From positions 434,001 through 498,000 of the forward strand of contig JAGYIE010000001.1 in NCBI GenBank assembly GCA_018402765.1: 64,000 nt of DNA, written 5' to 3'. The notes under the pieces are model-generated. The model saw only the letters and a program-made list of their open reading frames with translations, ran no database searches and was not told where the DNA came from. The translations under genes and the position numbers were made by a program. The stretch comes from Vicingaceae bacterium. Lineage in GTDB: Bacteria > Bacteroidota > Bacteroidia > Flavobacteriales_E > Vicingaceae. This document shows, one piece after another, positions 1-64,000 of the stretch (its first letter is position 1; every line of letters begins with the position of its first letter).

Positions 1-1
1 A

Positions 2-682
2 AAGAAATACGAACTATTTCAATTCAAGCAATTAGAATTCGCTGCACTCAAAAGAGCCTACAAAATTGCAAGTCCAATAATGTTGCAGAATACAATATCA
101 CTAAGTTCTTGGTTTATTTTCTTCTTGATTATTGAGCAAATTGGTGAACGAGAATTGGCAATTTCACATATTGTGAGAAGTATTTACATGGTTATGATGA
201 TTCCTTTATTTGGATTTAGTTCAGCCACCAGCTCGCTCGTTTCTAATGTAATTGGAGAAGGTGGGGTAAACTATGTCTTTAAGTTGGTAAAAAATATCAT
301 TGTGCTTAGTGTTAGCGCTACAATACTTATGATGATCATCAACCTTAGTTTTCCGATTCAAATTTTATCAGTATATACTCAAGATCTTGACTTAATAAAT
401 GCTTGCATACCTGTCTTACAAGTTATTACAGCTACTATGTTCATATTTAGTATAGCTTTCATTCTTTTCAGCGCAGTTACAGGAACGGGAAATACCATTC
501 ACTCGTTAATGATAGAAGTAATTACACTAATTGCTTATTTGTATGGAGCTTATCTAATTGGAGTTAAATATGACTTTTCCATTGCAACTGTATGGTGCTC
601 TGAGTTTATCTATTTCGGTGGTATGGGTATTTTCTCTTTTATTTACCTATGGAAGTATAATTGGCAACAAAAAACGATTTGA
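2..682 (+). CDS. MATE family efflux transporter, C-terminal part (runs off the window start)
   Basis: The reading frame is already open at base 2, so only the last 226 or so residues are present. They form a very hydrophobic chain with about six membrane helices. The stretch SPIMLQNTISLSSWFIFFLI, followed by the polar loop IGERELAISHI and GFSSATSSLVSNVIGEG, resembles the second half of MATE (NorM/DinF-like) exporters, which move cationic drugs or metabolites out of the cell in exchange for Na+ or H+. The stop codon is two bases upstream of the fmt ATG, so the two genes are probably co-transcribed. The substrate cannot be told. A polysaccharide flippase of the same MOP superfamily is the main alternative. 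Confidence 0.8.
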   Translation, partial: KKYELFQFKQLEFAALKRAYKIASPIMLQNTISLSSWFIFFLIIEQIGERELAISHIVRSIYMVMMIPLFGFSSATSSLVSNVIGEGGVNYVFKLVKNIIVLSVSATILMMIINLSFPIQILSVYTQDLDLINACIPVLQVITATMFIFSIAFILFSAVTGTGNTIHSLMIEVITLIAYLYGAYLIGVKYDFSIATVWCSEFIYFGGMGIFSFIYLWKYNWQQKTI

Positions 683-684
683 TT

Positions 685-1644
685 ATGACAACAGACTTAC
701 GAATTGTATATATGGGAACTCCGGATTTTGCGGTGGCTCCTCTAAAAGCGTTGATTGATAACGGATTTAATATTGTGGGTGTAATCACCGCTCCTGATAA
801 GCCTGCTGGTAGAGGCCAAAAAATCATGCAGTCAGCAGTTAAGCTGTTTGCTGATGAGCAAGGAATAAACACATTGCAACCAACTAACCTCAAAAATCCT
901 GAATTTATTGAGGAGCTAAAGGCGCTAAACGCAAACTTTCAAATTGTAGTAGCGTTTAGAATGCTTCCAGAAATGGTTTGGAATATGCCAGAGCATGGCA
1001 CCATGAATTTGCATGCATCTCTCCTTCCTCAATATAGAGGTGCTGCTCCAATTAATTGGGCCATAATAAATGGAGAAAAAGAAACAGGTGTTTCTACATT
1101 TCTATTAAACCATGAAATTGATACCGGGAACCTATTGGAACAAGAGAAGACTGAAATTACGCCAAACATGACCGCAGGAGAGCTGCACGATATCCTTATG
1201 GAAGTCGGTGCTCGATTAGTAGTAAAGTCAACGACTGCAATAGCAAATGGAACCACTAAACCACAGCCGCAAAGTAACTTAGAATTAAAGGCAGCTCCTA
1301 AGATTTTCAAACCAGACTGCAAAGTTGATTGGGATCAACCAATCGATCAAATTCACGACTTAATAAGAGGTTTAAGTCCTTACCCAGCAGCTTGGAGCGT
1401 AATTCAAGATAAAGAAAGTAGTAAAAAACTCAACTTTAAGATTCAAGAAGCAAATAAAATAGTAGGGACACATAAATTTACCTCAGGAAGTATCCTTTCA
1501 GATGATAAAACAACGCTAAAAATTGCAGTTAATGGTGGATTTATTAAGTTAAATAAAATACAACTGGAAGGAAAAAAGGCAATGGAAATTAAAACCTTAT
1601 TAAATGGATTTAGTTTCTCCAACTATCGAATAGAAAATAATTAA
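685..1644 (+). CDS. fmt: methionyl-tRNA formyltransferase
   Basis: Formylates the amino group of Met-tRNAi using 10-formyl-THF, making the initiator tRNA in the cytoplasm. The 319-residue product begins MTTDLRIVYMGTPDF, which is the usual N-terminus. The signature N-x-H-x-S-LLPQYRGAAPINWAI is present, with catalytic Asn108, His110 and Asp146 (in the DTG motif), equivalent to E. coli N106, H108 and D144. A C-terminal tRNA-binding domain follows from about residue 205. I chose the ATG at 685. The frame also contains a TTG at 661, but that lies inside the upstream transporter gene and adds eight unconserved residues. A strong hairpin terminator follows the stop. Confidence 0.95.
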   Translation: MTTDLRIVYMGTPDFAVAPLKALIDNGFNIVGVITAPDKPAGRGQKIMQSAVKLFADEQGINTLQPTNLKNPEFIEELKALNANFQIVVAFRMLPEMVWNMPEHGTMNLHASLLPQYRGAAPINWAIINGEKETGVSTFLLNHEIDTGNLLEQEKTEITPNMTAGELHDILMEVGARLVVKSTTAIANGTTKPQPQSNLELKAAPKIFKPDCKVDWDQPIDQIHDLIRGLSPYPAAWSVIQDKESSKKLNFKIQEANKIVGTHKFTSGSILSDDKTTLKIAVNGGFIKLNKIQLEGKKAMEIKTLLNGFSFSNYRIENN

Positions 1645-1652
1645 AACTAAAG

Positions 1653-1677
1653 AAGGCTGCTCAAATGCAGCCTTTTT
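1653..1677. terminator. Bidirectional rho-independent terminator between convergent genes
   Basis: Perfect 8-bp stem AAGGCTGC / GCAGCCTT with a 6-nt loop and a T-run on the plus strand. It ends fmt. The opposite strand (TCTTTAGTTTT after the stem) probably also ends the minus-strand gene that stops at 1697. Confidence 0.85.
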
Positions 1678-1696
1678 AGGTTCTATACTACCAACT

Positions 1697-2659
1697 TTAT
1701 TTCGTTTTATACTTCACATCTACTTTATAGACATACTTTGGCATACCTCCTAGTGGTGTTGCAAACAGTGGTACAGGAATATTGTATTCGTTGGTGATAT
1801 ACAAGGTCATGTCATTCTGGAAAGTAGCTCGTTTAATTAGTCGAATATTCATTGACTTTCCTTGTTCTTCTTTCTCTATACTATGAACTCCTTTACTCCA
1901 TTTGCCATCACTTGAAAAATTAGAGTAATGTCCATTTTTAAGTGAAGAATATACTTTAATTGCACCATCATTATCAAAATCAAAATTGTGCTGCGTAATC
2001 TTTACTGTGTTTTTATCCACAAATGGATAGAAATAGGTCTGAGTTCCTGCTTGATTCTTTAACCTAAAGGTATATTCATAAGTAAATACATTTGCTCCAA
2101 GAATTTCTATATTATCAGACGATGATTTACTTAAAAAATAACGATACATATTTCCGTCATCACCCGACTTTCCTTCAGCTATCAACTTAAAAATATGGGA
2201 CTTCAAATCTCCATCATATTCTCCCTCATTTGGATTTATAGGCCCAAATGAATACCAATTATTATCTAACTCTTCGTCAACACCAAACGTTTCACTTACT
2301 AACTCAACTCCACTTTTGTAATCTCCGATTGGATCAATATTTATTGCAGCCTTATTTTTATAGGCACCTTCCCCACCATACAACGTATAGGTAGTTGTTG
2401 TATTAAATCCTTTATTTTCTTGATCATGTTCACCTCCACAATCTGGATCAAAAACTCTGATATAGAAAGGTTCAGAAAAGGTTTCAGGAATTGCAAAAAA
2501 GAATACTTGAGAGAAGTCATCATCTCCCCAAGTTGCATCCGCCTTATTGCCAAATGTAACTATATAATCTATGTTTTCAGCTTTAGAAGGCACAGCTTGC
2601 CCTAAACCGGTTAAAGACCATAATACTAGAAATGTCAGAATTGTCTTATGTATATTCAT
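1697..2659 (-). CDS. exported protein of unknown function, 320 aa
   Basis: I do not recognise the family. The product starts with a Sec signal peptide (TILTFLVLWSLTGLGQAVPS, cleavage probably around residue 22). The mature part is rich in aromatic residues and beta-strand-like stretches, for example the DPDCGGEHD loop and repeated polar strand pairs, so it is probably a soluble beta protein of the periplasm or surface. There is no C-terminal T9SS sorting motif. The ATG follows the stop of the upstream PKD protein by one base, so the two are translationally coupled and may act together in the envelope. Confidence 0.7.
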   Translation of the reverse strand: MNIHKTILTFLVLWSLTGLGQAVPSKAENIDYIVTFGNKADATWGDDDFSQVFFFAIPETFSEPFYIRVFDPDCGGEHDQENKGFNTTTTYTLYGGEGAYKNKAAINIDPIGDYKSGVELVSETFGVDEELDNNWYSFGPINPNEGEYDGDLKSHIFKLIAEGKSGDDGNMYRYFLSKSSSDNIEILGANVFTYEYTFRLKNQAGTQTYFYPFVDKNTVKITQHNFDFDNDGAIKVYSSLKNGHYSNFSSDGKWSKGVHSIEKEEQGKSMNIRLIKRATFQNDMTLYITNEYNIPVPLFATPLGGMPKYVYKVDVKYKTK

Positions 2660-2660
2660 C

Positions 2661-3290
2661 TTATCTATTTGTTTCTATTCTTACAATATCCTTTACAGCC
2701 TGAATTACTCTAACTGTACTATCCGATGTGTATTCCAATTCATACAATTTAACATCATATATACCTTCATCATAATAAACATTCCGTACCAAAGTACCTG
2801 AAGAATAATTACCATCTCCAAAGTTCCAAAGTAAAAATGCTCCATCCGAAACAGTATAATCAGAAGCGCTAAATGTTACTGTATTTAAAATTTTATAAAA
2901 TCCACCTTTTTTGAATCTTAATGCTGATGGCACAGAAATATTAAAAACCGTGTCATTTAAAACCATTTGATTAATCTTCGGGTCATAAATACTCAATGCA
3001 ACTAAATGATTTCCAAACTCTGTAAAGCAATGATCGACTTTTAATCCTTTCTTTTTATGAACTCTATCGATGGTCCAATTATACTGTAAATCAGGCACCA
3101 TTGGATCAACTGAGGCGCTAGCATCAAGTTCAACACAGTAATTGGCCTTTAGATTAGCCTGAAAACTAGTATCCGCAAAAACTTTTAGCGCAGGCTTTGC
3201 CAACTCTAAAGTATCTGTTCCTATCTTTCTTGTCTGACTATACAAAGATAAGCTCAGAATAAATAATAAAAATGTGACGTATTTTTTCAT
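2661..3290 (-). CDS. secreted PKD-domain protein, 209 aa
   Basis: N-terminal signal peptide (FLLFILSLSLYSQ, cleavage after SQ or QT). Two Ig-like/PKD-type segments follow. The first, around residues 35-120, includes the phrase ELDASASVDPMVPDLQYNW. The second, around 125-200, has the PKD hallmark FLLWNFGDGNYSSGT followed by VRNVYYDEGIYDVKLYEL. PKD domains normally mediate protein or glycan contacts outside the cell. No T9SS C-terminal domain is present, so it may stay in the periplasm. It is coupled to the 1697-2659 gene and lies 28 bp after clpS. The cellular role is unknown. Confidence 0.75.
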   Translation of the reverse strand: MKKYVTFLLFILSLSLYSQTRKIGTDTLELAKPALKVFADTSFQANLKANYCVELDASASVDPMVPDLQYNWTIDRVHKKKGLKVDHCFTEFGNHLVALSIYDPKINQMVLNDTVFNISVPSALRFKKGGFYKILNTVTFSASDYTVSDGAFLLWNFGDGNYSSGTLVRNVYYDEGIYDVKLYELEYTSDSTVRVIQAVKDIVRIETNR

Positions 3291-3318
3291 ATAATAATTT
3301 TATTATTCTATATAGTTA

Positions 3319-3600
3319 TTAATGTAATTTTACGCTTAAGCGTTGATTAATCAACGCATTTTTAATTGGTATTAATTTTTCCTTTGGTCCTCTCTTAACT
3401 GCGCACTTACCACTATAATGCACAATGTAAGAACATTGCTCTGCTTGAACAAAATCGTGGCCACAATAATTTACCAAACATTCGATAACATGCTCAAACG
3501 TGTTTACGTCATCGTTATAAAGAACGATTTCATGTAAGTCTCCAAAAGAATGTTCTACTAATTCTGTTAATACTTCTTCTTCTGTCTCTAATATCGACAT
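3319..3600 (-). CDS. clpS: ATP-dependent Clp protease adaptor ClpS
   Basis: ClpS binds the N-domain of the ClpA/ClpC unfoldase and delivers N-end-rule substrates for degradation. The 93-residue product has the conserved LYNDDVNTFEHVIECL segment (substrate pocket and N-terminal strand), then QAEQCSYIVHYSGKCAVKRG, matching the helix and the His-containing strand of the family. The ATG at 3600 sits a few bases after AAAGGAGGT, a full Shine-Dalgarno, which decides the start. The TTG five codons upstream overlaps that sequence and is not used. Strong Shine-Dalgarno sequences are rare in this phylum. It follows the 1,852-residue protein gene by 24 bp. Confidence 0.92.
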   Translation of the reverse strand: MSILETEEEVLTELVEHSFGDLHEIVLYNDDVNTFEHVIECLVNYCGHDFVQAEQCSYIVHYSGKCAVKRGPKEKLIPIKNALINQRLSVKLH

Positions 3601-3603
3601 ATA

Positions 3604-3612
3604 ACCTCCTTT
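3604..3612 (-). promoter_or_regulatory. Strong Shine-Dalgarno of clpS
   Basis: On the minus strand AAAGGAGGT lies 3 bases before the clpS ATG at 3600. It is a near-complete complement of the 16S 3' end. Together with infC it is one of only two such start-adjacent sites I found in the window. Confidence 0.85.
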
Positions 3613-3624
3613 CAAAAAAGTAAT

Positions 3625-6600
3625 CTATTGATTTAATAACGCTAATGCTTTCTCTAAACTAATTTTTATTCCATTATTATAAGCAATCACAAATGCATCA
3701 GGTACTGTTAACTTTATTCTATCTCGGGCAATTGCTGCTTGTACTGGATCATTATAGACTCCTGAACTATAACGGTATAATTTATCTTTAACAACTTTCA
3801 CTGCCAAATCGGGTACATTGATCTCCCCTTTTGTAATTGGCTTGGAATACACTCCGACTTGAACAGTGAAGTAAACACCATCAATCACTTCGATATTTTT
3901 TACAGCAGCAACATTTTCAGCAGCAAACTCTGCAGGTAACCCTGAGCTAGAGGAATTATCACTAGTAACTGCTGTTTCAGGTTTATTAGAATTGGATGAA
4001 GCAGACTGACTCGTCAACGAATTTACCATCGCTTCTACTGCCGGTTTAGAAGGAACATTTTCATCATTCTTTGTTTCTCTAGCTTCACTTACATTAATTC
4101 GTTTACCATCTTTATAAGCGACAACGAAGGCATCTTTATACCCCAATGAACGAATACCCTTTTTCGCTTTATCTGCATTAGCAAAATCCAAGAAAATTCC
4201 TGCAGTGTAACGCGTAATACCTGAAGACACGATTTCTCCCATTAACGGAACAAATCCTTTAAATAAATCTTGAGAAATTGGATTTCTAAAAGCGCCTACT
4301 TGTACTTTGTAGATTATTCCGTCCGGTAATGGAACGTCTAATGGAATAGGGTTACTCTTTGAGTAAACCGACTCGTTAGGAGATAATTGACTAAAAATAC
4401 CTAGATCTGTAGCTTTTAAATTTAATTTATTGCTTGTATTGGTTGAAGTTATTGGTTTCACCTTATTGTCAGGCGAGGTTGAATTTGATAATTTTACTAA
4501 GTCAGCTTTTGAAGAGCCTGAAGTTGAAGTACTGTTCGTTTCATTTATAGACGTTTGTGGTGTTTCATTGGTGTTAACTGCAAGTTGCAGATCACCTATT
4601 TCAAAACTACCTGTAGCCATGCCTGACGAAATAGCACCTGCCATTCTCATTATAGTTGCTTCCTCAGACTTAACACTAGCAAGGGTTTTACTGGCTTCAG
4701 CTTCTTTTTTCTGTGCTAAAAGATTCTTGATTCGAATCATTTTATCCAAAGAAGCTGCTTTCGCTGCATTTTTATCTGCTTTTGCAGTTTCCATTTCTTC
4801 ATACAGAACATTCGCTTCTTTTATCAATTGATTTCGCTGCTTAATTTGATTGGCATACGTTACATAAGCAGGATTCGTCTTAATTGAATTGTATTCTTCT
4901 TCAGTCAAACTAACCTCACCTGCATCAACACCAATTTGATTCAATTGAGTTGCTCCTCTTAGTTTGTTTCTCTCTTTCTTTTCAGCGAAAATAGCTTCTA
5001 AACGTTCTTCTCTTTTCGATTCTATATTTGCAAGTTGGTTCGTTAATTGCGCTCCTCTTCTCTCTAAAATCTCCGCTTGATTTTCTTTGGCATCGCGCTT
5101 CTCAGTAAGTGTTATTATCTCTGCTTCTAATACTTCTCGCTCTGTTTGATTTTTGGTATTTTCTAATTGATTTTGTAATGTTAAAATTTCAGCATCAATA
5201 GTTACCACTTCACTTCTTAAAGATTCCGCCAATTCAGCCTCCCTAGCTGCTAATACGTTATTACCAGCTGGGGCAGTTACATCTGTAAAAGATACTGTTT
5301 CAACTTTTCTAGGTGATACTTTAGCTGTATTTGGATTTTTGTATTCTACAGTTGCTTGATTTAAAGCTACCTTAGCCTCTTGTTGCTTCTTAAGTGCAAT
5401 TATTTCAAAATTATATGCCTTTTGAAGTTTTATGGTTTTCTCTGTAAAACGTTCATTCTCTTCTATAGTAGCACGAATTCTTTGTGCCTCGGCAATATAG
5501 TACGCTGACTCATTAGATAATAAATCCGCTAAATCTAAATTCTTAGATTGAAATTGTTGGCTAAACTTCGGATAGTTGTTGAGTTCATTGTTCTGTTGAA
5601 CATATTGGTATTTATTTGCATCACTATATAATGAGCTCGCTTTAACTTGCATTCTTTCCGATTCCATTTTCAAATCATCTGCGGAAGCCATAGCAGCAGC
5701 ACGTTCAGATGCGGTTGGGAGCGTTAATGCTGCACTTCTTTCGGTCTCATATTGCTCCATTAGTTGCTTTGCAGCTAACTTCTCTTGCTCAGCCGAAACC
5801 AATAATTGTTTTGACGTGTTAGAAGAATAATCAATATCACTAGCATACTTTAAATCTGAGAAATTATCTTCTGACGTACCAATGGGTGCAGTGTAATTAA
5901 TTCCATTAGCTGTGTTTAGATTTGATATTGAATTAGAAGAAGATGCATCAGAGGCATTATCAATGCGCATAGGCAACGTTATCTCTGCGCTAGAAGTAGC
6001 TTTAGTTAAAGTTTCTACTAAATTATTTTCATCTGAAGACAAATTATCTTGCATATCCAACTCAGATGTTGTGCCTGCAACTTCATTTGTTGAACCTTTT
6101 AGACGCGCAATTGCCAAAGAATTTTCTTTAGTTTGCTCCTTTAAAGATGAAAGCTGTTTTGTCGCAGTTTCAGGTGTTCCATTGGTTGCGGTTCTATTTT
6201 CCAGAACTTTAATGTCATTATTAATCGATTCGTTCCAATCTTCATAAATAGCAATTTGAGACTCCAATCGACTAGTTTCATCAGTAATACCATTAGCCTG
6301 TTTTAAATCTATGCGATATCCTTCATTGTAGGGAGGTTCAGGTGTATTTTCATCCGCAGTCGCTGAAACTAGCTCCTCTTCTGAAACAGATACAGATAAC
6401 CGCTGATATTCTTCAGCTACAGAATTCTTTTCTTGTTTTAGTGCTGTTAATTCAGAAATTTTATTTTGAATAAGGTTTTGCTCACTATCACTAACTTTTG
6501 TTTTCAATTGCTCATTCAATCGAATTCGTTGATCAATTGAATTACTCCAATCTCTATTTACTTCAGCTAATTGTAAATTCTTTTCTTCATCAACTTGAAC

Positions 6601-9183
6601 TAAATTTGCTGCTTTTATTCTTTCTTCAAAAAAACCATTGGTTGGCAATTCTGCGAGTTGCTGCTCAATGCTAGATTTACTTAATGCAGGTGCATCAGAT
6701 TCAACAAGAGTTGAAGGCTCATAAAATAAACGATTTGCTGAGAAATAATCTACATTTTCTTTTAGTGTTGACTTCTGATTTACAGGAATATCTGCCAATA
6801 ATGCTTGACTAGCAGGATAATTAGTTTCAAGTTTAGTTATGAAACGTTCCTCAAATTGTAAATCTTGCACCTCACCACTTTTTATAGCAATAGACTGCTT
6901 ATTTTTGGTAATCTCAAAACTTAAATCTTCCTCATCTAGTTTTAAAGCATTTAACCTACTCTCTATTTTAGCAATCTCTTTCTTATTCTTCGTTTCCTGC
7001 AGTGTATTATCTAATGAATTACGCTCATCTTCAAGAACTTTAATTTGTGAAGAAATTGATTTATTTGCATTATCTGCGTTAGCGATTTCTTGCTCGAGAG
7101 CTATTTTCTTGTTGATGATGTTATTTTTTTCTAAAGGAATTACATCATTTGTTGACATTGGAATAATCACATTGCTTTTTAATGTCGCTAGTTCTTTTGT
7201 TGCCTTATCGATATCATCAGCTTGCAGTGATGCATTTATAGAAGCTAATGAATTGTCGACTAAAACTAACTGAGGGACTAGTTCTTCCGACTTTTGTTCA
7301 AATATTTCTGCGTAATTCAAGGCCAATTTTGCTTCAAGAGCTAATTGCTGACCCCGACTATTTGATTCTTCCGCTTTGTCTAATGCGAGAGCTTTAGCAT
7401 CACCGTTTGAAGTTGAAGCTTTCTCTTTTTGGAGCTCTGCCTCTTTAAAAAATGCCAATGCCTCATTACTCTTTTTATATCCTTCTGAAAATGCTAAAGC
7501 AGCGCTCTTACTTGCATCGTCTTTTACGGTGTTTATTATATTTTTTATTGACTCAGCATCTTGGCTTACTTCTGCTACTCTTTTCTCTGCTTGTTCATCT
7601 CTTTGAGTAGAATCAACTTCATCCGTTCTAACCACTTCATTTTTTGCAGTTGCTGTGGCGTCAGCAGGCATTTTAACCTCATTAATTCCTCCCCCACTAA
7701 TTGATCTAATATCTGCTAAAATTTGAGCTTCACTAGCATTTTGATCCATATTTGCTTGACGAGAAAGGATAGCAGCTGAAACTATTGGGCCACCATTATA
7801 ATCGGCCAAATTAACAGAACCATCAAAAATATTTTTAATCACCAACTTTTGGTCATTACCTTCGCCTACCAATCGAAGTTCCTGACCCAGCACTGCAAAT
7901 TCCTCTTGCTTTGGAACAGAAACTATTCCAGCATGAATTGGCGCTTCAGAAGTTGTTTCTATATTAAACTTATACTCTCCACCAGCTCGCTCTACTTCTA
8001 TGGAGTAATTTCCCTTTTCATCAGTTTCATAAACCCCAATTGTTTCGTTCGTTTTCGCATCAACTACGGTTATTTTGGCACGTTTGAGGTTGGGAATACT
8101 TTCTGCAATAAAATTACCTTTAATTACAAATAAATCAGGTTTTTTAGGTTTATTTCCAACTTTATATACAAAGTACTGGTCATCTACATTATTCCGATCA
8201 GAAGCAAAGAATGCGAGAGACTGATCTTCATTTGTAACCAACATTACGTCATCATTTACGGTGGAGAATGGAAAATCAAGGTTAATAGGTGCTGTCCAAT
8301 TCGCTACATTCTCATCGTAGGTTGATTTAAATAAATCATACCCGCCCATAGAGTTATGTCCTTTAGAAGCAAAATACATGGTTCTTCCATCTGGTAAGAT
8401 AAAAGCAAATGCTTCATCAAAAGGAGTATTTATAGAACTCCCAACACTCACTGCTTCACTCCACTTTCCATTTCCAAGCTTTACTGCCTTGTATATATCC
8501 CGTCCATTATCACCATTCTTACCATAAGACGAAAAGTAGACTTCCGAAGCATTATTAGGAAGAAACATAATGGAGTTATCATCATTCTTTTTATCGTACT
8601 TGGTTTTAAATTCATCAGGCTTTACGACCAATTTACCATTTAATCCCTCCAATTCATAAATTCTAAAAAAATCAGATTTAGATACCGACTCTTTAGAAAT
8701 TACATCTAATCGATTAATGGATTTTAGTAATTCATTTCCATTTTTTACCATTTCTATCTGCTGATCAATCTCAAACTCTTTACGTTCAGCAGAAGATGCT
8801 TTCGATTTAAATCGATTGTAATTTTTTAATGCCTTTGTAAACTGATAATTTAAATGAAACCCTTTACCCGCATAAAAAAAAGTTCTGTTATCTACGTTAT
8901 TTTTAGATGTTGCGAATGCTAGGTATTTAAGCGCTTTACTTTTATCCGGATCTGAATACAATAAACATGCTCCATACTTAAAATTGTAATCCGGCTCTTT
9001 GGGATATAAACTTAACAGCTGAGCATATAAAGGTGCTGCTTCAATAAACTTTTTTGCTTCAAATAATTCAGATGCGCTCGTTTTTAGATCCACTTCAGAA
9101 TTTAACGTGCTTTGCCCCTTGGCTGCACTTGAGATTAGTGATGTAATTAGCGTTATTGTAATTACTATATTTTTCAAAGTCAT
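3625..9183 (-). CDS. giant envelope protein: TPR, PD40 beta-propeller, coiled coil and two SPOR-like domains (1,852 aa)
   Basis: A signal peptide (residues 1-23, ending AAKGQ) is followed by TPR-like helices (30-135), then a PD40/WD40-like propeller with blades such as SEVYFSSYGKNGDNGRDIYK and GRTMYFASKGHNSMGGYDLF (about 205-345), and a carboxypeptidase-regulatory-like beta domain (about 350-410). Next come some 1,000 residues of charged, Ala/Glu/Lys-rich coiled coil (about 530-1,550). Two SPOR-like modules end the chain: IIYKVQVGAFRNP at about 1,619 and VYFTVQVGVYSKP at about 1,770, each running to an AFVVAY/AFVIAY strand. TPR-PD40 heads are typical of Bacteroidetes envelope proteins such as PorE of the T9SS, but those end in an OmpA peptidoglycan-binding domain. 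Here SPOR-like modules take that place, suggesting glycan attachment. The exact role is unknown. Confidence 0.8.
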   Translation of the reverse strand: MTLKNIVITITLITSLISSAAKGQSTLNSEVDLKTSASELFEAKKFIEAAPLYAQLLSLYPKEPDYNFKYGACLLYSDPDKSKALKYLAFATSKNNVDNRTFFYAGKGFHLNYQFTKALKNYNRFKSKASSAERKEFEIDQQIEMVKNGNELLKSINRLDVISKESVSKSDFFRIYELEGLNGKLVVKPDEFKTKYDKKNDDNSIMFLPNNASEVYFSSYGKNGDNGRDIYKAVKLGNGKWSEAVSVGSSINTPFDEAFAFILPDGRTMYFASKGHNSMGGYDLFKSTYDENVANWTAPINLDFPFSTVNDDVMLVTNEDQSLAFFASDRNNVDDQYFVYKVGNKPKKPDLFVIKGNFIAESIPNLKRAKITVVDAKTNETIGVYETDEKGNYSIEVERAGGEYKFNIETTSEAPIHAGIVSVPKQEEFAVLGQELRLVGEGNDQKLVIKNIFDGSVNLADYNGGPIVSAAILSRQANMDQNASEAQILADIRSISGGGINEVKMPADATATAKNEVVRTDEVDSTQRDEQAEKRVAEVSQDAESIKNIINTVKDDASKSAALAFSEGYKKSNEALAFFKEAELQKEKASTSNGDAKALALDKAEESNSRGQQLALEAKLALNYAEIFEQKSEELVPQLVLVDNSLASINASLQADDIDKATKELATLKSNVIIPMSTNDVIPLEKNNIINKKIALEQEIANADNANKSISSQIKVLEDERNSLDNTLQETKNKKEIAKIESRLNALKLDEEDLSFEITKNKQSIAIKSGEVQDLQFEERFITKLETNYPASQALLADIPVNQKSTLKENVDYFSANRLFYEPSTLVESDAPALSKSSIEQQLAELPTNGFFEERIKAANLVQVDEEKNLQLAEVNRDWSNSIDQRIRLNEQLKTKVSDSEQNLIQNKISELTALKQEKNSVAEEYQRLSVSVSEEELVSATADENTPEPPYNEGYRIDLKQANGITDETSRLESQIAIYEDWNESINNDIKVLENRTATNGTPETATKQLSSLKEQTKENSLAIARLKGSTNEVAGTTSELDMQDNLSSDENNLVETLTKATSSAEITLPMRIDNASDASSSNSISNLNTANGINYTAPIGTSEDNFSDLKYASDIDYSSNTSKQLLVSAEQEKLAAKQLMEQYETERSAALTLPTASERAAAMASADDLKMESERMQVKASSLYSDANKYQYVQQNNELNNYPKFSQQFQSKNLDLADLLSNESAYYIAEAQRIRATIEENERFTEKTIKLQKAYNFEIIALKKQQEAKVALNQATVEYKNPNTAKVSPRKVETVSFTDVTAPAGNNVLAAREAELAESLRSEVVTIDAEILTLQNQLENTKNQTEREVLEAEIITLTEKRDAKENQAEILERRGAQLTNQLANIESKREERLEAIFAEKKERNKLRGATQLNQIGVDAGEVSLTEEEYNSIKTNPAYVTYANQIKQRNQLIKEANVLYEEMETAKADKNAAKAASLDKMIRIKNLLAQKKEAEASKTLASVKSEEATIMRMAGAISSGMATGSFEIGDLQLAVNTNETPQTSINETNSTSTSGSSKADLVKLSNSTSPDNKVKPITSTNTSNKLNLKATDLGIFSQLSPNESVYSKSNPIPLDVPLPDGIIYKVQVGAFRNPISQDLFKGFVPLMGEIVSSGITRYTAGIFLDFANADKAKKGIRSLGYKDAFVVAYKDGKRINVSEARETKNDENVPSKPAVEAMVNSLTSQSASSNSNKPETAVTSDNSSSSGLPAEFAAENVAAVKNIEVIDGVYFTVQVGVYSKPITKGEINVPDLAVKVVKDKLYRYSSGVYNDPVQAAIARDRIKLTVPDAFVIAYNNGIKISLEKALALLNQ

Positions 9184-9309
9184 GCTTTATCTACTATTGA
9201 CTAAACTTAATCATTAATTACTAAACCAAGTATTTAATAACAAATCTTTCTTTATATTGACAGATATAAAAAATCTTTGCATAAATAATTTAATTTATCA
9301 AATACAAAT

Positions 9310-9324
9310 ATGGGTAAAATACCC
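9310..9324. other. Short perfect palindrome in the 184-bp gap between two giant genes
   Basis: TGGGTA-AAA-TACCCA is a 6-bp perfect inverted repeat in the AT-rich gap between the 1,483-residue and 1,852-residue protein genes. It could be a weak terminator or an operator. No good promoter match was found nearby. Confidence 0.3.
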
Positions 9325-9367
9325 AATTATCTCCTAATTATTTGATAAGAAGATGCTAAAAAGTAGG

Positions 9368-12300
9368 CTATTCCTCTTCAAATTTTCTCAAAAAGATTTC
9401 CTTCTTTTTGAGATTTCCATACATAAATGAAAATGGCTCTTCTTTTCTAGCAACATCGGCCTTGCGTTTATCATCTTTCAATGATTTAATTTGCTCATTA
9501 AATGCCTCATTAGTAGACACTACTTGCATTAATCCTCTACGGTAGTTAAAATAGTACCAATTATTAGCATCTGTTTCTAAATAAATATCCAAAATATCGC
9601 CACTTCTTCTTTTGGTCAATTGCACGATTCCAGACATATACTTGTTTACTTCTTCTTTAAAAAAGTTAGAAACTCCGATTGGCCCAAATGAAGTAAAGGT
9701 ATTTTCAGCTTCATCCCATTTAAATTTAATGTCATTAAAAACTATGGTTTTATTCAATTCAGCAGGAATACGTTTATACTTCCCATTTAAGTTTAACTGG
9801 GATATTAATTTATCTGCTTCATCAAGTGGCATAATTTCTCTAAGCCCTTTTTCAAAAACTTGACGAGATAGGTCAACTGATTGTAAGGTGAGATTTTCAT
9901 TCACTTGATCTGATGCTTTTTTCATCGCATTGTCATCAAAAAAGAAATCAATAGCCATCATAAAATCACCAATTACCTCATTCGGATCTTCTCTCTTTGG
10001 TTGATTGTGAATTAATTGACCTGCAGTAGTCAACTTTACTTGCCCTAAATCAGCTGATAAATTAACCAACCCCTCTCCAGACACTTTGCAGGTATTGGCA
10101 TCCAACTGTAAAAAATTACCGGTTAAATCAATCGATTTAATCTTCTCTTTGGAGCTAATCTTATAGATATTATTTTCTTTATCAAAATACATAAACCCAT
10201 AAGCAGGAAGTAACTCCCGATCACTATGAAATACTTTTTGAGAAACAAATGCAGAATAGATAAACATCGAATCTGTATTCAAGTTGATACTTGCAGAAAG
10301 AACCGTTTTCTCGGGAGACGCTATACCTGTATCAATTGGAATGTAAATTTCATTTGGATTAATTTCTGATCTAAATCGTAACCAACTAATTCCAATTTGC
10401 TCACAAGCATGATTAATTTTAACGCCTCCATCAAAAATTAGATATTGGTTATTCGCTAACAAATCGACTTCACCCTTAAATATATGCTGATCACTGAGCG
10501 TAAAAGTTATGTTATCTTCTATAACTCCATGACCAATAGTTTGGCCCGTCGTATCTACATTTAATGTTTGCAGATAAATTGGTTGAGACATTGAATTTTC
10601 ATCCACATAATCGATATATCCTGAACCATAATAGCTCTTTTTACCCTCAATTTTAATATTTGCGTTATAAATATTGTGATATTCAGTTACCGCATTTGCC
10701 ACTACTCCTGCATTTATAAACTCATCCATATTGGCACTTTTTCGAATAACTACTTGACCACTGTCAGGAAATACTTTAGCATCACCCGTATTTATAAATA
10801 GAACTTCTAATGCTGTAATAGTATGATTTCGAGAATCAAATCGAGCCGTTGGCGAGTAAAAGAATAAACTATCTTGTGCTGCTTTAGTTGAAATAAATTT
10901 AGACCCTTCTAATTTAACGTCTGCAGATACGGTATTTTGTTTCTTTCCAGTTAAGTCAATCAGGCCGTTATCCATATACCACTTAAATTCTTCCATGTAA
11001 CATAAGTATTGATTAGTAGGAAAGAAAATAGGATCATCAGAACCATTTGGTTCAAATTCAGCAAACCTATCTTTGTAATCAACATGGGCTTTAACGTTTG
11101 CTGTGTTTAGTGCAAATCCACTTGAATTCTCTTCTAGGAGTTCAAAATCTGAGGTATCTGCATCAAAAACTGTATTTTGAAAAACAAATTGGTTAGAAAT
11201 TAAGTTTGCACGCTCAAATAAGAAAATTCCATCTCCTTTTAGTCCTGAAGGAGTTAAGGCAGAAGTCCCCCTAAAATAGGACTTCATATCATAAAAAGCT
11301 AAAGAAGAGTCGGTATCTGCTGTTGTGTAAAAAACATCTTCAAAAGGTTTCCAATCGATTTTTACATCAACTCCCTTAACAGGAGGATACTCTGTTCCTG
11401 ACTTTACTTCAGCTAGAATATGTGACTGCGCGAAACCCGCTACAACTTTAGGATAAAATACAAAGTCATCTGATAAAGTTGTAGATGTTAGGTATTCCAA
11501 TTTTCCATCTCCTCTAAGTCCTTTATGCGATAGTTTTATATCACTGTAAAACTGCCCTTTCCCTCCATAAGTTGGATATCCACCCGGAGGTGTTTGACGA
11601 ATAAAACCTAATGACATGTCAGGTTGAACAGTTAATGCTTCATCAAATGTTGGGAAAATATTGGATGTAAAAGTTCCATCGAATCTTAACTGATCGTTTG
11701 AGAAACTATCTAAACTATCAATTTGAAATGGACGAACCCGGAAATAAAAATCATTTCGATTGTAAACTCCGCCTTCTACTTCTTTCTTGTCATAATATAC
11801 ATAAGAATCATCGAAACTGTTGATTACGGGAAATTCAGGAAACTCTTTAAGTCCTGATTTATTTCCGAAATTATCGATCAGCAATTCACCATTTATTCCT
11901 TCTATTACAGTTTTTACCGGTTTTAATAGTGGATTTCCATTTTGGTCAACTTCAGTAGAGTATGCCTTTAACTGCAATGAATCCACATTGGTTAGGTTAA
12001 TTTTGAACGCCTCGTAATCAAATGAAAATTCTTTTCCATAAAAATCAAATACATCTACAGCCTTAACTTGACCTTGGAAGGTGAAGTATCTGTTCTTTTT
12101 CATAACCACTTTATGGTCAGAAGGTATAATAAACACTTTTTGGGAATCACTTAATAGAATCCCTTCAACACCGTTAATTGTTAAATCATAATTTAACAAA
12201 TTCACTTGGGCATTATTCTCTCCTTCTACATCTGATCGAATAGAAATTACATCGTAATCAATTTTACCAAAACTAGACTGAACATATTGGGTCAAACGCT

Positions 12301-13819
12301 TTTTTACCGTAAATTCTCCTTTTTTAAAATTGTACTTCAAGAAACCTCTTGTTGCCAAATACATAACCATATTTTGCGCAGCTGCATCGCTGATGTTCAT
12401 GTGGTAGGTTAGCTCTTGGATTGTTAAGTCATTGTCGTTTTCTTTATCTGCCAATCGTTGTATAGCCAGCAAAGGATTCACGTCTCCTCTACCTCTTAAA
12501 TAATCGTATTCTGAAAGTTTAAAAAAGTTATCTGATGTAAACGTGGCTTCTGTTCGTGTACTTCCCATGAGGCTTGTCATCTCTATAATTGGATTCTCTT
12601 GATTCCAATTTAGTACTTCGCAGTCCATATCTATTTTATGAAAGGAATCAAAATATGGAGATATCGCTAATCCTTCATTGTCTCGATAAAGGGTTACATT
12701 TTTATCTTTAATAAAGAATTTAAAGTTTAATCCTGGATGATGGATAGAGTCTTGTTCCAAGTAAAAACTAATAGCAGAATTATTTGATACAATACGTTCT
12801 GTATTGATTATAAATACTTTTGAAGAGGCCCTCAAAAAAGTCGTATCATTTCTATAAAAAATTAGATATGCATCATTTTCGTCATTCCCACTACCAATAA
12901 ATTTAGACCCTTGCATGGAGAAACCACCGTCGTAATCAACCGCAGGAGCTATATTCTTTATAATTAATCGTTTATTATACGAATCAAATCGAGGATACGT
13001 AGACTTTTCGGGCGTATTATTCGCTTGAATTTTATCTTCTAAATTTCCTAGCAAAGGACGATCAAAATAAAATGAATTAAAAAAGTCAACTGAATCTGCA
13101 GTGTACGAATACGTTTTTGTACTAATCTCATACTTCTTCAATTTAGCGTACACTTCACCACCCATCATTCCAGCCCTTTCCCAAGTAACCGTTCCACCTT
13201 CTCCTACCCATTTCTCTTCTGTAGGATAATAAACCCCTTTTGTATTACTAATTCGCATACTATCTTCTCGTGCATAGCATATTAAATCTAACGATTCGAA
13301 CGTAATCGTTGGTAACTTATCAAAACCAAATATATAGTTATTGTTGCTTGCTGACCATTTGGTTGAGGATGATATATATAAAGCATTCTGAGAAAACAAA
13401 CCATCCGAGAAGGTTAAATAATTGGTAAAGTTCCGTTTATTCCGATCATCTAATAGTTGAAGTAAAGTTGCCTGCCATTGATCAAAACTACTTTCTGTTT
13501 GAAATTCTGAAGTTACAAAGCTACCTACAGTAAACAGATAATTCCTGAAATCAGGAAAGGCACGCATTTTCTTTTTTAGCATTTGATTGGCAACAGCATA
13601 TACTCCAATACGTTGTGAATTAGAAAAATAACCACCATACCAAACTTCTTTAAATTGCTTCATAAAATCCTTACCTTCTTTTCTTGCGTCAGAAAGGAAG
13701 GCTTCCATTTGATTAAAAAATTGAATCGAATCAGCAGGGAAACTTAATGGAGTTTGTGCAACCGATTTAGTTAATCCAAAAGCAGTTAAAAAAAGAAAAG
13801 CAAGTAGTACTTTTTTCAT
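9368..13819 (-). CDS. large exported beta-rich protein of unknown function, 1,483 aa
   Basis: The signal peptide is clear (residues 1-21, FLFLTAFGLTKSVAQ). The remainder is a long, soluble, strand-rich chain without membrane helices or a T9SS tail. A loosely repeated pattern runs through the middle: a GxG turn, a short strand, then a phrase of the type FVFQNTVFDADTSDFELL, for example after LSHKGLRGDGKLEY, after SGLKGDGIFLFERA, at YYGSGYIDYVDEN and at VSGEGLVNLSADL. Such spacing suggests an extended beta-solenoid or bridge-like fold in the periplasm, but that is inference. It is the last gene of the DUF1599-tpiA-prmA operon, 3 bp after prmA. I do not recognise a named family. Confidence 0.75.
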   Translation of the reverse strand: MKKVLLAFLFLTAFGLTKSVAQTPLSFPADSIQFFNQMEAFLSDARKEGKDFMKQFKEVWYGGYFSNSQRIGVYAVANQMLKKKMRAFPDFRNYLFTVGSFVTSEFQTESSFDQWQATLLQLLDDRNKRNFTNYLTFSDGLFSQNALYISSSTKWSASNNNYIFGFDKLPTITFESLDLICYAREDSMRISNTKGVYYPTEEKWVGEGGTVTWERAGMMGGEVYAKLKKYEISTKTYSYTADSVDFFNSFYFDRPLLGNLEDKIQANNTPEKSTYPRFDSYNKRLIIKNIAPAVDYDGGFSMQGSKFIGSGNDENDAYLIFYRNDTTFLRASSKVFIINTERIVSNNSAISFYLEQDSIHHPGLNFKFFIKDKNVTLYRDNEGLAISPYFDSFHKIDMDCEVLNWNQENPIIEMTSLMGSTRTEATFTSDNFFKLSEYDYLRGRGDVNPLLAIQRLADKENDNDLTIQELTYHMNISDAAAQNMVMYLATRGFLKYNFKKGEFTVKKRLTQYVQSSFGKIDYDVISIRSDVEGENNAQVNLLNYDLTINGVEGILLSDSQKVFIIPSDHKVVMKKNRYFTFQGQVKAVDVFDFYGKEFSFDYEAFKINLTNVDSLQLKAYSTEVDQNGNPLLKPVKTVIEGINGELLIDNFGNKSGLKEFPEFPVINSFDDSYVYYDKKEVEGGVYNRNDFYFRVRPFQIDSLDSFSNDQLRFDGTFTSNIFPTFDEALTVQPDMSLGFIRQTPPGGYPTYGGKGQFYSDIKLSHKGLRGDGKLEYLTSTTLSDDFVFYPKVVAGFAQSHILAEVKSGTEYPPVKGVDVKIDWKPFEDVFYTTADTDSSLAFYDMKSYFRGTSALTPSGLKGDGIFLFERANLISNQFVFQNTVFDADTSDFELLEENSSGFALNTANVKAHVDYKDRFAEFEPNGSDDPIFFPTNQYLCYMEEFKWYMDNGLIDLTGKKQNTVSADVKLEGSKFISTKAAQDSLFFYSPTARFDSRNHTITALEVLFINTGDAKVFPDSGQVVIRKSANMDEFINAGVVANAVTEYHNIYNANIKIEGKKSYYGSGYIDYVDENSMSQPIYLQTLNVDTTGQTIGHGVIEDNITFTLSDQHIFKGEVDLLANNQYLIFDGGVKINHACEQIGISWLRFRSEINPNEIYIPIDTGIASPEKTVLSASINLNTDSMFIYSAFVSQKVFHSDRELLPAYGFMYFDKENNIYKISSKEKIKSIDLTGNFLQLDANTCKVSGEGLVNLSADLGQVKLTTAGQLIHNQPKREDPNEVIGDFMMAIDFFFDDNAMKKASDQVNENLTLQSVDLSRQVFEKGLREIMPLDEADKLISQLNLNGKYKRIPAELNKTIVFNDIKFKWDEAENTFTSFGPIGVSNFFKEEVNKYMSGIVQLTKRRSGDILDIYLETDANNWYYFNYRRGLMQVVSTNEAFNEQIKSLKDDKRKADVARKEEPFSFMYGNLKKKEIFLRKFEEE

Positions 13820-13822
13820 GAT

Positions 13823-14656
13823 TTATTTTTTGTAGTGCAATGCACACCAATTATTTCGTTCTGTTTTATTCTGCATTGTTAAACCGAGTGAAGATAATTT
13901 TTCATGCATCTGGTCATAATCAGTTACAAAAAATCCACTGAGTAATAAATCAGCACCATTATCCATGCTATCCGCATAAATTTCAAGGTCTCTCAATAGA
14001 ATATTTCTGTTGATATTGGCGATGAAAATATCAAAAATATTGCCATTAATCTTTTCAGCACCACCTTGATGTACCTCAATGGATTCTGCCTTATTTCGTT
14101 CGCAATTTTCTAGCGTATTTTGATAAGCCCATTCATCAATATCAACCGCTACCACATGCTTAGCTTCCTCTAAAAAAGCCAATATGGCTAAAACACCTGT
14201 TCCACAGCCCATGTCCATAACACGCTTATCTTTAGTTTCAAGTGTTCTCATTAGCTGCATCATCATAAATGTGGTATCATGATGCCCAGTTCCAAAACTC
14301 ATTTTGGGTTCTATAAGAATTTGATATTTTGTATTCGTTGAAGCCTCGTGAAAAGGAGCAATAATTTCGCAATAATCATCTACTGTAACTTTAGCGAAGT
14401 TCTTTTCCCATTCCGCATTCCAATTTTGTTGAGGAATGCTAGTCATTTTGTAAGATAAAGATAGCTCAGCCTCCATTTTAAATAAATAAAGCGCATCCAA
14501 TGCGGCTATAGAGAAATCTACTTCCGGGATGTATGCATTCAATCCTGATTCATCTTCAGTAAAACTCTCAAAACCTATCTCACCAAGCTCATAAATTAAT
14601 ATATCTTGAAATGGAACGGAAGGTTCTACGGTAAACTTAAATTCTAAATAATTCAT
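13823..14656 (-). CDS. prmA: ribosomal protein L11 methyltransferase
   Basis: PrmA uses S-adenosylmethionine to trimethylate ribosomal protein uL11. An N-terminal substrate-recognition domain (to about residue 95) precedes a Rossmann methyltransferase domain. Motif I is DMGCGTG at about 148-154 (preceded by MSFGTGHHDTT), and FIANINRNILL is the motif IV region with the NIN signature. The start at 14656 gives MNYLEFKFTVEP, like other members. An in-frame ATG at 14668 would overlap tpiA by 11 bp and add MLTK, so it cannot be excluded. The gene is coupled to tpiA upstream and the 1,483-residue protein downstream. Confidence 0.93.
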   Translation of the reverse strand: MNYLEFKFTVEPSVPFQDILIYELGEIGFESFTEDESGLNAYIPEVDFSIAALDALYLFKMEAELSLSYKMTSIPQQNWNAEWEKNFAKVTVDDYCEIIAPFHEASTNTKYQILIEPKMSFGTGHHDTTFMMMQLMRTLETKDKRVMDMGCGTGVLAILAFLEEAKHVVAVDIDEWAYQNTLENCERNKAESIEVHQGGAEKINGNIFDIFIANINRNILLRDLEIYADSMDNGADLLLSGFFVTDYDQMHEKLSSLGLTMQNKTERNNWCALHYKK

Positions 14657-14657
14657 T

Positions 14658-15410
14658 TTAGTAAGCATTAGCTATTTGAATAAAATCTATTGCCTTCAGC
14701 GATGCACCACCGATTAATCCTCCGTCTACATCAGGTTTACTAAATAATTCATTAGCATTAGTAGGATTGCAACTGCCTCCATAAAGAATACTAACCCCTT
14801 GAGCAATACTAGTTGAATAAGCATCATACACTAACTTACGAATAAATGCATGAACCTCTTGTGCTTGATCTGCAGAAGCTGTTTTGCCTGTTCCTATAGC
14901 CCATACAGGCTCGTAAGCAATTACAACATTCGCCATTTGCTCAGCAGTAAGATGAAACAATCCTTCTGTAAGTTGTGATTTAATAATTTCAAAATGCCGA
15001 TTTTCTTCACGTTCAGGCAAGGTTTCACCACAGCAATAAACTACAGTTAATGAAGCATTTAATGCTACTTCTACTTTTTTGGCCAACAAGTCATTCGTTT
15101 CATTGAAATATGCTCTGCGTTCTGAATGACCAATTAATACATGACCAATATTTGAAGCAGCTAACATATGCGCAGAAACCTCTCCTGTAAAGGCACCATT
15201 TTCTTCTTGATGACAATTTTGGGCTCCAACTAAAATCTCATTTTGTGCATTTTCTACCATTGCAGTAAGATGAATATATGGTGGAAAAACAATTAACTCA
15301 TCGGCCATTATACCCGACGAAACTTCCTTCTTTAGCTCTTCGATTAGCACCAAACCTTCATTCACTGTAAGGTTCATTTTCCAATTTCCTGCTACAATTT
15401 TTTTTCTCAT
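14658..15410 (-). CDS. tpiA: triosephosphate isomerase
   Basis: Interconverts dihydroxyacetone phosphate and glyceraldehyde 3-phosphate in glycolysis and gluconeogenesis. The 250-residue length is standard. Catalytic residues are visible: Lys11 in AGNWKMN, His95 in IGHSERR and Glu167 in AYEPVWAIGTGKTA. The C-terminal phosphate-binding loop GGSCNPTNA and the GLIGGASL motif are intact. It lies in the middle of a tight minus-strand operon, 9 bp after the permease gene and next to prmA. Confidence 0.97.
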   Translation of the reverse strand: MRKKIVAGNWKMNLTVNEGLVLIEELKKEVSSGIMADELIVFPPYIHLTAMVENAQNEILVGAQNCHQEENGAFTGEVSAHMLAASNIGHVLIGHSERRAYFNETNDLLAKKVEVALNASLTVVYCCGETLPEREENRHFEIIKSQLTEGLFHLTAEQMANVVIAYEPVWAIGTGKTASADQAQEVHAFIRKLVYDAYSTSIAQGVSILYGGSCNPTNANELFSKPDVDGGLIGGASLKAIDFIQIANAY

Positions 15411-15419
15411 AATCTATTT

Positions 15420-16496
15420 TTAACGCACTCTCACTCTGGGATCTAAAACACCATAAAGTATATCAACGAAAATATTTATTAAAACAAAAATGACTGCAAT
15501 AACTAATACTGCACCCATCACTACAGGCAAGTCGTACTTTTCCAGTGCATTTACTACTTCCCAACCAATTCCCTTCCAAGCAAAAACGATTTCTACAAAA
15601 ACCGCTCCTGCCATCAAACTAGCAAACATACCGGACACTGCCGTAAGAACAGGATTTAAGGCATTTTTTAAGGCATGCTTTAAAATCACAACTCTATTAC
15701 TTAAACCTTTTGCTACTGCCGTGCGAACAAAATCTTGACTCATTACTTCCAACAGTGAGTTTCTACTTAGCTGAACAATTACAGACAATGGTCTAACCCC
15801 TAATGTTATTGCAGGCAATATCAAGTTTCTTAAAGATAAGTACTCTCCTCTACCCAAATCATCTACTTCGTAAAGACTTCCTGTCATATTTAATCCGGTA
15901 TAGTCTGCTAATAAATAGCCAAAAATCCAAGCGATTACTATTCCTACAAAAAAAGATGGCAAAGCCATACCTGATGTAGCAAAAAGCAAACTCAATCGGT
16001 CTAACCAACTATCCTTATAAATTGCAGATAAAATTCCCAAAAGCACACCAATAAAAGTGGCGATTAACATTGCTGAAATGGCTAAAACTGTTGTCTCCAG
16101 CAGCGTCTCTCCAATAATATCATTAACCTTCTTTTGAGATTGATATGAACGTCTCAAATAGGGAGTTTTTATCACCAAATTAAAGTTACCCAACATCAAC
16201 AACTGTATTCCACCATATTTATTGGCACTCCAAAAGGTTGCAGATTTTTCATTTACCGCATTATGAAATGACAAAGGAGATAAATCGTTTATATACAACG
16301 CAAATTGATATGGTATGGGTTGATCTAAACCTAACTCCCTATTGATGATTTTAATAGACTCTTTATCTGCGCGCTGACCAAGCATCATTCGTGCAGGGTC
16401 TCCTGGCAAAACATTAAATAAAAAAAACACTACTGTTACTACGCCCAAAAGAACGAAGAAACCATAGATCAAGCGTTTTGTTATAAATTGAAACAA
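15420..16496 (-). CDS. ABC transporter permease, DppB/OppB type, without partner genes here
   Basis: The 358-residue product has an N-terminal helix followed by GVVTVVFFLFNVLPGDPAR, the hallmark of peptide/nickel permease subunit 1, and about six membrane helices. The cytoplasmic EAA-like loop DFVRTAVAKGLSNRVVILKH contacts the ATPase. The start is TTG at 16496: a TAG lies three codons upstream and the first internal Met is about residue 35, inside conserved sequence. It begins 2 bp after the DoxX-like gene, so translation is probably coupled. No OppC, OppA or ATPase gene lies in the window, so the partners must be elsewhere. Confidence 0.9.
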   Translation of the reverse strand: MFQFITKRLIYGFFVLLGVVTVVFFLFNVLPGDPARMMLGQRADKESIKIINRELGLDQPIPYQFALYINDLSPLSFHNAVNEKSATFWSANKYGGIQLLMLGNFNLVIKTPYLRRSYQSQKKVNDIIGETLLETTVLAISAMLIATFIGVLLGILSAIYKDSWLDRLSLLFATSGMALPSFFVGIVIAWIFGYLLADYTGLNMTGSLYEVDDLGRGEYLSLRNLILPAITLGVRPLSVIVQLSRNSLLEVMSQDFVRTAVAKGLSNRVVILKHALKNALNPVLTAVSGMFASLMAGAVFVEIVFAWKGIGWEVVNALEKYDLPVVMGAVLVIAVIFVLINIFVDILYGVLDPRVRVR

Positions 16497-16498
16497 AT

Positions 16499-17770
16499 CT
16501 AATTTTCTAAAAAATATTTTGCGTCTACCTCATCAAATGATGGTAAATCATTACTATGCCATTTAGCTACAACTGTTCCTTTACTCAGCAATACCAATCC
16601 GGGATTAGAACGTATTATTGTTTTAAGCACAATTCCATCAGTAGTATAAAATGGGAAAGGTGTTTGATGTTGGTGCCTAAATTCTTCTGAAAACTCATAA
16701 TTAGCAGCTGTTAGCGCCACTAATGGAATAGATTGACTTTCTGCTTTCTTCGCAAACTCATTAATAAATGGCATGTGTTCAACATCCGTTTTACCTAAAT
16801 CGTACATTATCAATAAAAAGATCAACTCTTCATCCAAAACACTGTAGGTAATATCCTCGCCTGTCTCATCAACTACAGAGAAATCAGTAATTTTTGCAAC
16901 ATCGCCTTCTTTTATTAATTTACTTTCAGTGTTTACCCACTCCCAATTTTCATCATCCCAAGGATAATTTTCTTGTGTAAACTCTTTCTCTTCACCTGTA
17001 ACTTTATTCTTGTAAGTTAAAATATTCTCATACACCGGCTGAACAGCGTTTTCAGGCAACTCCATTTGCTCGGGAATACTTTTTCCTTCCGCATAAGGTC
17101 TAAAATCTCTTTGTGGCAAGTGCTTTACACAATTAACCGAAAAGACAGTACTACTAATCAAAGAAACCAACACGGCCACCATTGCCTGTTGCTGCTTATT
17201 GATCAAGAACATAATTAAACTACCACCTAAAACTATACCTGTTAAAATCAATGGAAACTCCCAATTCAATTGATAAGATAATGCACCCATCACCATAGTG
17301 GAAATAATGAAATAAAGCAGTGCAGGTCTAAACTCTGTGAATGGTTCTATTACATTGCGCTTAACAAATAGAATTAAAATTAACGCCAATAGAATCAAAT
17401 CTTTATAGAAAGACTCCCAAGGTGTAAGTGGAATAGCATCTCCAAAACAACCACATGAACGCACAATTTCAAATACAGCAGATGCAAATGTTAAAACGGT
17501 AAAGAAAAGAATCATCGCAAGCAAAATCCAACTAACCTGCTTCATCTTGTAACCAACTAAAACGGCAACACCAAGTATAATTTCGAGTATACAGATAGCT
17601 GCTGCAAATGGCATTGCTATCTGTATCAACCACTCCCAATTGGTGCCAAATTCTTCAAAATATTCAATCAGTTTATACGAAAAGCCTAGCGGATCATTGG
17701 CCTTTACAACTCCTGAAAAAATAAATAAGTTTCCTACAAAAAGTCTTGAAAAGTGCAGTAAAAATTTCAT
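16499..17770 (-). CDS. DoxX/MauE-like membrane protein with a C-terminal thioredoxin-like domain (BT_3928 type)
   Basis: The first 140 residues form a DoxX/MauE-like four-helix membrane unit: RLFVGNLFIFSGVVKANDP, then the Cys-containing SCGCFGD loop followed by WESFYKDL, which is typical of Bacteroidetes BT_3928-type proteins. Further helices run to about residue 215. The soluble C-terminal part (about 290-423) looks like a thioredoxin/AhpC fold (FLLIMYDLGKTDVEHMPFIN, then PFPFYTTDGIVLKTIIRSNP) but has no CxxC motif, so it is probably not a classical disulfide exchanger. A role in quinone-linked or cysteine redox chemistry at the membrane is inference. The gene lies 10 bp after DUF1599. Confidence 0.8.
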   Translation of the reverse strand: MKFLLHFSRLFVGNLFIFSGVVKANDPLGFSYKLIEYFEEFGTNWEWLIQIAMPFAAAICILEIILGVAVLVGYKMKQVSWILLAMILFFTVLTFASAVFEIVRSCGCFGDAIPLTPWESFYKDLILLALILILFVKRNVIEPFTEFRPALLYFIISTMVMGALSYQLNWEFPLILTGIVLGGSLIMFLINKQQQAMVAVLVSLISSTVFSVNCVKHLPQRDFRPYAEGKSIPEQMELPENAVQPVYENILTYKNKVTGEEKEFTQENYPWDDENWEWVNTESKLIKEGDVAKITDFSVVDETGEDITYSVLDEELIFLLIMYDLGKTDVEHMPFINEFAKKAESQSIPLVALTAANYEFSEEFRHQHQTPFPFYTTDGIVLKTIIRSNPGLVLLSKGTVVAKWHSNDLPSFDEVDAKYFLEN

Positions 17771-17780
17771 ATCAATTCAA

Positions 17781-18329
17781 TTAGTTAGTTTCTAGTTCAT
17801 TCATTTTTATCAATGCAAAAACAGCATAATTTATCATATCCAAATAATTGGCATCAATTCCTTCTGAAATAAGCGTTGCACCTTTGTTGTGCTCTATTTG
17901 TTTTACCCGTAAAATCTTTTGTAAAATAAGATCCGTTAATGAGCTTATTCTCATCTCTCTCCATGCTTCGTCATAATCATGATTTTTATTCATCATTAAA
18001 TCTTTAGCTGTGGTGGCATATTGATGAAACAATTTGCTCAGGCGTTTCTCGTCCATATGTAAGTCTTCAGAAACGCCAAGTTCCAATTGAATCATGGCCA
18101 TAATGGAATAATTAACCAATGCAATAAATTCAGGCTCTATCCCTTCATCAACTTTGCTCATTCCCTTCTCTTCGATGCTTCGTATGCGTTTTGCCTTAAT
18201 GTATAATTGATCTGTTAAAGAACTTGTTCTCAAAACACGCCAAGCTGTTCCATAATCTTTACTTTTTTGACCAAAAATGTCGTAGCATTTGGTTATTATT
18301 GAATCGTATTGTTCCGATGTATTATTCAT
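17781..18329 (-). CDS. DUF1599 domain protein with internally duplicated domain, 182 aa
   Basis: An all-helical cytoplasmic protein conserved in Bacteroidetes; its biochemical activity is not established to my knowledge. It consists of two copies of one unit: residues about 5-85 contain KDYGTAWRVLRTSSLTDQL and about 95-175 contain HDYDEAWREMRISSLTDLI, each followed by RIRSIE or RVKQIE and a V/INYS/A-type helix. I set the start at the ATG at 18329 (MNNTSEQYDSII). The longer frame to 18677 only reads antisense into folP. It heads the operon running to the 1,483-residue protein and faces folP across 13 bp. Confidence 0.85.
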   Translation of the reverse strand: MNNTSEQYDSIITKCYDIFGQKSKDYGTAWRVLRTSSLTDQLYIKAKRIRSIEEKGMSKVDEGIEPEFIALVNYSIMAMIQLELGVSEDLHMDEKRLSKLFHQYATTAKDLMMNKNHDYDEAWREMRISSLTDLILQKILRVKQIEHNKGATLISEGIDANYLDMINYAVFALIKMNELETN

Positions 18330-18342
18330 TCTAAATTCTATT

Positions 18343-19218
18343 ATGACAACTCCTCTAAAAGACCCGAAAGATACTGTTTTTTCTAAGAATTTGACGCTAA
18401 ACTGTGGAGGTAATTTGGTCGACTTATCCACACCTAAAGTGATGGCAATTGTGAATATAACACCTGATTCTTTTTTTGTAAAAAGTAGGGCAAGAGATGA
18501 AAAAAGTATTCTACAACAAGTGGAAAAACACCTTAGCGAGGGAGCTACTTTTATTGACCTAGGTGCCATGAGCACAAGACCCGGATCTGCAGAAATAAGT
18601 ATAGAAGAAGAAGAAAATAGATTAATTCCTGCTTTAAAAATAGTAATCAATGCTTTTCCAAATGCGCTTATCTCCATTGATACCTATCGTTCTGAAATAG
18701 CTAAAAAAGCAGTTGGACTAGGCGCTCATATTATTAATGATATCTCAGGTGGTCAGTTTGATAATAACATGTTTCAAACGATTAGCGAACTGAGCGTTCC
18801 TTACATTATGATGCATACACTAGACAAACCCGAAATCATGCAGAAGAACCCAACATATGATGATGTCGTTTCGGAAATTATCAAGTTTTTTTCCTGTCAA
18901 TTACAAACATTATATCAACTAGGGGTTAAAGATGTAATCTTGGACCCAGGCTTTGGTTTTGGTAAGACTTTAGCGCACAACTACACCATTCTCAAACACT
19001 TTAGTGAATTTAATCTTTTGCACTGTCCCATTTTAGCAGGAGTATCGAGAAAAGGAATGATTTGGAAATTATTGGATACCTCCCCTGAAGCATCATTAAA
19101 TGGTACTACTGTAGCACACACCCTAGCTCTTCAAAATGGTGCAAAAATTTTGCGGGTGCATGATGTCAAACCAGCTATGGAAGCAATTAAAATTGTGGAC
19201 TTTTACCAAAAGCAGTAA
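18343..19218 (+). CDS. folP: dihydropteroate synthase
   Basis: Joins 4-aminobenzoate to dihydropterin pyrophosphate to give dihydropteroate, a folate precursor and the sulfonamide target. The 291-residue TIM barrel shows NITPDSFF near residue 38, DLGAMSTRPGS at about 72, IINDISGG, LDPGFGFGKT (pterin-binding loop) and GVSRKGMI. The loop after SFF reads VKSRA rather than the more usual glycine-rich form, which I note without drawing a conclusion. The start at 18343 gives MTTPLKDPKD; the in-frame GTG-type extension to 18289 overlaps the divergent DUF1599 gene. It is followed at 9 bp by cdaA, an order common in Bacteroidetes. Confidence 0.95.
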   Translation: MTTPLKDPKDTVFSKNLTLNCGGNLVDLSTPKVMAIVNITPDSFFVKSRARDEKSILQQVEKHLSEGATFIDLGAMSTRPGSAEISIEEEENRLIPALKIVINAFPNALISIDTYRSEIAKKAVGLGAHIINDISGGQFDNNMFQTISELSVPYIMMHTLDKPEIMQKNPTYDDVVSEIIKFFSCQLQTLYQLGVKDVILDPGFGFGKTLAHNYTILKHFSEFNLLHCPILAGVSRKGMIWKLLDTSPEASLNGTTVAHTLALQNGAKILRVHDVKPAMEAIKIVDFYQKQ

Positions 19219-19227
19219 TTTCGGCAA

Positions 19228-20034
19228 ATGGTAACCAACTACCCCTATTTATTTTCTTTTATCAGCATCCGCTGGTTAGATTTTCTGGATATTTTTCTAG
19301 TGGCGGTTCTGCTGTACCAATTGTACAACCTACTAAAAGGTACGGTAGCCATTCGAATACTTTTGGGAATATTATCGCTTTACCTGATTTGGAAGTTAGT
19401 AGAAGCGCTTAAAATGGAATTGCTAGATGAAATTCTTGGACAATTTATCGGCGTTGGTGTAATTGCTTTAATCATTGTTTTTCAACAAGAGATCAGACGT
19501 TTTCTGCTGATCGTAGGAAATAGAAGCGTTTTAGCGCAACCGAAAATTCGAAAAAGATTTGGCAACTGGAAATGGAATGAAGACAAAACAGCCAAACTAA
19601 ATACCAAAGCCATCATTAAGGCTTGCTTCAACATGTCTAAAAGCAAGACAGGTGCATTAATTGTCATCTCTAAAGATTCTGAATTAAAGTATCATGCCTC
19701 TACAGGCGATCGTGTAAATGGAGAAGTAACCGCAAACCTTTTGGAAACCATTTTCTTTAAAAACAACCCCATGCACGATGGGGCTGTTATTATTCATGAC
19801 AATAAGATAAAGGCTGCTCGCTGTATTTTACCAGTTTCTGACAATCCTAAGATTCAAGACAATTATGGCCTGAGACACCGATCGGCTGTCGGGATTACAG
19901 AAAACTCTGCTGCTATCGCAGTTATTGTTTCAGAAGAAACGGGCGAACTCTCTTTTTGTAAAGATGGAAATCTAAAAACCAACTTAGATATCGATACTTT
20001 AAAATCGCTACTAGAACGGGAAGTTAAAGATTAA
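19228..20034 (+). CDS. cdaA: membrane-bound diadenylate cyclase CdaA
   Basis: Makes the second messenger c-di-AMP from two ATP molecules. Three membrane helices (about residues 17-35, 40-58 and 68-88) precede a DAC/DisA_N domain. The two catalytic motifs are intact: Asp184-Gly-Ala in NPMHDGAVIIHD and Arg216-His-Arg in GLRHRSAVG. The 268-residue length is normal for CdaA. There is no CdaR/YbbR gene next to it. The neighbour folP is upstream at 9 bp. Its 3' end overlaps the convergent TPR lipoprotein gene by 4 bp, leaving no room for a terminator. Confidence 0.95.
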   Translation: MVTNYPYLFSFISIRWLDFLDIFLVAVLLYQLYNLLKGTVAIRILLGILSLYLIWKLVEALKMELLDEILGQFIGVGVIALIIVFQQEIRRFLLIVGNRSVLAQPKIRKRFGNWKWNEDKTAKLNTKAIIKACFNMSKSKTGALIVISKDSELKYHASTGDRVNGEVTANLLETIFFKNNPMHDGAVIIHDNKIKAARCILPVSDNPKIQDNYGLRHRSAVGITENSAAIAVIVSEETGELSFCKDGNLKTNLDIDTLKSLLEREVKD

Positions 20035-20618
20035 GCGCCTTGCTTATTTTTATTCTTCTCTTCGAACTCTTTGATTAACTCATCCGGAGATTTTCCTAAA
20101 TTATCTAACGAATACTTTGCGTCGTCAGCCATTGGATGCTCCGGGTATTCAACAAGAAATTTCTCATAGATTAGTTGAGCATCATCCAATCGACCTAGGT
20201 TGTTCTCGTAAATAAATCCTTGTAAAAATAAAGCAAATGGACGCTTTTCAAATTCAGCATAATTCGTGTAAACCTTTTGGTAAAGTGCCAATGCTCTTGG
20301 AGCCTGATTCATTCCCAAACTTACCTCAGCAGCTTTAAATAGTAAGTTAGCGCTTTCAGCTGCATCTGGATAGGATTCACCAAATAAGATATAACCGTCA
20401 ATTAAAAGATTGGCATTGGTCACATCCATTGTGCCATCTGTTTTGAATACCTTACCTTCAAATTCATTTACCTTTGCCAATAATTCTTCCTCTCCTAAAC
20501 CTTCAAAAGGGTTTACTGCCACTTCTTCCGTTTTAGAGGTCGAATCTGTCGAGCTTTCTGGTTGATTACAAGCAAATAATCCTGCTGCTAAGCAAGCAAT
20601 TAATACATTCTTTTTCAT
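20031..20618 (-). CDS. TPR lipoprotein, 195 aa
   Basis: A lipobox (AAGLFAC, Cys16) ends a short signal peptide, followed by a Ser/Thr/Glu linker, so the protein is probably anchored in the inner or outer membrane. Residues about 70-175 form three TPR-like helix pairs, including NLLFKAAEVSLGMNQAPRAL and LIYEKFLVEYPEHPMADDAK, like YbgF/BamD-type repeats. It lies 4 bp after def, so the two are co-transcribed. It probably serves as a binding scaffold in the envelope, but the partner is unknown. Confidence 0.8.
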   Translation of the reverse strand: MKKNVLIACLAAGLFACNQPESSTDSTSKTEEVAVNPFEGLGEEELLAKVNEFEGKVFKTDGTMDVTNANLLIDGYILFGESYPDAAESANLLFKAAEVSLGMNQAPRALALYQKVYTNYAEFEKRPFALFLQGFIYENNLGRLDDAQLIYEKFLVEYPEHPMADDAKYSLDNLGKSPDELIKEFEEKNKNKQGA

Positions 20619-20622
20619 AGTT

Positions 20623-21180
20623 CTACTTATTTGGAAATTTCATTCTATAATTCACACTAACGTTACCTTTACTAATATTATTGAGGCGTTTTTTTAATAA
20701 TGTTCGTTTTAGTGGAGCCAAATGATCAGTAAATAAAATACCTTCTACATGGTCATATTCGTGCTGAATAATACGTGCAGCTAAACCGTCAAATTGTTCC
20801 TCTATCAAATTCCACTCACGATCATAGTATTCTATAGTAATCTTTGGATGACGACTAACATCTTCTCGTATACCCGGAATACTTAAACAGCCTTCGTTAA
20901 AATTCCACTTCTCCCCTTCTTCTTCTAGTATAATCGGGTTGATAAATACTTTCTTAAACCCTTTTAGTGAAGGTTCATCTTCTTCAAATGGTGAAGCATC
21001 TACCACAAATAACCGAACAGATTTGCCTACTTGCGGAGCTGCTAAACCCACACCCTCAGAATTATACATGGTATCCCACATATCATCTATAAGTTTTTGT
21101 ACTTCAGGGCTGTCTTTCTCGATATCGTCGGCCTCCTTTTTCAAAACAGGGTCGCCGTATGCTACTACTGGTAAAATCAT
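20623..21180 (-). CDS. def: peptide deformylase
   Basis: Removes the N-formyl group from nascent proteins. The 185-residue product has all three motifs: GVGLAAPQVG (43-52), EGCLS with metal ligand Cys98, and QHEYDH with ligands His140 and His144 and catalytic Glu141. The start is the ATG at 21180 (MILPVVAYGDPVL), matching the family. The longer frame to 21273 begins inside a repeat array and is not coding. A near-perfect promoter ends four bases before this ATG, which also argues for this start and suggests a leaderless mRNA. Confidence 0.96.
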   Translation of the reverse strand: MILPVVAYGDPVLKKEADDIEKDSPEVQKLIDDMWDTMYNSEGVGLAAPQVGKSVRLFVVDASPFEEDEPSLKGFKKVFINPIILEEEGEKWNFNEGCLSIPGIREDVSRHPKITIEYYDREWNLIEEQFDGLAARIIQHEYDHVEGILFTDHLAPLKRTLLKKRLNNISKGNVSVNYRMKFPNK

Positions 21181-21184
21181 GCTG

Positions 21185-21215
21185 CAAAAGTAATCGTGAT
21201 TTTTAAATCGTACAA
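21185..21215 (-). promoter_or_regulatory. Bacteroidetes-type promoter of def
   Basis: On the minus strand TTG (21213-21215), a 20-bp spacer, then TACTTTTG (21185-21192), an exact TAnnTTTG element followed by CAGC and the def ATG. Transcription would start at or next to the A of the ATG. Confidence 0.75.
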
Positions 21216-21245
21216 CTTTCTTTATTTTTTTGACATTTCGTCTTG

Positions 21246-21409
21246 TAGACAAGAGTAATTCACAATTAACCATTCACAATTAACCATTAACAATTAACCA
21301 TTAACAATTAACCATTAACAATTAACCATTACAACGATTGGCGGTAGCCAAGAGCAATTCACCATTAACAATTAACCATTACAACGATTGGCGGTAGCCA
21401 AGAGTAATT
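21246..21409. repeat. Nested repeat array: 14-bp units inside a longer repeat
   Basis: Five head-to-tail 14-bp units, (C/A)ACAATTAACCATT, fill 21261-21330; a sixth lies at 21367-21380. The units alternate with a longer block, ACAACGATTGGCGGTAGCCA plus AGAG(T/C)AATT, present at 21331-21359 and 21381-21409. The block's end TAG(A/C)CAAGAG(T/C)AATT is also present at 21246-21260. The array lies between def and the M61 peptidase gene, and its last copy runs into the peptidase stop codon (21408-21410). Confidence 0.9.
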
Positions 21410-23129
21410 AACTCCCCCACTTCTCAAAACTCGCAATCTGCTCTTTAGTCGCATTTACCATCCGCTGAGCCAAATGTTTTTTGTAATAAATCCTATCCGA
21501 AGGTTTTAAATAGACATCAATGATATTGCCGTAATTTTGTTTTACTCCCAATACAATCGTTTCATTTTTAAAGTAAGCGCACCACTGACTAAAATCTGCT
21601 CCGGCCTTATAGCCATTAACAGTCACTACCTCATCATTTACGCCAATTCCTGCTTGCTCGGCTATAGAATCAGGGTAAACCGCAACCACCTGAATTACTC
21701 CATTAGTATCCATAACTTTTATTCCTAGGTAGGCCTCATTATAAGCCTCAGCAGGTAATGCTTTATATTCCATACCAAGAAATGCCAACGCCTTTTTTAA
21801 CTCAGGTGCGTAAGACACAGTTCCATTAATATAACTATTTACAAATTCAGTTAAATCAACACCACAAACACGATTAATCGTGGCCAAATAATCTGCCTCG
21901 CTGATACCTCTATTATTTTGGTAAAACTCTTCGTGAAAAATACGCATTACATCATCAAAACTCTTTTGATGATTGGTGGCTTCTCTAATTTTAGCATCCA
22001 ACATTAAGGTACACAAAGCACCTTCAGTGTAAATAGAGGTTTTTCTATTCGGAACACCTGCCACATAACCATCTAACCATGTATCAAAAGAAGAATCGGC
22101 AACAGATAAATTCGAAACAGCAGGATTGTTAAAATGACGATCCAAGAGTTGATTCAGCGTTTTAAAATAATCGACTTCAGAGAAAACTCCTGACCTCAAA
22201 AGCATCACATCGCCATAAAGTGTAGTTACTCCTTCCGACAAATAGCCCAATCGACTGTAATTCTCTTTTGCATAATCATATGGCCACATTTCTATTGGTC
22301 GAATACGTTTTACATTCCACGTATGGAATAATTCGTGAGAACTCACGCCCAACAACTCATCATACATCCCTCCTTTCTTCATCACATCATAAGAAGGGCC
22401 AAGCAAACAAACCGTAGAATTACTATGCTCAACACCGTGATAAGCGCGATGTGGTAAGATTTGAAATAGAAAATGATATTCGGGAGTTGGAAAATCACCA
22501 AATAGCTCCATTTGTTTTTCTGTAAATGGAATAAAGTCTTTCTTTAATCGTTCAAAATCTGGTTGACATTCACCTTGAAACCATAAATAAAACGTGGTGT
22601 CTCCAACTTGATACGAATCCTTTTTCAAGGTATCTGAAGCAATCAACGGACAATCGACCAATTCATGAAAATCAATTGCCTCAAAAGCAAAACTGCCCAA
22701 AGCCTTAAGTCCACAGGCTACCTGATAGTTCTCAGGTAATTCTAGCTGCAACTCACATACCTCATCCATTCGATTGGGAACATATAGGAAACAATTGACT
22801 CCGTTGATGTACAATTGCGTTGCATCCAAAAAGGTAGATCCAGCATTCAGCTCATTGGCGAAATAATTGTATTTCACAATGACTGTTTCTGCACCATTAG
22901 TAGTGACTTCCCACAAATCTTTGGTCAGCTTTTTTGATGGCAATTCATTTCCATCAGCATCGCACGCATTCCATCGCTGTATATTCTTAGCAAAGTTTCC
23001 CAACTCGTATCGACCCGGCCTCCATGCAGGCAATTGAAACTGAATGGTGGACTCCTCCACTCCATTCACTTCTAATTCAATATCGATGTAGTGGGTATTC
23101 GGTTGCTGATAAGAAACAGTATAGATCAT
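21408..23129 (-). CDS. M61 family metallopeptidase with PDZ domain
   Basis: A 573-residue cytoplasmic-type enzyme of the glycyl aminopeptidase (M61) family. An N-terminal beta domain (about 1-160) is followed by the catalytic domain with the substrate-binding YHGVEHSNST motif, the zinc site HELFH (265-269) and the third ligand Glu299 in YLSEGVTTLYGD. A PDZ domain lies at about 465-540 (AYLGIKVMDTNGVIQVV, then GIGVNDEVVTVNGY). No signal peptide is seen. A -7-like TAATTTCG element sits 20 bp upstream of the ATG. The stop codon lies within the nested repeat array. Confidence 0.92.
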   Translation of the reverse strand: MIYTVSYQQPNTHYIDIELEVNGVEESTIQFQLPAWRPGRYELGNFAKNIQRWNACDADGNELPSKKLTKDLWEVTTNGAETVIVKYNYFANELNAGSTFLDATQLYINGVNCFLYVPNRMDEVCELQLELPENYQVACGLKALGSFAFEAIDFHELVDCPLIASDTLKKDSYQVGDTTFYLWFQGECQPDFERLKKDFIPFTEKQMELFGDFPTPEYHFLFQILPHRAYHGVEHSNSTVCLLGPSYDVMKKGGMYDELLGVSSHELFHTWNVKRIRPIEMWPYDYAKENYSRLGYLSEGVTTLYGDVMLLRSGVFSEVDYFKTLNQLLDRHFNNPAVSNLSVADSSFDTWLDGYVAGVPNRKTSIYTEGALCTLMLDAKIREATNHQKSFDDVMRIFHEEFYQNNRGISEADYLATINRVCGVDLTEFVNSYINGTVSYAPELKKALAFLGMEYKALPAEAYNEAYLGIKVMDTNGVIQVVAVYPDSIAEQAGIGVNDEVVTVNGYKAGADFSQWCAYFKNETIVLGVKQNYGNIIDVYLKPSDRIYYKKHLAQRMVNATKEQIASFEKWGS

Positions 23130-23586
23130 AATGGTTGTTGATTTTGCTCGAAATTAGAGATTCTGTTAAGAATAAAGTAGCGTTTGATTATTAAAAGCCG
23201 TTAAAAATTAAGACCATTTTAATAACTTTAGGCTGATTATAAAAACGACTCAAGCTGAAACCGCAGAGAGCTAAAAACTCTTGGGTGCAATGAACGCTTG
23301 GGTTGATTTTTTAAATTAACAAATAAACAGCTATTGAAAAATCTAAACTATTACATTCATCAGTTTACACATTTAATTCAATTTTGTGTTTTCATTGTTT
23401 TTTTGAGTCCCTTAGCACTTTCTAAACCAAAAATGTAGTTTTCTATCATTCAGTTATTATGGAAATCAATAATACTACTTAATTTTAATAACTGCAAGAC
23501 TGTTAAGCAATTAAATTTAAAACAAAAAAACTCCCTTAACTTTCGTTAAGGGAGCTCTTCTTCAAACAACTTATTAACCTACTCTT
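23130..23586. other. Intergenic region, 457 bp
   Basis: It holds a possible -7 element for the M61 gene (TAATTTCG on the minus strand, 23149-23156) and the terminator of the LuxR-type gene (23524-23554). The remaining 370 bp are AT-rich. I see no gene, tRNA or clear structured RNA, although 23250-23320 is somewhat less AT-rich than the rest. Confidence 0.5.
23524..23554 (-). terminator. Rho-independent terminator of the LuxR-type regulator gene
   Basis: A 10-bp perfect stem CTCCCTTAAC / GTTAAGGGAG with a 4-nt loop. On the minus strand it is followed by seven T residues. It lies 32 bp after the stop of the regulator gene. Confidence 0.92.
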
Positions 23587-24246
23587 CTAATCTATTCGAA
23601 AACTTTCAGATGCTATCAATCCTACGTTTAGGGCGTACATGGTCAATTCCGAAACGGAGTTAATTCCCAGTTTACGCAGTATGTTTTTACGGTGTGTATG
23701 CACTGTATGTGGGCTTAAATGCAATTGTTCTGCTATATTTTTATTGGTCATCCCTTTGGCAATAAGCGCGGTAATTTCTGACTCTCGCTGGGTAAGCGTG
23801 GTCGGTTCGCAGTTATCTTCATCAGGGTTATACTGTTTGTTCAGAATAATATCCATCACTTTATTGCAGTAAAACTTCTCCCCTTTTGCAATAGCAAATA
23901 TGGCATGAATTATTTCATCGGTATCACATTCTCGGGTCAGGTATCCTTCTATTCCTTTCTCAAGAACCCGAAGTACGTCCGTGGTATTGGCAGTAGAAGA
24001 AATCACCAACAGTTTTTGCGTTTTAGACTGCTCCCTTAATTTTAAGATGGTATCTGTAGAAAAATGCCCTTTTGAATTGGGGTCCACTACAATTACATCA
24101 TAATTGGCATCTTCCAATGCTTGAAATAATTGCGTTTCATGCGTGACATTTAGTACAGAATCAACACCTCCACCTTTAGCCAATAGTGACTTAAGACCGA
24201 GAGACATCAGTACATTAGAATTCGCATGGAGGATAGATAAACTCAT
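23587..24246 (-). CDS. LuxR/NarL-type response regulator with an atypical receiver
   Basis: Residues 1-125 follow the receiver fold and 150-210 are a LuxR-type HTH (LTQRESEITALIAKGMTNKN, then LHLSPHTVHTHRKNILRKLG). The phospho-acceptor Asp55 is kept in VIVVDPN, and Ser83/Ser84 sit at the switch position. The acidic pair that binds Mg2+ after strand 1 is replaced by HAN (residues 7-9), and the invariant Lys is Arg105 (GYLTRE). It may therefore work without phosphorylation. No histidine kinase is adjacent. The start at 24246 (MSLSILHAN) is the family-like one; the ATG-like codon ten residues upstream lacks support. Confidence 0.88.
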   Translation of the reverse strand: MSLSILHANSNVLMSLGLKSLLAKGGGVDSVLNVTHETQLFQALEDANYDVIVVDPNSKGHFSTDTILKLREQSKTQKLLVISSTANTTDVLRVLEKGIEGYLTRECDTDEIIHAIFAIAKGEKFYCNKVMDIILNKQYNPDEDNCEPTTLTQRESEITALIAKGMTNKNIAEQLHLSPHTVHTHRKNILRKLGINSVSELTMYALNVGLIASESFRID

Positions 24247-24539
24247 ATTGTTATTTAGAATGATTCTAAAGAGCAAAGATGCCCCTAGAATTTTAAAGAA
24301 ACAATACCCTTTATGTGGTATTCTAAAATTTCTATTAACAATTAACTCTGTGGTGCGTCTATTTGTTCTAAGAAATTAGAAAATCATTTCAGCGAAGATG
24401 TCTAGTCTAAGTTCGCTCACTTTTAGCCGCTGCCCTAGCAAACCAACTACAGCGCAAATCGTCAAGATTAAGTAGGTTACTCAATAGTAAACCTTACAGG
24501 ACTTTCCCAAACAGATTGATTAATTGCACTATGAACCTA

Positions 24540-24607
24540 TTGATGCATTAATCCATTGCCACATTAAGCCATTAATCCTTTGATCCATTAAATCATTGGT
24601 ACATTAA
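24540..24607. repeat. Imperfect short tandem repeats of the CATTAA/CCATT type
   Basis: Six or so degenerate units of 11-14 bp built on GCATTAATCCATT, ACATTAAGCCATT, AATCCTTTGATCCATT, AAATCATTGG and TACATTAAAT. The last unit supplies the -33 TTG of the pepD promoter. The composition differs from the 14-bp repeats at 21.3 kb. Confidence 0.65.
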
Positions 24608-24626
24608 ATAATGAATACTAAATTTG
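24596..24626 (+). promoter_or_regulatory. Bacteroidetes-type promoter of pepD
   Basis: TTG (24596-24598), a 20-bp spacer and TAAATTTG (24619-24626), an exact TAnnTTTG. It lies downstream of the ATG at 24611, so only the ATG at 24647 can be the start from this promoter. Confidence 0.7.
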
Positions 24627-24646
24627 TGCATCTAAATATAGAAACC

Positions 24647-26110
24647 ATGTCAGAACAAGTAAGAAAACTACAACCACAAGCATTGTGGAATAATTTTGCC
24701 GACCTAAACGCAGTACCTCGTCCATCTAAAAAAGAAGAGCGTGTAATTGCTTTCATACAAGATTTTGGTAAAAAACTAGGGTTACCTGTAGTTACCGATG
24801 AAGTTGGAAACGTGATCATCCGCAAGTCTGCAAGTGCAGGAATGGAAAACCGCAAAAAGTTGGTTATTCAAAGTCACTTGGATATGGTTCATCAAAAGAA
24901 CAATGCAACTCAGTTTGATTTTGATCAAGAAGGCATTAAAATGCTCGTAGAGGGTGATTGGGTAAAAGCTGATGGCACTACGCTAGGTGCTGATAATGGT
25001 ATAGGTGTAGCAACTATTATGGCATTATTAGAAAGCACTGATATCGCTCACCCGGCGTTTGATGCGCTATTTACCATAGATGAAGAAACGGGCATGACGG
25101 GCGCTTTGGGTTTAAAAGGTGGATTATTAGAAGGAGAGATTTTATTAAACCTAGACACAGAAGATGATGATGAGTTAACTATTGGTTGTGCAGGTGGTGT
25201 AGATTTGACTGCTACAGGTGCTTACCCTGAAGAAGAAACTCCTGAAAACGTAAAGTGTGTAGAAATTACCATTAATGGTTTAAGTGGTGGTCATTCAGGA
25301 ATGGACATTATCAAAGGATTAGGTAATGCAAACAAACTAATGAATCGTTTATTATTGAGCCTTTCTAATGAAGCAGGAATTTTAATTAATGAGATTCAAG
25401 GCGGCGGATTACGAAATGCGATCCCTAGAGAATCGGTTTCTAAAATTGCGGTACCCACTAGCGAGTGGGAAGTATTTGAAGAATTGGTAAAAGCGTTTGA
25501 GATAGCTATTAAAAGTGAGTTTAGTTTCACTGATCCTAACGTAGTGGTTACTGTAAAGGATATTGATGCATTTGAAACTGTTTTAGAGGAAGATTTCCAA
25601 GCGTATTTATTGCGTGCAATTTATGCTGCGCCTAATGGAATTTACAGACTTACACCTGCAATGTTAAATATGGTGCAAACGTCAAACAACATTGCACAGG
25701 TAAAGGTAGCGGATGGAGAATATGCTATTTTGTGCTTAACAAGAAGCTCAGTAGAATCTGAAAAGTGGGATTTAGCTGAAGCATTGACTAGTGCATTTGA
25801 ATTAATGGGTGCACAAGTGGACGTAGGCGGTAGCTATCCTGGATGGACTCCTCTACCCCATTCAGACATTGTCAACTTAATGGCTGACTTATACAGAGAG
25901 AAATTTAATGGAGAACCAAAAGTACAAGCTTGTCACGCAGGATTAGAGTGTGGAATTTTAGGTACCAACTACCCAGAAATGGAAATGATATCGTTTGGAC
26001 CAAACATTAGAGGTGCTCACTCTCCCGATGAAAAAGTTCAAATCAGTTCAGTGCAAAAATATTGGGATTACTTACTAGAAGCGCTAAAGCGTATTCCAAT
26101 GGCGAATTAA
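24647..26110 (+). CDS. pepD: aminoacyl-histidine dipeptidase (M20C)
   Basis: A cytosolic metallopeptidase that cleaves Xaa-His and other dipeptides. The 487-residue product carries the di-zinc site of M20: His77 and Asp79 in QSHLDMVHQK, bridging Asp116 in LGADNGIG, catalytic Glu146 and Glu147 in TIDEETGMTG, then an Asp in NLDTED and a C-terminal His in GAHSPDE. A lid domain with GGHSGMDI is inserted in the middle. I moved the start to the ATG at 24647 (MSEQVRKLQP), because a promoter overlaps the earlier ATG at 24611 and homologues begin near this point. Confidence 0.93.
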   Translation: MSEQVRKLQPQALWNNFADLNAVPRPSKKEERVIAFIQDFGKKLGLPVVTDEVGNVIIRKSASAGMENRKKLVIQSHLDMVHQKNNATQFDFDQEGIKMLVEGDWVKADGTTLGADNGIGVATIMALLESTDIAHPAFDALFTIDEETGMTGALGLKGGLLEGEILLNLDTEDDDELTIGCAGGVDLTATGAYPEEETPENVKCVEITINGLSGGHSGMDIIKGLGNANKLMNRLLLSLSNEAGILINEIQGGGLRNAIPRESVSKIAVPTSEWEVFEELVKAFEIAIKSEFSFTDPNVVVTVKDIDAFETVLEEDFQAYLLRAIYAAPNGIYRLTPAMLNMVQTSNNIAQVKVADGEYAILCLTRSSVESEKWDLAEALTSAFELMGAQVDVGGSYPGWTPLPHSDIVNLMADLYREKFNGEPKVQACHAGLECGILGTNYPEMEMISFGPNIRGAHSPDEKVQISSVQKYWDYLLEALKRIPMAN

Positions 26111-26165
26111 AAAGTAGTTGGGAATAAATACAGTAGGCTTTTCTGCTCTTTTAGACCTTATTTAC

Positions 26166-26173
26166 TAACTTCG
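26166..26173 (+). promoter_or_regulatory. Probable -7 element of lpdA
   Basis: TAACTTCG followed by CA, a variant of TAnnTTTG with the same CA extension seen before def, thrS and pckA. It lies 43 bp before the ATG. No good -33 TTG is visible. Confidence 0.4.
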
Positions 26174-26216
26174 CAAAACTTAAAATAAGAAGATATAACA
26201 ATACAATAAATAAGAT

Positions 26217-27605
26217 ATGGATTTTGATTTAATCATATTAGGAAGTGGCCCGGGTGGATATGTAACTGCCATTAGAGCAAGTCAATTAGGTTTTAAAACT
26301 GCTATAGTTGAGAAAGAGTCGCTTGGTGGAGTTTGCCTAAACTGGGGATGTATCCCAACTAAAGCATTATTGAAAAGTGCCAATGTATTTGAATACATCA
26401 AGCACGCAGCTGACTATGGTATCGAAGTAAAAGATAGCAATATCAACTTTGATAACATTATCAAAAGAAGTCGTGATGTAGCAAATGGAATGAGTAAAGG
26501 TGTTCAATTCTTGATGAAGAAAAACAAGATTGAAGTAATAATGGGCACAGGTAAAGTAAAGCCTGGGAAAGCAATCGAGGTTACTGCTGAGGATGGCTCT
26601 AAGAAAACCATTACTGCAAAACATATCATCATAGCTACAGGAGCTCGTTCTAGAAGCTTACCTTCTTTGCCACAAGACGGAAAGAAAATTATAGGTTACC
26701 GTGAGGCAATGACATTGAAAGAAATGCCTAAGAAAATGGTAATTGTTGGTTCAGGAGCGATAGGTTCTGAGTTTGCTTATTTCTATAATGCTATGGGAAC
26801 TGAGGTTACTTTAGTAGAATATATGGACAATATTGTTCCTGTAGAGGATGAAGATATTTCTAAACAATTGGGAAGAAGCTTTAAAAAAGCAGGAATTAAT
26901 GTAATGACCAATGCAGAGGTAACTAAGGTAGATACATCAGGAAAAGATTGTAAAGTTACAATCAAAACCAAAAAAGGTGAAGAAGTTGTAGAGGCGAACA
27001 TTGTAATTTCTGCAGTAGGCGTTATTGCTAATATTGAAAATATTGGTTTAGAAGATGTGGGTATCGTTACCGACAAAGGTAAAATTAAGGTTGATGAATT
27101 CTATGCTACCAACATTCCTGGCTATTATGCTATTGGTGATTGTGTGCCTGGACAAGCTTTAGCTCACGTAGCGTCTGCAGAAGGTATTACTTGTGTAGAG
27201 AAATTAGCAGGTCATCACCCAGAACCTATTGACTATAACAACATCCCAGGATGTACTTATGCATCTCCAGAGATTGCTTCTGTAGGATACACCGAAAAAG
27301 CGGCAAAAGAAGCAGGATATGAATTAAAAGTGGGTAAATTCCCATTCTCAGCATCAGGTAAAGCTAGTGCTGCAGGTCATAAAGATGGTTTTGTAAAAGT
27401 AATTTACGATGCGAAATATGGCGAATTATTAGGTGCTCACATGATTGGTTCTAACGTAACTGAGATGATTGCTGAATTAGTGGTTGCACGTAAGTTAGAA
27501 ACTACCGGACATGAAATCTTAAAGGCAGTTCACCCTCACCCTACTATGAGTGAAGCGATTATGGAGGCTACTGCTGAGGCTTATGGCGAAGTGATTCACA
27601 TTTAA
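26217..27605 (+). CDS. lpdA: dihydrolipoyl dehydrogenase
   Basis: The E3 subunit of 2-oxo acid dehydrogenase complexes (and glycine cleavage): it re-oxidises dihydrolipoyl groups using FAD, a disulfide and NAD+. The 462-residue protein has the FAD-binding GSGPGGYVTAIR, the redox pair Cys40/Cys45 in GGVCLNWGCIPTK, the NAD-binding GSGAIGSEFAYF, the ATNIPGYYAIGDC FAD site and the C-terminal HPHPT motif with the catalytic His-Glu pair. It has no lipoyl domain of its own. It stands alone, with its own terminator; partner E1/E2 genes are not in the window. Confidence 0.96.
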   Translation: MDFDLIILGSGPGGYVTAIRASQLGFKTAIVEKESLGGVCLNWGCIPTKALLKSANVFEYIKHAADYGIEVKDSNINFDNIIKRSRDVANGMSKGVQFLMKKNKIEVIMGTGKVKPGKAIEVTAEDGSKKTITAKHIIIATGARSRSLPSLPQDGKKIIGYREAMTLKEMPKKMVIVGSGAIGSEFAYFYNAMGTEVTLVEYMDNIVPVEDEDISKQLGRSFKKAGINVMTNAEVTKVDTSGKDCKVTIKTKKGEEVVEANIVISAVGVIANIENIGLEDVGIVTDKGKIKVDEFYATNIPGYYAIGDCVPGQALAHVASAEGITCVEKLAGHHPEPIDYNNIPGCTYASPEIASVGYTEKAAKEAGYELKVGKFPFSASGKASAAGHKDGFVKVIYDAKYGELLGAHMIGSNVTEMIAELVVARKLETTGHEILKAVHPHPTMSEAIMEATAEAYGEVIHI

Positions 27606-27628
27606 GAAAAAACATACAAACAAACAGT

Positions 27629-27663
27629 AAAAAGACTCAAATTAATTTTTGAGTCTTTTTTTT
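27629..27663 (+). terminator. Rho-independent terminator of lpdA
   Basis: Perfect 13-bp stem AAAAAGACTCAAA / TTTGAGTCTTTTT with a 6-nt loop and further T residues. The symmetry allows it to work on both strands. Confidence 0.9.
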
Positions 27664-27690
27664 GTTGTATGCAATTTTTATATTCGCCAA

Positions 27691-28404
27691 ATGCAGCTAA
27701 TCAACTTATGGTCGAGCCCTAGAAATGTAAGCACAGCATTTATGTACAGCTTTGCTCAACGAGCAGATACTTTAGTTATTGATGAACCGCTTTACGCTCA
27801 TTATTTAAGTCGATCAACTGCTGAACATCCCGGGAAAGATAAAATCATTGCAAGTCAAGAAACGGATGGAAATAAAGTAATGCAAAAAATCTTAAGCAGA
27901 ACATCCCCCGAAATTATATTCTGTAAACAAATGACACATCATTTGATTCAACTGAATACAGACTTTTTAAGCAACAGTAAAAATCTGGTGTTTATAAGAG
28001 ATCCTAAAGCTATAATTCATAGCTACAGTAAGGTAATTTCTAACCCAACTATGGAGGATATTGGCATAAAAATGCAGCTGGACTTATTAAATGAACTAAA
28101 GAACAGAAAGGCGGATTATGTAGTCATTGATTCTTCAGATTTACTAAGTTTTCCCTCTGCTTCCTTAAAAAAGCTTTGCAAAATGTTAGCCATTCCATTT
28201 GATGAACACATGCTTTATTGGGACAAAGGTCCAAGAAATGAGGATGGTATTTGGGCAAAATATTGGTATGCTAATGTTCATCAGTCCACCGGATTTTCAC
28301 CTTATGAAGAAAAAGAGATTAAGTTAAACGCTGCACAGCTCAAATTATACAACACCTGCATTCCTTATTATAATGAACTTACAAATCACAAACTAACCAT
28401 CTAA
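27691..28404 (+). CDS. P-loop sulfotransferase-like protein paired with a class IV aminotransferase
   Basis: A 237-residue protein starting MQLINLWSSPRNVSTAFMYS. The WSSPRNVSTA segment (7-16) matches the PAPS 5'-phosphosulfate-binding loop of sulfotransferases, and VFIRDPKAIIHSYSKV resembles the 3'-phosphate-binding RDP...S motif. Between them lies TLVIDEPLYAHYL. The start is set at 27691: the ATG at 27649 lies in the lpdA terminator. It ends one base before the aminotransferase gene, so the two are coupled. I recall plant proteins in which the same two domains are fused. True sulfotransfer is unproven; a nucleotide-binding or kinase-like role is possible. Confidence 0.78.
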   Translation: MQLINLWSSPRNVSTAFMYSFAQRADTLVIDEPLYAHYLSRSTAEHPGKDKIIASQETDGNKVMQKILSRTSPEIIFCKQMTHHLIQLNTDFLSNSKNLVFIRDPKAIIHSYSKVISNPTMEDIGIKMQLDLLNELKNRKADYVVIDSSDLLSFPSASLKKLCKMLAIPFDEHMLYWDKGPRNEDGIWAKYWYANVHQSTGFSPYEEKEIKLNAAQLKLYNTCIPYYNELTNHKLTI

Positions 28405-28405
28405 T

Positions 28406-29305
28406 ATGGCACAACAATACGACAAAAGAAACGACAACATTAAAGTATGGATCAACGGAGAACTATTACACAGGAACGAAGCAAAAGTATCTGTTTTTGA
28501 CAGCGTAGTTCAAGGTGGAGACGCCGTTTGGGAAGGAATCCGTGTTTACAACGGCAAAATATTTAAGCTAGATGAACATGTAAATAGATTAATGGAATCA
28601 GCCCATACCATGGACTTTAAAGGTATTCCTACTCCAAAAGAGGTTATATCAGCAATTAAAAAAACACTTCTGGCTAATTCCATGTTAGATGAAGCACATG
28701 TGCGATTAACGCTTACTCGTGGTGAAAAAATTACCTCGGGGATGGATCCTAAGCTCAACACAAAAGGTTGCACGCTGATAGTTTTGGCTGAATTTAAACC
28801 TCCAATATATCCAAAGGAAGGTATCCAATTAATTACTTCAAATATTCGTAGAAACAGCCCTTCAAATCTCGATAGCAAAATACATCATAACAACTTAATC
28901 AATAATATCTTGGCAAAAATAGAAGCCAACTACGCAGGTGTAGATGATGCAATCATGCTTGATAATAATGGATTTGTAAGTGAAACAAATGCTACTAATA
29001 TTTTTATGATTAAAAATGGAATATTGCACACGCCTCATGCTACTGCTTGCTTACCGGGAATTACAAGAAAAACAATACTAGAACTTGCAAAAGAGAACAA
29101 CATCGAATTTATTGAGCGTGACATTTCAGTAAGTGAATTGTATAATGCCGAAGTAGTATTTACAACAGGTACAATGGGAGAGTTAACTAACGTATATGCT
29201 GTTGATGGCAGAAAAGTAAAAAGTCGATCAAACAACTATATATTCATGATGCTTTTGACTAAATATAGACTTCTGACAGAAAATACAGGTATGTCTATAA
29301 AATAA
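28406..29305 (+). CDS. class IV PLP-dependent aminotransferase (branched-chain type)
   Basis: A 299-residue fold-type IV enzyme. The N-terminus KVWINGELLHRNEAKVSVFD and the VWEGIRVYNGKIFKLDEHVN stretch are characteristic. The PLP lysine is Lys158 in LDSKIHHNNL, followed by the FVSETNATNIF motif and the cofactor-phosphate loop LPGITRKTIL and TTGTMGEL. Sequence alone cannot distinguish an L-branched-chain (IlvE) from a D-amino-acid or 4-amino-4-deoxychorismate-type specificity, so no symbol is given. Its coupling with a sulfotransferase-like gene suggests a dedicated substrate rather than general branched-chain synthesis. Confidence 0.88.
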   Translation: MAQQYDKRNDNIKVWINGELLHRNEAKVSVFDSVVQGGDAVWEGIRVYNGKIFKLDEHVNRLMESAHTMDFKGIPTPKEVISAIKKTLLANSMLDEAHVRLTLTRGEKITSGMDPKLNTKGCTLIVLAEFKPPIYPKEGIQLITSNIRRNSPSNLDSKIHHNNLINNILAKIEANYAGVDDAIMLDNNGFVSETNATNIFMIKNGILHTPHATACLPGITRKTILELAKENNIEFIERDISVSELYNAEVVFTTGTMGELTNVYAVDGRKVKSRSNNYIFMMLLTKYRLLTENTGMSIK

Positions 29306-29320
29306 ACAATTTAGTCTGTG

Positions 29321-29330
29321 TAAATTTGCA
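29321..29330 (+). promoter_or_regulatory. Probable -7 element before the 29383 gene
   Basis: TAAATTTGCA, an exact TAnnTTTG with the CA extension, 52 bp before the ATG. A -33 TTG is not obvious. Confidence 0.45.
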
Positions 29331-29382
29331 TTTCATTTTGAAATATTAATTTAATACCTTAGCGCTCCAACAACTAATAATT

Positions 29383-29868
29383 ATGAAAAAAGCACTCCAA
29401 TTTATTGCTGTATTAGCACTTTTTACCGCCATTACGGCAGCAGGGGAAAGATCTAGTTCTACTGCCACCTGTGTCAATAAAGATGCAAAGCTAAAGGCTA
29501 TTGATTCGTTAAAAACTTTCTTCTATGCTTCTTCAAAAATTACAAGTATAGATTACACCTACAGAACTTCTGTAAAAGAGGTTGAAGTACCTTTGTTCAA
29601 AGGTGAAAAATACAGAATGGTATTTAACAGACAAGATCTACCAAAAAATGTAGAAGTTGAAATTTATGATAAAAGCTGGAAAGAGAATGGAAGAACTTTA
29701 TTATATAGTAGTAAAGATCAAGATCCTTCTACTACAATTTTATCTTTCGAGCCTAAACGAGCAAAAAATCTATTCATCAACTATAAGGTTCCCCCTGCTG
29801 AAGGGTCAAAAGAAACCGGTTGTATTGTATTCGTACTAGGATATCAACTTACATTTATCAAAAACTAA
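29383..29868 (+). CDS. small exported protein of unknown function, 161 aa
   Basis: Signal peptide (residues 1-20, LQFIAVLALFTAITAAGE). The mature part has two Cys residues (TATCVNKDAK and KETGCIVFVLGY) that may form a disulfide, and it alternates short strands such as YRMVFNRQDLPKNVEVEIYD. This looks like a compact beta-sandwich of the periplasm. I do not recognise a named family. It is followed 13 bp later by a lipoprotein gene, and the two are probably one operon ending at the 30740 terminator. Confidence 0.7.
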   Translation: MKKALQFIAVLALFTAITAAGERSSSTATCVNKDAKLKAIDSLKTFFYASSKITSIDYTYRTSVKEVEVPLFKGEKYRMVFNRQDLPKNVEVEIYDKSWKENGRTLLYSSKDQDPSTTILSFEPKRAKNLFINYKVPPAEGSKETGCIVFVLGYQLTFIKN

Positions 29869-29881
29869 TTCGACAAAAACT

Positions 29882-30721
29882 ATGAAAACAAATAAACTAA
29901 TTATAGTTGCTTCTATCTTTTCTACTTCTTTAATATTTGCATGTGCAGAAGCACCAAAGAAAGAGGTTGAAGAAGAAGCAATTGAGGTAATAGAAGCAGA
30001 TGAAGAAACAGTAGAAGAAGAAACAGCAGAATTGATGTTACCTTCTCCAATTCAGATTGCTGCAATGTTTAATCGTTCAGGTTTATCGTACAATGCTGAA
30101 TTACCGAATTCACCTGAGTTTGTTTCAAATTACAATACAAAGTCAAAGAAATACTTAAACTTTGGAGTTTACTCTGCGGACATGGCCTATGCAGTATTAA
30201 ATGAAAAACAACAAGCAGCAATTGATTATTTGGCTGCAATAAAAACACTTTCTGATGAAACAGGAATGGAAGCGATTTTTGGTTCAGGTGATTTAATCAA
30301 TCGATTTGAAAAAAATATTGGCACACGTGATTCTGTTCTAAGAATCCTAACAGAAATAAAAATCAAAACAGACAGTTATTTACAAGAAAATAAAGAGCAA
30401 TCAAAGTCAGCTGTTTTCTTTGCAGGTGCATGGATTGAAGGAATGTATTTAGGCATTAAAAGCATCGATGGTAATGACATGGTAAAGGACCGTGTGTTGG
30501 AACAAATGAATGTAGTTCCGGGCTTAATTCAAGCCTTAAATACACAATCAGACGAGTCTAAAGAGATAGCTGCTTTGACCACTAATTTAGAGGAATTAAA
30601 TCACTTTTTTACTTCTAATTCAACTGAGGACGAAGATGGTTATGCAATGCTTTCTGAAGAAAATATGACAACTTTAAGTTCTAAGATTAACGAGATTAGA
30701 ACAATGATTGTTTCACTTTAG
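29882..30721 (+). CDS. lipoprotein of unknown function with acidic linker, 279 aa
   Basis: A lipobox (SLIFAC, Cys21) is followed by an unusually acidic linker of Glu, Ala and Val (about residues 25-50). The remainder is helical, with segments such as NFGVYSADMAYAVLNEKQQA and FAGAWIEGMYLGIKSI, and no known motif. It is probably anchored in the envelope and forms a helical bundle of unknown partner. The family looks Bacteroidetes-specific but I cannot name it. It shares an operon with the exported protein upstream. Confidence 0.72.
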   Translation: MKTNKLIIVASIFSTSLIFACAEAPKKEVEEEAIEVIEADEETVEEETAELMLPSPIQIAAMFNRSGLSYNAELPNSPEFVSNYNTKSKKYLNFGVYSADMAYAVLNEKQQAAIDYLAAIKTLSDETGMEAIFGSGDLINRFEKNIGTRDSVLRILTEIKIKTDSYLQENKEQSKSAVFFAGAWIEGMYLGIKSIDGNDMVKDRVLEQMNVVPGLIQALNTQSDESKEIAALTTNLEELNHFFTSNSTEDEDGYAMLSEENMTTLSSKINEIRTMIVSL

Positions 30722-30739
30722 AGTCAATGAAATTTTCTT

Positions 30740-30773
30740 AAGGCGTCTCAGAAAACTGAGGCGCCTTTTTTAT
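30740..30773 (+). terminator. Rho-independent terminator after the 29882 lipoprotein gene
   Basis: 12-bp stem AAGGCGTCTCAG / CTGAGGCGCCTT with one G-T pair and a 4-nt loop, followed by a T-run. Confidence 0.92.
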
Positions 30774-30808
30774 TGTCAATTAAATAGGTATACCAGAGGT
30801 AGAATTTT

Positions 30809-30818
30809 TATCTTTGCA
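30809..30818 (+). promoter_or_regulatory. Probable -7 element of the thrS operon
   Basis: TATCTTTGCA, an exact TAnnTTTG with the CA extension, 29 bp before the thrS ATG. It gives a short leader with no room for a T-box or L20 leader structure. No clear -33 TTG. Confidence 0.5.
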
Positions 30819-30846
30819 CGCTTTAATTAAAGAATATACTTTTCTC

Positions 30847-32772
30847 ATGATACATATAACACTCCCAGATGGTGCAATCAAATCATATGAAACTCCGGTT
30901 TCAGCTTTAGATATCGCCAAAGAAATTAGTGAAGGTTTAGCACGTAATGTACTTGCTGCCAAAGTTAATGGAGAGGTAATCGATGCCTTTCGACTTATAA
31001 AAGAAGATAGTGACCTATCATTACTAACATGGAATAACGAAGAAGGCAAAAATACCATGTGGCATAGCTCTGCACACCTATTAGCAGAGGCATTAGAAGA
31101 AATTTACCCCGGTATAAAATTAGGCATTGGACCACCCATTGAAAATGGGTTTTATTATGATGTAGATGCAGGTGATCGAGTAATTACAACAGAAGATTTA
31201 CCAGTTATAGAAAAAAGGATGCTCGAGTTAGCTCGTGAAAAAAAAGAGTACGTTCGAAAAGCTATTTCAAAAGCTGATGCTATAGCTTTCTACAAAGAAA
31301 AAGGTGACGAATATAAATTGGATCTATTAGAAAATCTAGAAGATGGAAACATCACATTCTATACTCAAGGTAATTTTACAGATTTATGTCGCGGTCCTCA
31401 CATTCCAAATACCGGTTTTATAAAAGCCGTTAAATTGCTCAATATTGCTGGAGCTTATTGGAGAGGAGACGAAAAAAACAAACAGCTTACGCGTATTTAT
31501 GGAATTACATTTCCTAAGCAAAAGGAATTAACCGAATACCTTGAATTACTAGAAGAAGCAAAAAAACGAGACCATAGAAAGCTAGGTAAAGAATTAGAAT
31601 TATTTACATTTAGTCAGCGAGTAGGTCAAGGGTTGCCTTTATGGTTACCAAAGGGTGCTATGTTGCGAGAGCGATTAGAGAACTTTATGAGAAAAGCTCA
31701 GGTGAAAGCAGGATATCTTCCTGTAATTACACCACATATAGGAAACAAAGAGTTATATATTACCTCAGGGCATTATGAAAAATATGGTGCTGATTCATTT
31801 CAGCCGATTAGCACTCCTGCAGAAGGTGAAGAATTTTTGTTAAAACCAATGAACTGCCCTCACCACTGCGAGATTTATAAAGCATCTCCAAAGTCATATA
31901 AAGATTTACCGGTACGTTATGCAGAGTTTGGAACAGTTTATCGATATGAGCAAAGTGGGGAGTTACATGGATTAACTCGAGTAAGAGGTTTTACTCAAGA
32001 TGATGCCCACCTATTCTGTCGACCAGACCAAGTAGAAGATGAATTCATGAAAGTAATCGACTTGGTATTGTATGTTTTTAAGGCATTAGACTTTAAAGAT
32101 TACACTGCACAGATTTCTCTTCGAGATAAAGTAGACCGAAGTAAATATATTGGTACTGATGAAAATTGGGATAAAGCGGAGCAATCGATAATCAAAGCAG
32201 CTAAGGAAAAAGGGCTGAATACAGTGGTCGAATACGGTGAAGCAGCCTTCTACGGTCCGAAGCTTGATTTTATGGTAAAAGATGCATTGGGCAGGAAGTG
32301 GCAATTGGGAACAATCCAAGTAGACTACAATTTACCTGAGCGCTTTGAATTGGAATATACAGGAAGTGATAATGAGAAACATAGACCTGTAATGATTCAC
32401 CGAGCACCCTTTGGTTCATTAGAACGATTCGTTGCTTTATTGATTGAGCATTGCGGTGGTAATTTCCCGCTTTGGTTAGCTCCGGAACAATTAGCAATAT
32501 TGCCATTGAGTGAAAAGTTCAACGAAAATGCAAAAGAGGTTTTAAATGTCTTAAATAATTACGATATTCGCGGTTTCGTAGACGATAGAAACGAAAAAGT
32601 TGGTAAAAAGATACGAGATGCAGAAGTCTCTAAGGTTCCCTACATGTTAGTAGTAGGTGAGAAAGAGATAGAAAATGGTACAGTTTCTGTAAGAAAACAC
32701 GGAGAAGGTGATATTGGAACGATGAAAATCGACGCTTTTGCAAATTATTTTAATAAAGAATTACAAATTTAA
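30847..32772 (+). CDS. thrS: threonyl-tRNA synthetase
   Basis: Charges tRNA-Thr and edits mis-charged Ser. The 641-residue protein has an N-terminal TGS domain (1-62), an editing domain with [13 protein letters not shown] and CRGPHI, then the class II core: motif 2 in [20 protein letters not shown] and motif 3 in [13 protein letters not shown]. The zinc-binding Cys ([10 protein letters not shown]) and His (DDAHLF, IHRAP) residues are present, and an anticodon-binding domain forms the C-terminus. The start is the ATG at 30847 ([10 protein letters not shown]); an upstream in-frame ATG at 30814 overlaps the -7 promoter element and is rejected. It is the first gene of the thrS-infC-rpmI-rplT operon. 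Confidence 0.97.
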
Positions 32773-32773
32773 T

Positions 32774-32780
32774 AAGGAGG
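32774..32780 (+). promoter_or_regulatory. Strong Shine-Dalgarno of infC, deciding a non-canonical start
   Basis: AAGGAGG directly follows the thrS stop and lies 8 bases before the ATA proposed as the infC start. No ATG, GTG or TTG is in frame near it. Confidence 0.8.
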
Positions 32781-32788
32781 ACCAAACA

Positions 32789-33343
32789 ATAGCTAGGCCA
32801 TTTAAACCACAAGGTAGATTTGCACAAACGAAGAACCCTCATCGTATAAACGATGAGATAACATCACCAAAAGTAAGAGTTGTTGGAGATGGTGTAGATG
32901 CAGACGTATATCCAATTAGAGAAGCACTAAGCATGGCTGAAGCGCAAAGCTTAGACCTTGTTGAGATTTCACCAAAAGCTGAGCCGCCCGTATGTAAGAT
33001 AATCGATTACAAGAAATTCTTATACGAGCAGAAGAAGCGTCAAAAAGAAATGAAATCAAAGGCTTCAAAAATTGAAGTAAAGGAAATTCGATTCGGCCCC
33101 AATACTGATGATCATGATTTTAATTTCAAGTTAAAACATGCTGAGAAGTTTATTGGAGAAGGAAATAAAGTTAAGGCTTATGTTTTCTTTAAAGGACGTT
33201 CAATTTTATTTAAAGATAAAGGAGAAATTCTATTATTAAAGCTAGCACAAGCTTTAGAAGAAATAGCAGTAGTAGAATCAATGCCAAAGCTAGAAGGAAA
33301 AAGAATGATAATGTTCTTAGCTCCTAAAAAGAAAAGTAAATAA
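32789..33343 (+). CDS. infC: translation initiation factor IF-3, probable ATA start
   Basis: IF-3 binds the 30S subunit, prevents premature 50S joining and checks the initiator codon. The 184-residue product has the N-domain ([18 protein letters not shown], then [20 protein letters not shown]), a linker rich in Lys/Glu and the C-domain ([20 protein letters not shown]). No ATG, GTG or TTG exists between the thrS stop and this conserved start region; the first internal ATG (near 32934) would delete half the N-domain. The codon 8 bases after AAGGAGG is ATA. Non-canonical AUU starts in infC are known in E. coli, where they give autoregulation by IF-3. A TTG inside thrS (32738) is unlikely. Confidence 0.9.
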
Positions 33344-33371
33344 TTAGTATTCATAAATAAACAACGGTAAA

Positions 33372-33569
33372 ATGCCAAAAATGAAAACCACTTCCAGTGC
33401 AAAGAAGAGATTCAAATTCACTGGTTCTGGAAAGATCAAAAGAAAGCACGCCTTTAAAAGTCACATCTTGACAAAGAAAGGAACAAAGCAAAAGAGAAAT
33501 TTGACGCATTCTGGTTTAGTTCATAAAGCAGATGAAGCAAATATCAAATTGCAACTGTGCGTAAAGTAA
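33372..33569 (+). CDS. rpmI: 50S ribosomal protein L35
   Basis: A basic 65-residue protein of the large subunit, starting [20 protein letters not shown] and containing [14 protein letters not shown], both typical. The normal infC-rpmI-rplT order is kept: 28 bp after infC and 103 bp before rplT. The gap to rplT is longer than in many bacteria but I see no clear regulatory fold in it. Confidence 0.96.
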
Positions 33570-33672
33570 ATTGATCGCCAGGTTAACGTTAATTTAGTAA
33601 CAACACCCGGAAATTGAGTATAAAGTTTCTTCAAAGAAAAAAGAACACCAATTTTCAAAAAACGTAAGTAAA

Positions 33673-34017
33673 ATGCCAAAAGCAACAAATTCAGTAGCTG
33701 CAAAAGCGAGAAGAAAAAAGGTCCTTAAAGCCGCCAAAGGGTACTTTGGAAGAAGAAAAAATGTACACACTGTAGCAAAAAATGCAGTGGAAAGAGGTAT
33801 GCAATTTGCATACATTGGTCGTAAACAAAAGAAAAGAAACTTCAGAAGTCTTTGGATTCAGCGTATTAACGCAGGAGTTAGAGAGCACGGATTGTCTTAC
33901 TCTGAGTTTATGGGTAAGGTAGCAAAGCACAACATTGAGCTAAATAGAAAAGCTTTAGCTGATTTAGCAATGAATAGCCCAGAGGCTTTCAAAGCAATCG
34001 TTGACAAAGTAAAATAA
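33673..34017 (+). CDS. rplT: 50S ribosomal protein L20
   Basis: A 114-residue basic protein needed for early 50S assembly. It has the N-terminal tail [20 protein letters not shown], the core [19 protein letters not shown] and the [19 protein letters not shown] motif. In other bacteria L20 represses its own operon by binding a leader RNA; the short leader here leaves only the 103-bp rpmI-rplT gap as a possible site, which is speculation. A strong terminator ends the operon. Confidence 0.97.
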
Positions 34018-34036
34018 GCACAACAGGTGCAAATTG

Positions 34037-34070
34037 AAACCGTCTTAGTTAGTCTAAGACGGTTTTTTTT
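34037..34070 (+). terminator. Rho-independent terminator of the thrS-infC-rpmI-rplT operon
   Basis: 12-bp perfect stem AAACCGTCTTAG / CTAAGACGGTTT, a 5-nt loop and a run of T residues. Confidence 0.95.
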
Positions 34071-34115
34071 GTAGTATTTTTTAACGTTGAAAACACCTAT
34101 CTCCTATTCCTTCCA

Positions 34116-34123
34116 TACTTTTG
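34116..34123 (+). promoter_or_regulatory. Probable -7 element of the 34156 operon
   Basis: TACTTTTG, an exact TAnnTTTG, 32 bp before the ATG. The nearest TTG (34087-34089) is 26 bp upstream, longer than usual spacing. Confidence 0.4.
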
Positions 34124-34155
34124 GAGTCAATTAAATTTCTTATTAGATTTAACTT

Positions 34156-34371
34156 ATGGAAACTCAACCGAACAATCCATTGCACGGAGTTACACTTAAA
34201 ACCATACTAGAATACCTCATAGAAAATGAGGGATGGGATGCAATGGCCGACAAGGTATCAATCAACTGTTTTAAAAGTAATCAAACCATAAAGTCGAGCC
34301 TAAATTTCTTGCGCAAAACACCTTGGGCTAGAGAAAAAGTAGAACGGTATTATTTAAGATGTATTCAATAA
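34156..34371 (+). CDS. VF530 family (DUF2132) small protein
   Basis: A 71-residue protein with the family pattern NNPLHGVTLKTILEYLIENE, GWDAMADKVSINCFKSNQTI, KSSLNFLRKTPWAREKVERY. VF530-type proteins adopt a small helical fold and have been suggested to bind DNA; the role is unproven. The product is complete. It is followed 7 bp later by the membrane protein gene, and the three genes to 35460 probably form one transcript ending at the 35484 terminator. Confidence 0.88.
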   Translation: METQPNNPLHGVTLKTILEYLIENEGWDAMADKVSINCFKSNQTIKSSLNFLRKTPWAREKVERYYLRCIQ

Positions 34372-34378
34372 TGTACCA

Positions 34379-34921
34379 ATGCTAAAAAGAATTGAACTAC
34401 TACTGATCGTGCTGGCTATATTAGCTATCAATCTTCATTTACTGCTATGGAGTGGTGCAGAAATTTTAACAATCGTATCTTTAATAGGATTAGCTCTGTT
34501 TTATCCTTTTTTATCTTTGGCTCTATTTTTAGATGATACCCAAACCATAAAGGTCAATAATATGCTACCGGGACTGCCGTTTTCTATTGCGCTAGTAGGA
34601 ATCTTGTTTAAAATTCAAAATTGGCCCGGATTCCAAATTAATTTAATCGTGGGAACACTTGGATTAGTTTTTCTAATTATTCATCGTTTTACACAGAAAA
34701 ATGAACTCCAAAAAGTTAGCTATAAAATAATAACCAAAAGAGCTATACCCCTCTTGATAATTACACTATTTATGCTAGCTTTACCTAGGTATGCATGGAT
34801 AGAAACGAAGTATAGTGAATATCCTGAATACATTAAGACAATAAAGGAGTTAGATAAAGTACCTGAAAGCATCGAGCTTCAACAACAATTAGATTCTCTA
34901 AAAAACCATTTAATCAATTAA
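34379..34921 (+). CDS. integral membrane protein, about 4 helices, 180 aa
   Basis: Not a family I can name. Four hydrophobic helices are visible: residues about 5-25, 30-50, 65-105 (with the FKIQNWPGFQINLIVGTLGL motif) and 122-142. A short soluble, charged tail follows (residues 150-180). The F-K-I-x-x-W-P-G phrase recurs in many Bacteroidetes inner-membrane proteins, including GldL-like ones, but there is no other sign of the gliding motor. It is co-transcribed with the DUF2132 and DUF2911 genes. Confidence 0.65.
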   Translation: MLKRIELLLIVLAILAINLHLLLWSGAEILTIVSLIGLALFYPFLSLALFLDDTQTIKVNNMLPGLPFSIALVGILFKIQNWPGFQINLIVGTLGLVFLIIHRFTQKNELQKVSYKIITKRAIPLLIITLFMLALPRYAWIETKYSEYPEYIKTIKELDKVPESIELQQQLDSLKNHLIN

Positions 34922-34923
34922 CC

Positions 34924-35460
34924 ATGATCAAAAAAATCGGTATTGTACTAGGAATAATAATCGTTTTATTATTTGGTGCATTCCAATTTATAACCTATCA
35001 AACAAAAAAAGCAAGCCCTGAACATCATGAAACTTATAGAAATGACGATTTAGAATTGTCAATTTTTTATTGCAGTCCTTCTAAAAGAGGAAGACAAATT
35101 ATGGACAGCTTAGTTCTATTTGGTAAAGTTTGGAGAACAGGAGCAAATGAAGCAACTACTTTTACTACCAATAAAATCATTAAAGTTAATGGTCAAGAAT
35201 TACCTGCAGGAACATATACGTTGTGGACTATTCCAAACAAGAATCAGTGGGAAGTAATTTTCAATAGTAAAGCATACGGATGGGGAGTAAATTGGAGTCA
35301 AGAAGCACTCAGAGAACCAGAATTTGATGTTGTTAGCATTAGTGCCCCTATTCAAGAATTAACTACCACACAAGAAGAATTTTCAATAACCTTTGAAGGA
35401 GATGTAAATATGGTAATGGCTTGGGAAAACACAAAAATTAATGTTCCAATTTCCATGTAA
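34924..35460 (+). CDS. DUF2911 domain protein with N-terminal membrane anchor, 178 aa
   Basis: A single hydrophobic helix (residues 4-25) is either an uncleaved anchor or a signal peptide. The remainder is the DUF2911 domain: SIFYCSPSKRGRQIM, FGKVWRTGANEATTFTTNK, LPAGTYTLWTIPN, WEVIFN. The domain is common in Bacteroidetes exported proteins and has no known activity. It is the last gene of the three-gene unit and ends before a clear terminator. Confidence 0.85.
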   Translation: MIKKIGIVLGIIIVLLFGAFQFITYQTKKASPEHHETYRNDDLELSIFYCSPSKRGRQIMDSLVLFGKVWRTGANEATTFTTNKIIKVNGQELPAGTYTLWTIPNKNQWEVIFNSKAYGWGVNWSQEALREPEFDVVSISAPIQELTTTQEEFSITFEGDVNMVMAWENTKINVPISM

Positions 35461-35483
35461 AATTTATTGCCGAATTTAATTTT

Positions 35484-35516
35484 AAAGCTCATTTAGAAAT
35501 AAATGAGCTTTTTTTT
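35484..35516 (+). terminator. Rho-independent terminator after the DUF2911 gene
   Basis: 11-bp perfect stem AAAGCTCATTT / AAATGAGCTTT with a 6-nt loop and a T-run. Confidence 0.92.
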
Positions 35517-35562
35517 ACCAAGTTATGTCATTTATTTAATGATTATTCCATTACACTATTCT

Positions 35563-35570
35563 TAAATTTG
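35563..35570 (+). promoter_or_regulatory. Probable -7 element of the pirin gene
   Basis: TAAATTTG, an exact TAnnTTTG, 23 bp before the ATG at 35594. No -33 TTG at the usual distance. Confidence 0.4.
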
Positions 35571-35593
35571 AGCAAATAGTAAAATAAGATTCC

Positions 35594-36472
35594 ATGACAA
35601 ACAATAAAATGCTTGTAAATGAGAAACAGAGATCTCTCGGTAATTTTTTAGTTGGTCGTCTATTACCATTTAAGGAAAAAAGACAAGTTGGCCCATTTAC
35701 CTTTATTGATCACATGGGGCCTTCACCTATAGGCGAAGGCAGATTCTTGGATATTGATCAACATCCCCATATTGGATTATCAACATTAACGTATCTATTT
35801 GAAGGAGAAATAGAACATAAGGACAGTATTGGAACAAAAAAGGTTATTACACCAGGCGATGTTGGCTTTATGACGGCTGGAAAAGCTATTACACACTCCG
35901 AAAGAACTCCTCAAAATTTAAGAAATCAAGAGACGCTATTACATGGGTATCAGATTTGGGTTGCATTGCCAAAGGAACTAGAGGAAATGGATCCAAAGTT
36001 TGATTTTTATACATCCGATTCACTACCCCAATGGAAAAAAGATGGCTTAACTATTAAGTTAGTTGCAGGAAATGCTTTTGGAAAATCTGCACCTTTACAA
36101 GGGTTTTCTCCCTTGTTTATGGTGGATATTAAAGCAGATAGCTCAGGCACATTGCACTTAAAAGATCAACTTAAAGGTGAAGTAGCATTTGTAATTGTTA
36201 ATGGCAGTATTACTGAATATGGGAATAAAATAGGTGCAGGTCAAATGATGATTAGCAAAACTAATGAGGCTTGCCGTGTTGAACTAGAAGAAGGAACACG
36301 ACTTTTACTATTTGGTGGCGAACAACTACCTGAAGAGCGCTTTTTACTTTGGAACTTTGTCTCTTCCAATAAAGATAAATTAAAACAAGCTAAGTCTGCT
36401 TGGGAGGAAAAGATGTTTCCAACGATAGAAGGAGATGATTCCTATATTCCTTTTCCAACTACAAGGTTTTAA
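35594..36472 (+). CDS. pirin family protein
   Basis: A cytoplasmic bicupin of 292 residues. The metal site of pirins is complete: His57 and His59 (DQHPHIGLST), His101 and Glu103 (ITHSERTP). The N-terminal cupin includes GPFTFIDHMGP and GEGRFLDIDQ; the C-terminal cupin begins near residue 160. Some pirins act as iron-dependent quercetinases, others modulate transcription; which applies here cannot be told. The gene stands alone with its own promoter element and a shared terminator. ATG 35594 is used; an internal Met five codons later is a possible alternative. Confidence 0.93.
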   Translation: MTNNKMLVNEKQRSLGNFLVGRLLPFKEKRQVGPFTFIDHMGPSPIGEGRFLDIDQHPHIGLSTLTYLFEGEIEHKDSIGTKKVITPGDVGFMTAGKAITHSERTPQNLRNQETLLHGYQIWVALPKELEEMDPKFDFYTSDSLPQWKKDGLTIKLVAGNAFGKSAPLQGFSPLFMVDIKADSSGTLHLKDQLKGEVAFVIVNGSITEYGNKIGAGQMMISKTNEACRVELEEGTRLLLFGGEQLPEERFLLWNFVSSNKDKLKQAKSAWEEKMFPTIEGDDSYIPFPTTRF

Positions 36473-36560
36473 ATTAAATGTAGCTAGTTTACAAAATAGA
36501 TCAGAATTGTTGGTGCTGACAAAAACTACTCCTTAAAGTACAAACATAAAATCAATGTCA

Positions 36561-36592
36561 AAAAAAAGGAGAGCAATCACTCTCCTTTTTTT
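36561..36592. terminator. Bidirectional terminator between pirin and the 1,821-residue protein gene
   Basis: GGAGAG / CTCTCC stem extended by seven A-T pairs (A-run on one side, T-run on the other), 6-nt loop. It ends both convergent genes. Confidence 0.9.
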
Positions 36593-36608
36593 ATGAATTT
36601 TAGGTTAT

Positions 36609-39600
36609 CTATTTTATTATAAACTTCTTTACGACAGTTTGACTATCTCCTGTTATTCTAACAGTATACAATCCTTTCTCTAAACGACTATTATTAATAA
36701 AAATACGTTCAGTTGAATTCGCTTTTGGAGACACTTGTTGTAAAACTAAACGTCCCTCTATGTCATAAATAGAAATTAAACGATCGATATTAAATAACTG
36801 TCCAAATGCAATAATCATCTCATCTACTACAGGATTTGGATAAATCAAAATAGCCTCTTCTTTTACTTTTGATGAAATTCCTGTATTTACGTCATATGTC
36901 ACAATTGCCGTATCCACTGAAGGGCAATTTGTTGAACTAAATGCAATAACTGAAATTGTATCAGTCATACCAGCTTTTGCAGGATCGTAATTCACTGTAA
37001 GTGTTCTATTTGTAGAGTTATCTTGCCACAAATATCTAGTAAAACCAGGTCTTGCAGTATAAGTCACTGAAGTGTTATTTATAGCATTTAGTAAAGCATC
37101 GGCTCCAATATTTAATGCGATACCAGTGCTAACTGTTACATTAACTGAAGCCGACACAAAACATGATGTACCACTGAATGATCGCACAATAAATGAAGTC
37201 GTATTCACAGGAGATACACGAATACTCGATGTTGTTTCTGAAGTATTCCATAAATAATTATTTGTTGCACTATTTGCTGATAATTGAATAGTATCTCCTA
37301 AACAAATAGTTGTGTCATTAGAAACTGTTAAAGTTGGTCGTATGACAACTGAAACGTTAACAGTATCTATTGATGAACAATTAGAAGTATTACTTACGGT
37401 TACGTAATATTTAGTATTGGAAGTTGGTGTAACTGAGATTGATGCTGTAGTTGCAGATGTACTCCACAAATAGCTACTTCCTCCTACCGCTGTTAATGTA
37501 ATTGAGCTTCCATCACAAATTGAGGTATCAGGCGTAAGTGTTATACTTGGCAATGGATTTACTGTAATTGTACTTGAATCTCTTGATGAACATCCAATTC
37601 CATCGGTGTAATCATAGTAAATTTTAAATGTCCCTACTCCACTGACTGATGGATTAAATTGAGTTCCTGTTACCCCAATTCCTGAATAGGTTCCTCCAAT
37701 TGGTGTTCCTCCACTTAATGTAATCGAAGGACTGCCTTCACAAATATCCGAAAAGCTACCCAACGAAACTGTTGGTGCAGGATTTACAGTTACTAATTGA
37801 GCTGCTGAGGCTGTACACCCATTTGCATCTGTTATGGTAACTGAATAAGTTGTTGAAACAATTGGAGACACTGTAATACCGGCTGTTGTTGAAGCATTGC
37901 TCCATAAATAACTAGTTCCACCATTTGCGGTTAAAGTGGTGGAAGTTCCTTCACAAATTAGATTGGTTCCTGTAATACTTGCTGTAGGGGCAGGATTTAC
38001 TGCCACCATAACACTGTCGACACTTGAGCAGTTTCCACTTCCTGTTACGGTTACATAATATTTAGTTGTTGTTAATGGAGTTACAACTATTGATGCTGTA
38101 GTTGCTGAAGTACTCCATAAATAGCTACTTCCTCCTACCGCTGTTAATGCAATTGAGCTTCCATCACAAATTGAGGTATCAGGCGTAAGTGTTATACTTG
38201 GCAATGGATTTACTGTAATTGTACTTGAATCTCTTGATGAACATCCAATTCCATCGGTGTAATCATAGTAAATTTTAAATGTCCCTACTCCACTGACTGA
38301 TGGATTAAATTGAGTTCCTGTTACCCCAATTCCTGAATAGGTTCCTCCAATTGGTGTTCCTCCACTTAATGTAATCGAAGGACTGCCTTCACAAATATCC
38401 GAAAAGCTACCCAACGAAACTGTTGGTGCAGGATTTACAGTTACTAATTGAGCTGCTGAGGCTGTACACCCATTTGCATCTGTTATGGTAACTGAATAAG
38501 TTGTTGAAACAATTGGAGACACTGTAATACCGGCTGTTGTTGAAGCATTGCTCCATAAATAACTAGTTCCACCATTTGCGGTTAAAGTGGTGGAAGTTCC
38601 TTCACAAATTAGATTGGTTCCTGTAATACTTGCTGTAGGGGCAGGATTTACTGCCACCATAACACTGTCGACACTTGAGCAGTTTCCACTTCCTGTTACG
38701 GTTACATAATATTTAGTTGTTGTTAATGGAGTTACAACTATTGATGCTGTAGTTGCTGAAGTACTCCATAAATAGCTACTTCCTCCTACCGCTGTTAATG
38801 CAATTGAGCTTCCATCACAAATTGAGGTATCAGGCGTAAGTGTTATACTTGGCAATGGATTTACTGTAATTGTACTTGAATCTCTTGATGAACATCCAAT
38901 TCCATCGGTGTAATCATAGTAAATTTTAAATGTCCCTACTCCACTGACTGATGGATTAAATTGAGTTCCTGTTACCCCAATTCCTGAATAGGTTCCTCCA
39001 ATTGGTGTTCCTCCACTTAATGTAATCGAAGGACTGCCTTCACAAATATCCGAAAAGCTACCCAACGAAACTGTTGGTGCAGGATTTACAGTTACTAATT
39101 GAGCTGCTGAGGCTGTACACCCATTTGCATCTGTTATGGTAACTGAATAAGTTGTTGAAACAATTGGAGACACTGTAATACCGGCTGTTGTTGAAGCATT
39201 GCTCCATAAATAACTAGTTCCACCATTTGCGGTTAAAGTGGTGGAAGTTCCTTCACAAATTAGATTGGTTCCTGTAATACTTGCTGTAGGGGCAGGATTT
39301 ACTGCCACCATAACACTGTCGACACTTGAGCAGTTTCCACTTCCTGTTACGGTTACATAATATTTAGTTGTTGTTAATGGAGTTACAACTATTGATGCTG
39401 TAGTTGCTGAAGTACTCCATAAATAGCTACTTCCTCCTACCGCTGTTAATGCAATTGAGCTTCCATCACAAATTGAGGTATCAGGCGTAAGTGTTATACT
39501 TGGCAATGGATTTACTGTAATTGTACTTGAATCTCTTGATGAACATCCAATTCCATCGGTGTAATCATAGTAAATTTTAAATGTCCCTACTCCACTGACT

Positions 39601-42074
39601 GATGGATTAAATTGAGTTCCTGTTACCCCAATTCCTGAATAGGTTCCTCCAATTGGTGTTCCTCCACTTAATGTAATCGAAGGACTGCCTTCACAAATAT
39701 CCGAAAAGCTACCCAACGAAACTGTTGGTGCAGGATTTACAGTTACTAATTGAGCTGCTGTATCACTTCCACATTGATTAGTAACGATATAGCGTATGGT
39801 AAATGTACCAGCTCCCGAAGAATTTGGATCAAATACACCATTTACAACTCCTACACCTTGATAAATTCCACCAAGTGGAGAACCTTCGATTAATGTATAA
39901 GAAGAACTATTTGAGCAAAATACAGGTACCGCGGTTAGCGCAGCTGTTTGAATTGTATCGACAATAATAGTTCTCTCACTGAAAGCTGAACAACCGTTAC
40001 CATCAGTAAAAGTGTAACGAATTACATGTGGTCCGCCACCTGCAACGGATGGACTAAATTGATTTCCTGTAACACCATTTCCTGAAAATACTCCCCCGAA
40101 TGGAAATGCATTAGTTAAGGTAATTGGTGCCGATGTAATACAAACATTGGAAAGAGGTGCAAAGAAAATACTTGGAGCTGGTTTAACATAAATAAATGCG
40201 AATGCTGAGTCTGCACACCCACCATTAGAAAAGGTATAAGTAACTCTTTGTCTTCCAATTCCTGCAAGAGCAGGATCAAATTGATTGTTAACCACTCCAA
40301 TTCCTGAATAATTTCCACCTAATGGCAAACCTCCTGAAAGTGTAAAGGCAAGATCAGATTGGCACACAGTATCAGGGAGGGTAAGTGTTACTGTTGGAGG
40401 TGTTCCTACAGTGACTGTAACAACTCGAGAAGTATCTATACACCCAGCTCCATTTACAATAATTTGATAATTACCTGATGAATTTGTTACAATATCTCTA
40501 AATATCTCACCAGCAAGAATAGAATTATTGTTTATCCATTGGAATGTAGAAGCTGAAGAAGGAGTAGCTACTATTCTAACAGATTGACCTGCGCATAAGT
40601 TTGTATCTCCTACAAAAGATAAAGGAATAGGAGATGTGCCGCATTCTGTCATTTTTATTAAAATAGTAGTACTAGCATTACTCAAGCCTGAAAAGAAAGT
40701 AGAACCAAATTGAGCCAAACCGTTAAATGTGCCTAATATATAAGCGCTAGGGCTATTATACGAAGCAACAGAAAGTCCATAATCAAAGTTACCACCTCCA
40801 CCTGTTTGAAACCAATTCACTTCCAATTGATTATCAAGGTTTAGAATCATTATGTCATTACTTCCATTGGTATATCTCTTAATTCCATTATACTCGACAC
40901 TATCTGTGTAGTTTCCAACAATTATTATCTCACCTTTTGAAGTTTCAACGATATCATTCAGGTTGTTTCCTGTTATATCAAAACCCTTTAACTTAATCAA
41001 GTTCCCTGATGGATTAATTCTCGCTGCATAATAATAGTTATCAAAAGAACTAGCTGAGGTATTTGGTGTAATTGATTGTCCTTGAATAATCATAGAACTT
41101 CGGTATATTCCTGAAACAACTACATCACCATTAGAACAAAGCGCTAACTGAGGAGAAAAAATAGTAGAGGTAAAAGAAGCTGTAGTAGTTGAAAAGGTTG
41201 CCCAATCACAATTAGTACCTGAAAATTTTGCAACTACTACAGACGTTTGTGGACTCGCATTTACCGCACGGTTATTCGAACCAAAGGTGTATGTATTTCT
41301 AAATGAACCACTAAAAATATAATCAGTATTGTTGATCCCTTTAATATCACCAATTGTAGAAGACGTACCTGTAGTTGTATTAGCAATTTTGTTCAGTGAG
41401 AGTACATTTCCGGCTAGATCTAGTCGACCAACGTAAACGTTATTGAAGAAGGGAGAAGAATTCTGTACTAACTGGATCGTTGATCCTTGAATTTGAATTG
41501 TTCTTGTAAGTTGGCCAGTAAAAAATAACGTACTATCGGCTACAGATATTTTATTTAAATCATTGAAGCCAAAAGTACCTGTAGGGGAATACAGCCCTTT
41601 AATCCATTGGGTAACACCCTGAGGATTGAGTTTAACAATAAACCCTTCTCTAGAAAAAGAACTAGTACCTGTGCCTGATGCATTAAGAGTTATTGTTCCC
41701 CAATTAGTGGTTTGAGTAAACTGTCCTGTTATGTAAAGATTACCATACTGATCTATTTCAAAGTCTCTAAAAAGTTCTGCATTAAAATTAGATCCCCCTT
41801 TTATGGCCCATCTAAAGTTTCCTAATGTATCATAATTCGCAATATATATACTCGTTATCGAACCTGAAGAAGTTAACACGGTAGATCCAAAACTAACTGA
41901 ACCCCTAAACTCTCCAACTGTGTAAACATTGTTTTCAAAAACTTTAGTTGCCTGATTTTGATTGGTAAAACTAGAGCTAGAGTAAAGCTCCATCCATTCG
42001 TAACGCTGTGAATACGAATATTCTGACATAATCATTAACAGCAGAAATAACAACGAACTTGTAATTGTTTTCAT
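36609..42074 (-). CDS. giant T9SS-secreted surface protein with exact tandem repeats (1,821 aa)
   Basis: A signal peptide (about 1-22, ending SYSQ) leads into SBBP-type propeller repeats (about 30-480; for example VYTVGEFRGSVSFGS and LYITGQFTQTTNWGT). Ig-like/PKD-type modules then fill most of the chain, each with a short phrase such as DICEGSPSITLSGG, DTSICDGSSIALTAVGG or TNLICEGTSTTLTANGG. Residues about 773-1,545 consist of 3.5 copies of a 217-residue unit of three such modules. The last 80 residues are a type A T9SS sorting domain (LIYPNPVVDEMIIAF ... LEKGLYTVRITGD ... KKFIIK), so the protein should be exported by the T9SS and attached to the surface. A role in adhesion is likely but inferred. 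Confidence 0.9.
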   Translation of the reverse strand: MKTITSSLLFLLLMIMSEYSYSQRYEWMELYSSSSFTNQNQATKVFENNVYTVGEFRGSVSFGSTVLTSSGSITSIYIANYDTLGNFRWAIKGGSNFNAELFRDFEIDQYGNLYITGQFTQTTNWGTITLNASGTGTSSFSREGFIVKLNPQGVTQWIKGLYSPTGTFGFNDLNKISVADSTLFFTGQLTRTIQIQGSTIQLVQNSSPFFNNVYVGRLDLAGNVLSLNKIANTTTGTSSTIGDIKGINNTDYIFSGSFRNTYTFGSNNRAVNASPQTSVVVAKFSGTNCDWATFSTTTASFTSTIFSPQLALCSNGDVVVSGIYRSSMIIQGQSITPNTSASSFDNYYYAARINPSGNLIKLKGFDITGNNLNDIVETSKGEIIIVGNYTDSVEYNGIKRYTNGSNDIMILNLDNQLEVNWFQTGGGGNFDYGLSVASYNSPSAYILGTFNGLAQFGSTFFSGLSNASTTILIKMTECGTSPIPLSFVGDTNLCAGQSVRIVATPSSASTFQWINNNSILAGEIFRDIVTNSSGNYQIIVNGAGCIDTSRVVTVTVGTPPTVTLTLPDTVCQSDLAFTLSGGLPLGGNYSGIGVVNNQFDPALAGIGRQRVTYTFSNGGCADSAFAFIYVKPAPSIFFAPLSNVCITSAPITLTNAFPFGGVFSGNGVTGNQFSPSVAGGGPHVIRYTFTDGNGCSAFSERTIIVDTIQTAALTAVPVFCSNSSSYTLIEGSPLGGIYQGVGVVNGVFDPNSSGAGTFTIRYIVTNQCGSDTAAQLVTVNPAPTVSLGSFSDICEGSPSITLSGGTPIGGTYSGIGVTGTQFNPSVSGVGTFKIYYDYTDGIGCSSRDSSTITVNPLPSITLTPDTSICDGSSIALTAVGGSSYLWSTSATTASIVVTPLTTTKYYVTVTGSGNCSSVDSVMVAVNPAPTASITGTNLICEGTSTTLTANGGTSYLWSNASTTAGITVSPIVSTTYSVTITDANGCTASAAQLVTVNPAPTVSLGSFSDICEGSPSITLSGGTPIGGTYSGIGVTGTQFNPSVSGVGTFKIYYDYTDGIGCSSRDSSTITVNPLPSITLTPDTSICDGSSIALTAVGGSSYLWSTSATTASIVVTPLTTTKYYVTVTGSGNCSSVDSVMVAVNPAPTASITGTNLICEGTSTTLTANGGTSYLWSNASTTAGITVSPIVSTTYSVTITDANGCTASAAQLVTVNPAPTVSLGSFSDICEGSPSITLSGGTPIGGTYSGIGVTGTQFNPSVSGVGTFKIYYDYTDGIGCSSRDSSTITVNPLPSITLTPDTSICDGSSIALTAVGGSSYLWSTSATTASIVVTPLTTTKYYVTVTGSGNCSSVDSVMVAVNPAPTASITGTNLICEGTSTTLTANGGTSYLWSNASTTAGITVSPIVSTTYSVTITDANGCTASAAQLVTVNPAPTVSLGSFSDICEGSPSITLSGGTPIGGTYSGIGVTGTQFNPSVSGVGTFKIYYDYTDGIGCSSRDSSTITVNPLPSITLTPDTSICDGSSITLTAVGGSSYLWSTSATTASISVTPTSNTKYYVTVSNTSNCSSIDTVNVSVVIRPTLTVSNDTTICLGDTIQLSANSATNNYLWNTSETTSSIRVSPVNTTSFIVRSFSGTSCFVSASVNVTVSTGIALNIGADALLNAINNTSVTYTARPGFTRYLWQDNSTNRTLTVNYDPAKAGMTDTISVIAFSSTNCPSVDTAIVTYDVNTGISSKVKEEAILIYPNPVVDEMIIAFGQLFNIDRLISIYDIEGRLVLQQVSPKANSTERIFINNSRLEKGLYTVRITGDSQTVVKKFIIK
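37441..39759. repeat. 3.5 copies of a 651-bp tandem repeat inside the T9SS protein gene
   Basis: The period is exactly 651 bp (217 codons), measured from the same 9-base word at 37801, 38452, 39103 and 39754. The copies I compared by eye look identical over most of their length. The low-coordinate copy (37441-37500) carries a few substitutions, and the array stops sharply at about 39760. Each unit encodes three Ig/PKD-like modules of about 84, 71 and 62 residues. Confidence 0.93.
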
Positions 42075-42285
42075 AATTGCTTCTTTAATATTTTTAATTA
42101 GACGAGTTTAAAGAATAATTAGTTGGTATTTTGTTTTAAAATCTAATTTATTATTGAATAAATTTAGATAACCGAATCTATCCTATAAAGTTTAGAGAAC
42201 AAAATCTAAACTAATATTTATAAAGGAAATTAAATCATTACAAACTAAAGATGAAAATAGAACAAAACAAAAATTTATATACGAA

Positions 42286-42313
42286 AAAAGCTCTCCATAA
42301 ATGAAGAGCTTTT
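42286..42313 (-). terminator. Terminator of tRNA-Asp
   Basis: 9-bp stem AAAAGCTCT / AGAGCTTTT with a 10-nt loop directly after the tRNA 3' end. On the minus strand it ends in a T-run. Confidence 0.85.
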
Positions 42314-42315
42314 CG

Positions 42316-42389
42316 CGGTCTGGACGAGACTCGAACTCGCGACCCCCTGCGTGACAGGCAGGTATTCTAACCAACTGAACTACCAGACC
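42316..42389 (-). tRNA. tRNA-Asp (anticodon GTC)
   Basis: A 74-nt cloverleaf on the minus strand. The acceptor stem is GGTCTGG / CCAGACC, the discriminator base is G, the D-arm carries AGTTGGTTA, the anticodon stem CCTGC / GCAGG holds anticodon GTC, and the T-arm is GCGAG-TTCGAGT-CTCGT. CCA is not encoded. A terminator hairpin follows. The reading frame of 60 codons crossing it is spurious. Confidence 0.97.
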
Positions 42390-42425
42390 GTTTATCTTTG
42401 GTATATTTCTTTTTTGTTAGGATGA

Positions 42426-42433
42426 CAAAAGTA
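42426..42433 (-). promoter_or_regulatory. Probable -7 element of tRNA-Asp
   Basis: TACTTTTG on the minus strand, an exact TAnnTTTG, 36 bp upstream of the tRNA 5' end. Confidence 0.45.
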
Positions 42434-42480
42434 CTAATACTTTTCTTTTTGAAATCACTTTCTTTTAAAAAAAAGAAAAA

Positions 42481-43446
42481 TTATTTCATTTTATTCCGCT
42501 TCACTAAATAAGGAAATAGTATCTGATTGAATCCCTTATTAATATCTGCTTCAACGAAGTCAATTCCATATTGGATACACTTTAATTTTAGTGCTTGCTC
42601 TCTCTTTTTTACCTCTTCAACATACCTTAATTTAACTTCTGTAGAGTTCAATTTCACCTCATCCCCACTTTCTAAATCGATAAACTTATATGGTCTATTT
42701 CCAAAATCGAAATCCAATTCTTTTTTATGATCGATTACATGGAATAAGATTACTTCATGTTTATTATGTTTTAAGTGTTGTAATGCAGAAAATAATTGTT
42801 CTTCTTGATCTGTATCATCAATCATATCACTAAAAATAATAATCAATGATCTTTTATGAATCATTTCAGCCACTTGATGCAACGCTTCAACAGTTGACGT
42901 TTTTACATTTTTAGAAGGAGTATCAAGTAAACGTTCCATTTCTGATATAATCAGTTGCTGATGGAGTGCTGTAGATTTATTCCCAGTATGAAAGTTTAAT
43001 TTTTCATTGAAGGTACTTAACCCAAATGCATCTCTTTGTTTCTTCAGCAGTTCTATTAATGCCGCGGCAGCATAGATAGAAAACTTTAGCTTATTAAATT
43101 CATTTTTTTGCAGCTCTGTAGGAAAATACATAGAAGAGCTCGTGTCTATTACAACTTGACACCTTAAGTTGGTTTCTTCTTCATAGCGCTTTACAAAAAG
43201 TTTGTCTGTCTTTGCGAAAAGCTTCCAATCAATATGTTTTGTAGATTCCCCTTTATTATACGAACGGTGTTCTGCAAATTCTACAGAAAACCCATGGAAT
43301 GGACTTTTATGTAAACCTGTGATAAATCCCTCTACAACTTGCCTCGCCAATAACTCTAAATGGGTATATCGTTGAAGTTCTCCTCTGTTAATTTTCTCTA
43401 TCAAAATAGGTGTGTATTTGGTCTTAAATGTACGTTTTTTGATCAA
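42481..43446 (-). CDS. DUF58 / von Willebrand A-like protein, TTG start
   Basis: A 321-residue protein of the DUF58 family, whose members sit next to MoxR-type ATPases and are thought to help assemble complexes; no MoxR is in this window. The DUF58 core AEHRSYNKGESTKHIDWKLF is followed by a vWA fold with a MIDAS motif DTSSSM and a second acidic segment FSDMIDD. The start must be TTG at 43446: no ATG or GTG precedes the conserved part in frame, and the next Met (about residue 108) is inside the MIDAS. It begins 22 bp after the trxA terminator. Confidence 0.85.
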   Translation of the reverse strand: MIKKRTFKTKYTPILIEKINRGELQRYTHLELLARQVVEGFITGLHKSPFHGFSVEFAEHRSYNKGESTKHIDWKLFAKTDKLFVKRYEEETNLRCQVVIDTSSSMYFPTELQKNEFNKLKFSIYAAAALIELLKKQRDAFGLSTFNEKLNFHTGNKSTALHQQLIISEMERLLDTPSKNVKTSTVEALHQVAEMIHKRSLIIIFSDMIDDTDQEEQLFSALQHLKHNKHEVILFHVIDHKKELDFDFGNRPYKFIDLESGDEVKLNSTEVKLRYVEEVKKREQALKLKCIQYGIDFVEADINKGFNQILFPYLVKRNKMK

Positions 43447-43467
43447 TTGATGTCGTAATTTACCACA

Positions 43468-43504
43468 TAAAAAAGGTCTTATACCTAAACAGTATAAGAC
43501 CTTT
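43468..43504 (-). terminator. Rho-independent terminator of trxA
   Basis: 12-bp perfect stem AAAGGTCTTATA / TATAAGACCTTT; on the minus strand it is followed by TTTTTT. It lies 21 bp after the trxA stop and 22 bp before the TTG of the DUF58 gene. Confidence 0.9.
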
Positions 43505-43524
43505 ACTATTTAATCATTTAGTTA

Positions 43525-43842
43525 TTAAACTAATGCATCTAATTTTTGTTCATAAGCCGATTTAGCTGCTGCTCCAACTTGTTTATCGACAACTTCTCCA
43601 TTTTTGAAGAATAATACTGTAGGTATGTTTCTAATACCAAACTTAGCTGAAATTGCCGGGTTATCATCTACATTTACCTTTCCTACTAATGCTTTTCCTT
43701 CATAGTCAGAATGTAATTCATCTACAACTGGCCCTACCATTCTGCATGGTCCACACCATTCTGCCCAAAAGTCTACCAATACTGGCATATTTGATTTTTC
43801 TACTAATTCTTCGAAATTTGCGTCTGTTAATTCTACTGCCAT
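43525..43842 (-). CDS. trxA: thioredoxin
   Basis: A 105-residue cytoplasmic thioredoxin with the redox motif W-Cys30-Gly-Pro-Cys33, the buried Asp in VLVDFWAEWC, the cis-Pro loop RNIPTVLFF and the C-terminal helix. It reduces disulfides in proteins such as ribonucleotide reductase and peroxiredoxins. It has its own good promoter (43874-43903) although it follows dnaE, and it ends before a strong terminator, so it is probably a single transcription unit. Confidence 0.97.
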   Translation of the reverse strand: MAVELTDANFEELVEKSNMPVLVDFWAEWCGPCRMVGPVVDELHSDYEGKALVGKVNVDDNPAISAKFGIRNIPTVLFFKNGEVVDKQVGAAAKSAYEQKLDALV

Positions 43843-43873
43843 CTCTCTTTTTTTATTGTTTTAATACTTATTT

Positions 43874-43903
43874 CAAAATTACACTTACAAAACGATTACC
43901 AAA
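43874..43903 (-). promoter_or_regulatory. Bacteroidetes-type promoter of trxA
   Basis: TTTG (minus strand, 43900-43903), an 18-bp spacer and TAATTTTG (43874-43881), an exact TAnnTTTG. It lies 31 bp before the trxA ATG. Confidence 0.7.
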
Positions 43904-43929
43904 GTATTTTTAGCGACAATTTGACATAT

Positions 43930-46900
43930 TTAGCCAACATTATACACCACGCCAGGCATATTATCTAAGGTATCTAAAACCTCATCAGTCAATGATATCT
44001 TTTTACTCCTAGAGGTTAGTAAAACCGTATTTTTCTCTTTTCGATCAATTAAATTCATAGAAAATTTACAATTTCCTGTATTTGAATTTACGATAGTATC
44101 TATTTGTCTAATAAAAGCTTCACTTACCTCATCTATATTGATATCTAAGGTAATCGACTTGGTCATTTTATCTTTGATTTCCGCAAGTAATTCTACTCGA
44201 TTAAATTTAAATTCATGTTTGGTTTTATCCCATTTTCCGGGCTCTATAGAACCTACAACATATAAAAACCAACCTTGGTTTAAGTAACCTTTAAATTTTA
44301 CATACTCATCGCCAAACATGAAAAATTTATACGCATCTTGGTAATCTTCTAATGTTAAAATGCCAAAGGGTTTTCCATTTTTTGTCATTCGGTGCACAAC
44401 CTCAGTTACTATACCTGCCATTTTAAGCTCTTTTTTCCCTTTTAATGCCTCAAAATTGTGCAACTCCTTTATAGTAACATTACAAAACTGCTCAATTTCA
44501 AATTTAAAATCATCAAGTGGATGTCCCGAGAGGTAAATTCCAACTACTTCCTTTTCTTTAGAAAGCTTTTCCATTGTGCCCCACTCTGTTGCTCTTGGAA
44601 TTTCAGGTTCCGGCATATCCACTTCGGATGCTTCACCAAAAAGTGAAACCTGAGAAGAATGCAATGCTTCTTGGTGGGTACTCCCGAACTTTAATGCTTT
44701 CTCAAGGAAAGTCATTCCGTCACCTGTATCAGAAAAATATACGGCCCGATGGATTTTTTCAAATGAATCAAAACCTCCTGCAAATGCCATATTTTCAAAA
44801 GTACGCTTGTTTGCTGCTCTTAAATCTACCCGTTTTGTTAAATCAAAAATTGAAACAAAATTTCCATTTTCCTTTCGCTCATTAACAATAGCTTCTACAG
44901 CTCCTTCCCCTACTCCTTTAACAGCACCTAATCCAAAGCGTATTTCTCCGTTTTTATTTACAGTAAATTTATAGGTACTTTCATTTACATCAGGGCCTAA
45001 TACAGGTGTCCCCATGCGACGACATTCTTCCATAAAGAAGGTAATCTTCTTTATATCGTTCATATTATTGGTCAATACTGCAGCCATATACTCAGCAGGA
45101 TAATTTGCTTTCAAGTACCCTGTTTGAAAGGCCACTACAGAATATGCTGCTGAGTGAGAACGGTTAAATCCATACTCCGCAAACTTCATCATGATATCAA
45201 AAACATCTGATGACTTCTTTTTATCAACTTGATGAATCTTGTATGCGCCTTCAACAAATTTTTCTTTTTGTTGCTGCATCACGTCCATCTTCTTCTTGCC
45301 CATGGCTCGTCTAAGCAAATCTGCTTCACCCAAAGAATAGCCTGCCATTATCTGTCCTGCTTGCATAATCTGCTCTTGGTACACCATAATACCGTTGGTG
45401 TCCTTTAAAATATCCTTCAACAGCTCATGCGGGTATTCAACCTCAACATCTCCTCTTTTCCGCTGTATAAACAATTCAATAAACTGCATTGGTCCGGGAC
45501 GATACAATGCATTCATCGCAATCAAATCTTCAATATCGGTTGGCTTTAAGTCTTTGAGGTGTTTCTGCATGCCAGCCGACTCAAACTGAAATGTACCATT
45601 CGTTTCACCTCGCTGATAAAGCTCATAGGTCTTTACATCGTCCAAAGGAATTTCATCTGGATCAATTTCTACTCCATAATTTTCTTTGATTAGCGCTATT
45701 GCATCACGGATAATCGTTAATGTTTTTAACCCTAAAAAGTCCATTTTTAGGAGACCTGCGGCTTCTACTACCTTATTGTCATATTGAGTAACCAATAATT
45801 CAGAATCTTTAGAAGTACAAACAGGAATATAATTGGTTATATCATCAGGAGAAATAATAACTCCACAGGCATGAATTCCAGTATTTCTTACAGAGCCCTC
45901 GAGCTTTTTTGCGTGATTTAATGTAACTGCAAAAATATCACTACCGGCGGCAATGCTTCTCATTTGATTGGCTTGTTCTTGTTGCTCTGCATTTAGCATT
46001 TTCTTCAATGATTCTTCAGTAGAACCAAAAACTTTAGCTAAAGAGATATCAGGTACCATTTTGGTTAACTTCTCTACATCGGGAAGTGGAATATCTAGAA
46101 CTCTACCCACGTCTTTTATTGATGACTTTGCAGCCATAGAACCATAGGTAATAATTTGAGCAACTTGATTTTTACCATACTTCTTTACAACGTAATCGAT
46201 AATTTTAGATCGACCGTCGTCATCAAAGTCAATATCAATATCAGGCATGGAAACCCGCTCAGGATTTAGGAATCGCTCAAAAAGTAGTTTATACTTGATT
46301 GGGTCAATGTTAGTTATTCCAACACAAAAGGCTACTGCAGAACCTGCTGCAGAACCTCGTCCGGGACCAACTGAAACACCTAAATCTCTGGCAACCGTTG
46401 TAAAATCCTGAACAATTAAGAAGTAACCTGGAAATCCCATGTCTTTGATAATTCTTAATTCAAAATCTAATCGCTCTTGAATTTCTGCCGTAATGACTCC
46501 ATATCGCTTTCTTGCTCCTATAAAGGTTAGGTGCTTTAGGTAGTCATCTTGTGATATAAAACCCTCAGGTAAAGTGTAATTCGGAAGTAATATATCCCGT
46601 TTAAGTTCAGGGGAAGTAATTTTATCTACAATTAGGTTTGTATTGTCTATCGCTTCAGGAATATCCTGAAATATAGCTTTCATCTCAGCCGTAGTCTTGA
46701 AATAAAACTCATGATTTGGAAAACCAAAACGAAAGCCTTTACCATACCCTCTCGGTGTACTTAACTTATCTCCAGTATTAACACAAAGTAAAATATCATG
46801 AGCAAGCCAATCCTCTTCTTCTATATAATGAGAGTCATTTGTAGCAATTAAAGGAACACCATATTTTTTTGACCATTTTATAAGAATTTGATTAACATCC

Positions 46901-47475
46901 TCTTGTGTCATTCCTGTATTGTCAATCTCTCCTAAGTCATGACGTTGGATTTCAATATAATAATCGTCTCCAAAGATCTCAAACCACTCTTTAAAAACTT
47001 CTTCTCCTTTTTCTTCTCCTTCATTTAATATAGTCTGCTGCACTTCTGAAGCGATGCAACAGGTAGTAGCAATCAAACCTTCTTTGTATTGACTTAACAG
47101 CTGTTTATCAATTCGTGGAAACTTACCGTATAGTCCCTCTAAAAAACCTAAAGAACACAGTTTTGACAAATTCTGATATCCACGTTGATCTTTTGCGAGC
47201 AATAGTTGGTGGTATCGTTTATCTTTGTCTCCTTTAGTAAACTCTCTTTTAAACCGATCTTCTACTAAATAAAATTCACATCCTACAATTGGTTTAATTC
47301 CAGCTTCTGCAGCTTCAGCTACAAACTGAAAAGCCCCAAACATATTCCCATGATCTGTTAAAGCTATTCCAGGCATTCCATCTGCCTTTGCTTTAGCCAT
47401 CATCCCGGGTATAGATGCTGCTCCATCTAATAATGAGAACTGGGAATGACAGTGAAGATGAGAAAATTTACACAT
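43930..47475 (-). CDS. dnaE: DNA polymerase III alpha subunit
   Basis: The replicative polymerase catalytic subunit, 1,181 residues. A PHP domain with metal-binding His residues (SHLHCHSQFSLLDGAA, LTDHGNM) leads to the Pol III core: PGRGSAAGSAVAFCVGI, the catalytic pair in MPDIDIDFDDDGR (near residue 410) and KMDFLGLKTL. The clamp-binding motif SQVSLFGE lies near residue 940, followed by an OB fold (IVTEVVHRMTKNGKPFGILT). The length is close to E. coli DnaE (1,160) and, from memory, shorter than many Flavobacteriia DnaE proteins, which carry insertions. No intein is seen. Confidence 0.95.
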   Translation of the reverse strand: MCKFSHLHCHSQFSLLDGAASIPGMMAKAKADGMPGIALTDHGNMFGAFQFVAEAAEAGIKPIVGCEFYLVEDRFKREFTKGDKDKRYHQLLLAKDQRGYQNLSKLCSLGFLEGLYGKFPRIDKQLLSQYKEGLIATTCCIASEVQQTILNEGEEKGEEVFKEWFEIFGDDYYIEIQRHDLGEIDNTGMTQEDVNQILIKWSKKYGVPLIATNDSHYIEEEDWLAHDILLCVNTGDKLSTPRGYGKGFRFGFPNHEFYFKTTAEMKAIFQDIPEAIDNTNLIVDKITSPELKRDILLPNYTLPEGFISQDDYLKHLTFIGARKRYGVITAEIQERLDFELRIIKDMGFPGYFLIVQDFTTVARDLGVSVGPGRGSAAGSAVAFCVGITNIDPIKYKLLFERFLNPERVSMPDIDIDFDDDGRSKIIDYVVKKYGKNQVAQIITYGSMAAKSSIKDVGRVLDIPLPDVEKLTKMVPDISLAKVFGSTEESLKKMLNAEQQEQANQMRSIAAGSDIFAVTLNHAKKLEGSVRNTGIHACGVIISPDDITNYIPVCTSKDSELLVTQYDNKVVEAAGLLKMDFLGLKTLTIIRDAIALIKENYGVEIDPDEIPLDDVKTYELYQRGETNGTFQFESAGMQKHLKDLKPTDIEDLIAMNALYRPGPMQFIELFIQRKRGDVEVEYPHELLKDILKDTNGIMVYQEQIMQAGQIMAGYSLGEADLLRRAMGKKKMDVMQQQKEKFVEGAYKIHQVDKKKSSDVFDIMMKFAEYGFNRSHSAAYSVVAFQTGYLKANYPAEYMAAVLTNNMNDIKKITFFMEECRRMGTPVLGPDVNESTYKFTVNKNGEIRFGLGAVKGVGEGAVEAIVNERKENGNFVSIFDLTKRVDLRAANKRTFENMAFAGGFDSFEKIHRAVYFSDTGDGMTFLEKALKFGSTHQEALHSSQVSLFGEASEVDMPEPEIPRATEWGTMEKLSKEKEVVGIYLSGHPLDDFKFEIEQFCNVTIKELHNFEALKGKKELKMAGIVTEVVHRMTKNGKPFGILTLEDYQDAYKFFMFGDEYVKFKGYLNQGWFLYVVGSIEPGKWDKTKHEFKFNRVELLAEIKDKMTKSITLDINIDEVSEAFIRQIDTIVNSNTGNCKFSMNLIDRKEKNTVLLTSRSKKISLTDEVLDTLDNMPGVVYNVG

Positions 47476-47610
47476 AAATTAAAGGATTTTGTAAGGTACT
47501 CCGACAAATTCAAAAATACGCCTACTCGATTAGATTTCTTAATGATGTTGATAATTATGGAAAACTATTCTTTTACTTTTCTACTGTACTTTATCATAGT
47601 CTAGCTAATT

Positions 47611-47618
47611 TAGTTTTG
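47611..47618 (+). promoter_or_regulatory. Possible -7 element of the TonB-dependent receptor gene
   Basis: TAGTTTTG, an exact TAnnTTTG, 32 bp before the ATG. No -33 TTG at the usual distance. Confidence 0.35.
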
Positions 47619-47650
47619 ATATAATCTTTAATATTGCGCGCCAAAAAGAC

Positions 47651-49624
47651 ATGAGCGTATCTAAAATTAGCTTATTAGCTACTATACTTACACTTAACTT
47701 ACCAGTTGTATTTTCTCAAACCACGGTGAATGTAGGTGAGGCTGTTGTCTCAGCTAGTCGGGTAGAGATTAAAAGCAATGAAATATCTAAATCCATAACA
47801 GTAATCACAAGAGAAGAGATAGAAAAGTCTCCTGTAAGCTCTGTAAATGAATTATTAAAATATGCCTTAAATGTAGATGTTCGTCAGAGAGGTATGAGCG
47901 GTGTTCAAGCTGATTTAGGAATACGAGGCTCTAATTTCTCTCAAGTTCTGATTTTGCTTAATGGTATTCGTATGAATGATGCTCAAACTGGACATTTTAA
48001 TATGAACCTACCTATTGAGCTTTTAGACGTAGAACGAATTGAAATATTGTATGGCGGTGCGTCAAGAATCTATGGTGATGGTGCTTTTGCAGGAGCTATA
48101 AATATAATCACCAGAAATGCTGAAAAAAGTAATGTGAAAGCTATTGCAGAACTTGGAGACTACAAATGGAATCAGATTGGTATACAAGCAAATATAGCAC
48201 AAGAAAACCACAGTCATTCTTTAAGCCTGCTGCATAAAGGCAGTGATGGTGAATACAGAAATACAGACTTTGAACAACGAAATATATTTTGGCAATCTCA
48301 GTTTAAAAATAAGAATGGCAACTTGAAAATAAACCTCGGCCAAAATGAGAAAAGTTTTGGTGCACAGAATTTTTATAGTGTTCGGTTTCCTTATCAATAC
48401 GAAAAGAATAAATTACAATTCTTTTCGGCGAAGGGAAACTATAGATTTAATAAGTTAACCCTAACAGGTAGTTTCTATTCTAGAGTGCATTTTGACCGTT
48501 TTGAATTATTTAGAGAAGGAGAAGGTTACTATGGTAGAAATGCTGATGGTACCTTTAGAAATTTGGAGACTAATGATACAATAACATGGTATTCAGGACA
48601 CAATTATCATAAGTCAACTACTATTGGTGGCGATCTAAATGCCTCCTATCAATCAAAATTAGGAACAACCAGCTTAGGTTATGAATTTAGAAAGGAAAGT
48701 ATTCTTAGTAATGCACTAGGTATGCCGATAACCAACAGTGTAGCAGTAAAAGGTGAGCATCCATCTGCTTTTTACACTAAAGAAGATTGGAGGGAAAATC
48801 ATAGTGTATTTGTAGAACAGAATTTATCTTTCGAAAAACTATTTATTTCAGCGGGAGCTTTATTGAATATAAATAGCCGTTTTGATGAAAGTATTTATAG
48901 TGGAATTGATTTAGGTTATCAATTTTCTAAACGATTTCGTGCATACTCAAGTATCAATAAATCATTCCGGTTTCCATCATTTACAGATTTATATTACAGT
49001 TTAGGTGGTGCAGTAGGAAGTATCGACTTAAAACCAGAAGAATCGATTAATTATGAGATTGGAGGAAATTATAAAACACCTTATTTAGTTGCACAAGCTG
49101 CCGTGTTTATCCGTGACGGTAAAAATTTAATTGATTGGGTAAGGTTCAATGGAAATGACACCATTAAGGCGGCTAATTTGACAGAAGTAACGCTTTATGG
49201 TGTTGAAGCTTCTATTAAATATTCATTTACTAAATGGTTGGGTGACAATAGTTTTATTCAAACAGCTTCTCTCAATACTGCCTTCTTAACTTCTGATACA
49301 TTAAGTACAGGTTTTGAATCTAATTACGTATTAGACTATTTAACTACCCAAATGAATCTAGGCTTAAATTTTAGACTAGCAGAGCAAACTCAATTAAATT
49401 GGATGATTCGATATCAGGAAAGGGTTGGCAATTATTTTGATGCTGCAGGTAATAGTAATCAATTTGGCAGTCAAGTGATTTCAGACATGAGCGTTAGTCA
49501 ACAAATCAAGAATTTGAAGCTTTACTTACAGATATCTAATTTATTCGATGAAAAGTATATTGATATTGGAAATGTAAGAATGCCCGGACGATTATTTAGA
49601 CTAGGAATAAAAGCAAATTTATAA
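47651..49624 (+). CDS. TonB-dependent outer-membrane receptor, BtuB-like
   Basis: A 657-residue receptor with a signal peptide (1-22), a short N-terminal strand EAVVSASRVE (TonB box region), a plug domain (ITVITREEIEKSPVSSVNELL, LGIRGSNFSQVLILLNGIRM, ERIEILYGGASRIYGDGAFAGAINI) and a 22-strand-type barrel ending in FRLGIKANL with a terminal Leu after alternating residues. The plug resembles cobalamin or iron-siderophore receptors, but no B12 riboswitch or Fur box is recognisable upstream, so the ligand is open. It is not a SusC homologue: there is no SusD partner and no N-terminal carboxypeptidase-like domain. Confidence 0.9.
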   Translation: MSVSKISLLATILTLNLPVVFSQTTVNVGEAVVSASRVEIKSNEISKSITVITREEIEKSPVSSVNELLKYALNVDVRQRGMSGVQADLGIRGSNFSQVLILLNGIRMNDAQTGHFNMNLPIELLDVERIEILYGGASRIYGDGAFAGAINIITRNAEKSNVKAIAELGDYKWNQIGIQANIAQENHSHSLSLLHKGSDGEYRNTDFEQRNIFWQSQFKNKNGNLKINLGQNEKSFGAQNFYSVRFPYQYEKNKLQFFSAKGNYRFNKLTLTGSFYSRVHFDRFELFREGEGYYGRNADGTFRNLETNDTITWYSGHNYHKSTTIGGDLNASYQSKLGTTSLGYEFRKESILSNALGMPITNSVAVKGEHPSAFYTKEDWRENHSVFVEQNLSFEKLFISAGALLNINSRFDESIYSGIDLGYQFSKRFRAYSSINKSFRFPSFTDLYYSLGGAVGSIDLKPEESINYEIGGNYKTPYLVAQAAVFIRDGKNLIDWVRFNGNDTIKAANLTEVTLYGVEASIKYSFTKWLGDNSFIQTASLNTAFLTSDTLSTGFESNYVLDYLTTQMNLGLNFRLAEQTQLNWMIRYQERVGNYFDAAGNSNQFGSQVISDMSVSQQIKNLKLYLQISNLFDEKYIDIGNVRMPGRLFRLGIKANL

Positions 49625-49668
49625 TAATCAATTAAATCCCTTATTAAGTTATTATGAGTTTTATCGTT

Positions 49669-50241
49669 TTAGTTCAATAAAAATTCGACTAGTTTTTTCA
49701 CTGCTAAGCCTCTATGGCTGATCTCTGTCTTTTCTTCTATAGTCATTTGAGCAAAACTTCGATCATAGCCATTAGGCTTAAAAATAGGATCATAGCCAAA
49801 GCCTTCTTTTCCTCTTCGCTGCTCCAGTATTTCTCCTTTACAAACACCTTCAAAAGAATACTCCTTACCATCCAGAATAAGTGCTACTACCGTCCTGAAT
49901 TGAGCTTTCCGATTGGATTTTTCTTTTAAGGCATTCAACAACTTATCTATGTTGTCTTCAGGATTACAAGCCTCCCCTGCATATCTAGCGGAATAAACTC
50001 CAGGAGCTCCATCTAGAACTTCAACTTCCAATCCGGTGTCGTCAGCAAAGCAGTTTTTTCCTGTGGCTTTATAAATAGCTCTAACTTTTAAGAATGCATT
50101 ACCAATTAAAGTCGTCTCTGTTTCTTGTATCTCATCAGTAAAGCCGATCTCAGACAAACTTTTGACCGAAAAATTAGATCCAAGCTGACTTTTTATTTCT
50201 TTGGTTTTATTCGGGTTATGTGTAGCAAAAATAATTTCCAT
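49669..50241 (-). CDS. rdgB: XTP/dITP diphosphatase
   Basis: A 190-residue Ham1/RdgB enzyme that hydrolyses non-canonical purine nucleotides (dITP, XTP) to monophosphates, cleaning the nucleotide pool. Conserved motifs: THNPNKTKEI (7-16), the acidic metal/base pocket NCFADDTGLEVE with Asp67/Asp68, GAPGVYSARYAG, GFGYDPIFKPNG and ISHRGLAVKKL. It lies 23 bp after the stop of the 1,147-residue T9SS protein gene; co-transcription is possible but may be accidental. Confidence 0.95.
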   Translation of the reverse strand: MEIIFATHNPNKTKEIKSQLGSNFSVKSLSEIGFTDEIQETETTLIGNAFLKVRAIYKATGKNCFADDTGLEVEVLDGAPGVYSARYAGEACNPEDNIDKLLNALKEKSNRKAQFRTVVALILDGKEYSFEGVCKGEILEQRRGKEGFGYDPIFKPNGYDRSFAQMTIEEKTEISHRGLAVKKLVEFLLN

Positions 50242-50264
50242 TCTACTTCTTAAACAGATTATAA

Positions 50265-53200
50265 TTATTGTTTTATAAAAGGAAGCTTATACTTTGCACC
50301 CTTATAATCGACGATTAGGTAGTACATTCCGTTCATAAATTCAGCACTAGGCACCGTAAATCTATAAAATCCCTTCTCTCTGGACTCACCAAATAAGTAG
50401 GCTTGCTCTTTACCCATATTATCATATACTCTAGCTACAATATCCCCTTTAGCTGGGACTACCATCTCTACGAAAAGATCCTGAGTTGTTGGATTTGGAA
50501 ATGCCTTTAAAAATAATCGATTAGTTGTTCCCTTTACGCAAATTTCATTCTTCAATAAATCTAAATCGGAGATGTCATTTACTGCCAATATCTCTACGCA
50601 AGTAAAATCATTGGTTTGATTTCCGCTTAAAACAACAGAGGAAGTAAATTCCGTATAAATAAAATCATTTGGAAAGAGTTGCCCTCTCCATGTCTCTTCT
50701 AGCCGATAACTAGAGTTTAAGTTTGCCAACATTCTAACACTATTGATTTCATTATTTCCTGTATTGATTAACACCACACCCACTCTTACTAGATTATTTG
50801 TTTGATCAACTATAATTGTATCTAAAAATAAATTCAAATTTGGTGTATTAGCAGTTATCATTCTATGCATAGAATCAATACAACCAAATTGATTTTCAAT
50901 AACTAGATTCATGGTATAGTTCCCTGTGTCCGTGTAAGCATAATTAGGTTTAATAACAAAAGCAGAATCTCCGTTTCCAAACGACCAATTATAGTTATTT
51001 GAGGGAGTAACCGTATCAAATTTAATTGCGAATGGAATAGCACCAAGATACGTTTCTAAGTTAAAAAATGCTTTGGGATTGTCTCTAACTGGGATATTTT
51101 GGCTGGAAGTATCTTTGCAGTTTTTTGCAGAGGTAACAATCTGTGTCAAATTAAAATCACCCAACTGATTTAACTGAAAAGATGGATTTTGAAGGTTAGA
51201 TGAATCGGTATATTGGGCCTGTTGAAGTTGATAGTTCCATTGATTAATAGTTGTTCTTCTGACAGTAGACAAATCAGTGACTTTACCAAAGTTATTTAAA
51301 CAAAATTCTGATGTTGAGAAACTGGCAACTGGCTTATCATTCATTTCAAATTGGCGCTTAATAGTTGCACTACAACCTTTATCTGTAGTTACATCAAGCT
51401 GAACTAAATAAAACTTAGCGATACTGTAATATATTGTAGGGTTTAGACTATTGGCATTGGTATTATTTCCAAAATTCCAATTGATAGAAGCCAATTGATC
51501 GCCTGCAGGCAACTGAGTTTGGTTAGTAAAGTAAGTAGAATCTGATAAGCAATTTCCGACTACACTATAATCAGGAACAGGTATTCCATTTATTTTTAAA
51601 TTTTTAAATGTAGTATCCTTACACCCTAAACCAGATTCTACGATTAATCTTACAGGATAATTTTTTGCGGTATTGAAAATAAAGCTTGGATTCCTGCTAG
51701 CACTAGAATCGGTAGGCTGAGTAGGATCGTTAAACTTCCAATTAAAACGTGAAAGTCCTCCGGAAGAAACTTTAGAGGTATCGGTAAAAAATACCGTATC
51801 TCCAACGCAAGCTAATGAATTTGTAAAACCTGCTATTGGCTTAGGATTAACCAATAATTGCTTGGTAATAGAGTCTGAACAATTCGCGTCAGTCTCTACG
51901 TATAAAGAAACAGAATATGACTGAGCTGATGAATAATAAGTGCTTGTATTTTGGGTAGTGTCAGTTAGACCATTTCCAAAATTCCATCGCCATTTGTTTA
52001 TGACACCTAAGGTGGGATTTTGTGAGTTATCGATAAAAATAGCGCTATCACCAAAACAAATATTTGGTGCAGTAAAATTGGCTGTAGGCGTGTTTCCACT
52101 GATGGTGATATGAATGCTGTCTCTGACTGTGCATTCACCTGAAGTAACATCAACCCAATATACACCGCTAGCTTGTGGAAGTATTCGAGGTGAAGTTTGA
52201 TTGGTATTCCAGAGATAACTTGAAATTCCTGCAAGATTAGTCGTTAAACCAATATCATACCCTAAACATAATGATGTGTCAGGCCCGAGTGAAACGTTTG
52301 CGAGTGTAGAATCAAAAGCAACCGTAATGGTATCTGAATCGATAAAACAATTATTCGCATCTGTAACTCTCACATAATAATCACCAGGCTGAGAGATGCT
52401 TAACAAAGAGTCCGTAGTGGTATTACTCCATAAAAAGCTGTATTCATTTTTTGATAGTTCTGTATCCCACACATAGGACTCTCCTATGCAAAGGGTAAGA
52501 TCAATTTCAGGCTTTAATGGAGTGGTTACATAGATTTCATCGGTATACGAGCATCCAAAATTATTTACAACGGTTAGTTGATAGGTATTCCCTGGAGTTA
52601 GAAAAGAAGCACTAGTAGTGTCTCCATTACTCCATCGGTAAGAGGTGAAATTGGTATCTACTTGTACAAGTGTATCGCAAAAACCTGAGCTAACTTGTAT
52701 GTCAGGACCCAACGAGAGTGTATTGGAGTATTTTTGGCAGAAATAATTAATTACAATTTCATGTGTAGAGTCAGTCAATGGACTTGAGAAACCGATTATA
52801 TCTCCAATATTTCCTAGCCAATAACGGCCAGGTAATTTAGCATCACTACCTATCAACAATCCAGAATTAACCGGATACGTTCCACTAGTTCTTCTACCAT
52901 AAATTAACTTGTAATCATTTAGTGGACTAAAATCATTTGTATTTTTAGAATTAATATAAATCATATTGGAGAAAACCTGCGATGCTCCAAATAGTTTAGT
53001 GTTAGACTGGGATCGAAAGATTATTCCTCCAACTCTACCATTAATTAGACCATTTAATGTCGTGAAATTTACTCCACCTGTCCAATTCGAAAGAGTATAA
53101 AGCCCTGACAGTCCTACAGAGTTTAAGATTGTCAAGTGATCATCAACTCCATCGAATGTTAAGATTCCACTATTATTTAAATTTGCAACAGCTGGATTCA

Positions 53201-53708
53201 TTGTTGGCATTAAAGAATCCACTGACTGAAAAGCATTATTAAATGTATCAACTAAATTAATCCACTTTTTGACACCATTGTTTTGGTTAAGTATCATACC
53301 AGTATCAGAAAGCAATAGTACATTAATATTGGGTAAGGTATAAAGGCTGTTAATAATAAATCTATTCGCCTTAGAAGATGCTAATATTTTACTGCCTTGA
53401 ATTAATTCTACTTTCCAGTAATAAGGGCCAGCAATTGAGACCTTAAACGAATCTATTCTATATATTGTGTTATTGTTATGAATTACATTTTGAAAGGTTG
53501 AATCTAATGATAATTTTAAATTATAAGTTGTACTTAGAGATTCAAAGTCACTTTTATTCCACTCAAAAAACACATGATTATTGAACAAGTTCCTATTTAT
53601 TTCTGGTTTAATGATTGTAATAGAAACTTGAGAGACAGAAATAAGACAAAGAAAGAGACTAAAAGTAAGTAGAAAAAAATGCTTTCTTAAAGTACTCAAA
53701 TTAAACAT
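50265..53708 (-). CDS. PKD-rich T9SS-secreted surface protein (1,147 aa)
   Basis: A signal peptide (about 1-27, ending SVSQ) is followed by a fibronectin-like segment (30-110), then a LamG/concanavalin-like domain (SGILTFDGVDDHLTIL, near 180-345). Ig-like modules and four to five PKD domains come next, shown by WRWNFGNGLTDTT, FNWKFNDP, INWNFGNNTNANS and YNWSFGNGDSAFV, each closed by a phrase like VETDANCSD. The end is a T9SS sorting domain (LFLKAFPNPTTQDLFVEM ... YDNMGKEQAYLFG ... YYLIVDYKGAKYKLPFIKQ). Surface display by the T9SS is therefore predicted. The glycan or protein it binds is unknown. Confidence 0.9.
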   Translation of the reverse strand: MFNLSTLRKHFFLLTFSLFLCLISVSQVSITIIKPEINRNLFNNHVFFEWNKSDFESLSTTYNLKLSLDSTFQNVIHNNNTIYRIDSFKVSIAGPYYWKVELIQGSKILASSKANRFIINSLYTLPNINVLLLSDTGMILNQNNGVKKWINLVDTFNNAFQSVDSLMPTMNPAVANLNNSGILTFDGVDDHLTILNSVGLSGLYTLSNWTGGVNFTTLNGLINGRVGGIIFRSQSNTKLFGASQVFSNMIYINSKNTNDFSPLNDYKLIYGRRTSGTYPVNSGLLIGSDAKLPGRYWLGNIGDIIGFSSPLTDSTHEIVINYFCQKYSNTLSLGPDIQVSSGFCDTLVQVDTNFTSYRWSNGDTTSASFLTPGNTYQLTVVNNFGCSYTDEIYVTTPLKPEIDLTLCIGESYVWDTELSKNEYSFLWSNTTTDSLLSISQPGDYYVRVTDANNCFIDSDTITVAFDSTLANVSLGPDTSLCLGYDIGLTTNLAGISSYLWNTNQTSPRILPQASGVYWVDVTSGECTVRDSIHITISGNTPTANFTAPNICFGDSAIFIDNSQNPTLGVINKWRWNFGNGLTDTTQNTSTYYSSAQSYSVSLYVETDANCSDSITKQLLVNPKPIAGFTNSLACVGDTVFFTDTSKVSSGGLSRFNWKFNDPTQPTDSSASRNPSFIFNTAKNYPVRLIVESGLGCKDTTFKNLKINGIPVPDYSVVGNCLSDSTYFTNQTQLPAGDQLASINWNFGNNTNANSLNPTIYYSIAKFYLVQLDVTTDKGCSATIKRQFEMNDKPVASFSTSEFCLNNFGKVTDLSTVRRTTINQWNYQLQQAQYTDSSNLQNPSFQLNQLGDFNLTQIVTSAKNCKDTSSQNIPVRDNPKAFFNLETYLGAIPFAIKFDTVTPSNNYNWSFGNGDSAFVIKPNYAYTDTGNYTMNLVIENQFGCIDSMHRMITANTPNLNLFLDTIIVDQTNNLVRVGVVLINTGNNEINSVRMLANLNSSYRLEETWRGQLFPNDFIYTEFTSSVVLSGNQTNDFTCVEILAVNDISDLDLLKNEICVKGTTNRLFLKAFPNPTTQDLFVEMVVPAKGDIVARVYDNMGKEQAYLFGESREKGFYRFTVPSAEFMNGMYYLIVDYKGAKYKLPFIKQ

Positions 53709-53862
53709 GAAGCTAAAATTGGATATTAGATTATACTAAATAACAATTTATAAAATTAAGAAAATATTAAAAGCAAAATACTCTATATGTTTTTATTACA
53801 ATCATTTCTATTCTTACTCATTTCATCTTACTTTTGTATCCTAATGATTCGAATGTTTGTGT

Positions 53863-53872
53863 TATTTTCGCA
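53863..53872 (+). promoter_or_regulatory. Candidate promoter element of the polysaccharide locus leader
   Basis: TATTTTCGCA, a TAnnTT(T/C)G element with the CA extension shared with def, thrS, pckA and lpdA. It would start a leader of about 340 nt before the first glycosyltransferase. No -33 at the normal distance. Confidence 0.4.
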
Positions 53873-54025
53873 AAATAAATGCTATTTTTTTTGATATTTA
53901 AGAGCATAAGAAGACCTAGAAAGCTTTATTATGAAATTAATGAAACTGGTATTTAATGAATTTAATTAGAAAATTTAAAAAGATAACTTTAATAATTCAG
54001 AGAAAATGATCGTGTGTTGAGAAAT

Positions 54026-54067
54026 AAAATCAGTCTTATTACTAAACTGATTTTTAGTCAAAATCAG
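54026..54067 (+). promoter_or_regulatory. Two mutually exclusive hairpins, attenuator-like
   Basis: AAAATCAGT (54026-54034) can pair with ACTGATTTT (54046-54054), a 9-bp stem ending in a T-run. The middle arm CTGATTTT (54047-54054) can instead pair with AAAATCAG (54060-54067), an 8-bp stem with a 5-nt loop. Both cannot form together, as in an attenuator or RNA switch. It lies 150 nt before the first gene of the locus. Confidence 0.45.
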
Positions 54068-54217
54068 AATATCTATTTAAAGGCAGTACTTTTTCAATAA
54101 GAAGTGCTTGCATTTGAAACGACAGTTTAAACTTTTGATTTGTATCACTAAATTTACGGTGGTAAGAAAACCCCACTTAATTCTCTATCAACATAAAAAT
54201 AAAATGATTAATTAGTA

Positions 54218-55078
54218 ATGTCAGAAAAAATTTCAATTATTATCCCTTGCTACAATGATGGCGAAAATCTAACATACTTATTAAACACCATTTTTGAACA
54301 AACTTATAATAACTACGAAATTCTAATAATAGATGGAGGAAGTAAGGATTGTACATTAGAAGTATACGAAAAGAATAAATCAAGAATCGATATATTCATT
54401 TCCGAAAAAGATAATGGAATTTTCGATGCCATGAACAAAGGAATTAACTTATCTACTGGAGGATGGCTTTTTTTTATTGGCTGCGATGATAAGTTATTCT
54501 CCAACAAGGTGTTTGAAAATATATTTTTAAATAAAGAATATAAATGTATAGATATTCTTTACGGTAAAATTTTCAATGTATCTAAAAATCAAATTGTCGG
54601 AGGTGAAATAAAGAAAAAAGAAAATCTACTAACCGAATTATTGTGGCACCAAGCTATATTTTATAGAAAAAAAATATTTACAATTACAGGCATATATCAA
54701 TTAAAATACAAAATTGCAGCCGATACCATTTTAAATATGGATGCTTATTGTAGGTACAATCTAAAGTGGGAATTTATAGACCATACAATCACTAAATATA
54801 GTGGAGACGGATTAAGTTCGACCAATATAGACCTAGATTACCATACTGATCAAAAAAGATTATATTTTGAATGGTTTTCAGAAATAGAAAAGAAGAAAAT
54901 TTATGAAGGTCTTCAACATCATCTTTATAGTGAAATAAAAAATGGTTCACTAGTTAAAGCATTGCGAGAATATTTTGAGATTGTTTGGAAATCTAAAAAT
55001 ATAATACCGATAACTTATAATTCATTTTATTGGTTAAAGCAACGAATTAAAAATAAAGATAAAATTACTTACCATTAA
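54218..55078 (+). CDS. glycosyltransferase family 2
   Basis: A 286-residue GT-A enzyme. KISIIIPCYNDGENLTYLLN opens the nucleotide-sugar domain, IDGGSKDCT and NKGINLSTGGWLFFIGCDDK carry the acidic DXD-like site (CDD). The C-terminal part contains HQAIFYRKKIF and a tail ending near residue 286 without membrane helices. It should transfer a sugar to a lipid-linked glycan on the cytoplasmic side of the inner membrane. It opens the polysaccharide locus, followed at 22 bp by the flippase gene. Confidence 0.9.
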   Translation: MSEKISIIIPCYNDGENLTYLLNTIFEQTYNNYEILIIDGGSKDCTLEVYEKNKSRIDIFISEKDNGIFDAMNKGINLSTGGWLFFIGCDDKLFSNKVFENIFLNKEYKCIDILYGKIFNVSKNQIVGGEIKKKENLLTELLWHQAIFYRKKIFTITGIYQLKYKIAADTILNMDAYCRYNLKWEFIDHTITKYSGDGLSSTNIDLDYHTDQKRLYFEWFSEIEKKKIYEGLQHHLYSEIKNGSLVKALREYFEIVWKSKNIIPITYNSFYWLKQRIKNKDKITYH

Positions 55079-55100
55079 GTAAGTAAACAAAACAGTTATA

Positions 55101-56558
55101 TTGGCAAAAGATATTTTTAAAGATACAATAGTTTATACCGTATTAGGGTTTCTTCCTTTAGGATTCGCGACCCTCTTTACACCGATTTATTTATCTTATC
55201 TAGGTACAGAACAGTATGGAGTATTAAACTTATTCCTGCTTTACAGCGGTTTAATTACTCATATTTTTACTTTAGGGATAAGTCAAGCTTTTGGGATTTA
55301 CTATTGGGATGTTTATAAAAACAGAGACGAGCTCAAAAATCTCATTTCTACAACATTAACTACTTTAATTTCGATTCAACTAATATTTATCATTTTTGGG
55401 ATTTTATTTGGAGAGTCTCTTTTATCAATTTTAGTGAAAGATGATGTATCCTTTAGCTACTCACCTTTTTTTCTCTTGTCATTGTGCTACTCAGCCTTTA
55501 TGGTATTTTATGAGTTATTTCTATATTTTTTCAGAAATGAAAATAAAATAAAACAATACACTTTTCTTAGTATTTCAACCTTAATCTGTTTTACAATTGG
55601 AAGTATAATTGGGGTAATCCTATTAGACTTAAAAGCTCTTGGAGCAGTATTGGGAAGAACAGCTGGTTATGGATTAATTATATTGATTTTTCTTGGTTAT
55701 TTTATAAGAAAATATGGATTGGGGTTTGAGTTAAAACAAGTAAAAGTTTTATTTATTTTTAGTTTACCGTTATTTGTAAATGGTTTAATTGGCTCATTTG
55801 GCCATAGTATAGATCGGTTATTAATTGAGAGGTTTGATACTTTAGAAAATTTAGGTATTTATGCATTGGCAATAGTTATTATCTCTATAATTGAAATTTG
55901 GTTTAATGCAATTAATAACGCTTTATCTCCCACACTTTATAAATTTATTAATGAAGCACACAAAAGTAAAATAAACGAAATTAAGGCATTAGGGCATTCA
56001 ATCATATTTGCAGTAATTATTGGGACAACTTTAATAATTGCTATTATTTACCCAATGTTAGACTTATTTATACCTGAAGCGTTTCATGAATCTGCCAAGT
56101 ATATACCCGTTCTTTCTATAGCTATGATATACAGAGTATGTTCTTCTTTAGCTACCATCTCTTTTTATGTTAAAAAGAAAACTAAATATTTACTTATTAA
56201 TCAAAGCTCTACTTTATTACTCATGATATTATTCGGTTATTTTTTCTATCAAATATGGGGTATTATGGGAATTGTATATACCGTATACATTGTCAAGTTA
56301 ATAGAATTTTTAATCATAAAATCTTTATCAGATAAAGTGCTAAAATTAGATTTTAATTTTTCAAAATTTATTACACTATCGTTCATCTTAACATACTCCG
56401 CACTATTATCTACAGAAGCTACTGAACTAATTCCAAATAATTATTTGCGCTACTTAATTCCTTTAATTACTCTTATTATTTTCACTCCAGTCCTGTTAAA
56501 AAAAGAAATAAATAATCTAGTTTACTGTATAAAAAATCGTAAAATTCTTTTCAATTAA
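55101..56558 (+). CDS. Wzx-type polysaccharide flippase, TTG start
   Basis: A 485-residue MOP-superfamily membrane protein with 12-14 helices (beginning AKDIFKDTIVYTVLGFLPLG, then PIYLSYLGTEQYGVLNLF, typical of Wzx/RfbX). It moves lipid-linked oligosaccharide units to the periplasmic face. The start codon is TTG at 55101: the frame is closed by a stop 21 bases upstream, there is no ATG in between, and the first internal Met is about residue 140. A 162-bp gap follows, with no recognisable feature. Confidence 0.88.
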   Translation: MAKDIFKDTIVYTVLGFLPLGFATLFTPIYLSYLGTEQYGVLNLFLLYSGLITHIFTLGISQAFGIYYWDVYKNRDELKNLISTTLTTLISIQLIFIIFGILFGESLLSILVKDDVSFSYSPFFLLSLCYSAFMVFYELFLYFFRNENKIKQYTFLSISTLICFTIGSIIGVILLDLKALGAVLGRTAGYGLIILIFLGYFIRKYGLGFELKQVKVLFIFSLPLFVNGLIGSFGHSIDRLLIERFDTLENLGIYALAIVIISIIEIWFNAINNALSPTLYKFINEAHKSKINEIKALGHSIIFAVIIGTTLIIAIIYPMLDLFIPEAFHESAKYIPVLSIAMIYRVCSSLATISFYVKKKTKYLLINQSSTLLLMILFGYFFYQIWGIMGIVYTVYIVKLIEFLIIKSLSDKVLKLDFNFSKFITLSFILTYSALLSTEATELIPNNYLRYLIPLITLIIFTPVLLKKEINNLVYCIKNRKILFN

Positions 56559-56720
56559 ACTTCTATCTATTATTATAAATTCAAGGAATTGATTTTATGT
56601 TAGTGTATAAACTATTATATTTAATAACGTTTAATGAACAAAAGAAATTTTAAACAACACAACATAAATAAAAAATTTACGCTCTAACATTTTACTCACT
56701 TAACTTTAAATAAATAGATA

Positions 56721-57620
56721 ATGCGCTGTCTTTTTTGTAATTCTGAAAACAACAAACAATCTTTTTTGCCAAGTACATTTTACAATGATAAGAGGTTTGA
56801 TTATATAAAGTGTAATGACTGTTTGTTACTATTTATTCATCCACGGCCAAATGACGAAGACCTTATAAGGATGTATCCTCCTTCATATCAGGGCGGTGTA
56901 AATAGAAAAATATTAGACAATCTATCAAAAAAACTAGATGGACTACGTTTTAGTTATAAAAGCCATTTCGATTTATTAGAATCTATTGGGTTTGATGGAA
57001 CTATAATCGATTTTGGATGTGGATCAGCAAACTTTATAGTGAACGCAATAAAATATGGCTATCTCTGCGATGGCGCAGAGTATAATCCTAAGCACGTAGA
57101 AATTCTAAAAAGAGAGCTTCCTGAGAGAAATTTTTTTACTGTAGATGAGTTTCTAAACTCTTCTACAGTTCAATATGATGTAATCCGGTTAAGTAATGTT
57201 TTCGAGCACTTCACGGATCCAAAACAAATGTTAGCAGATTTAAAAAAGAAGCTTAAACCCAATGGATACCTGCTATTAGAAGGACCTATAGAAACTAACT
57301 TTAACTTGGCTCTTCAGTTTAGGAAACTGTATTTTAAAACTCGTATGGTTCTTCAACCAAATAGACGGGTAGAACATACTCCAACACATATTATTTTTAC
57401 CAATAGGAAAAACCAACTCGAAATATTTAAACAGTTTGGATTTAAAACAATTGAATTTAAAGTTCAAGAATCGGCGTGGCCATTCCCAACTAAGTTTTCT
57501 AACGCAAATGGAATCGTTCAGAAATTAAATGTAATAATAGCTAGAATAAGCATCGCTTTTAGTAAAGTAATGCCCAAATGGGGAAATACATTTTTGTATT
57601 TAGGCCAAAAAGTAGATTAA
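56721..57620 (+). CDS. class I SAM-dependent methyltransferase with N-terminal zinc-ribbon Cys cluster
   Basis: A 299-residue cytoplasmic enzyme. Two Cys pairs near the N-terminus (MRCLFCNSE and IKCNDCLLLF) look like a zinc ribbon, as in many sugar methyltransferases of surface-glycan loci. The Rossmann domain follows with motif I TIIDFGCGSANFIVNA (near residue 95), DGAEYNPKHVE, and a DVIRLSNVFEHFTDPKQML motif. The target is probably a sugar or lipid-linked intermediate. Its stop is adjacent to the ATG of the next gene (57621), so the two are coupled. Confidence 0.88.
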   Translation: MRCLFCNSENNKQSFLPSTFYNDKRFDYIKCNDCLLLFIHPRPNDEDLIRMYPPSYQGGVNRKILDNLSKKLDGLRFSYKSHFDLLESIGFDGTIIDFGCGSANFIVNAIKYGYLCDGAEYNPKHVEILKRELPERNFFTVDEFLNSSTVQYDVIRLSNVFEHFTDPKQMLADLKKKLKPNGYLLLEGPIETNFNLALQFRKLYFKTRMVLQPNRRVEHTPTHIIFTNRKNQLEIFKQFGFKTIEFKVQESAWPFPTKFSNANGIVQKLNVIIARISIAFSKVMPKWGNTFLYLGQKVD

Positions 57621-58706
57621 ATGGAATTTGAAGGAAAAAAAATAGCTTATTTACATGGAAGACTTGGCCCTCATATTATGCATGGAAGACTGGCCAAAAG
57701 TTTAAATGCAACTTTTCATATTATTGACGAATATAAAAAATGGAATGATGGTGTTTATAGTAAAGTCTATATCATTTATGCATGGATTTATAACGCTTTT
57801 GCATTTAAAAAACCACGACTTTATGATTTCTATCTAGTTTCAGGCCCGCATTTCAGTCCAATTTTAATGAAAATTTTTAGGCTAAAAAAATCTCAAAAAT
57901 TGATTGTACACCTTGGAGATGAAACAATGTACTTTCTCTACAGTAAATGGTATGGAAAGCTCATGCAAAAAACACTAAAAATCTTGCTAAACAAATACGA
58001 TTATCTGCTCTGCGAAGGACAGATGGCAGCTGATTTAGCAAAACTAAATGGTATAACAACTCCATCATTTACTACGTATTTAGGAGTTCCTAACGAGCGC
58101 CATGAGGTACTGCTAAAGCTTACTCCATCCCTAGAAAATAATACCTTTATAACCATCTCTTCAGGTCCATCAGGATGGCGAACCTACTACAAAGGACTTG
58201 ATCTAATGATTAACGCATTTAGCCAAGCATTTAAAACTGACTCTTCAATAAAATTTACCATAGTCGGCAAGTGGGATAAATATCTTCAAGAAAAGCTAAT
58301 GAAAAACTTGAGTAAAGAATGCAAAAGTGCAATTTCATTTGTAGGGCACACTAAAGAGATAGATAAATATTTAGCAGAAGCAAGTTTCTATTTTCATACA
58401 GCCAGAGGAGACGCATTTCCAACTGTTGTTTTAGAAGCAATGGCAGCAGGCCTAATACCAATTGTTTCTGAATGGACAGGAAGTAAAGAAGTAGTTCAAA
58501 AGCTCAGGGATGATTTAATAGTAAACCTTGATGTTAATGAAATATCATCAAAACTGTTAATGCTATCAGCCAGTACTATGACTGCTAGAAAAGAAATATC
58601 AATAAAGGCGAAAAAAATAAGCAATAAATATACGGAAGACTTTGCTTTAAGACATTATCAAAAAGTGATAAAGCAAATAATTGACCAATCAACTACCTCA
58701 AATTAA
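57621..58706 (+). CDS. glycosyltransferase family 4-like
   Basis: A 361-residue GT-B enzyme. The N-terminal domain starts IAYLHGRLGPHIMHGRLAK; the C-terminal nucleotide-binding half has ITISSGPSGWRTYYKGLDLM, FVGHTKEIDKYLAEASFYFH and the E-x7-E-like signature TVVLEAMAAGLIPIVSEW, typical of GT4. There is no membrane helix. It probably extends the lipid-linked unit. The TAA stop overlaps the ATG of the next gene by one base (TAATG), so the two are translated together. Confidence 0.88.
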   Translation: MEFEGKKIAYLHGRLGPHIMHGRLAKSLNATFHIIDEYKKWNDGVYSKVYIIYAWIYNAFAFKKPRLYDFYLVSGPHFSPILMKIFRLKKSQKLIVHLGDETMYFLYSKWYGKLMQKTLKILLNKYDYLLCEGQMAADLAKLNGITTPSFTTYLGVPNERHEVLLKLTPSLENNTFITISSGPSGWRTYYKGLDLMINAFSQAFKTDSSIKFTIVGKWDKYLQEKLMKNLSKECKSAISFVGHTKEIDKYLAEASFYFHTARGDAFPTVVLEAMAAGLIPIVSEWTGSKEVVQKLRDDLIVNLDVNEISSKLLMLSASTMTARKEISIKAKKISNKYTEDFALRHYQKVIKQIIDQSTTSN

Positions 58707-59836
58707 TGGAAAAAATAGTTTTCTTTTACCCTTCTAACAAACGTTCCGTTCAAATAGAGTCCACTTTAATGGAACTGAAAAAAATTGGTCACGAGATTCT
58801 ATTTTTAACTACATGCAAAAAAGGAGTCCTACATGATGAACTAGAAAGAAATGGAATTAAGACATATGTAACTGGTGTAACAAGTTCACTTTCCGTATTC
58901 TATTATTTACAAAACATCCTATTCCTAGCCAATTTCACCAAAAAGCATAAGGTAGATATTATTTACGGAAACTTACAGCATGCTAACTTCATAGCTGTAT
59001 TTGCACAATTTTTTACACCTGCTAAGGTAATTGCATTTCGGCATCATTTTAAATTTAATAAGGGTGATTTTGGTATCCCTTTGAAAGTAAACAAAAATGA
59101 AATTAGGTTTGATAAAGTTATTAATCGATTAGCAAAATGTATAGTAGTACCATCTAGTGGAGTTTATAACGGAATGATGCAGTTTGAGAAAATTGACAAG
59201 AGCAAATTACACATCATACCTTACATTTATGATTTTTCAAAATATAAACAACCAAATATTGAAATCGTTGATCAGATAAAAGTGAAGTACCAAGCCAAAC
59301 TTCGAATTATAATGGTTGCTCGTCTTATTCCATTTAAAAGACATATACTTATATTTCCAACATTTAAAAAATTAATAGAAGAAGGATATGATATTCAAGT
59401 ATTAATACTTGACGAAGGCCCTGAAAAAGAAAACCTTAGAGCTTACATCAAAGAAAATAAGCTCAACCAAAGAATGCATATGATTGGTTTTACTAAAGAC
59501 TTCCTAGCATTTATGCATGCTGCTGATATCTTGATTCATCCTAGCATAACAGAGGCAAGCAATAGTGTCGTTAAAGAAATAGGTCTACAAAATAAAGCTG
59601 TTGCGGTCTGTCAAGGTGTTGGCGATTTTGATGAATACATAATCAATAATGAAAACGGCTACCTGATGGATATTTCAAAGCCTCAAATTGATGTTGAAAG
59701 AATCATTAGAAATGCATATAATAATCCTGATGAACTCAAATCAATGGGAGAAAAATTGCATACTACTATAATAAATAAGTTTGGTAAAATTGACCATATT
59801 GTTCTGCAATACTCAAACCTAATGAAAACATTATGA
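58706..59836 (+). CDS. glycosyltransferase family 4-like
   Basis: A 376-residue GT-B enzyme beginning IVFFYPSNKRSVQIESTL. The second half has IMVARLIPFKRHILIFPTF, LILDEGPEKENLRAYIKENK, IGFTKDFLAFMHAADILIHPS and the signature SNSVVKEIGLQNKAVAV, giving GT4. It is coupled with the previous gene by a TAATG overlap. The next 290 bp are occupied by a transposase remnant, so transcription of the locus may end or be altered there. Confidence 0.88.
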   Translation: MEKIVFFYPSNKRSVQIESTLMELKKIGHEILFLTTCKKGVLHDELERNGIKTYVTGVTSSLSVFYYLQNILFLANFTKKHKVDIIYGNLQHANFIAVFAQFFTPAKVIAFRHHFKFNKGDFGIPLKVNKNEIRFDKVINRLAKCIVVPSSGVYNGMMQFEKIDKSKLHIIPYIYDFSKYKQPNIEIVDQIKVKYQAKLRIIMVARLIPFKRHILIFPTFKKLIEEGYDIQVLILDEGPEKENLRAYIKENKLNQRMHMIGFTKDFLAFMHAADILIHPSITEASNSVVKEIGLQNKAVAVCQGVGDFDEYIINNENGYLMDISKPQIDVERIIRNAYNNPDELKSMGEKLHTTIINKFGKIDHIVLQYSNLMKTL

Positions 59837-59840
59837 CCCT

Positions 59841-60011
59841 CTAGTAATCCTTTTTAAATTTTAATACTGTATTAACTAATACACGCCAAAACCGTTCAGT
59901 TAAGACAATAGCAGGGTTGCTTTTGATAGCAGATTTTATCAAATTTGAGTCAATCAAAGAAATCAGCTGTGCGAAAATGGATTGTCCAAAAAAGTAGCTA
60001 CTTTTATTCAT
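59841..60011 (-). pseudogene. IS4-type transposase remnant (DUF4372-like N-terminus), decayed
   Basis: A 56-codon frame on the minus strand, below the length at which reading frames are usually listed. It starts MNKSSYFFGQSIFAQLISLI at ATG 60011 and continues through about residue 32 (SNLIKSAIKSN), matching the N-terminus of IS4-family transposases with a DUF4372 domain. The remainder (residues 33-56, then TAG at 59841) does not continue the family pattern and is probably a deletion junction. No catalytic DDE region is present. The right end overlaps an imperfect hairpin (60047-60084). It shows past IS insertion between two glycan genes. Confidence 0.72.
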
Positions 60012-60046
60012 GTAATTTGTGTTTCGTCAAAACCTTAAATTACAAT

Positions 60047-60084
60047 AAAGCGGGAAATCCTAAATAGGAAATCCCGCTTTTAAA
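60047..60084 (+). terminator. Hairpin between the transposase remnant and the FkbM gene
   Basis: AAAGCGGGA / TCCCGCTTT with a mismatched middle and a CC/GG tip, followed on the plus strand by TTTAAAAAAG. It may be a terminator or part of the end of the former insertion sequence. Confidence 0.55.
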
Positions 60085-60124
60085 AAAGTTTAATCGGACA
60101 CTAGTAATTTGGAAAGTTAAAATT

Positions 60125-60952
60125 TTGGAACAACTTTTAACCAAACTAACGATTGATATACAATTCGGAAGTTTAATATCAAAACTCCCTCCAAATCACT
60201 ATCAAAATAAAAAAAATACGTTTAGAAATGTGCAACGTCACGGCATAAATTACAAATTAGACATTTCGGATATTGTTGATTGGTTTATTTTCTATGGGTT
60301 TAAAGAATCTGCCAGAGAAAAGCTTTATGGTTTGATGAATAGTGATATAACTTTTTTTGATGTTGGCGCTAATGTAGGCGATATTTCTATGCATGCGGCA
60401 AAATTTATCGGAAATAAAGGAGAAGTCCACTCTTTCGAACCTGACCCAAAGAACTTCTTAAGACTCACAACCAACTTAAGTTTAAATTCTTTCTCAAATG
60501 TAATTGCAAATAATTTTGGTTTTGGAAATAAAAAAGAAGAAGTATTCTTAGCTAATGTAGCAAAAGGAAATCAAGGAATGAATAGAATAATAAGCGACAA
60601 TTCTGAAAATATCGACGGATTTATAGTTAAAATCAAAACATTGGACTCATATGTAGATATAAAAAATATAATACATATCGATTTAATAAAGATTGATGTT
60701 GAAGGATTCGAACATAATGTATTACTTGGAGGAGAAAGAGTGATATCATCTTACCACCCAACCTTATTTATAGAAATTGATAACAACAATTTAATTAATC
60801 AAGGATCATCAGCTAAAAGTGTTATTTCATTTTTAGAGCTTAAAGGTTATAATATAATCCATGCAGAGAACAACTCAAAAATTACAAGCGAATCAGATTT
60901 TAAAGAATGCCATTTTGATATAATAGCTTTTTATACGGAGGGTCATAATTAG
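60125..60952 (+). CDS. FkbM family methyltransferase, TTG start
   Basis: A 275-residue SAM-dependent enzyme of the FkbM family, often found in polysaccharide loci as a sugar O-methyltransferase. Motif I is FFDVGANVGDISMHAAKFIG (about residue 75), then HSFEPDPKNFLRL and IKIDVEGFEHNVLLGG. The start is TTG at 60125: a stop codon (TAA, 60119-60121) lies just upstream and the first internal Met in frame is about residue 67. It is separated from the upstream operon by the transposase remnant and hairpin and has no obvious promoter of its own. Confidence 0.82.
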   Translation: MEQLLTKLTIDIQFGSLISKLPPNHYQNKKNTFRNVQRHGINYKLDISDIVDWFIFYGFKESAREKLYGLMNSDITFFDVGANVGDISMHAAKFIGNKGEVHSFEPDPKNFLRLTTNLSLNSFSNVIANNFGFGNKKEEVFLANVAKGNQGMNRIISDNSENIDGFIVKIKTLDSYVDIKNIIHIDLIKIDVEGFEHNVLLGGERVISSYHPTLFIEIDNNNLINQGSSAKSVISFLELKGYNIIHAENNSKITSESDFKECHFDIIAFYTEGHN

Positions 60953-61071
60953 TTATGAAAAGATAAAATTAAGAGGGGAGTTTACAGTCATAAAATTGAA
61001 AAGTATTTTACTTAATTAAGGTTGGAGATTAATACCAGTCGACACTTCATCTTAACTTAAAAGTAAAGTAG

Positions 61072-61956
61072 TTAAAATTGGTTCTTTACAATAGCTAAAA
61101 ATCTTCTTTTAAAAATGAAAGTAGGATTAATCCATACACTCAGAAATAAATACTTAAAACTTAATAATTTATAGTTCGACAAAGCTAAATGCAGTGAAAT
61201 ATAGGAGTAAGCATTTGATTTAATTATCCGTCGATATTTCTTCCATACGGTTTTAAACTCCTCATTCAATTGAAGGTAACTTAGCATCAATTTTTTTCTT
61301 TTTATTAAATTATTAGGATTAATATTTATTACACTCCTATCCTCATGCTCTACTAAAGCAGAAGTTACTACAGGGTTTTGTATCAAGTCAAATCGATTAC
61401 TTAGCCTTAACCACAACTCATAATCTTCTGATCCTGAAAGAGAGTAATCTTCATTAAATAAATTCCTTAAAGCTATTTCACGTTTAATAAAGACACCTTG
61501 ACAAGCCAAAAAATTTCCTTCTACGATAAGGTCTAATCGAGGAATACTTCTTAGCTTATTTACAACTAATATTTTTTCTCCTTTCTTATTAATTATGTTA
61601 TATCCTTGATAAAAGAAATCTGGTGCATTTTTTTCTTTTATAAAACGAATTGCTTCTGACAAATAATTTGGATAAAGTAAATCATCAGAATCTAGAAAAG
61701 TTACGTAATTACCATTAGCTTTTTTCAAACCAAAGTTCCTAGCTGCACCTCTTTCACCATTTTTCTTTTTAAAATACCTTATTTTAGTATTCGACAAACT
61801 AGAAACAACTTGTTCTGTATTATCATTTCCTCCATCATCTACTACAATTACTTCTAAAACGTCATATCTTTGATTTAAAGTAGATAGTAGTGTGTTAACT
61901 ATTAATTCAGACCTGTTAAATGTTGGAATAATAATTGAAAATAAAATTTCATTCAT
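61072..61956 (-). CDS. glycosyltransferase family 2
   Basis: A 294-residue GT-A enzyme, starting FSIIIPTFNRSELIVNTLL. It has VVDDGGNDNTEQVV, the conserved GERGAARNFGLKKANGNY segment and the acidic FLDSDDLL motif that binds the metal-nucleotide. The C-terminal 100 residues are polar and end in KNQF. It lies on the opposite strand to the preceding locus and 30 bp after the polymerase-like membrane protein gene, so these two form their own minus-strand unit. Confidence 0.9.
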   Translation of the reverse strand: MNEILFSIIIPTFNRSELIVNTLLSTLNQRYDVLEVIVVDDGGNDNTEQVVSSLSNTKIRYFKKKNGERGAARNFGLKKANGNYVTFLDSDDLLYPNYLSEAIRFIKEKNAPDFFYQGYNIINKKGEKILVVNKLRSIPRLDLIVEGNFLACQGVFIKREIALRNLFNEDYSLSGSEDYELWLRLSNRFDLIQNPVVTSALVEHEDRSVININPNNLIKRKKLMLSYLQLNEEFKTVWKKYRRIIKSNAYSYISLHLALSNYKLLSFKYLFLSVWINPTFIFKRRFLAIVKNQF

Positions 61957-61986
61957 TTGCTTAAGCTTTTAAAATAATTCTGATTG

Positions 61987-63309
61987 TTAGACCTTTTCTT
62001 TTAATTCGTTTGTCGCAGTAAGCCATAACAAAAAGAATGGCAAAGCTTGTATTTTAAACCTTGCTAATGCGCCATAATTATAAGATGTAATACCCACTAA
62101 AACACCAAAAATAATTGAGAATATCATTGAAAAAACAATTATGTTATGCTTTTTAAAAAAGGAAAACAATTGAAATCGCTGCTTGCTTAAAGCAACAATA
62201 AAAAGGTACAAATAGAAATAGCTTTCCAATGCAGTAAGTAGCATTAATGGTGAATTAATTTGCCAAGGAAATGGTCCAAAGTAAGTAACTAAAAATGCCA
62301 ATGGTGATTGTTGCAAAATGCCAACAATAGAATAATCTGTTATGCCTAAAGAGTAACTTGAACCACCAAGCTTAGTATGCCAATCATGAAACCCTTTGAG
62401 CGTTTTTATCGCGTCATATTGAATGCTTAATATTTCACTTTGAAAGGATTGGAACCCAAAAAATAAAATACCCATCAAAACGGAAGAAAATATAAAATTG
62501 AAGATATACCTGAAAACTTTATTCGTTTTTAATAGACTGCTATTGCTAACAATTAAACCATAATATGCTACCAATAAAGATCCAATAAGAGGAAAGAACA
62601 CATATGGTTTCAAGTTTACAATAAAATAAGAGCAAATCATAAATAATAAAATTCTAAAAAAAATGAACTTATAATTTTTTAAGTCAAATACTTGAATAAA
62701 AGAAATAACTAAACTACTACAGAAAATAAAAACATAGGTGTCTTTTAAAATTGCTGTTCCCCAAAAAAATAGTGATGGTATAAAAAGTATGTAATACAAC
62801 TTCGGAGATTTAACTTTATCAAGATAAAAAGCCTTATTAACACTCTTAAACAACTTCCAATTAAAATAAAAACTTATATAAGATACCAATACACTAGAAG
62901 CTAAAAAAGAATGAATTCCTAAAATTGAAATTAATGAGGTTACTCTCATCATAAGAAATGAATCAGAGTCATTCTGAAAATTCATTTGATCTAAAACCTG
63001 TAATGAATTGACATTAATACCCGGCAAGTCATTAAAAAGTATGCTCACTCCCTCAATAGGACTAGAAAATATATATTTCCCAAGAATACTCCCCCCTCTA
63101 AAATAATAGTAAGAATCTCCCCCCCCATAATAGAGTCCATAAACAAGACAGAAGAAAACAACCCCAAATAGATGAATAAAGAGTGAAGGCAGGTAGTACC
63201 TGTAATTGAGCTTCCCTTCTCCTATTTTCTGTCTGGAATACCACCAACCAATTAGCATTAGTATAAGAAAATAGAAGCTACCAAGAATTCCATCAAATAA
63301 GGTAATCAT
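61987..63309 (-). CDS. polytopic membrane protein, possible Wzy-like polysaccharide polymerase (440 aa)
   Basis: About ten hydrophobic helices run through the chain. A large loop of about 50 residues with GGSSYSLGITDYS lies in the second half, and a Tyr/Gly-rich turn YYGGGDSYYYFRGGS follows the second helix. This loop-and-helix pattern, and the position next to glycosyltransferases, fit a Wzy/EpsG-like polymerase, but there is no motif that proves it. The end SYNYGALARFKIQALPFFLL occurs in similar exopolysaccharide proteins. It precedes the GT2 gene on the minus strand. Confidence 0.6.
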   Translation of the reverse strand: MITLFDGILGSFYFLILMLIGWWYSRQKIGEGKLNYRYYLPSLFIHLFGVVFFCLVYGLYYGGGDSYYYFRGGSILGKYIFSSPIEGVSILFNDLPGINVNSLQVLDQMNFQNDSDSFLMMRVTSLISILGIHSFLASSVLVSYISFYFNWKLFKSVNKAFYLDKVKSPKLYYILFIPSLFFWGTAILKDTYVFIFCSSLVISFIQVFDLKNYKFIFFRILLFMICSYFIVNLKPYVFFPLIGSLLVAYYGLIVSNSSLLKTNKVFRYIFNFIFSSVLMGILFFGFQSFQSEILSIQYDAIKTLKGFHDWHTKLGGSSYSLGITDYSIVGILQQSPLAFLVTYFGPFPWQINSPLMLLTALESYFYLYLFIVALSKQRFQLFSFFKKHNIIVFSMIFSIIFGVLVGITSYNYGALARFKIQALPFFLLWLTATNELKEKV

Positions 63310-63448
63310 GTTCTAAAAATGAATTTCGTTGGTTATAAATTAATAATAATGTGGTTTAAAGTTCAAAACTAAAGGTTTTAAACAATAAACTATGAAAAAA
63401 ATTAAACCCTAAACCACTATTTTCTTTCTGTGTTCTAAAAAGTAGGGT

Positions 63449-63458
63449 TACTTTTGCA
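63449..63458 (+). promoter_or_regulatory. Probable -7 element of pckA
   Basis: TACTTTTGCA, an exact TAnnTTTG with the CA extension, 87 bp before the ATG. A weak CTG at the -33 distance (63428-63430). The same TTACTTTTGCAG string precedes def. Confidence 0.5.
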
Positions 63459-63545
63459 GGGTAAATTTTTAAAACAAATTAACGTAAGACAGAACTACTA
63501 ATAATATTGGCTGTCTGTTATTTTAGAAATCAAAACATAAATTTT

Positions 63546-64000
63546 ATGACTGAATTTGGATTAAAAGCCAAAGATGCTTCTATTGCTTCATTGGGATTAG
63601 GTAACGTTTCAGCAGCTTTTTGGAACTTAGAGCCAGCTCAACTAATTGAAGATACCATTTTAAGAGGTGAAGGTGCACTTTCATCAACGGGTGCTCTAGC
63701 TGTGGATACGGGAGAATTTACCGGGCGTTCACCAAAAGATCGTTTTATCGTAATGGATGAAATAACTAAAGATGCTGTTTGGTGGGGAGATATCAACATC
63801 AAATTCGATGCAGATAAGTTTGATAGCCTTTACAACAGAGTAGCTGCATACTTGGCTAACAGAGAAGTTTATGTTAGAGACGCGTATGCTTGTGCTAGCG
63901 ATAAATACAAAATGAATTTACGCGTTGTAACCGAGTTTCCTTGGTCTAATTTGTTTGCAAGCAATATGTTCTTAAGACCAACTGAAGAAGAAATTATGAA
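63546..64000 (+). CDS. pckA: phosphoenolpyruvate carboxykinase (ATP), N-terminal part (runs off the window end)
   Basis: Converts oxaloacetate and ATP to phosphoenolpyruvate and CO2, the entry step of gluconeogenesis. About 151 residues are visible. They contain NVSAAFWNLEPAQLIEDTI, ALAVDTGEFTGRSPKDRFIV (the typical substrate-binding GRSPKD loop) and VYVRDAYACASDKYKMNLRV. The start MTEFGLKAKDASIAS is standard. A -7 promoter element lies upstream, giving a 5' leader of roughly 85 bases. The catalytic P-loop lies beyond the window. Confidence 0.95.
   Translation, partial: MTEFGLKAKDASIASLGLGNVSAAFWNLEPAQLIEDTILRGEGALSSTGALAVDTGEFTGRSPKDRFIVMDEITKDAVWWGDINIKFDADKFDSLYNRVAAYLANREVYVRDAYACASDKYKMNLRVVTEFPWSNLFASNMFLRPTEEEIM

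Follow-up and report, generated by a model that had tools for sequence, protein, structure and literature searches.

The DNA analysed here is a single stretch of 64,000 nucleotides (the window), and coordinates below are positions in it unless another contig is named. The gene clpS occupies positions 3319..3600 of the minus strand and encodes 93 aa from its ATG codon, and its product is recognized as ClpS by Pfam (PF02617, 58.6 bits, cut-off 23). Upstream of it on the same strand lies a gene for an 1852-aa protein with PD40 and SPOR domain matches (3625..9183), with its stop codon 24 nt ahead of the ATG of clpS. The gap between these two genes holds the sequence GAAAGGAGGT (3604..3613, minus strand), which is complementary to the 3' tail of the genome's own 16S rRNA and is separated from the ATG by a spacer of 3 bases when counted from GGAGGT or 4 when counted from GGAGG. 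The strong Shine-Dalgarno site that an earlier note on this DNA had reported three bases before the clpS ATG is present as claimed: AAAGGAGGT runs from 3612 to 3604 on the minus strand, the three bases TAT follow, and the ATG is at 3600..3598, the start region as a whole reading TTTTTTGAAAGGAGGTTAT-ATG.

Pairing of the clpS start region with 16S rRNA

The 16S 3' end is ...GGAACACCTCCTTTTT in all three copies found in the genome (we infer the exact mature end), so GAAAGGAGGU can form a predicted helix with it of nine Watson-Crick pairs and one G-U pair, for which our nearest-neighbour script predicts -13.4 kcal/mol. The tail was read in the window genome only, and this tail was used for the ranking of window starts, the chance fits, the Markov null and the energies of named genes given below; with a generic 16S tail the same clpS site scores -16.8. 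When the 45 gene starts of the window are ranked by pairing, clpS is first, infC second (-9.4) and the third reaches only -5.4, and the earlier note was thus right that, infC aside, no other gene start in the window carries a strong site. The clpS site is predicted to be unpaired and so could be used. The clpS start has no A at -3 or -6, positions at which 48% and 42% of sampled starts, respectively, have one, and the Shine-Dalgarno site could replace these missing bases.

The program-made open reading frame of clpS begins at an in-frame TTG at 3615, and if translation began there AAAGGAGGT would be coding sequence, read as K-G-G. We consider this very improbable: the TTG start adds five codons only, a congener has its ATG aligned with that of clpS here (query residue 6), and its reading frame contains a stop three codons ahead of that congener ATG.

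A separate feature of the window is AGCGGTAGGAGGAAGTAGCTATTT, which recurs four times on the minus strand, at about 39438, 38787, 38136 and 37485, evenly 651 bases apart. These copies lie inside an 1821-aa frame (36609..42074) and form a long in-frame repeat (37485-39438).

Strong sites in the genome and the level expected by chance

The strength of the clpS site looks unusual for the 64-kb window alone, and its predicted -13.4 lies below -13 kcal/mol, the mark described by McNutt et al. (PMC9976891) as characteristic of rpsU, a comparison that is approximate because our own script is not their program, free_scan. Four patterns were counted over the whole 3.1-Mb genome and in controls, as follows: AGGAGGN{3,10}ATG occurs 142 times versus 152 in the reversed control; AAGGAGGTN{2,9}DTG (AAGGAGGT before ATG, GTG or TTG) 39 versus 62; AAAGGAGGN{2,10}DTG (AAAGGAGG before ATG, GTG or TTG) 54 versus 41; and AAAGGAGGNNNNATG (AAAGGAGG exactly four bases before ATG) 4 versus 2. 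The last two counts exceed their controls, and over the four patterns there is no consistent genome-wide excess of strong motifs before start codons; in particular, scoring AGGAGG before ATG, as the earlier note had proposed, brings out none. The exact 14-base string AAGGAGGTTATATG recurs within an open frame of 654 codons.

Only the two 8-base patterns (AAAGGAGG and, at 35 of its 39 sites, AAGGAGGT) were traced to gene starts, and 30 AGGAGG matches, taken from the first 100 of the 142, were inspected as loci. An open frame of at least 30 codons follows in 28 of the 88 distinct motif-plus-start contexts among the loci examined, and most of these 28 frames lie inside longer in-frame frames or opposite genes. 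Inspection of the matches to the two 8-base patterns left three believable strong starts, namely clpS and two loci that we call L283 and L296, the latter a gene of 194 aa with no Pfam match and a pairing of -10.35. L025, a frame of 45 aa, is doubtful as a gene start, and L185 and L292 are inside longer frames that could in principle start at the motif. So few real starts among the contexts with a motif led us to reject the idea that strong sites form a genome-wide class. Many other genes with sites as strong, which the earlier note had named as one ground for refutation, did not emerge either: by the two 8-base patterns very few real starts have such a site. L283 (G000:C10, ATG near 341037, minus strand) is a gene for a 441-aa ABC-2 transporter with AAAAAGGAGG six bases before its ATG and a pairing of -12.2, second only to clpS among the real starts that the patterns brought up.

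How strong a site chance alone would supply was estimated from a 400-kb sample of 322 genes, in which the start was taken as the most upstream ATG of frames of at least 100 codons. Strong pairings are rarer at these 322 starts than in mock windows 25-45 bases upstream (for example, 51 versus 77 at -2 or better). According to exponential fits to the 322 genes, the best value that chance would yield among 2,700 genes is -13.2 when start windows are fitted and -13.9 when mock windows are, and interpolation from these fits gives about 1.3 genes of clpS strength expected genome-wide. A Markov null gives fewer: per 2,500 genes, 0.09 are expected to pair at -13.4 or better when upstream composition is simulated, and 0.38 with mock composition. 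One gene as strong as clpS is near what chance supplies over the whole genome (0.09 to about 1.3 expected) and is not clearly unusual, and pure chance is somewhat strained because the Markov null with upstream composition expects just 0.09 genes.

The clpS site and its gene context in relatives

Matches to clpS were found in 85 of 100 genomes searched, the window's own included, and 70 of these 85 loci were read. GGAGG precedes a possible clpS start in one of the 70 whole-genome loci, that of the window genome itself. It is absent from the one congener with a clpS match, in which the spacers are alignable; the other congener, 69% complete, has no clpS match. Among the best 80 of 572 named clpS loci, the nearest of which are by title mostly from Flavobacteriales and other Bacteroidia (46-65% identity), none has GGAGG before the true start; in one locus it does stand ahead of GTG codons in the frame, at a place overlapping the in-frame coding stretch ATG-GAG-GAA. 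From the titles of these nearest loci we place the window in the class Bacteroidia. The site is missing from 69 of 70 loci, congener included, and loss in most relatives is an outcome that the earlier note had itself named as refuting its idea. The proposal that clpS belongs to a small regulon of genes read by exposed anti-Shine-Dalgarno sequences is thus unsupported for this gene, and in the loci compared clpS shows no membership of a conserved regulon.

The gene order around clpS is old. Of the 70 loci, 34 besides that of the window have a homologue of the 1852-aa gene upstream of clpS (many loci include 400 nt of flank only), and where the match reaches the C-terminus of the upstream protein the gap to the first in-frame ATG is -4 to 61 nt in 26 of 27 other loci. 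Given this old gene order and gaps that mostly do not exceed a few tens of bases, co-translation of clpS and the upstream gene is probable in relatives that have no Shine-Dalgarno site. From this one might argue that the site in the window species helps ribosomes that terminate on the upstream gene to restart at clpS and thereby offsets a start without A-rich context, and the tight 24-nt spacing of this old gene pair and the missing A at -3 and -6 are in keeping with such termination-reinitiation. Relatives with the same tight upstream gap, however, have no GGAGG, and we consider this explanation unlikely.

In Bacteroidota the 16S tail is described as sequestered by the ribosomal proteins bS21, bS18 and bS6, and an extended Shine-Dalgarno site has been reported for rpsU (McNutt et al. 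2023, PMC9976891). A further reading of the window is that clpS in this one species is a target of ribosomes that lack bS21 and expose their anti-Shine-Dalgarno sequence, so that ClpS would rise when bS21 is short, through a site like the extended rpsU site of Flavobacterium. With nine Watson-Crick pairs and one G-U, and a site predicted to be accessible, clpS outranks every other real start that these patterns brought up, and rpsU of the same genome has only AAAAAGGA (-6.4). The distance from GGAGG to the start is 4 bases in clpS, as against 8-13 in rpsU (8 genes) and 5-9 in infC (40 genes), and the strength of the clpS site is near the chance maximum. The site is also absent from the 69 other whole-genome loci read, and we know of no physiological link of ClpS to bS21 shortage. 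We rate this reading as improbable, slightly more so than the reinitiation just discussed.

The clpS site is probably a fortuitous motif of one species. It would be a Shine-Dalgarno-like sequence within the 24 nt that separate clpS from its upstream neighbour, and it may give at most modest aid to initiation in that species. A joint explanation, in which the clpS site is fortuitous and species-specific and the site of infC is conserved and bound up with feedback by IF3, is the one that we favour and regard as reasonably probable.

The conserved site of infC and its relation to rpsU

The gene in the window that has a conserved Shine-Dalgarno site is infC, not clpS. It lies on the plus strand after thrS (30814..32772), and AAGGAGG (32774..32780) follows directly after the thrS stop, with a spacer of 8 bases to an ATA codon at which infC begins (32789..33343, ATA GCT AGG CCA). 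Its product, IF3, has an IF3_N match, ahead of which there is no in-frame ATG. The conserved infC start is this ATA (32789), not the TTG at 32738. That TTG, inside the end of thrS, is where an open reading frame list limited to ATG, GTG and TTG puts the start (window 32738-32789). Annotated genomes of other Bacteroidia may share this error, and surveys of Shine-Dalgarno sites could then overlook infC.

For the 90 genomes in which IF3_N was matched, the infC start was assigned by a fixed rule blind to the Shine-Dalgarno site, and several of the starts without a site are probably misplaced by this rule. AUA, AUC or AUU (AUH) starts were assigned in 65 of the 90. GGAGG precedes infC in 40 of the 90 genomes, which are spread over 16 of 46 families; mock windows contain it in 0 of 90. 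All 40 sites, 5-9 bases before the start, belong to the 65 AUH starts, of which 25 are without GGAGG, and none belongs to the 25 UUG, AUG or GTG starts. The association holds outside the window's family, where GGAGG is found at 16 of 36 AUH starts versus 0 of 16 others (Fisher p = 0.0009, uncorrected for relatedness), and among the first 34 genomes scored from the window's family the site is absent from all 7 with a UUG start; the order, as searched, consists of one family (32 genomes of at least 90% completeness). The spacing clusters at 8 bases (24 genomes) and 5 bases (10 genomes) among the 40. From these counts the recurring combination of a poor start codon and a Shine-Dalgarno site at infC, among bacteria that reportedly avoid these sites, looks real.

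The earlier note had also proposed to test whether rpsU forms a conserved set with clpS and infC. GGAGG is found before rpsU in 8 of 91 genomes, 1 of 40 in the window's family and 7 of 51 others, and in the 85 genomes where both infC and rpsU could be scored it precedes infC alone in 33, rpsU alone in 4, both in 4 and neither in 44. Because the rpsU and infC sites rarely co-occur (4 of 85) and rpsU has one in only 1 of 40 genomes of the family, and with clpS at 1 of 70, we rejected the three genes as one conserved set. The notion that a few genes of Bacteroidia keep functional Shine-Dalgarno sites gains support from infC, whose site recurs beyond the family and is tied to AUH starts; clpS drops out. 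In the window genome rpsR has no site (-2.6), and bS21 keeps a tyrosine at position 54 (own count).

By analogy with known infC genes, the conserved site is most likely part of IF3 autoregulation. IF3 would reject the poor AUA, AUC or AUU start codon, so that efficient translation of infC would be confined to conditions of IF3 shortage, and pairing with the rRNA would supply the initiation strength that the start codon lacks. Further, infC may be a widespread Shine-Dalgarno-dependent gene of Bacteroidia, in addition to rpsU and the few ribosomal genes reported before, with an AUH start that makes initiation need an exposed 16S tail, so that the supply of IF3 would respond to how much IF3 is present and also to what fraction of ribosomes have their anti-Shine-Dalgarno sequence free; this we offer tentatively and would stop short of calling probable. 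Genome-wide scans could have missed infC because AUA starts are seldom annotated.

Comparison with known systems

McNutt et al. (PMC9976891) suggest that rpsU is the only gene of Flavobacteriales under Shine-Dalgarno control; for other Bacteroidia they list sites at rpsR and some further ribosomal genes. A word search of the main text of that paper finds no mention of infC or clpS, and our literature search, which covered mostly titles and the beginnings of abstracts, with subscription literature mostly outside it, found no report of Shine-Dalgarno sites at either gene in Bacteroidota. On the comparative evidence clpS no longer ranks as a candidate for sensing the anti-Shine-Dalgarno sequence and infC becomes one, and a recurring site before an infC start that is easily mis-annotated would widen the picture given by McNutt et al. 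(PMC9976891). The clpS site resembles that of rpsU of Flavobacteriales as described there (PMC9976891) in that it pairs with the 16S tail over a long stretch although the lineage otherwise avoids such sites, and in an energy near the published threshold; it differs in that it precedes another gene, in one genome, with a spacing of 4 and not 8-13, is not clearly beyond the best value expected by chance, and stands in a genome whose own rpsU has AAAAAGGA (-6.4).

The infC gene of Escherichia coli starts at AUU and is autoregulated through this non-AUG codon. That of Staphylococcus aureus is reported to start at AUA (PMC13009471). The infC of the window is like these in having a non-AUG start (AUA) behind a Shine-Dalgarno site, after thrS, and differs from them in its host, a member of the Bacteroidia, in which the anti-Shine-Dalgarno sequence is reportedly sequestered and genes are mostly without such sites.
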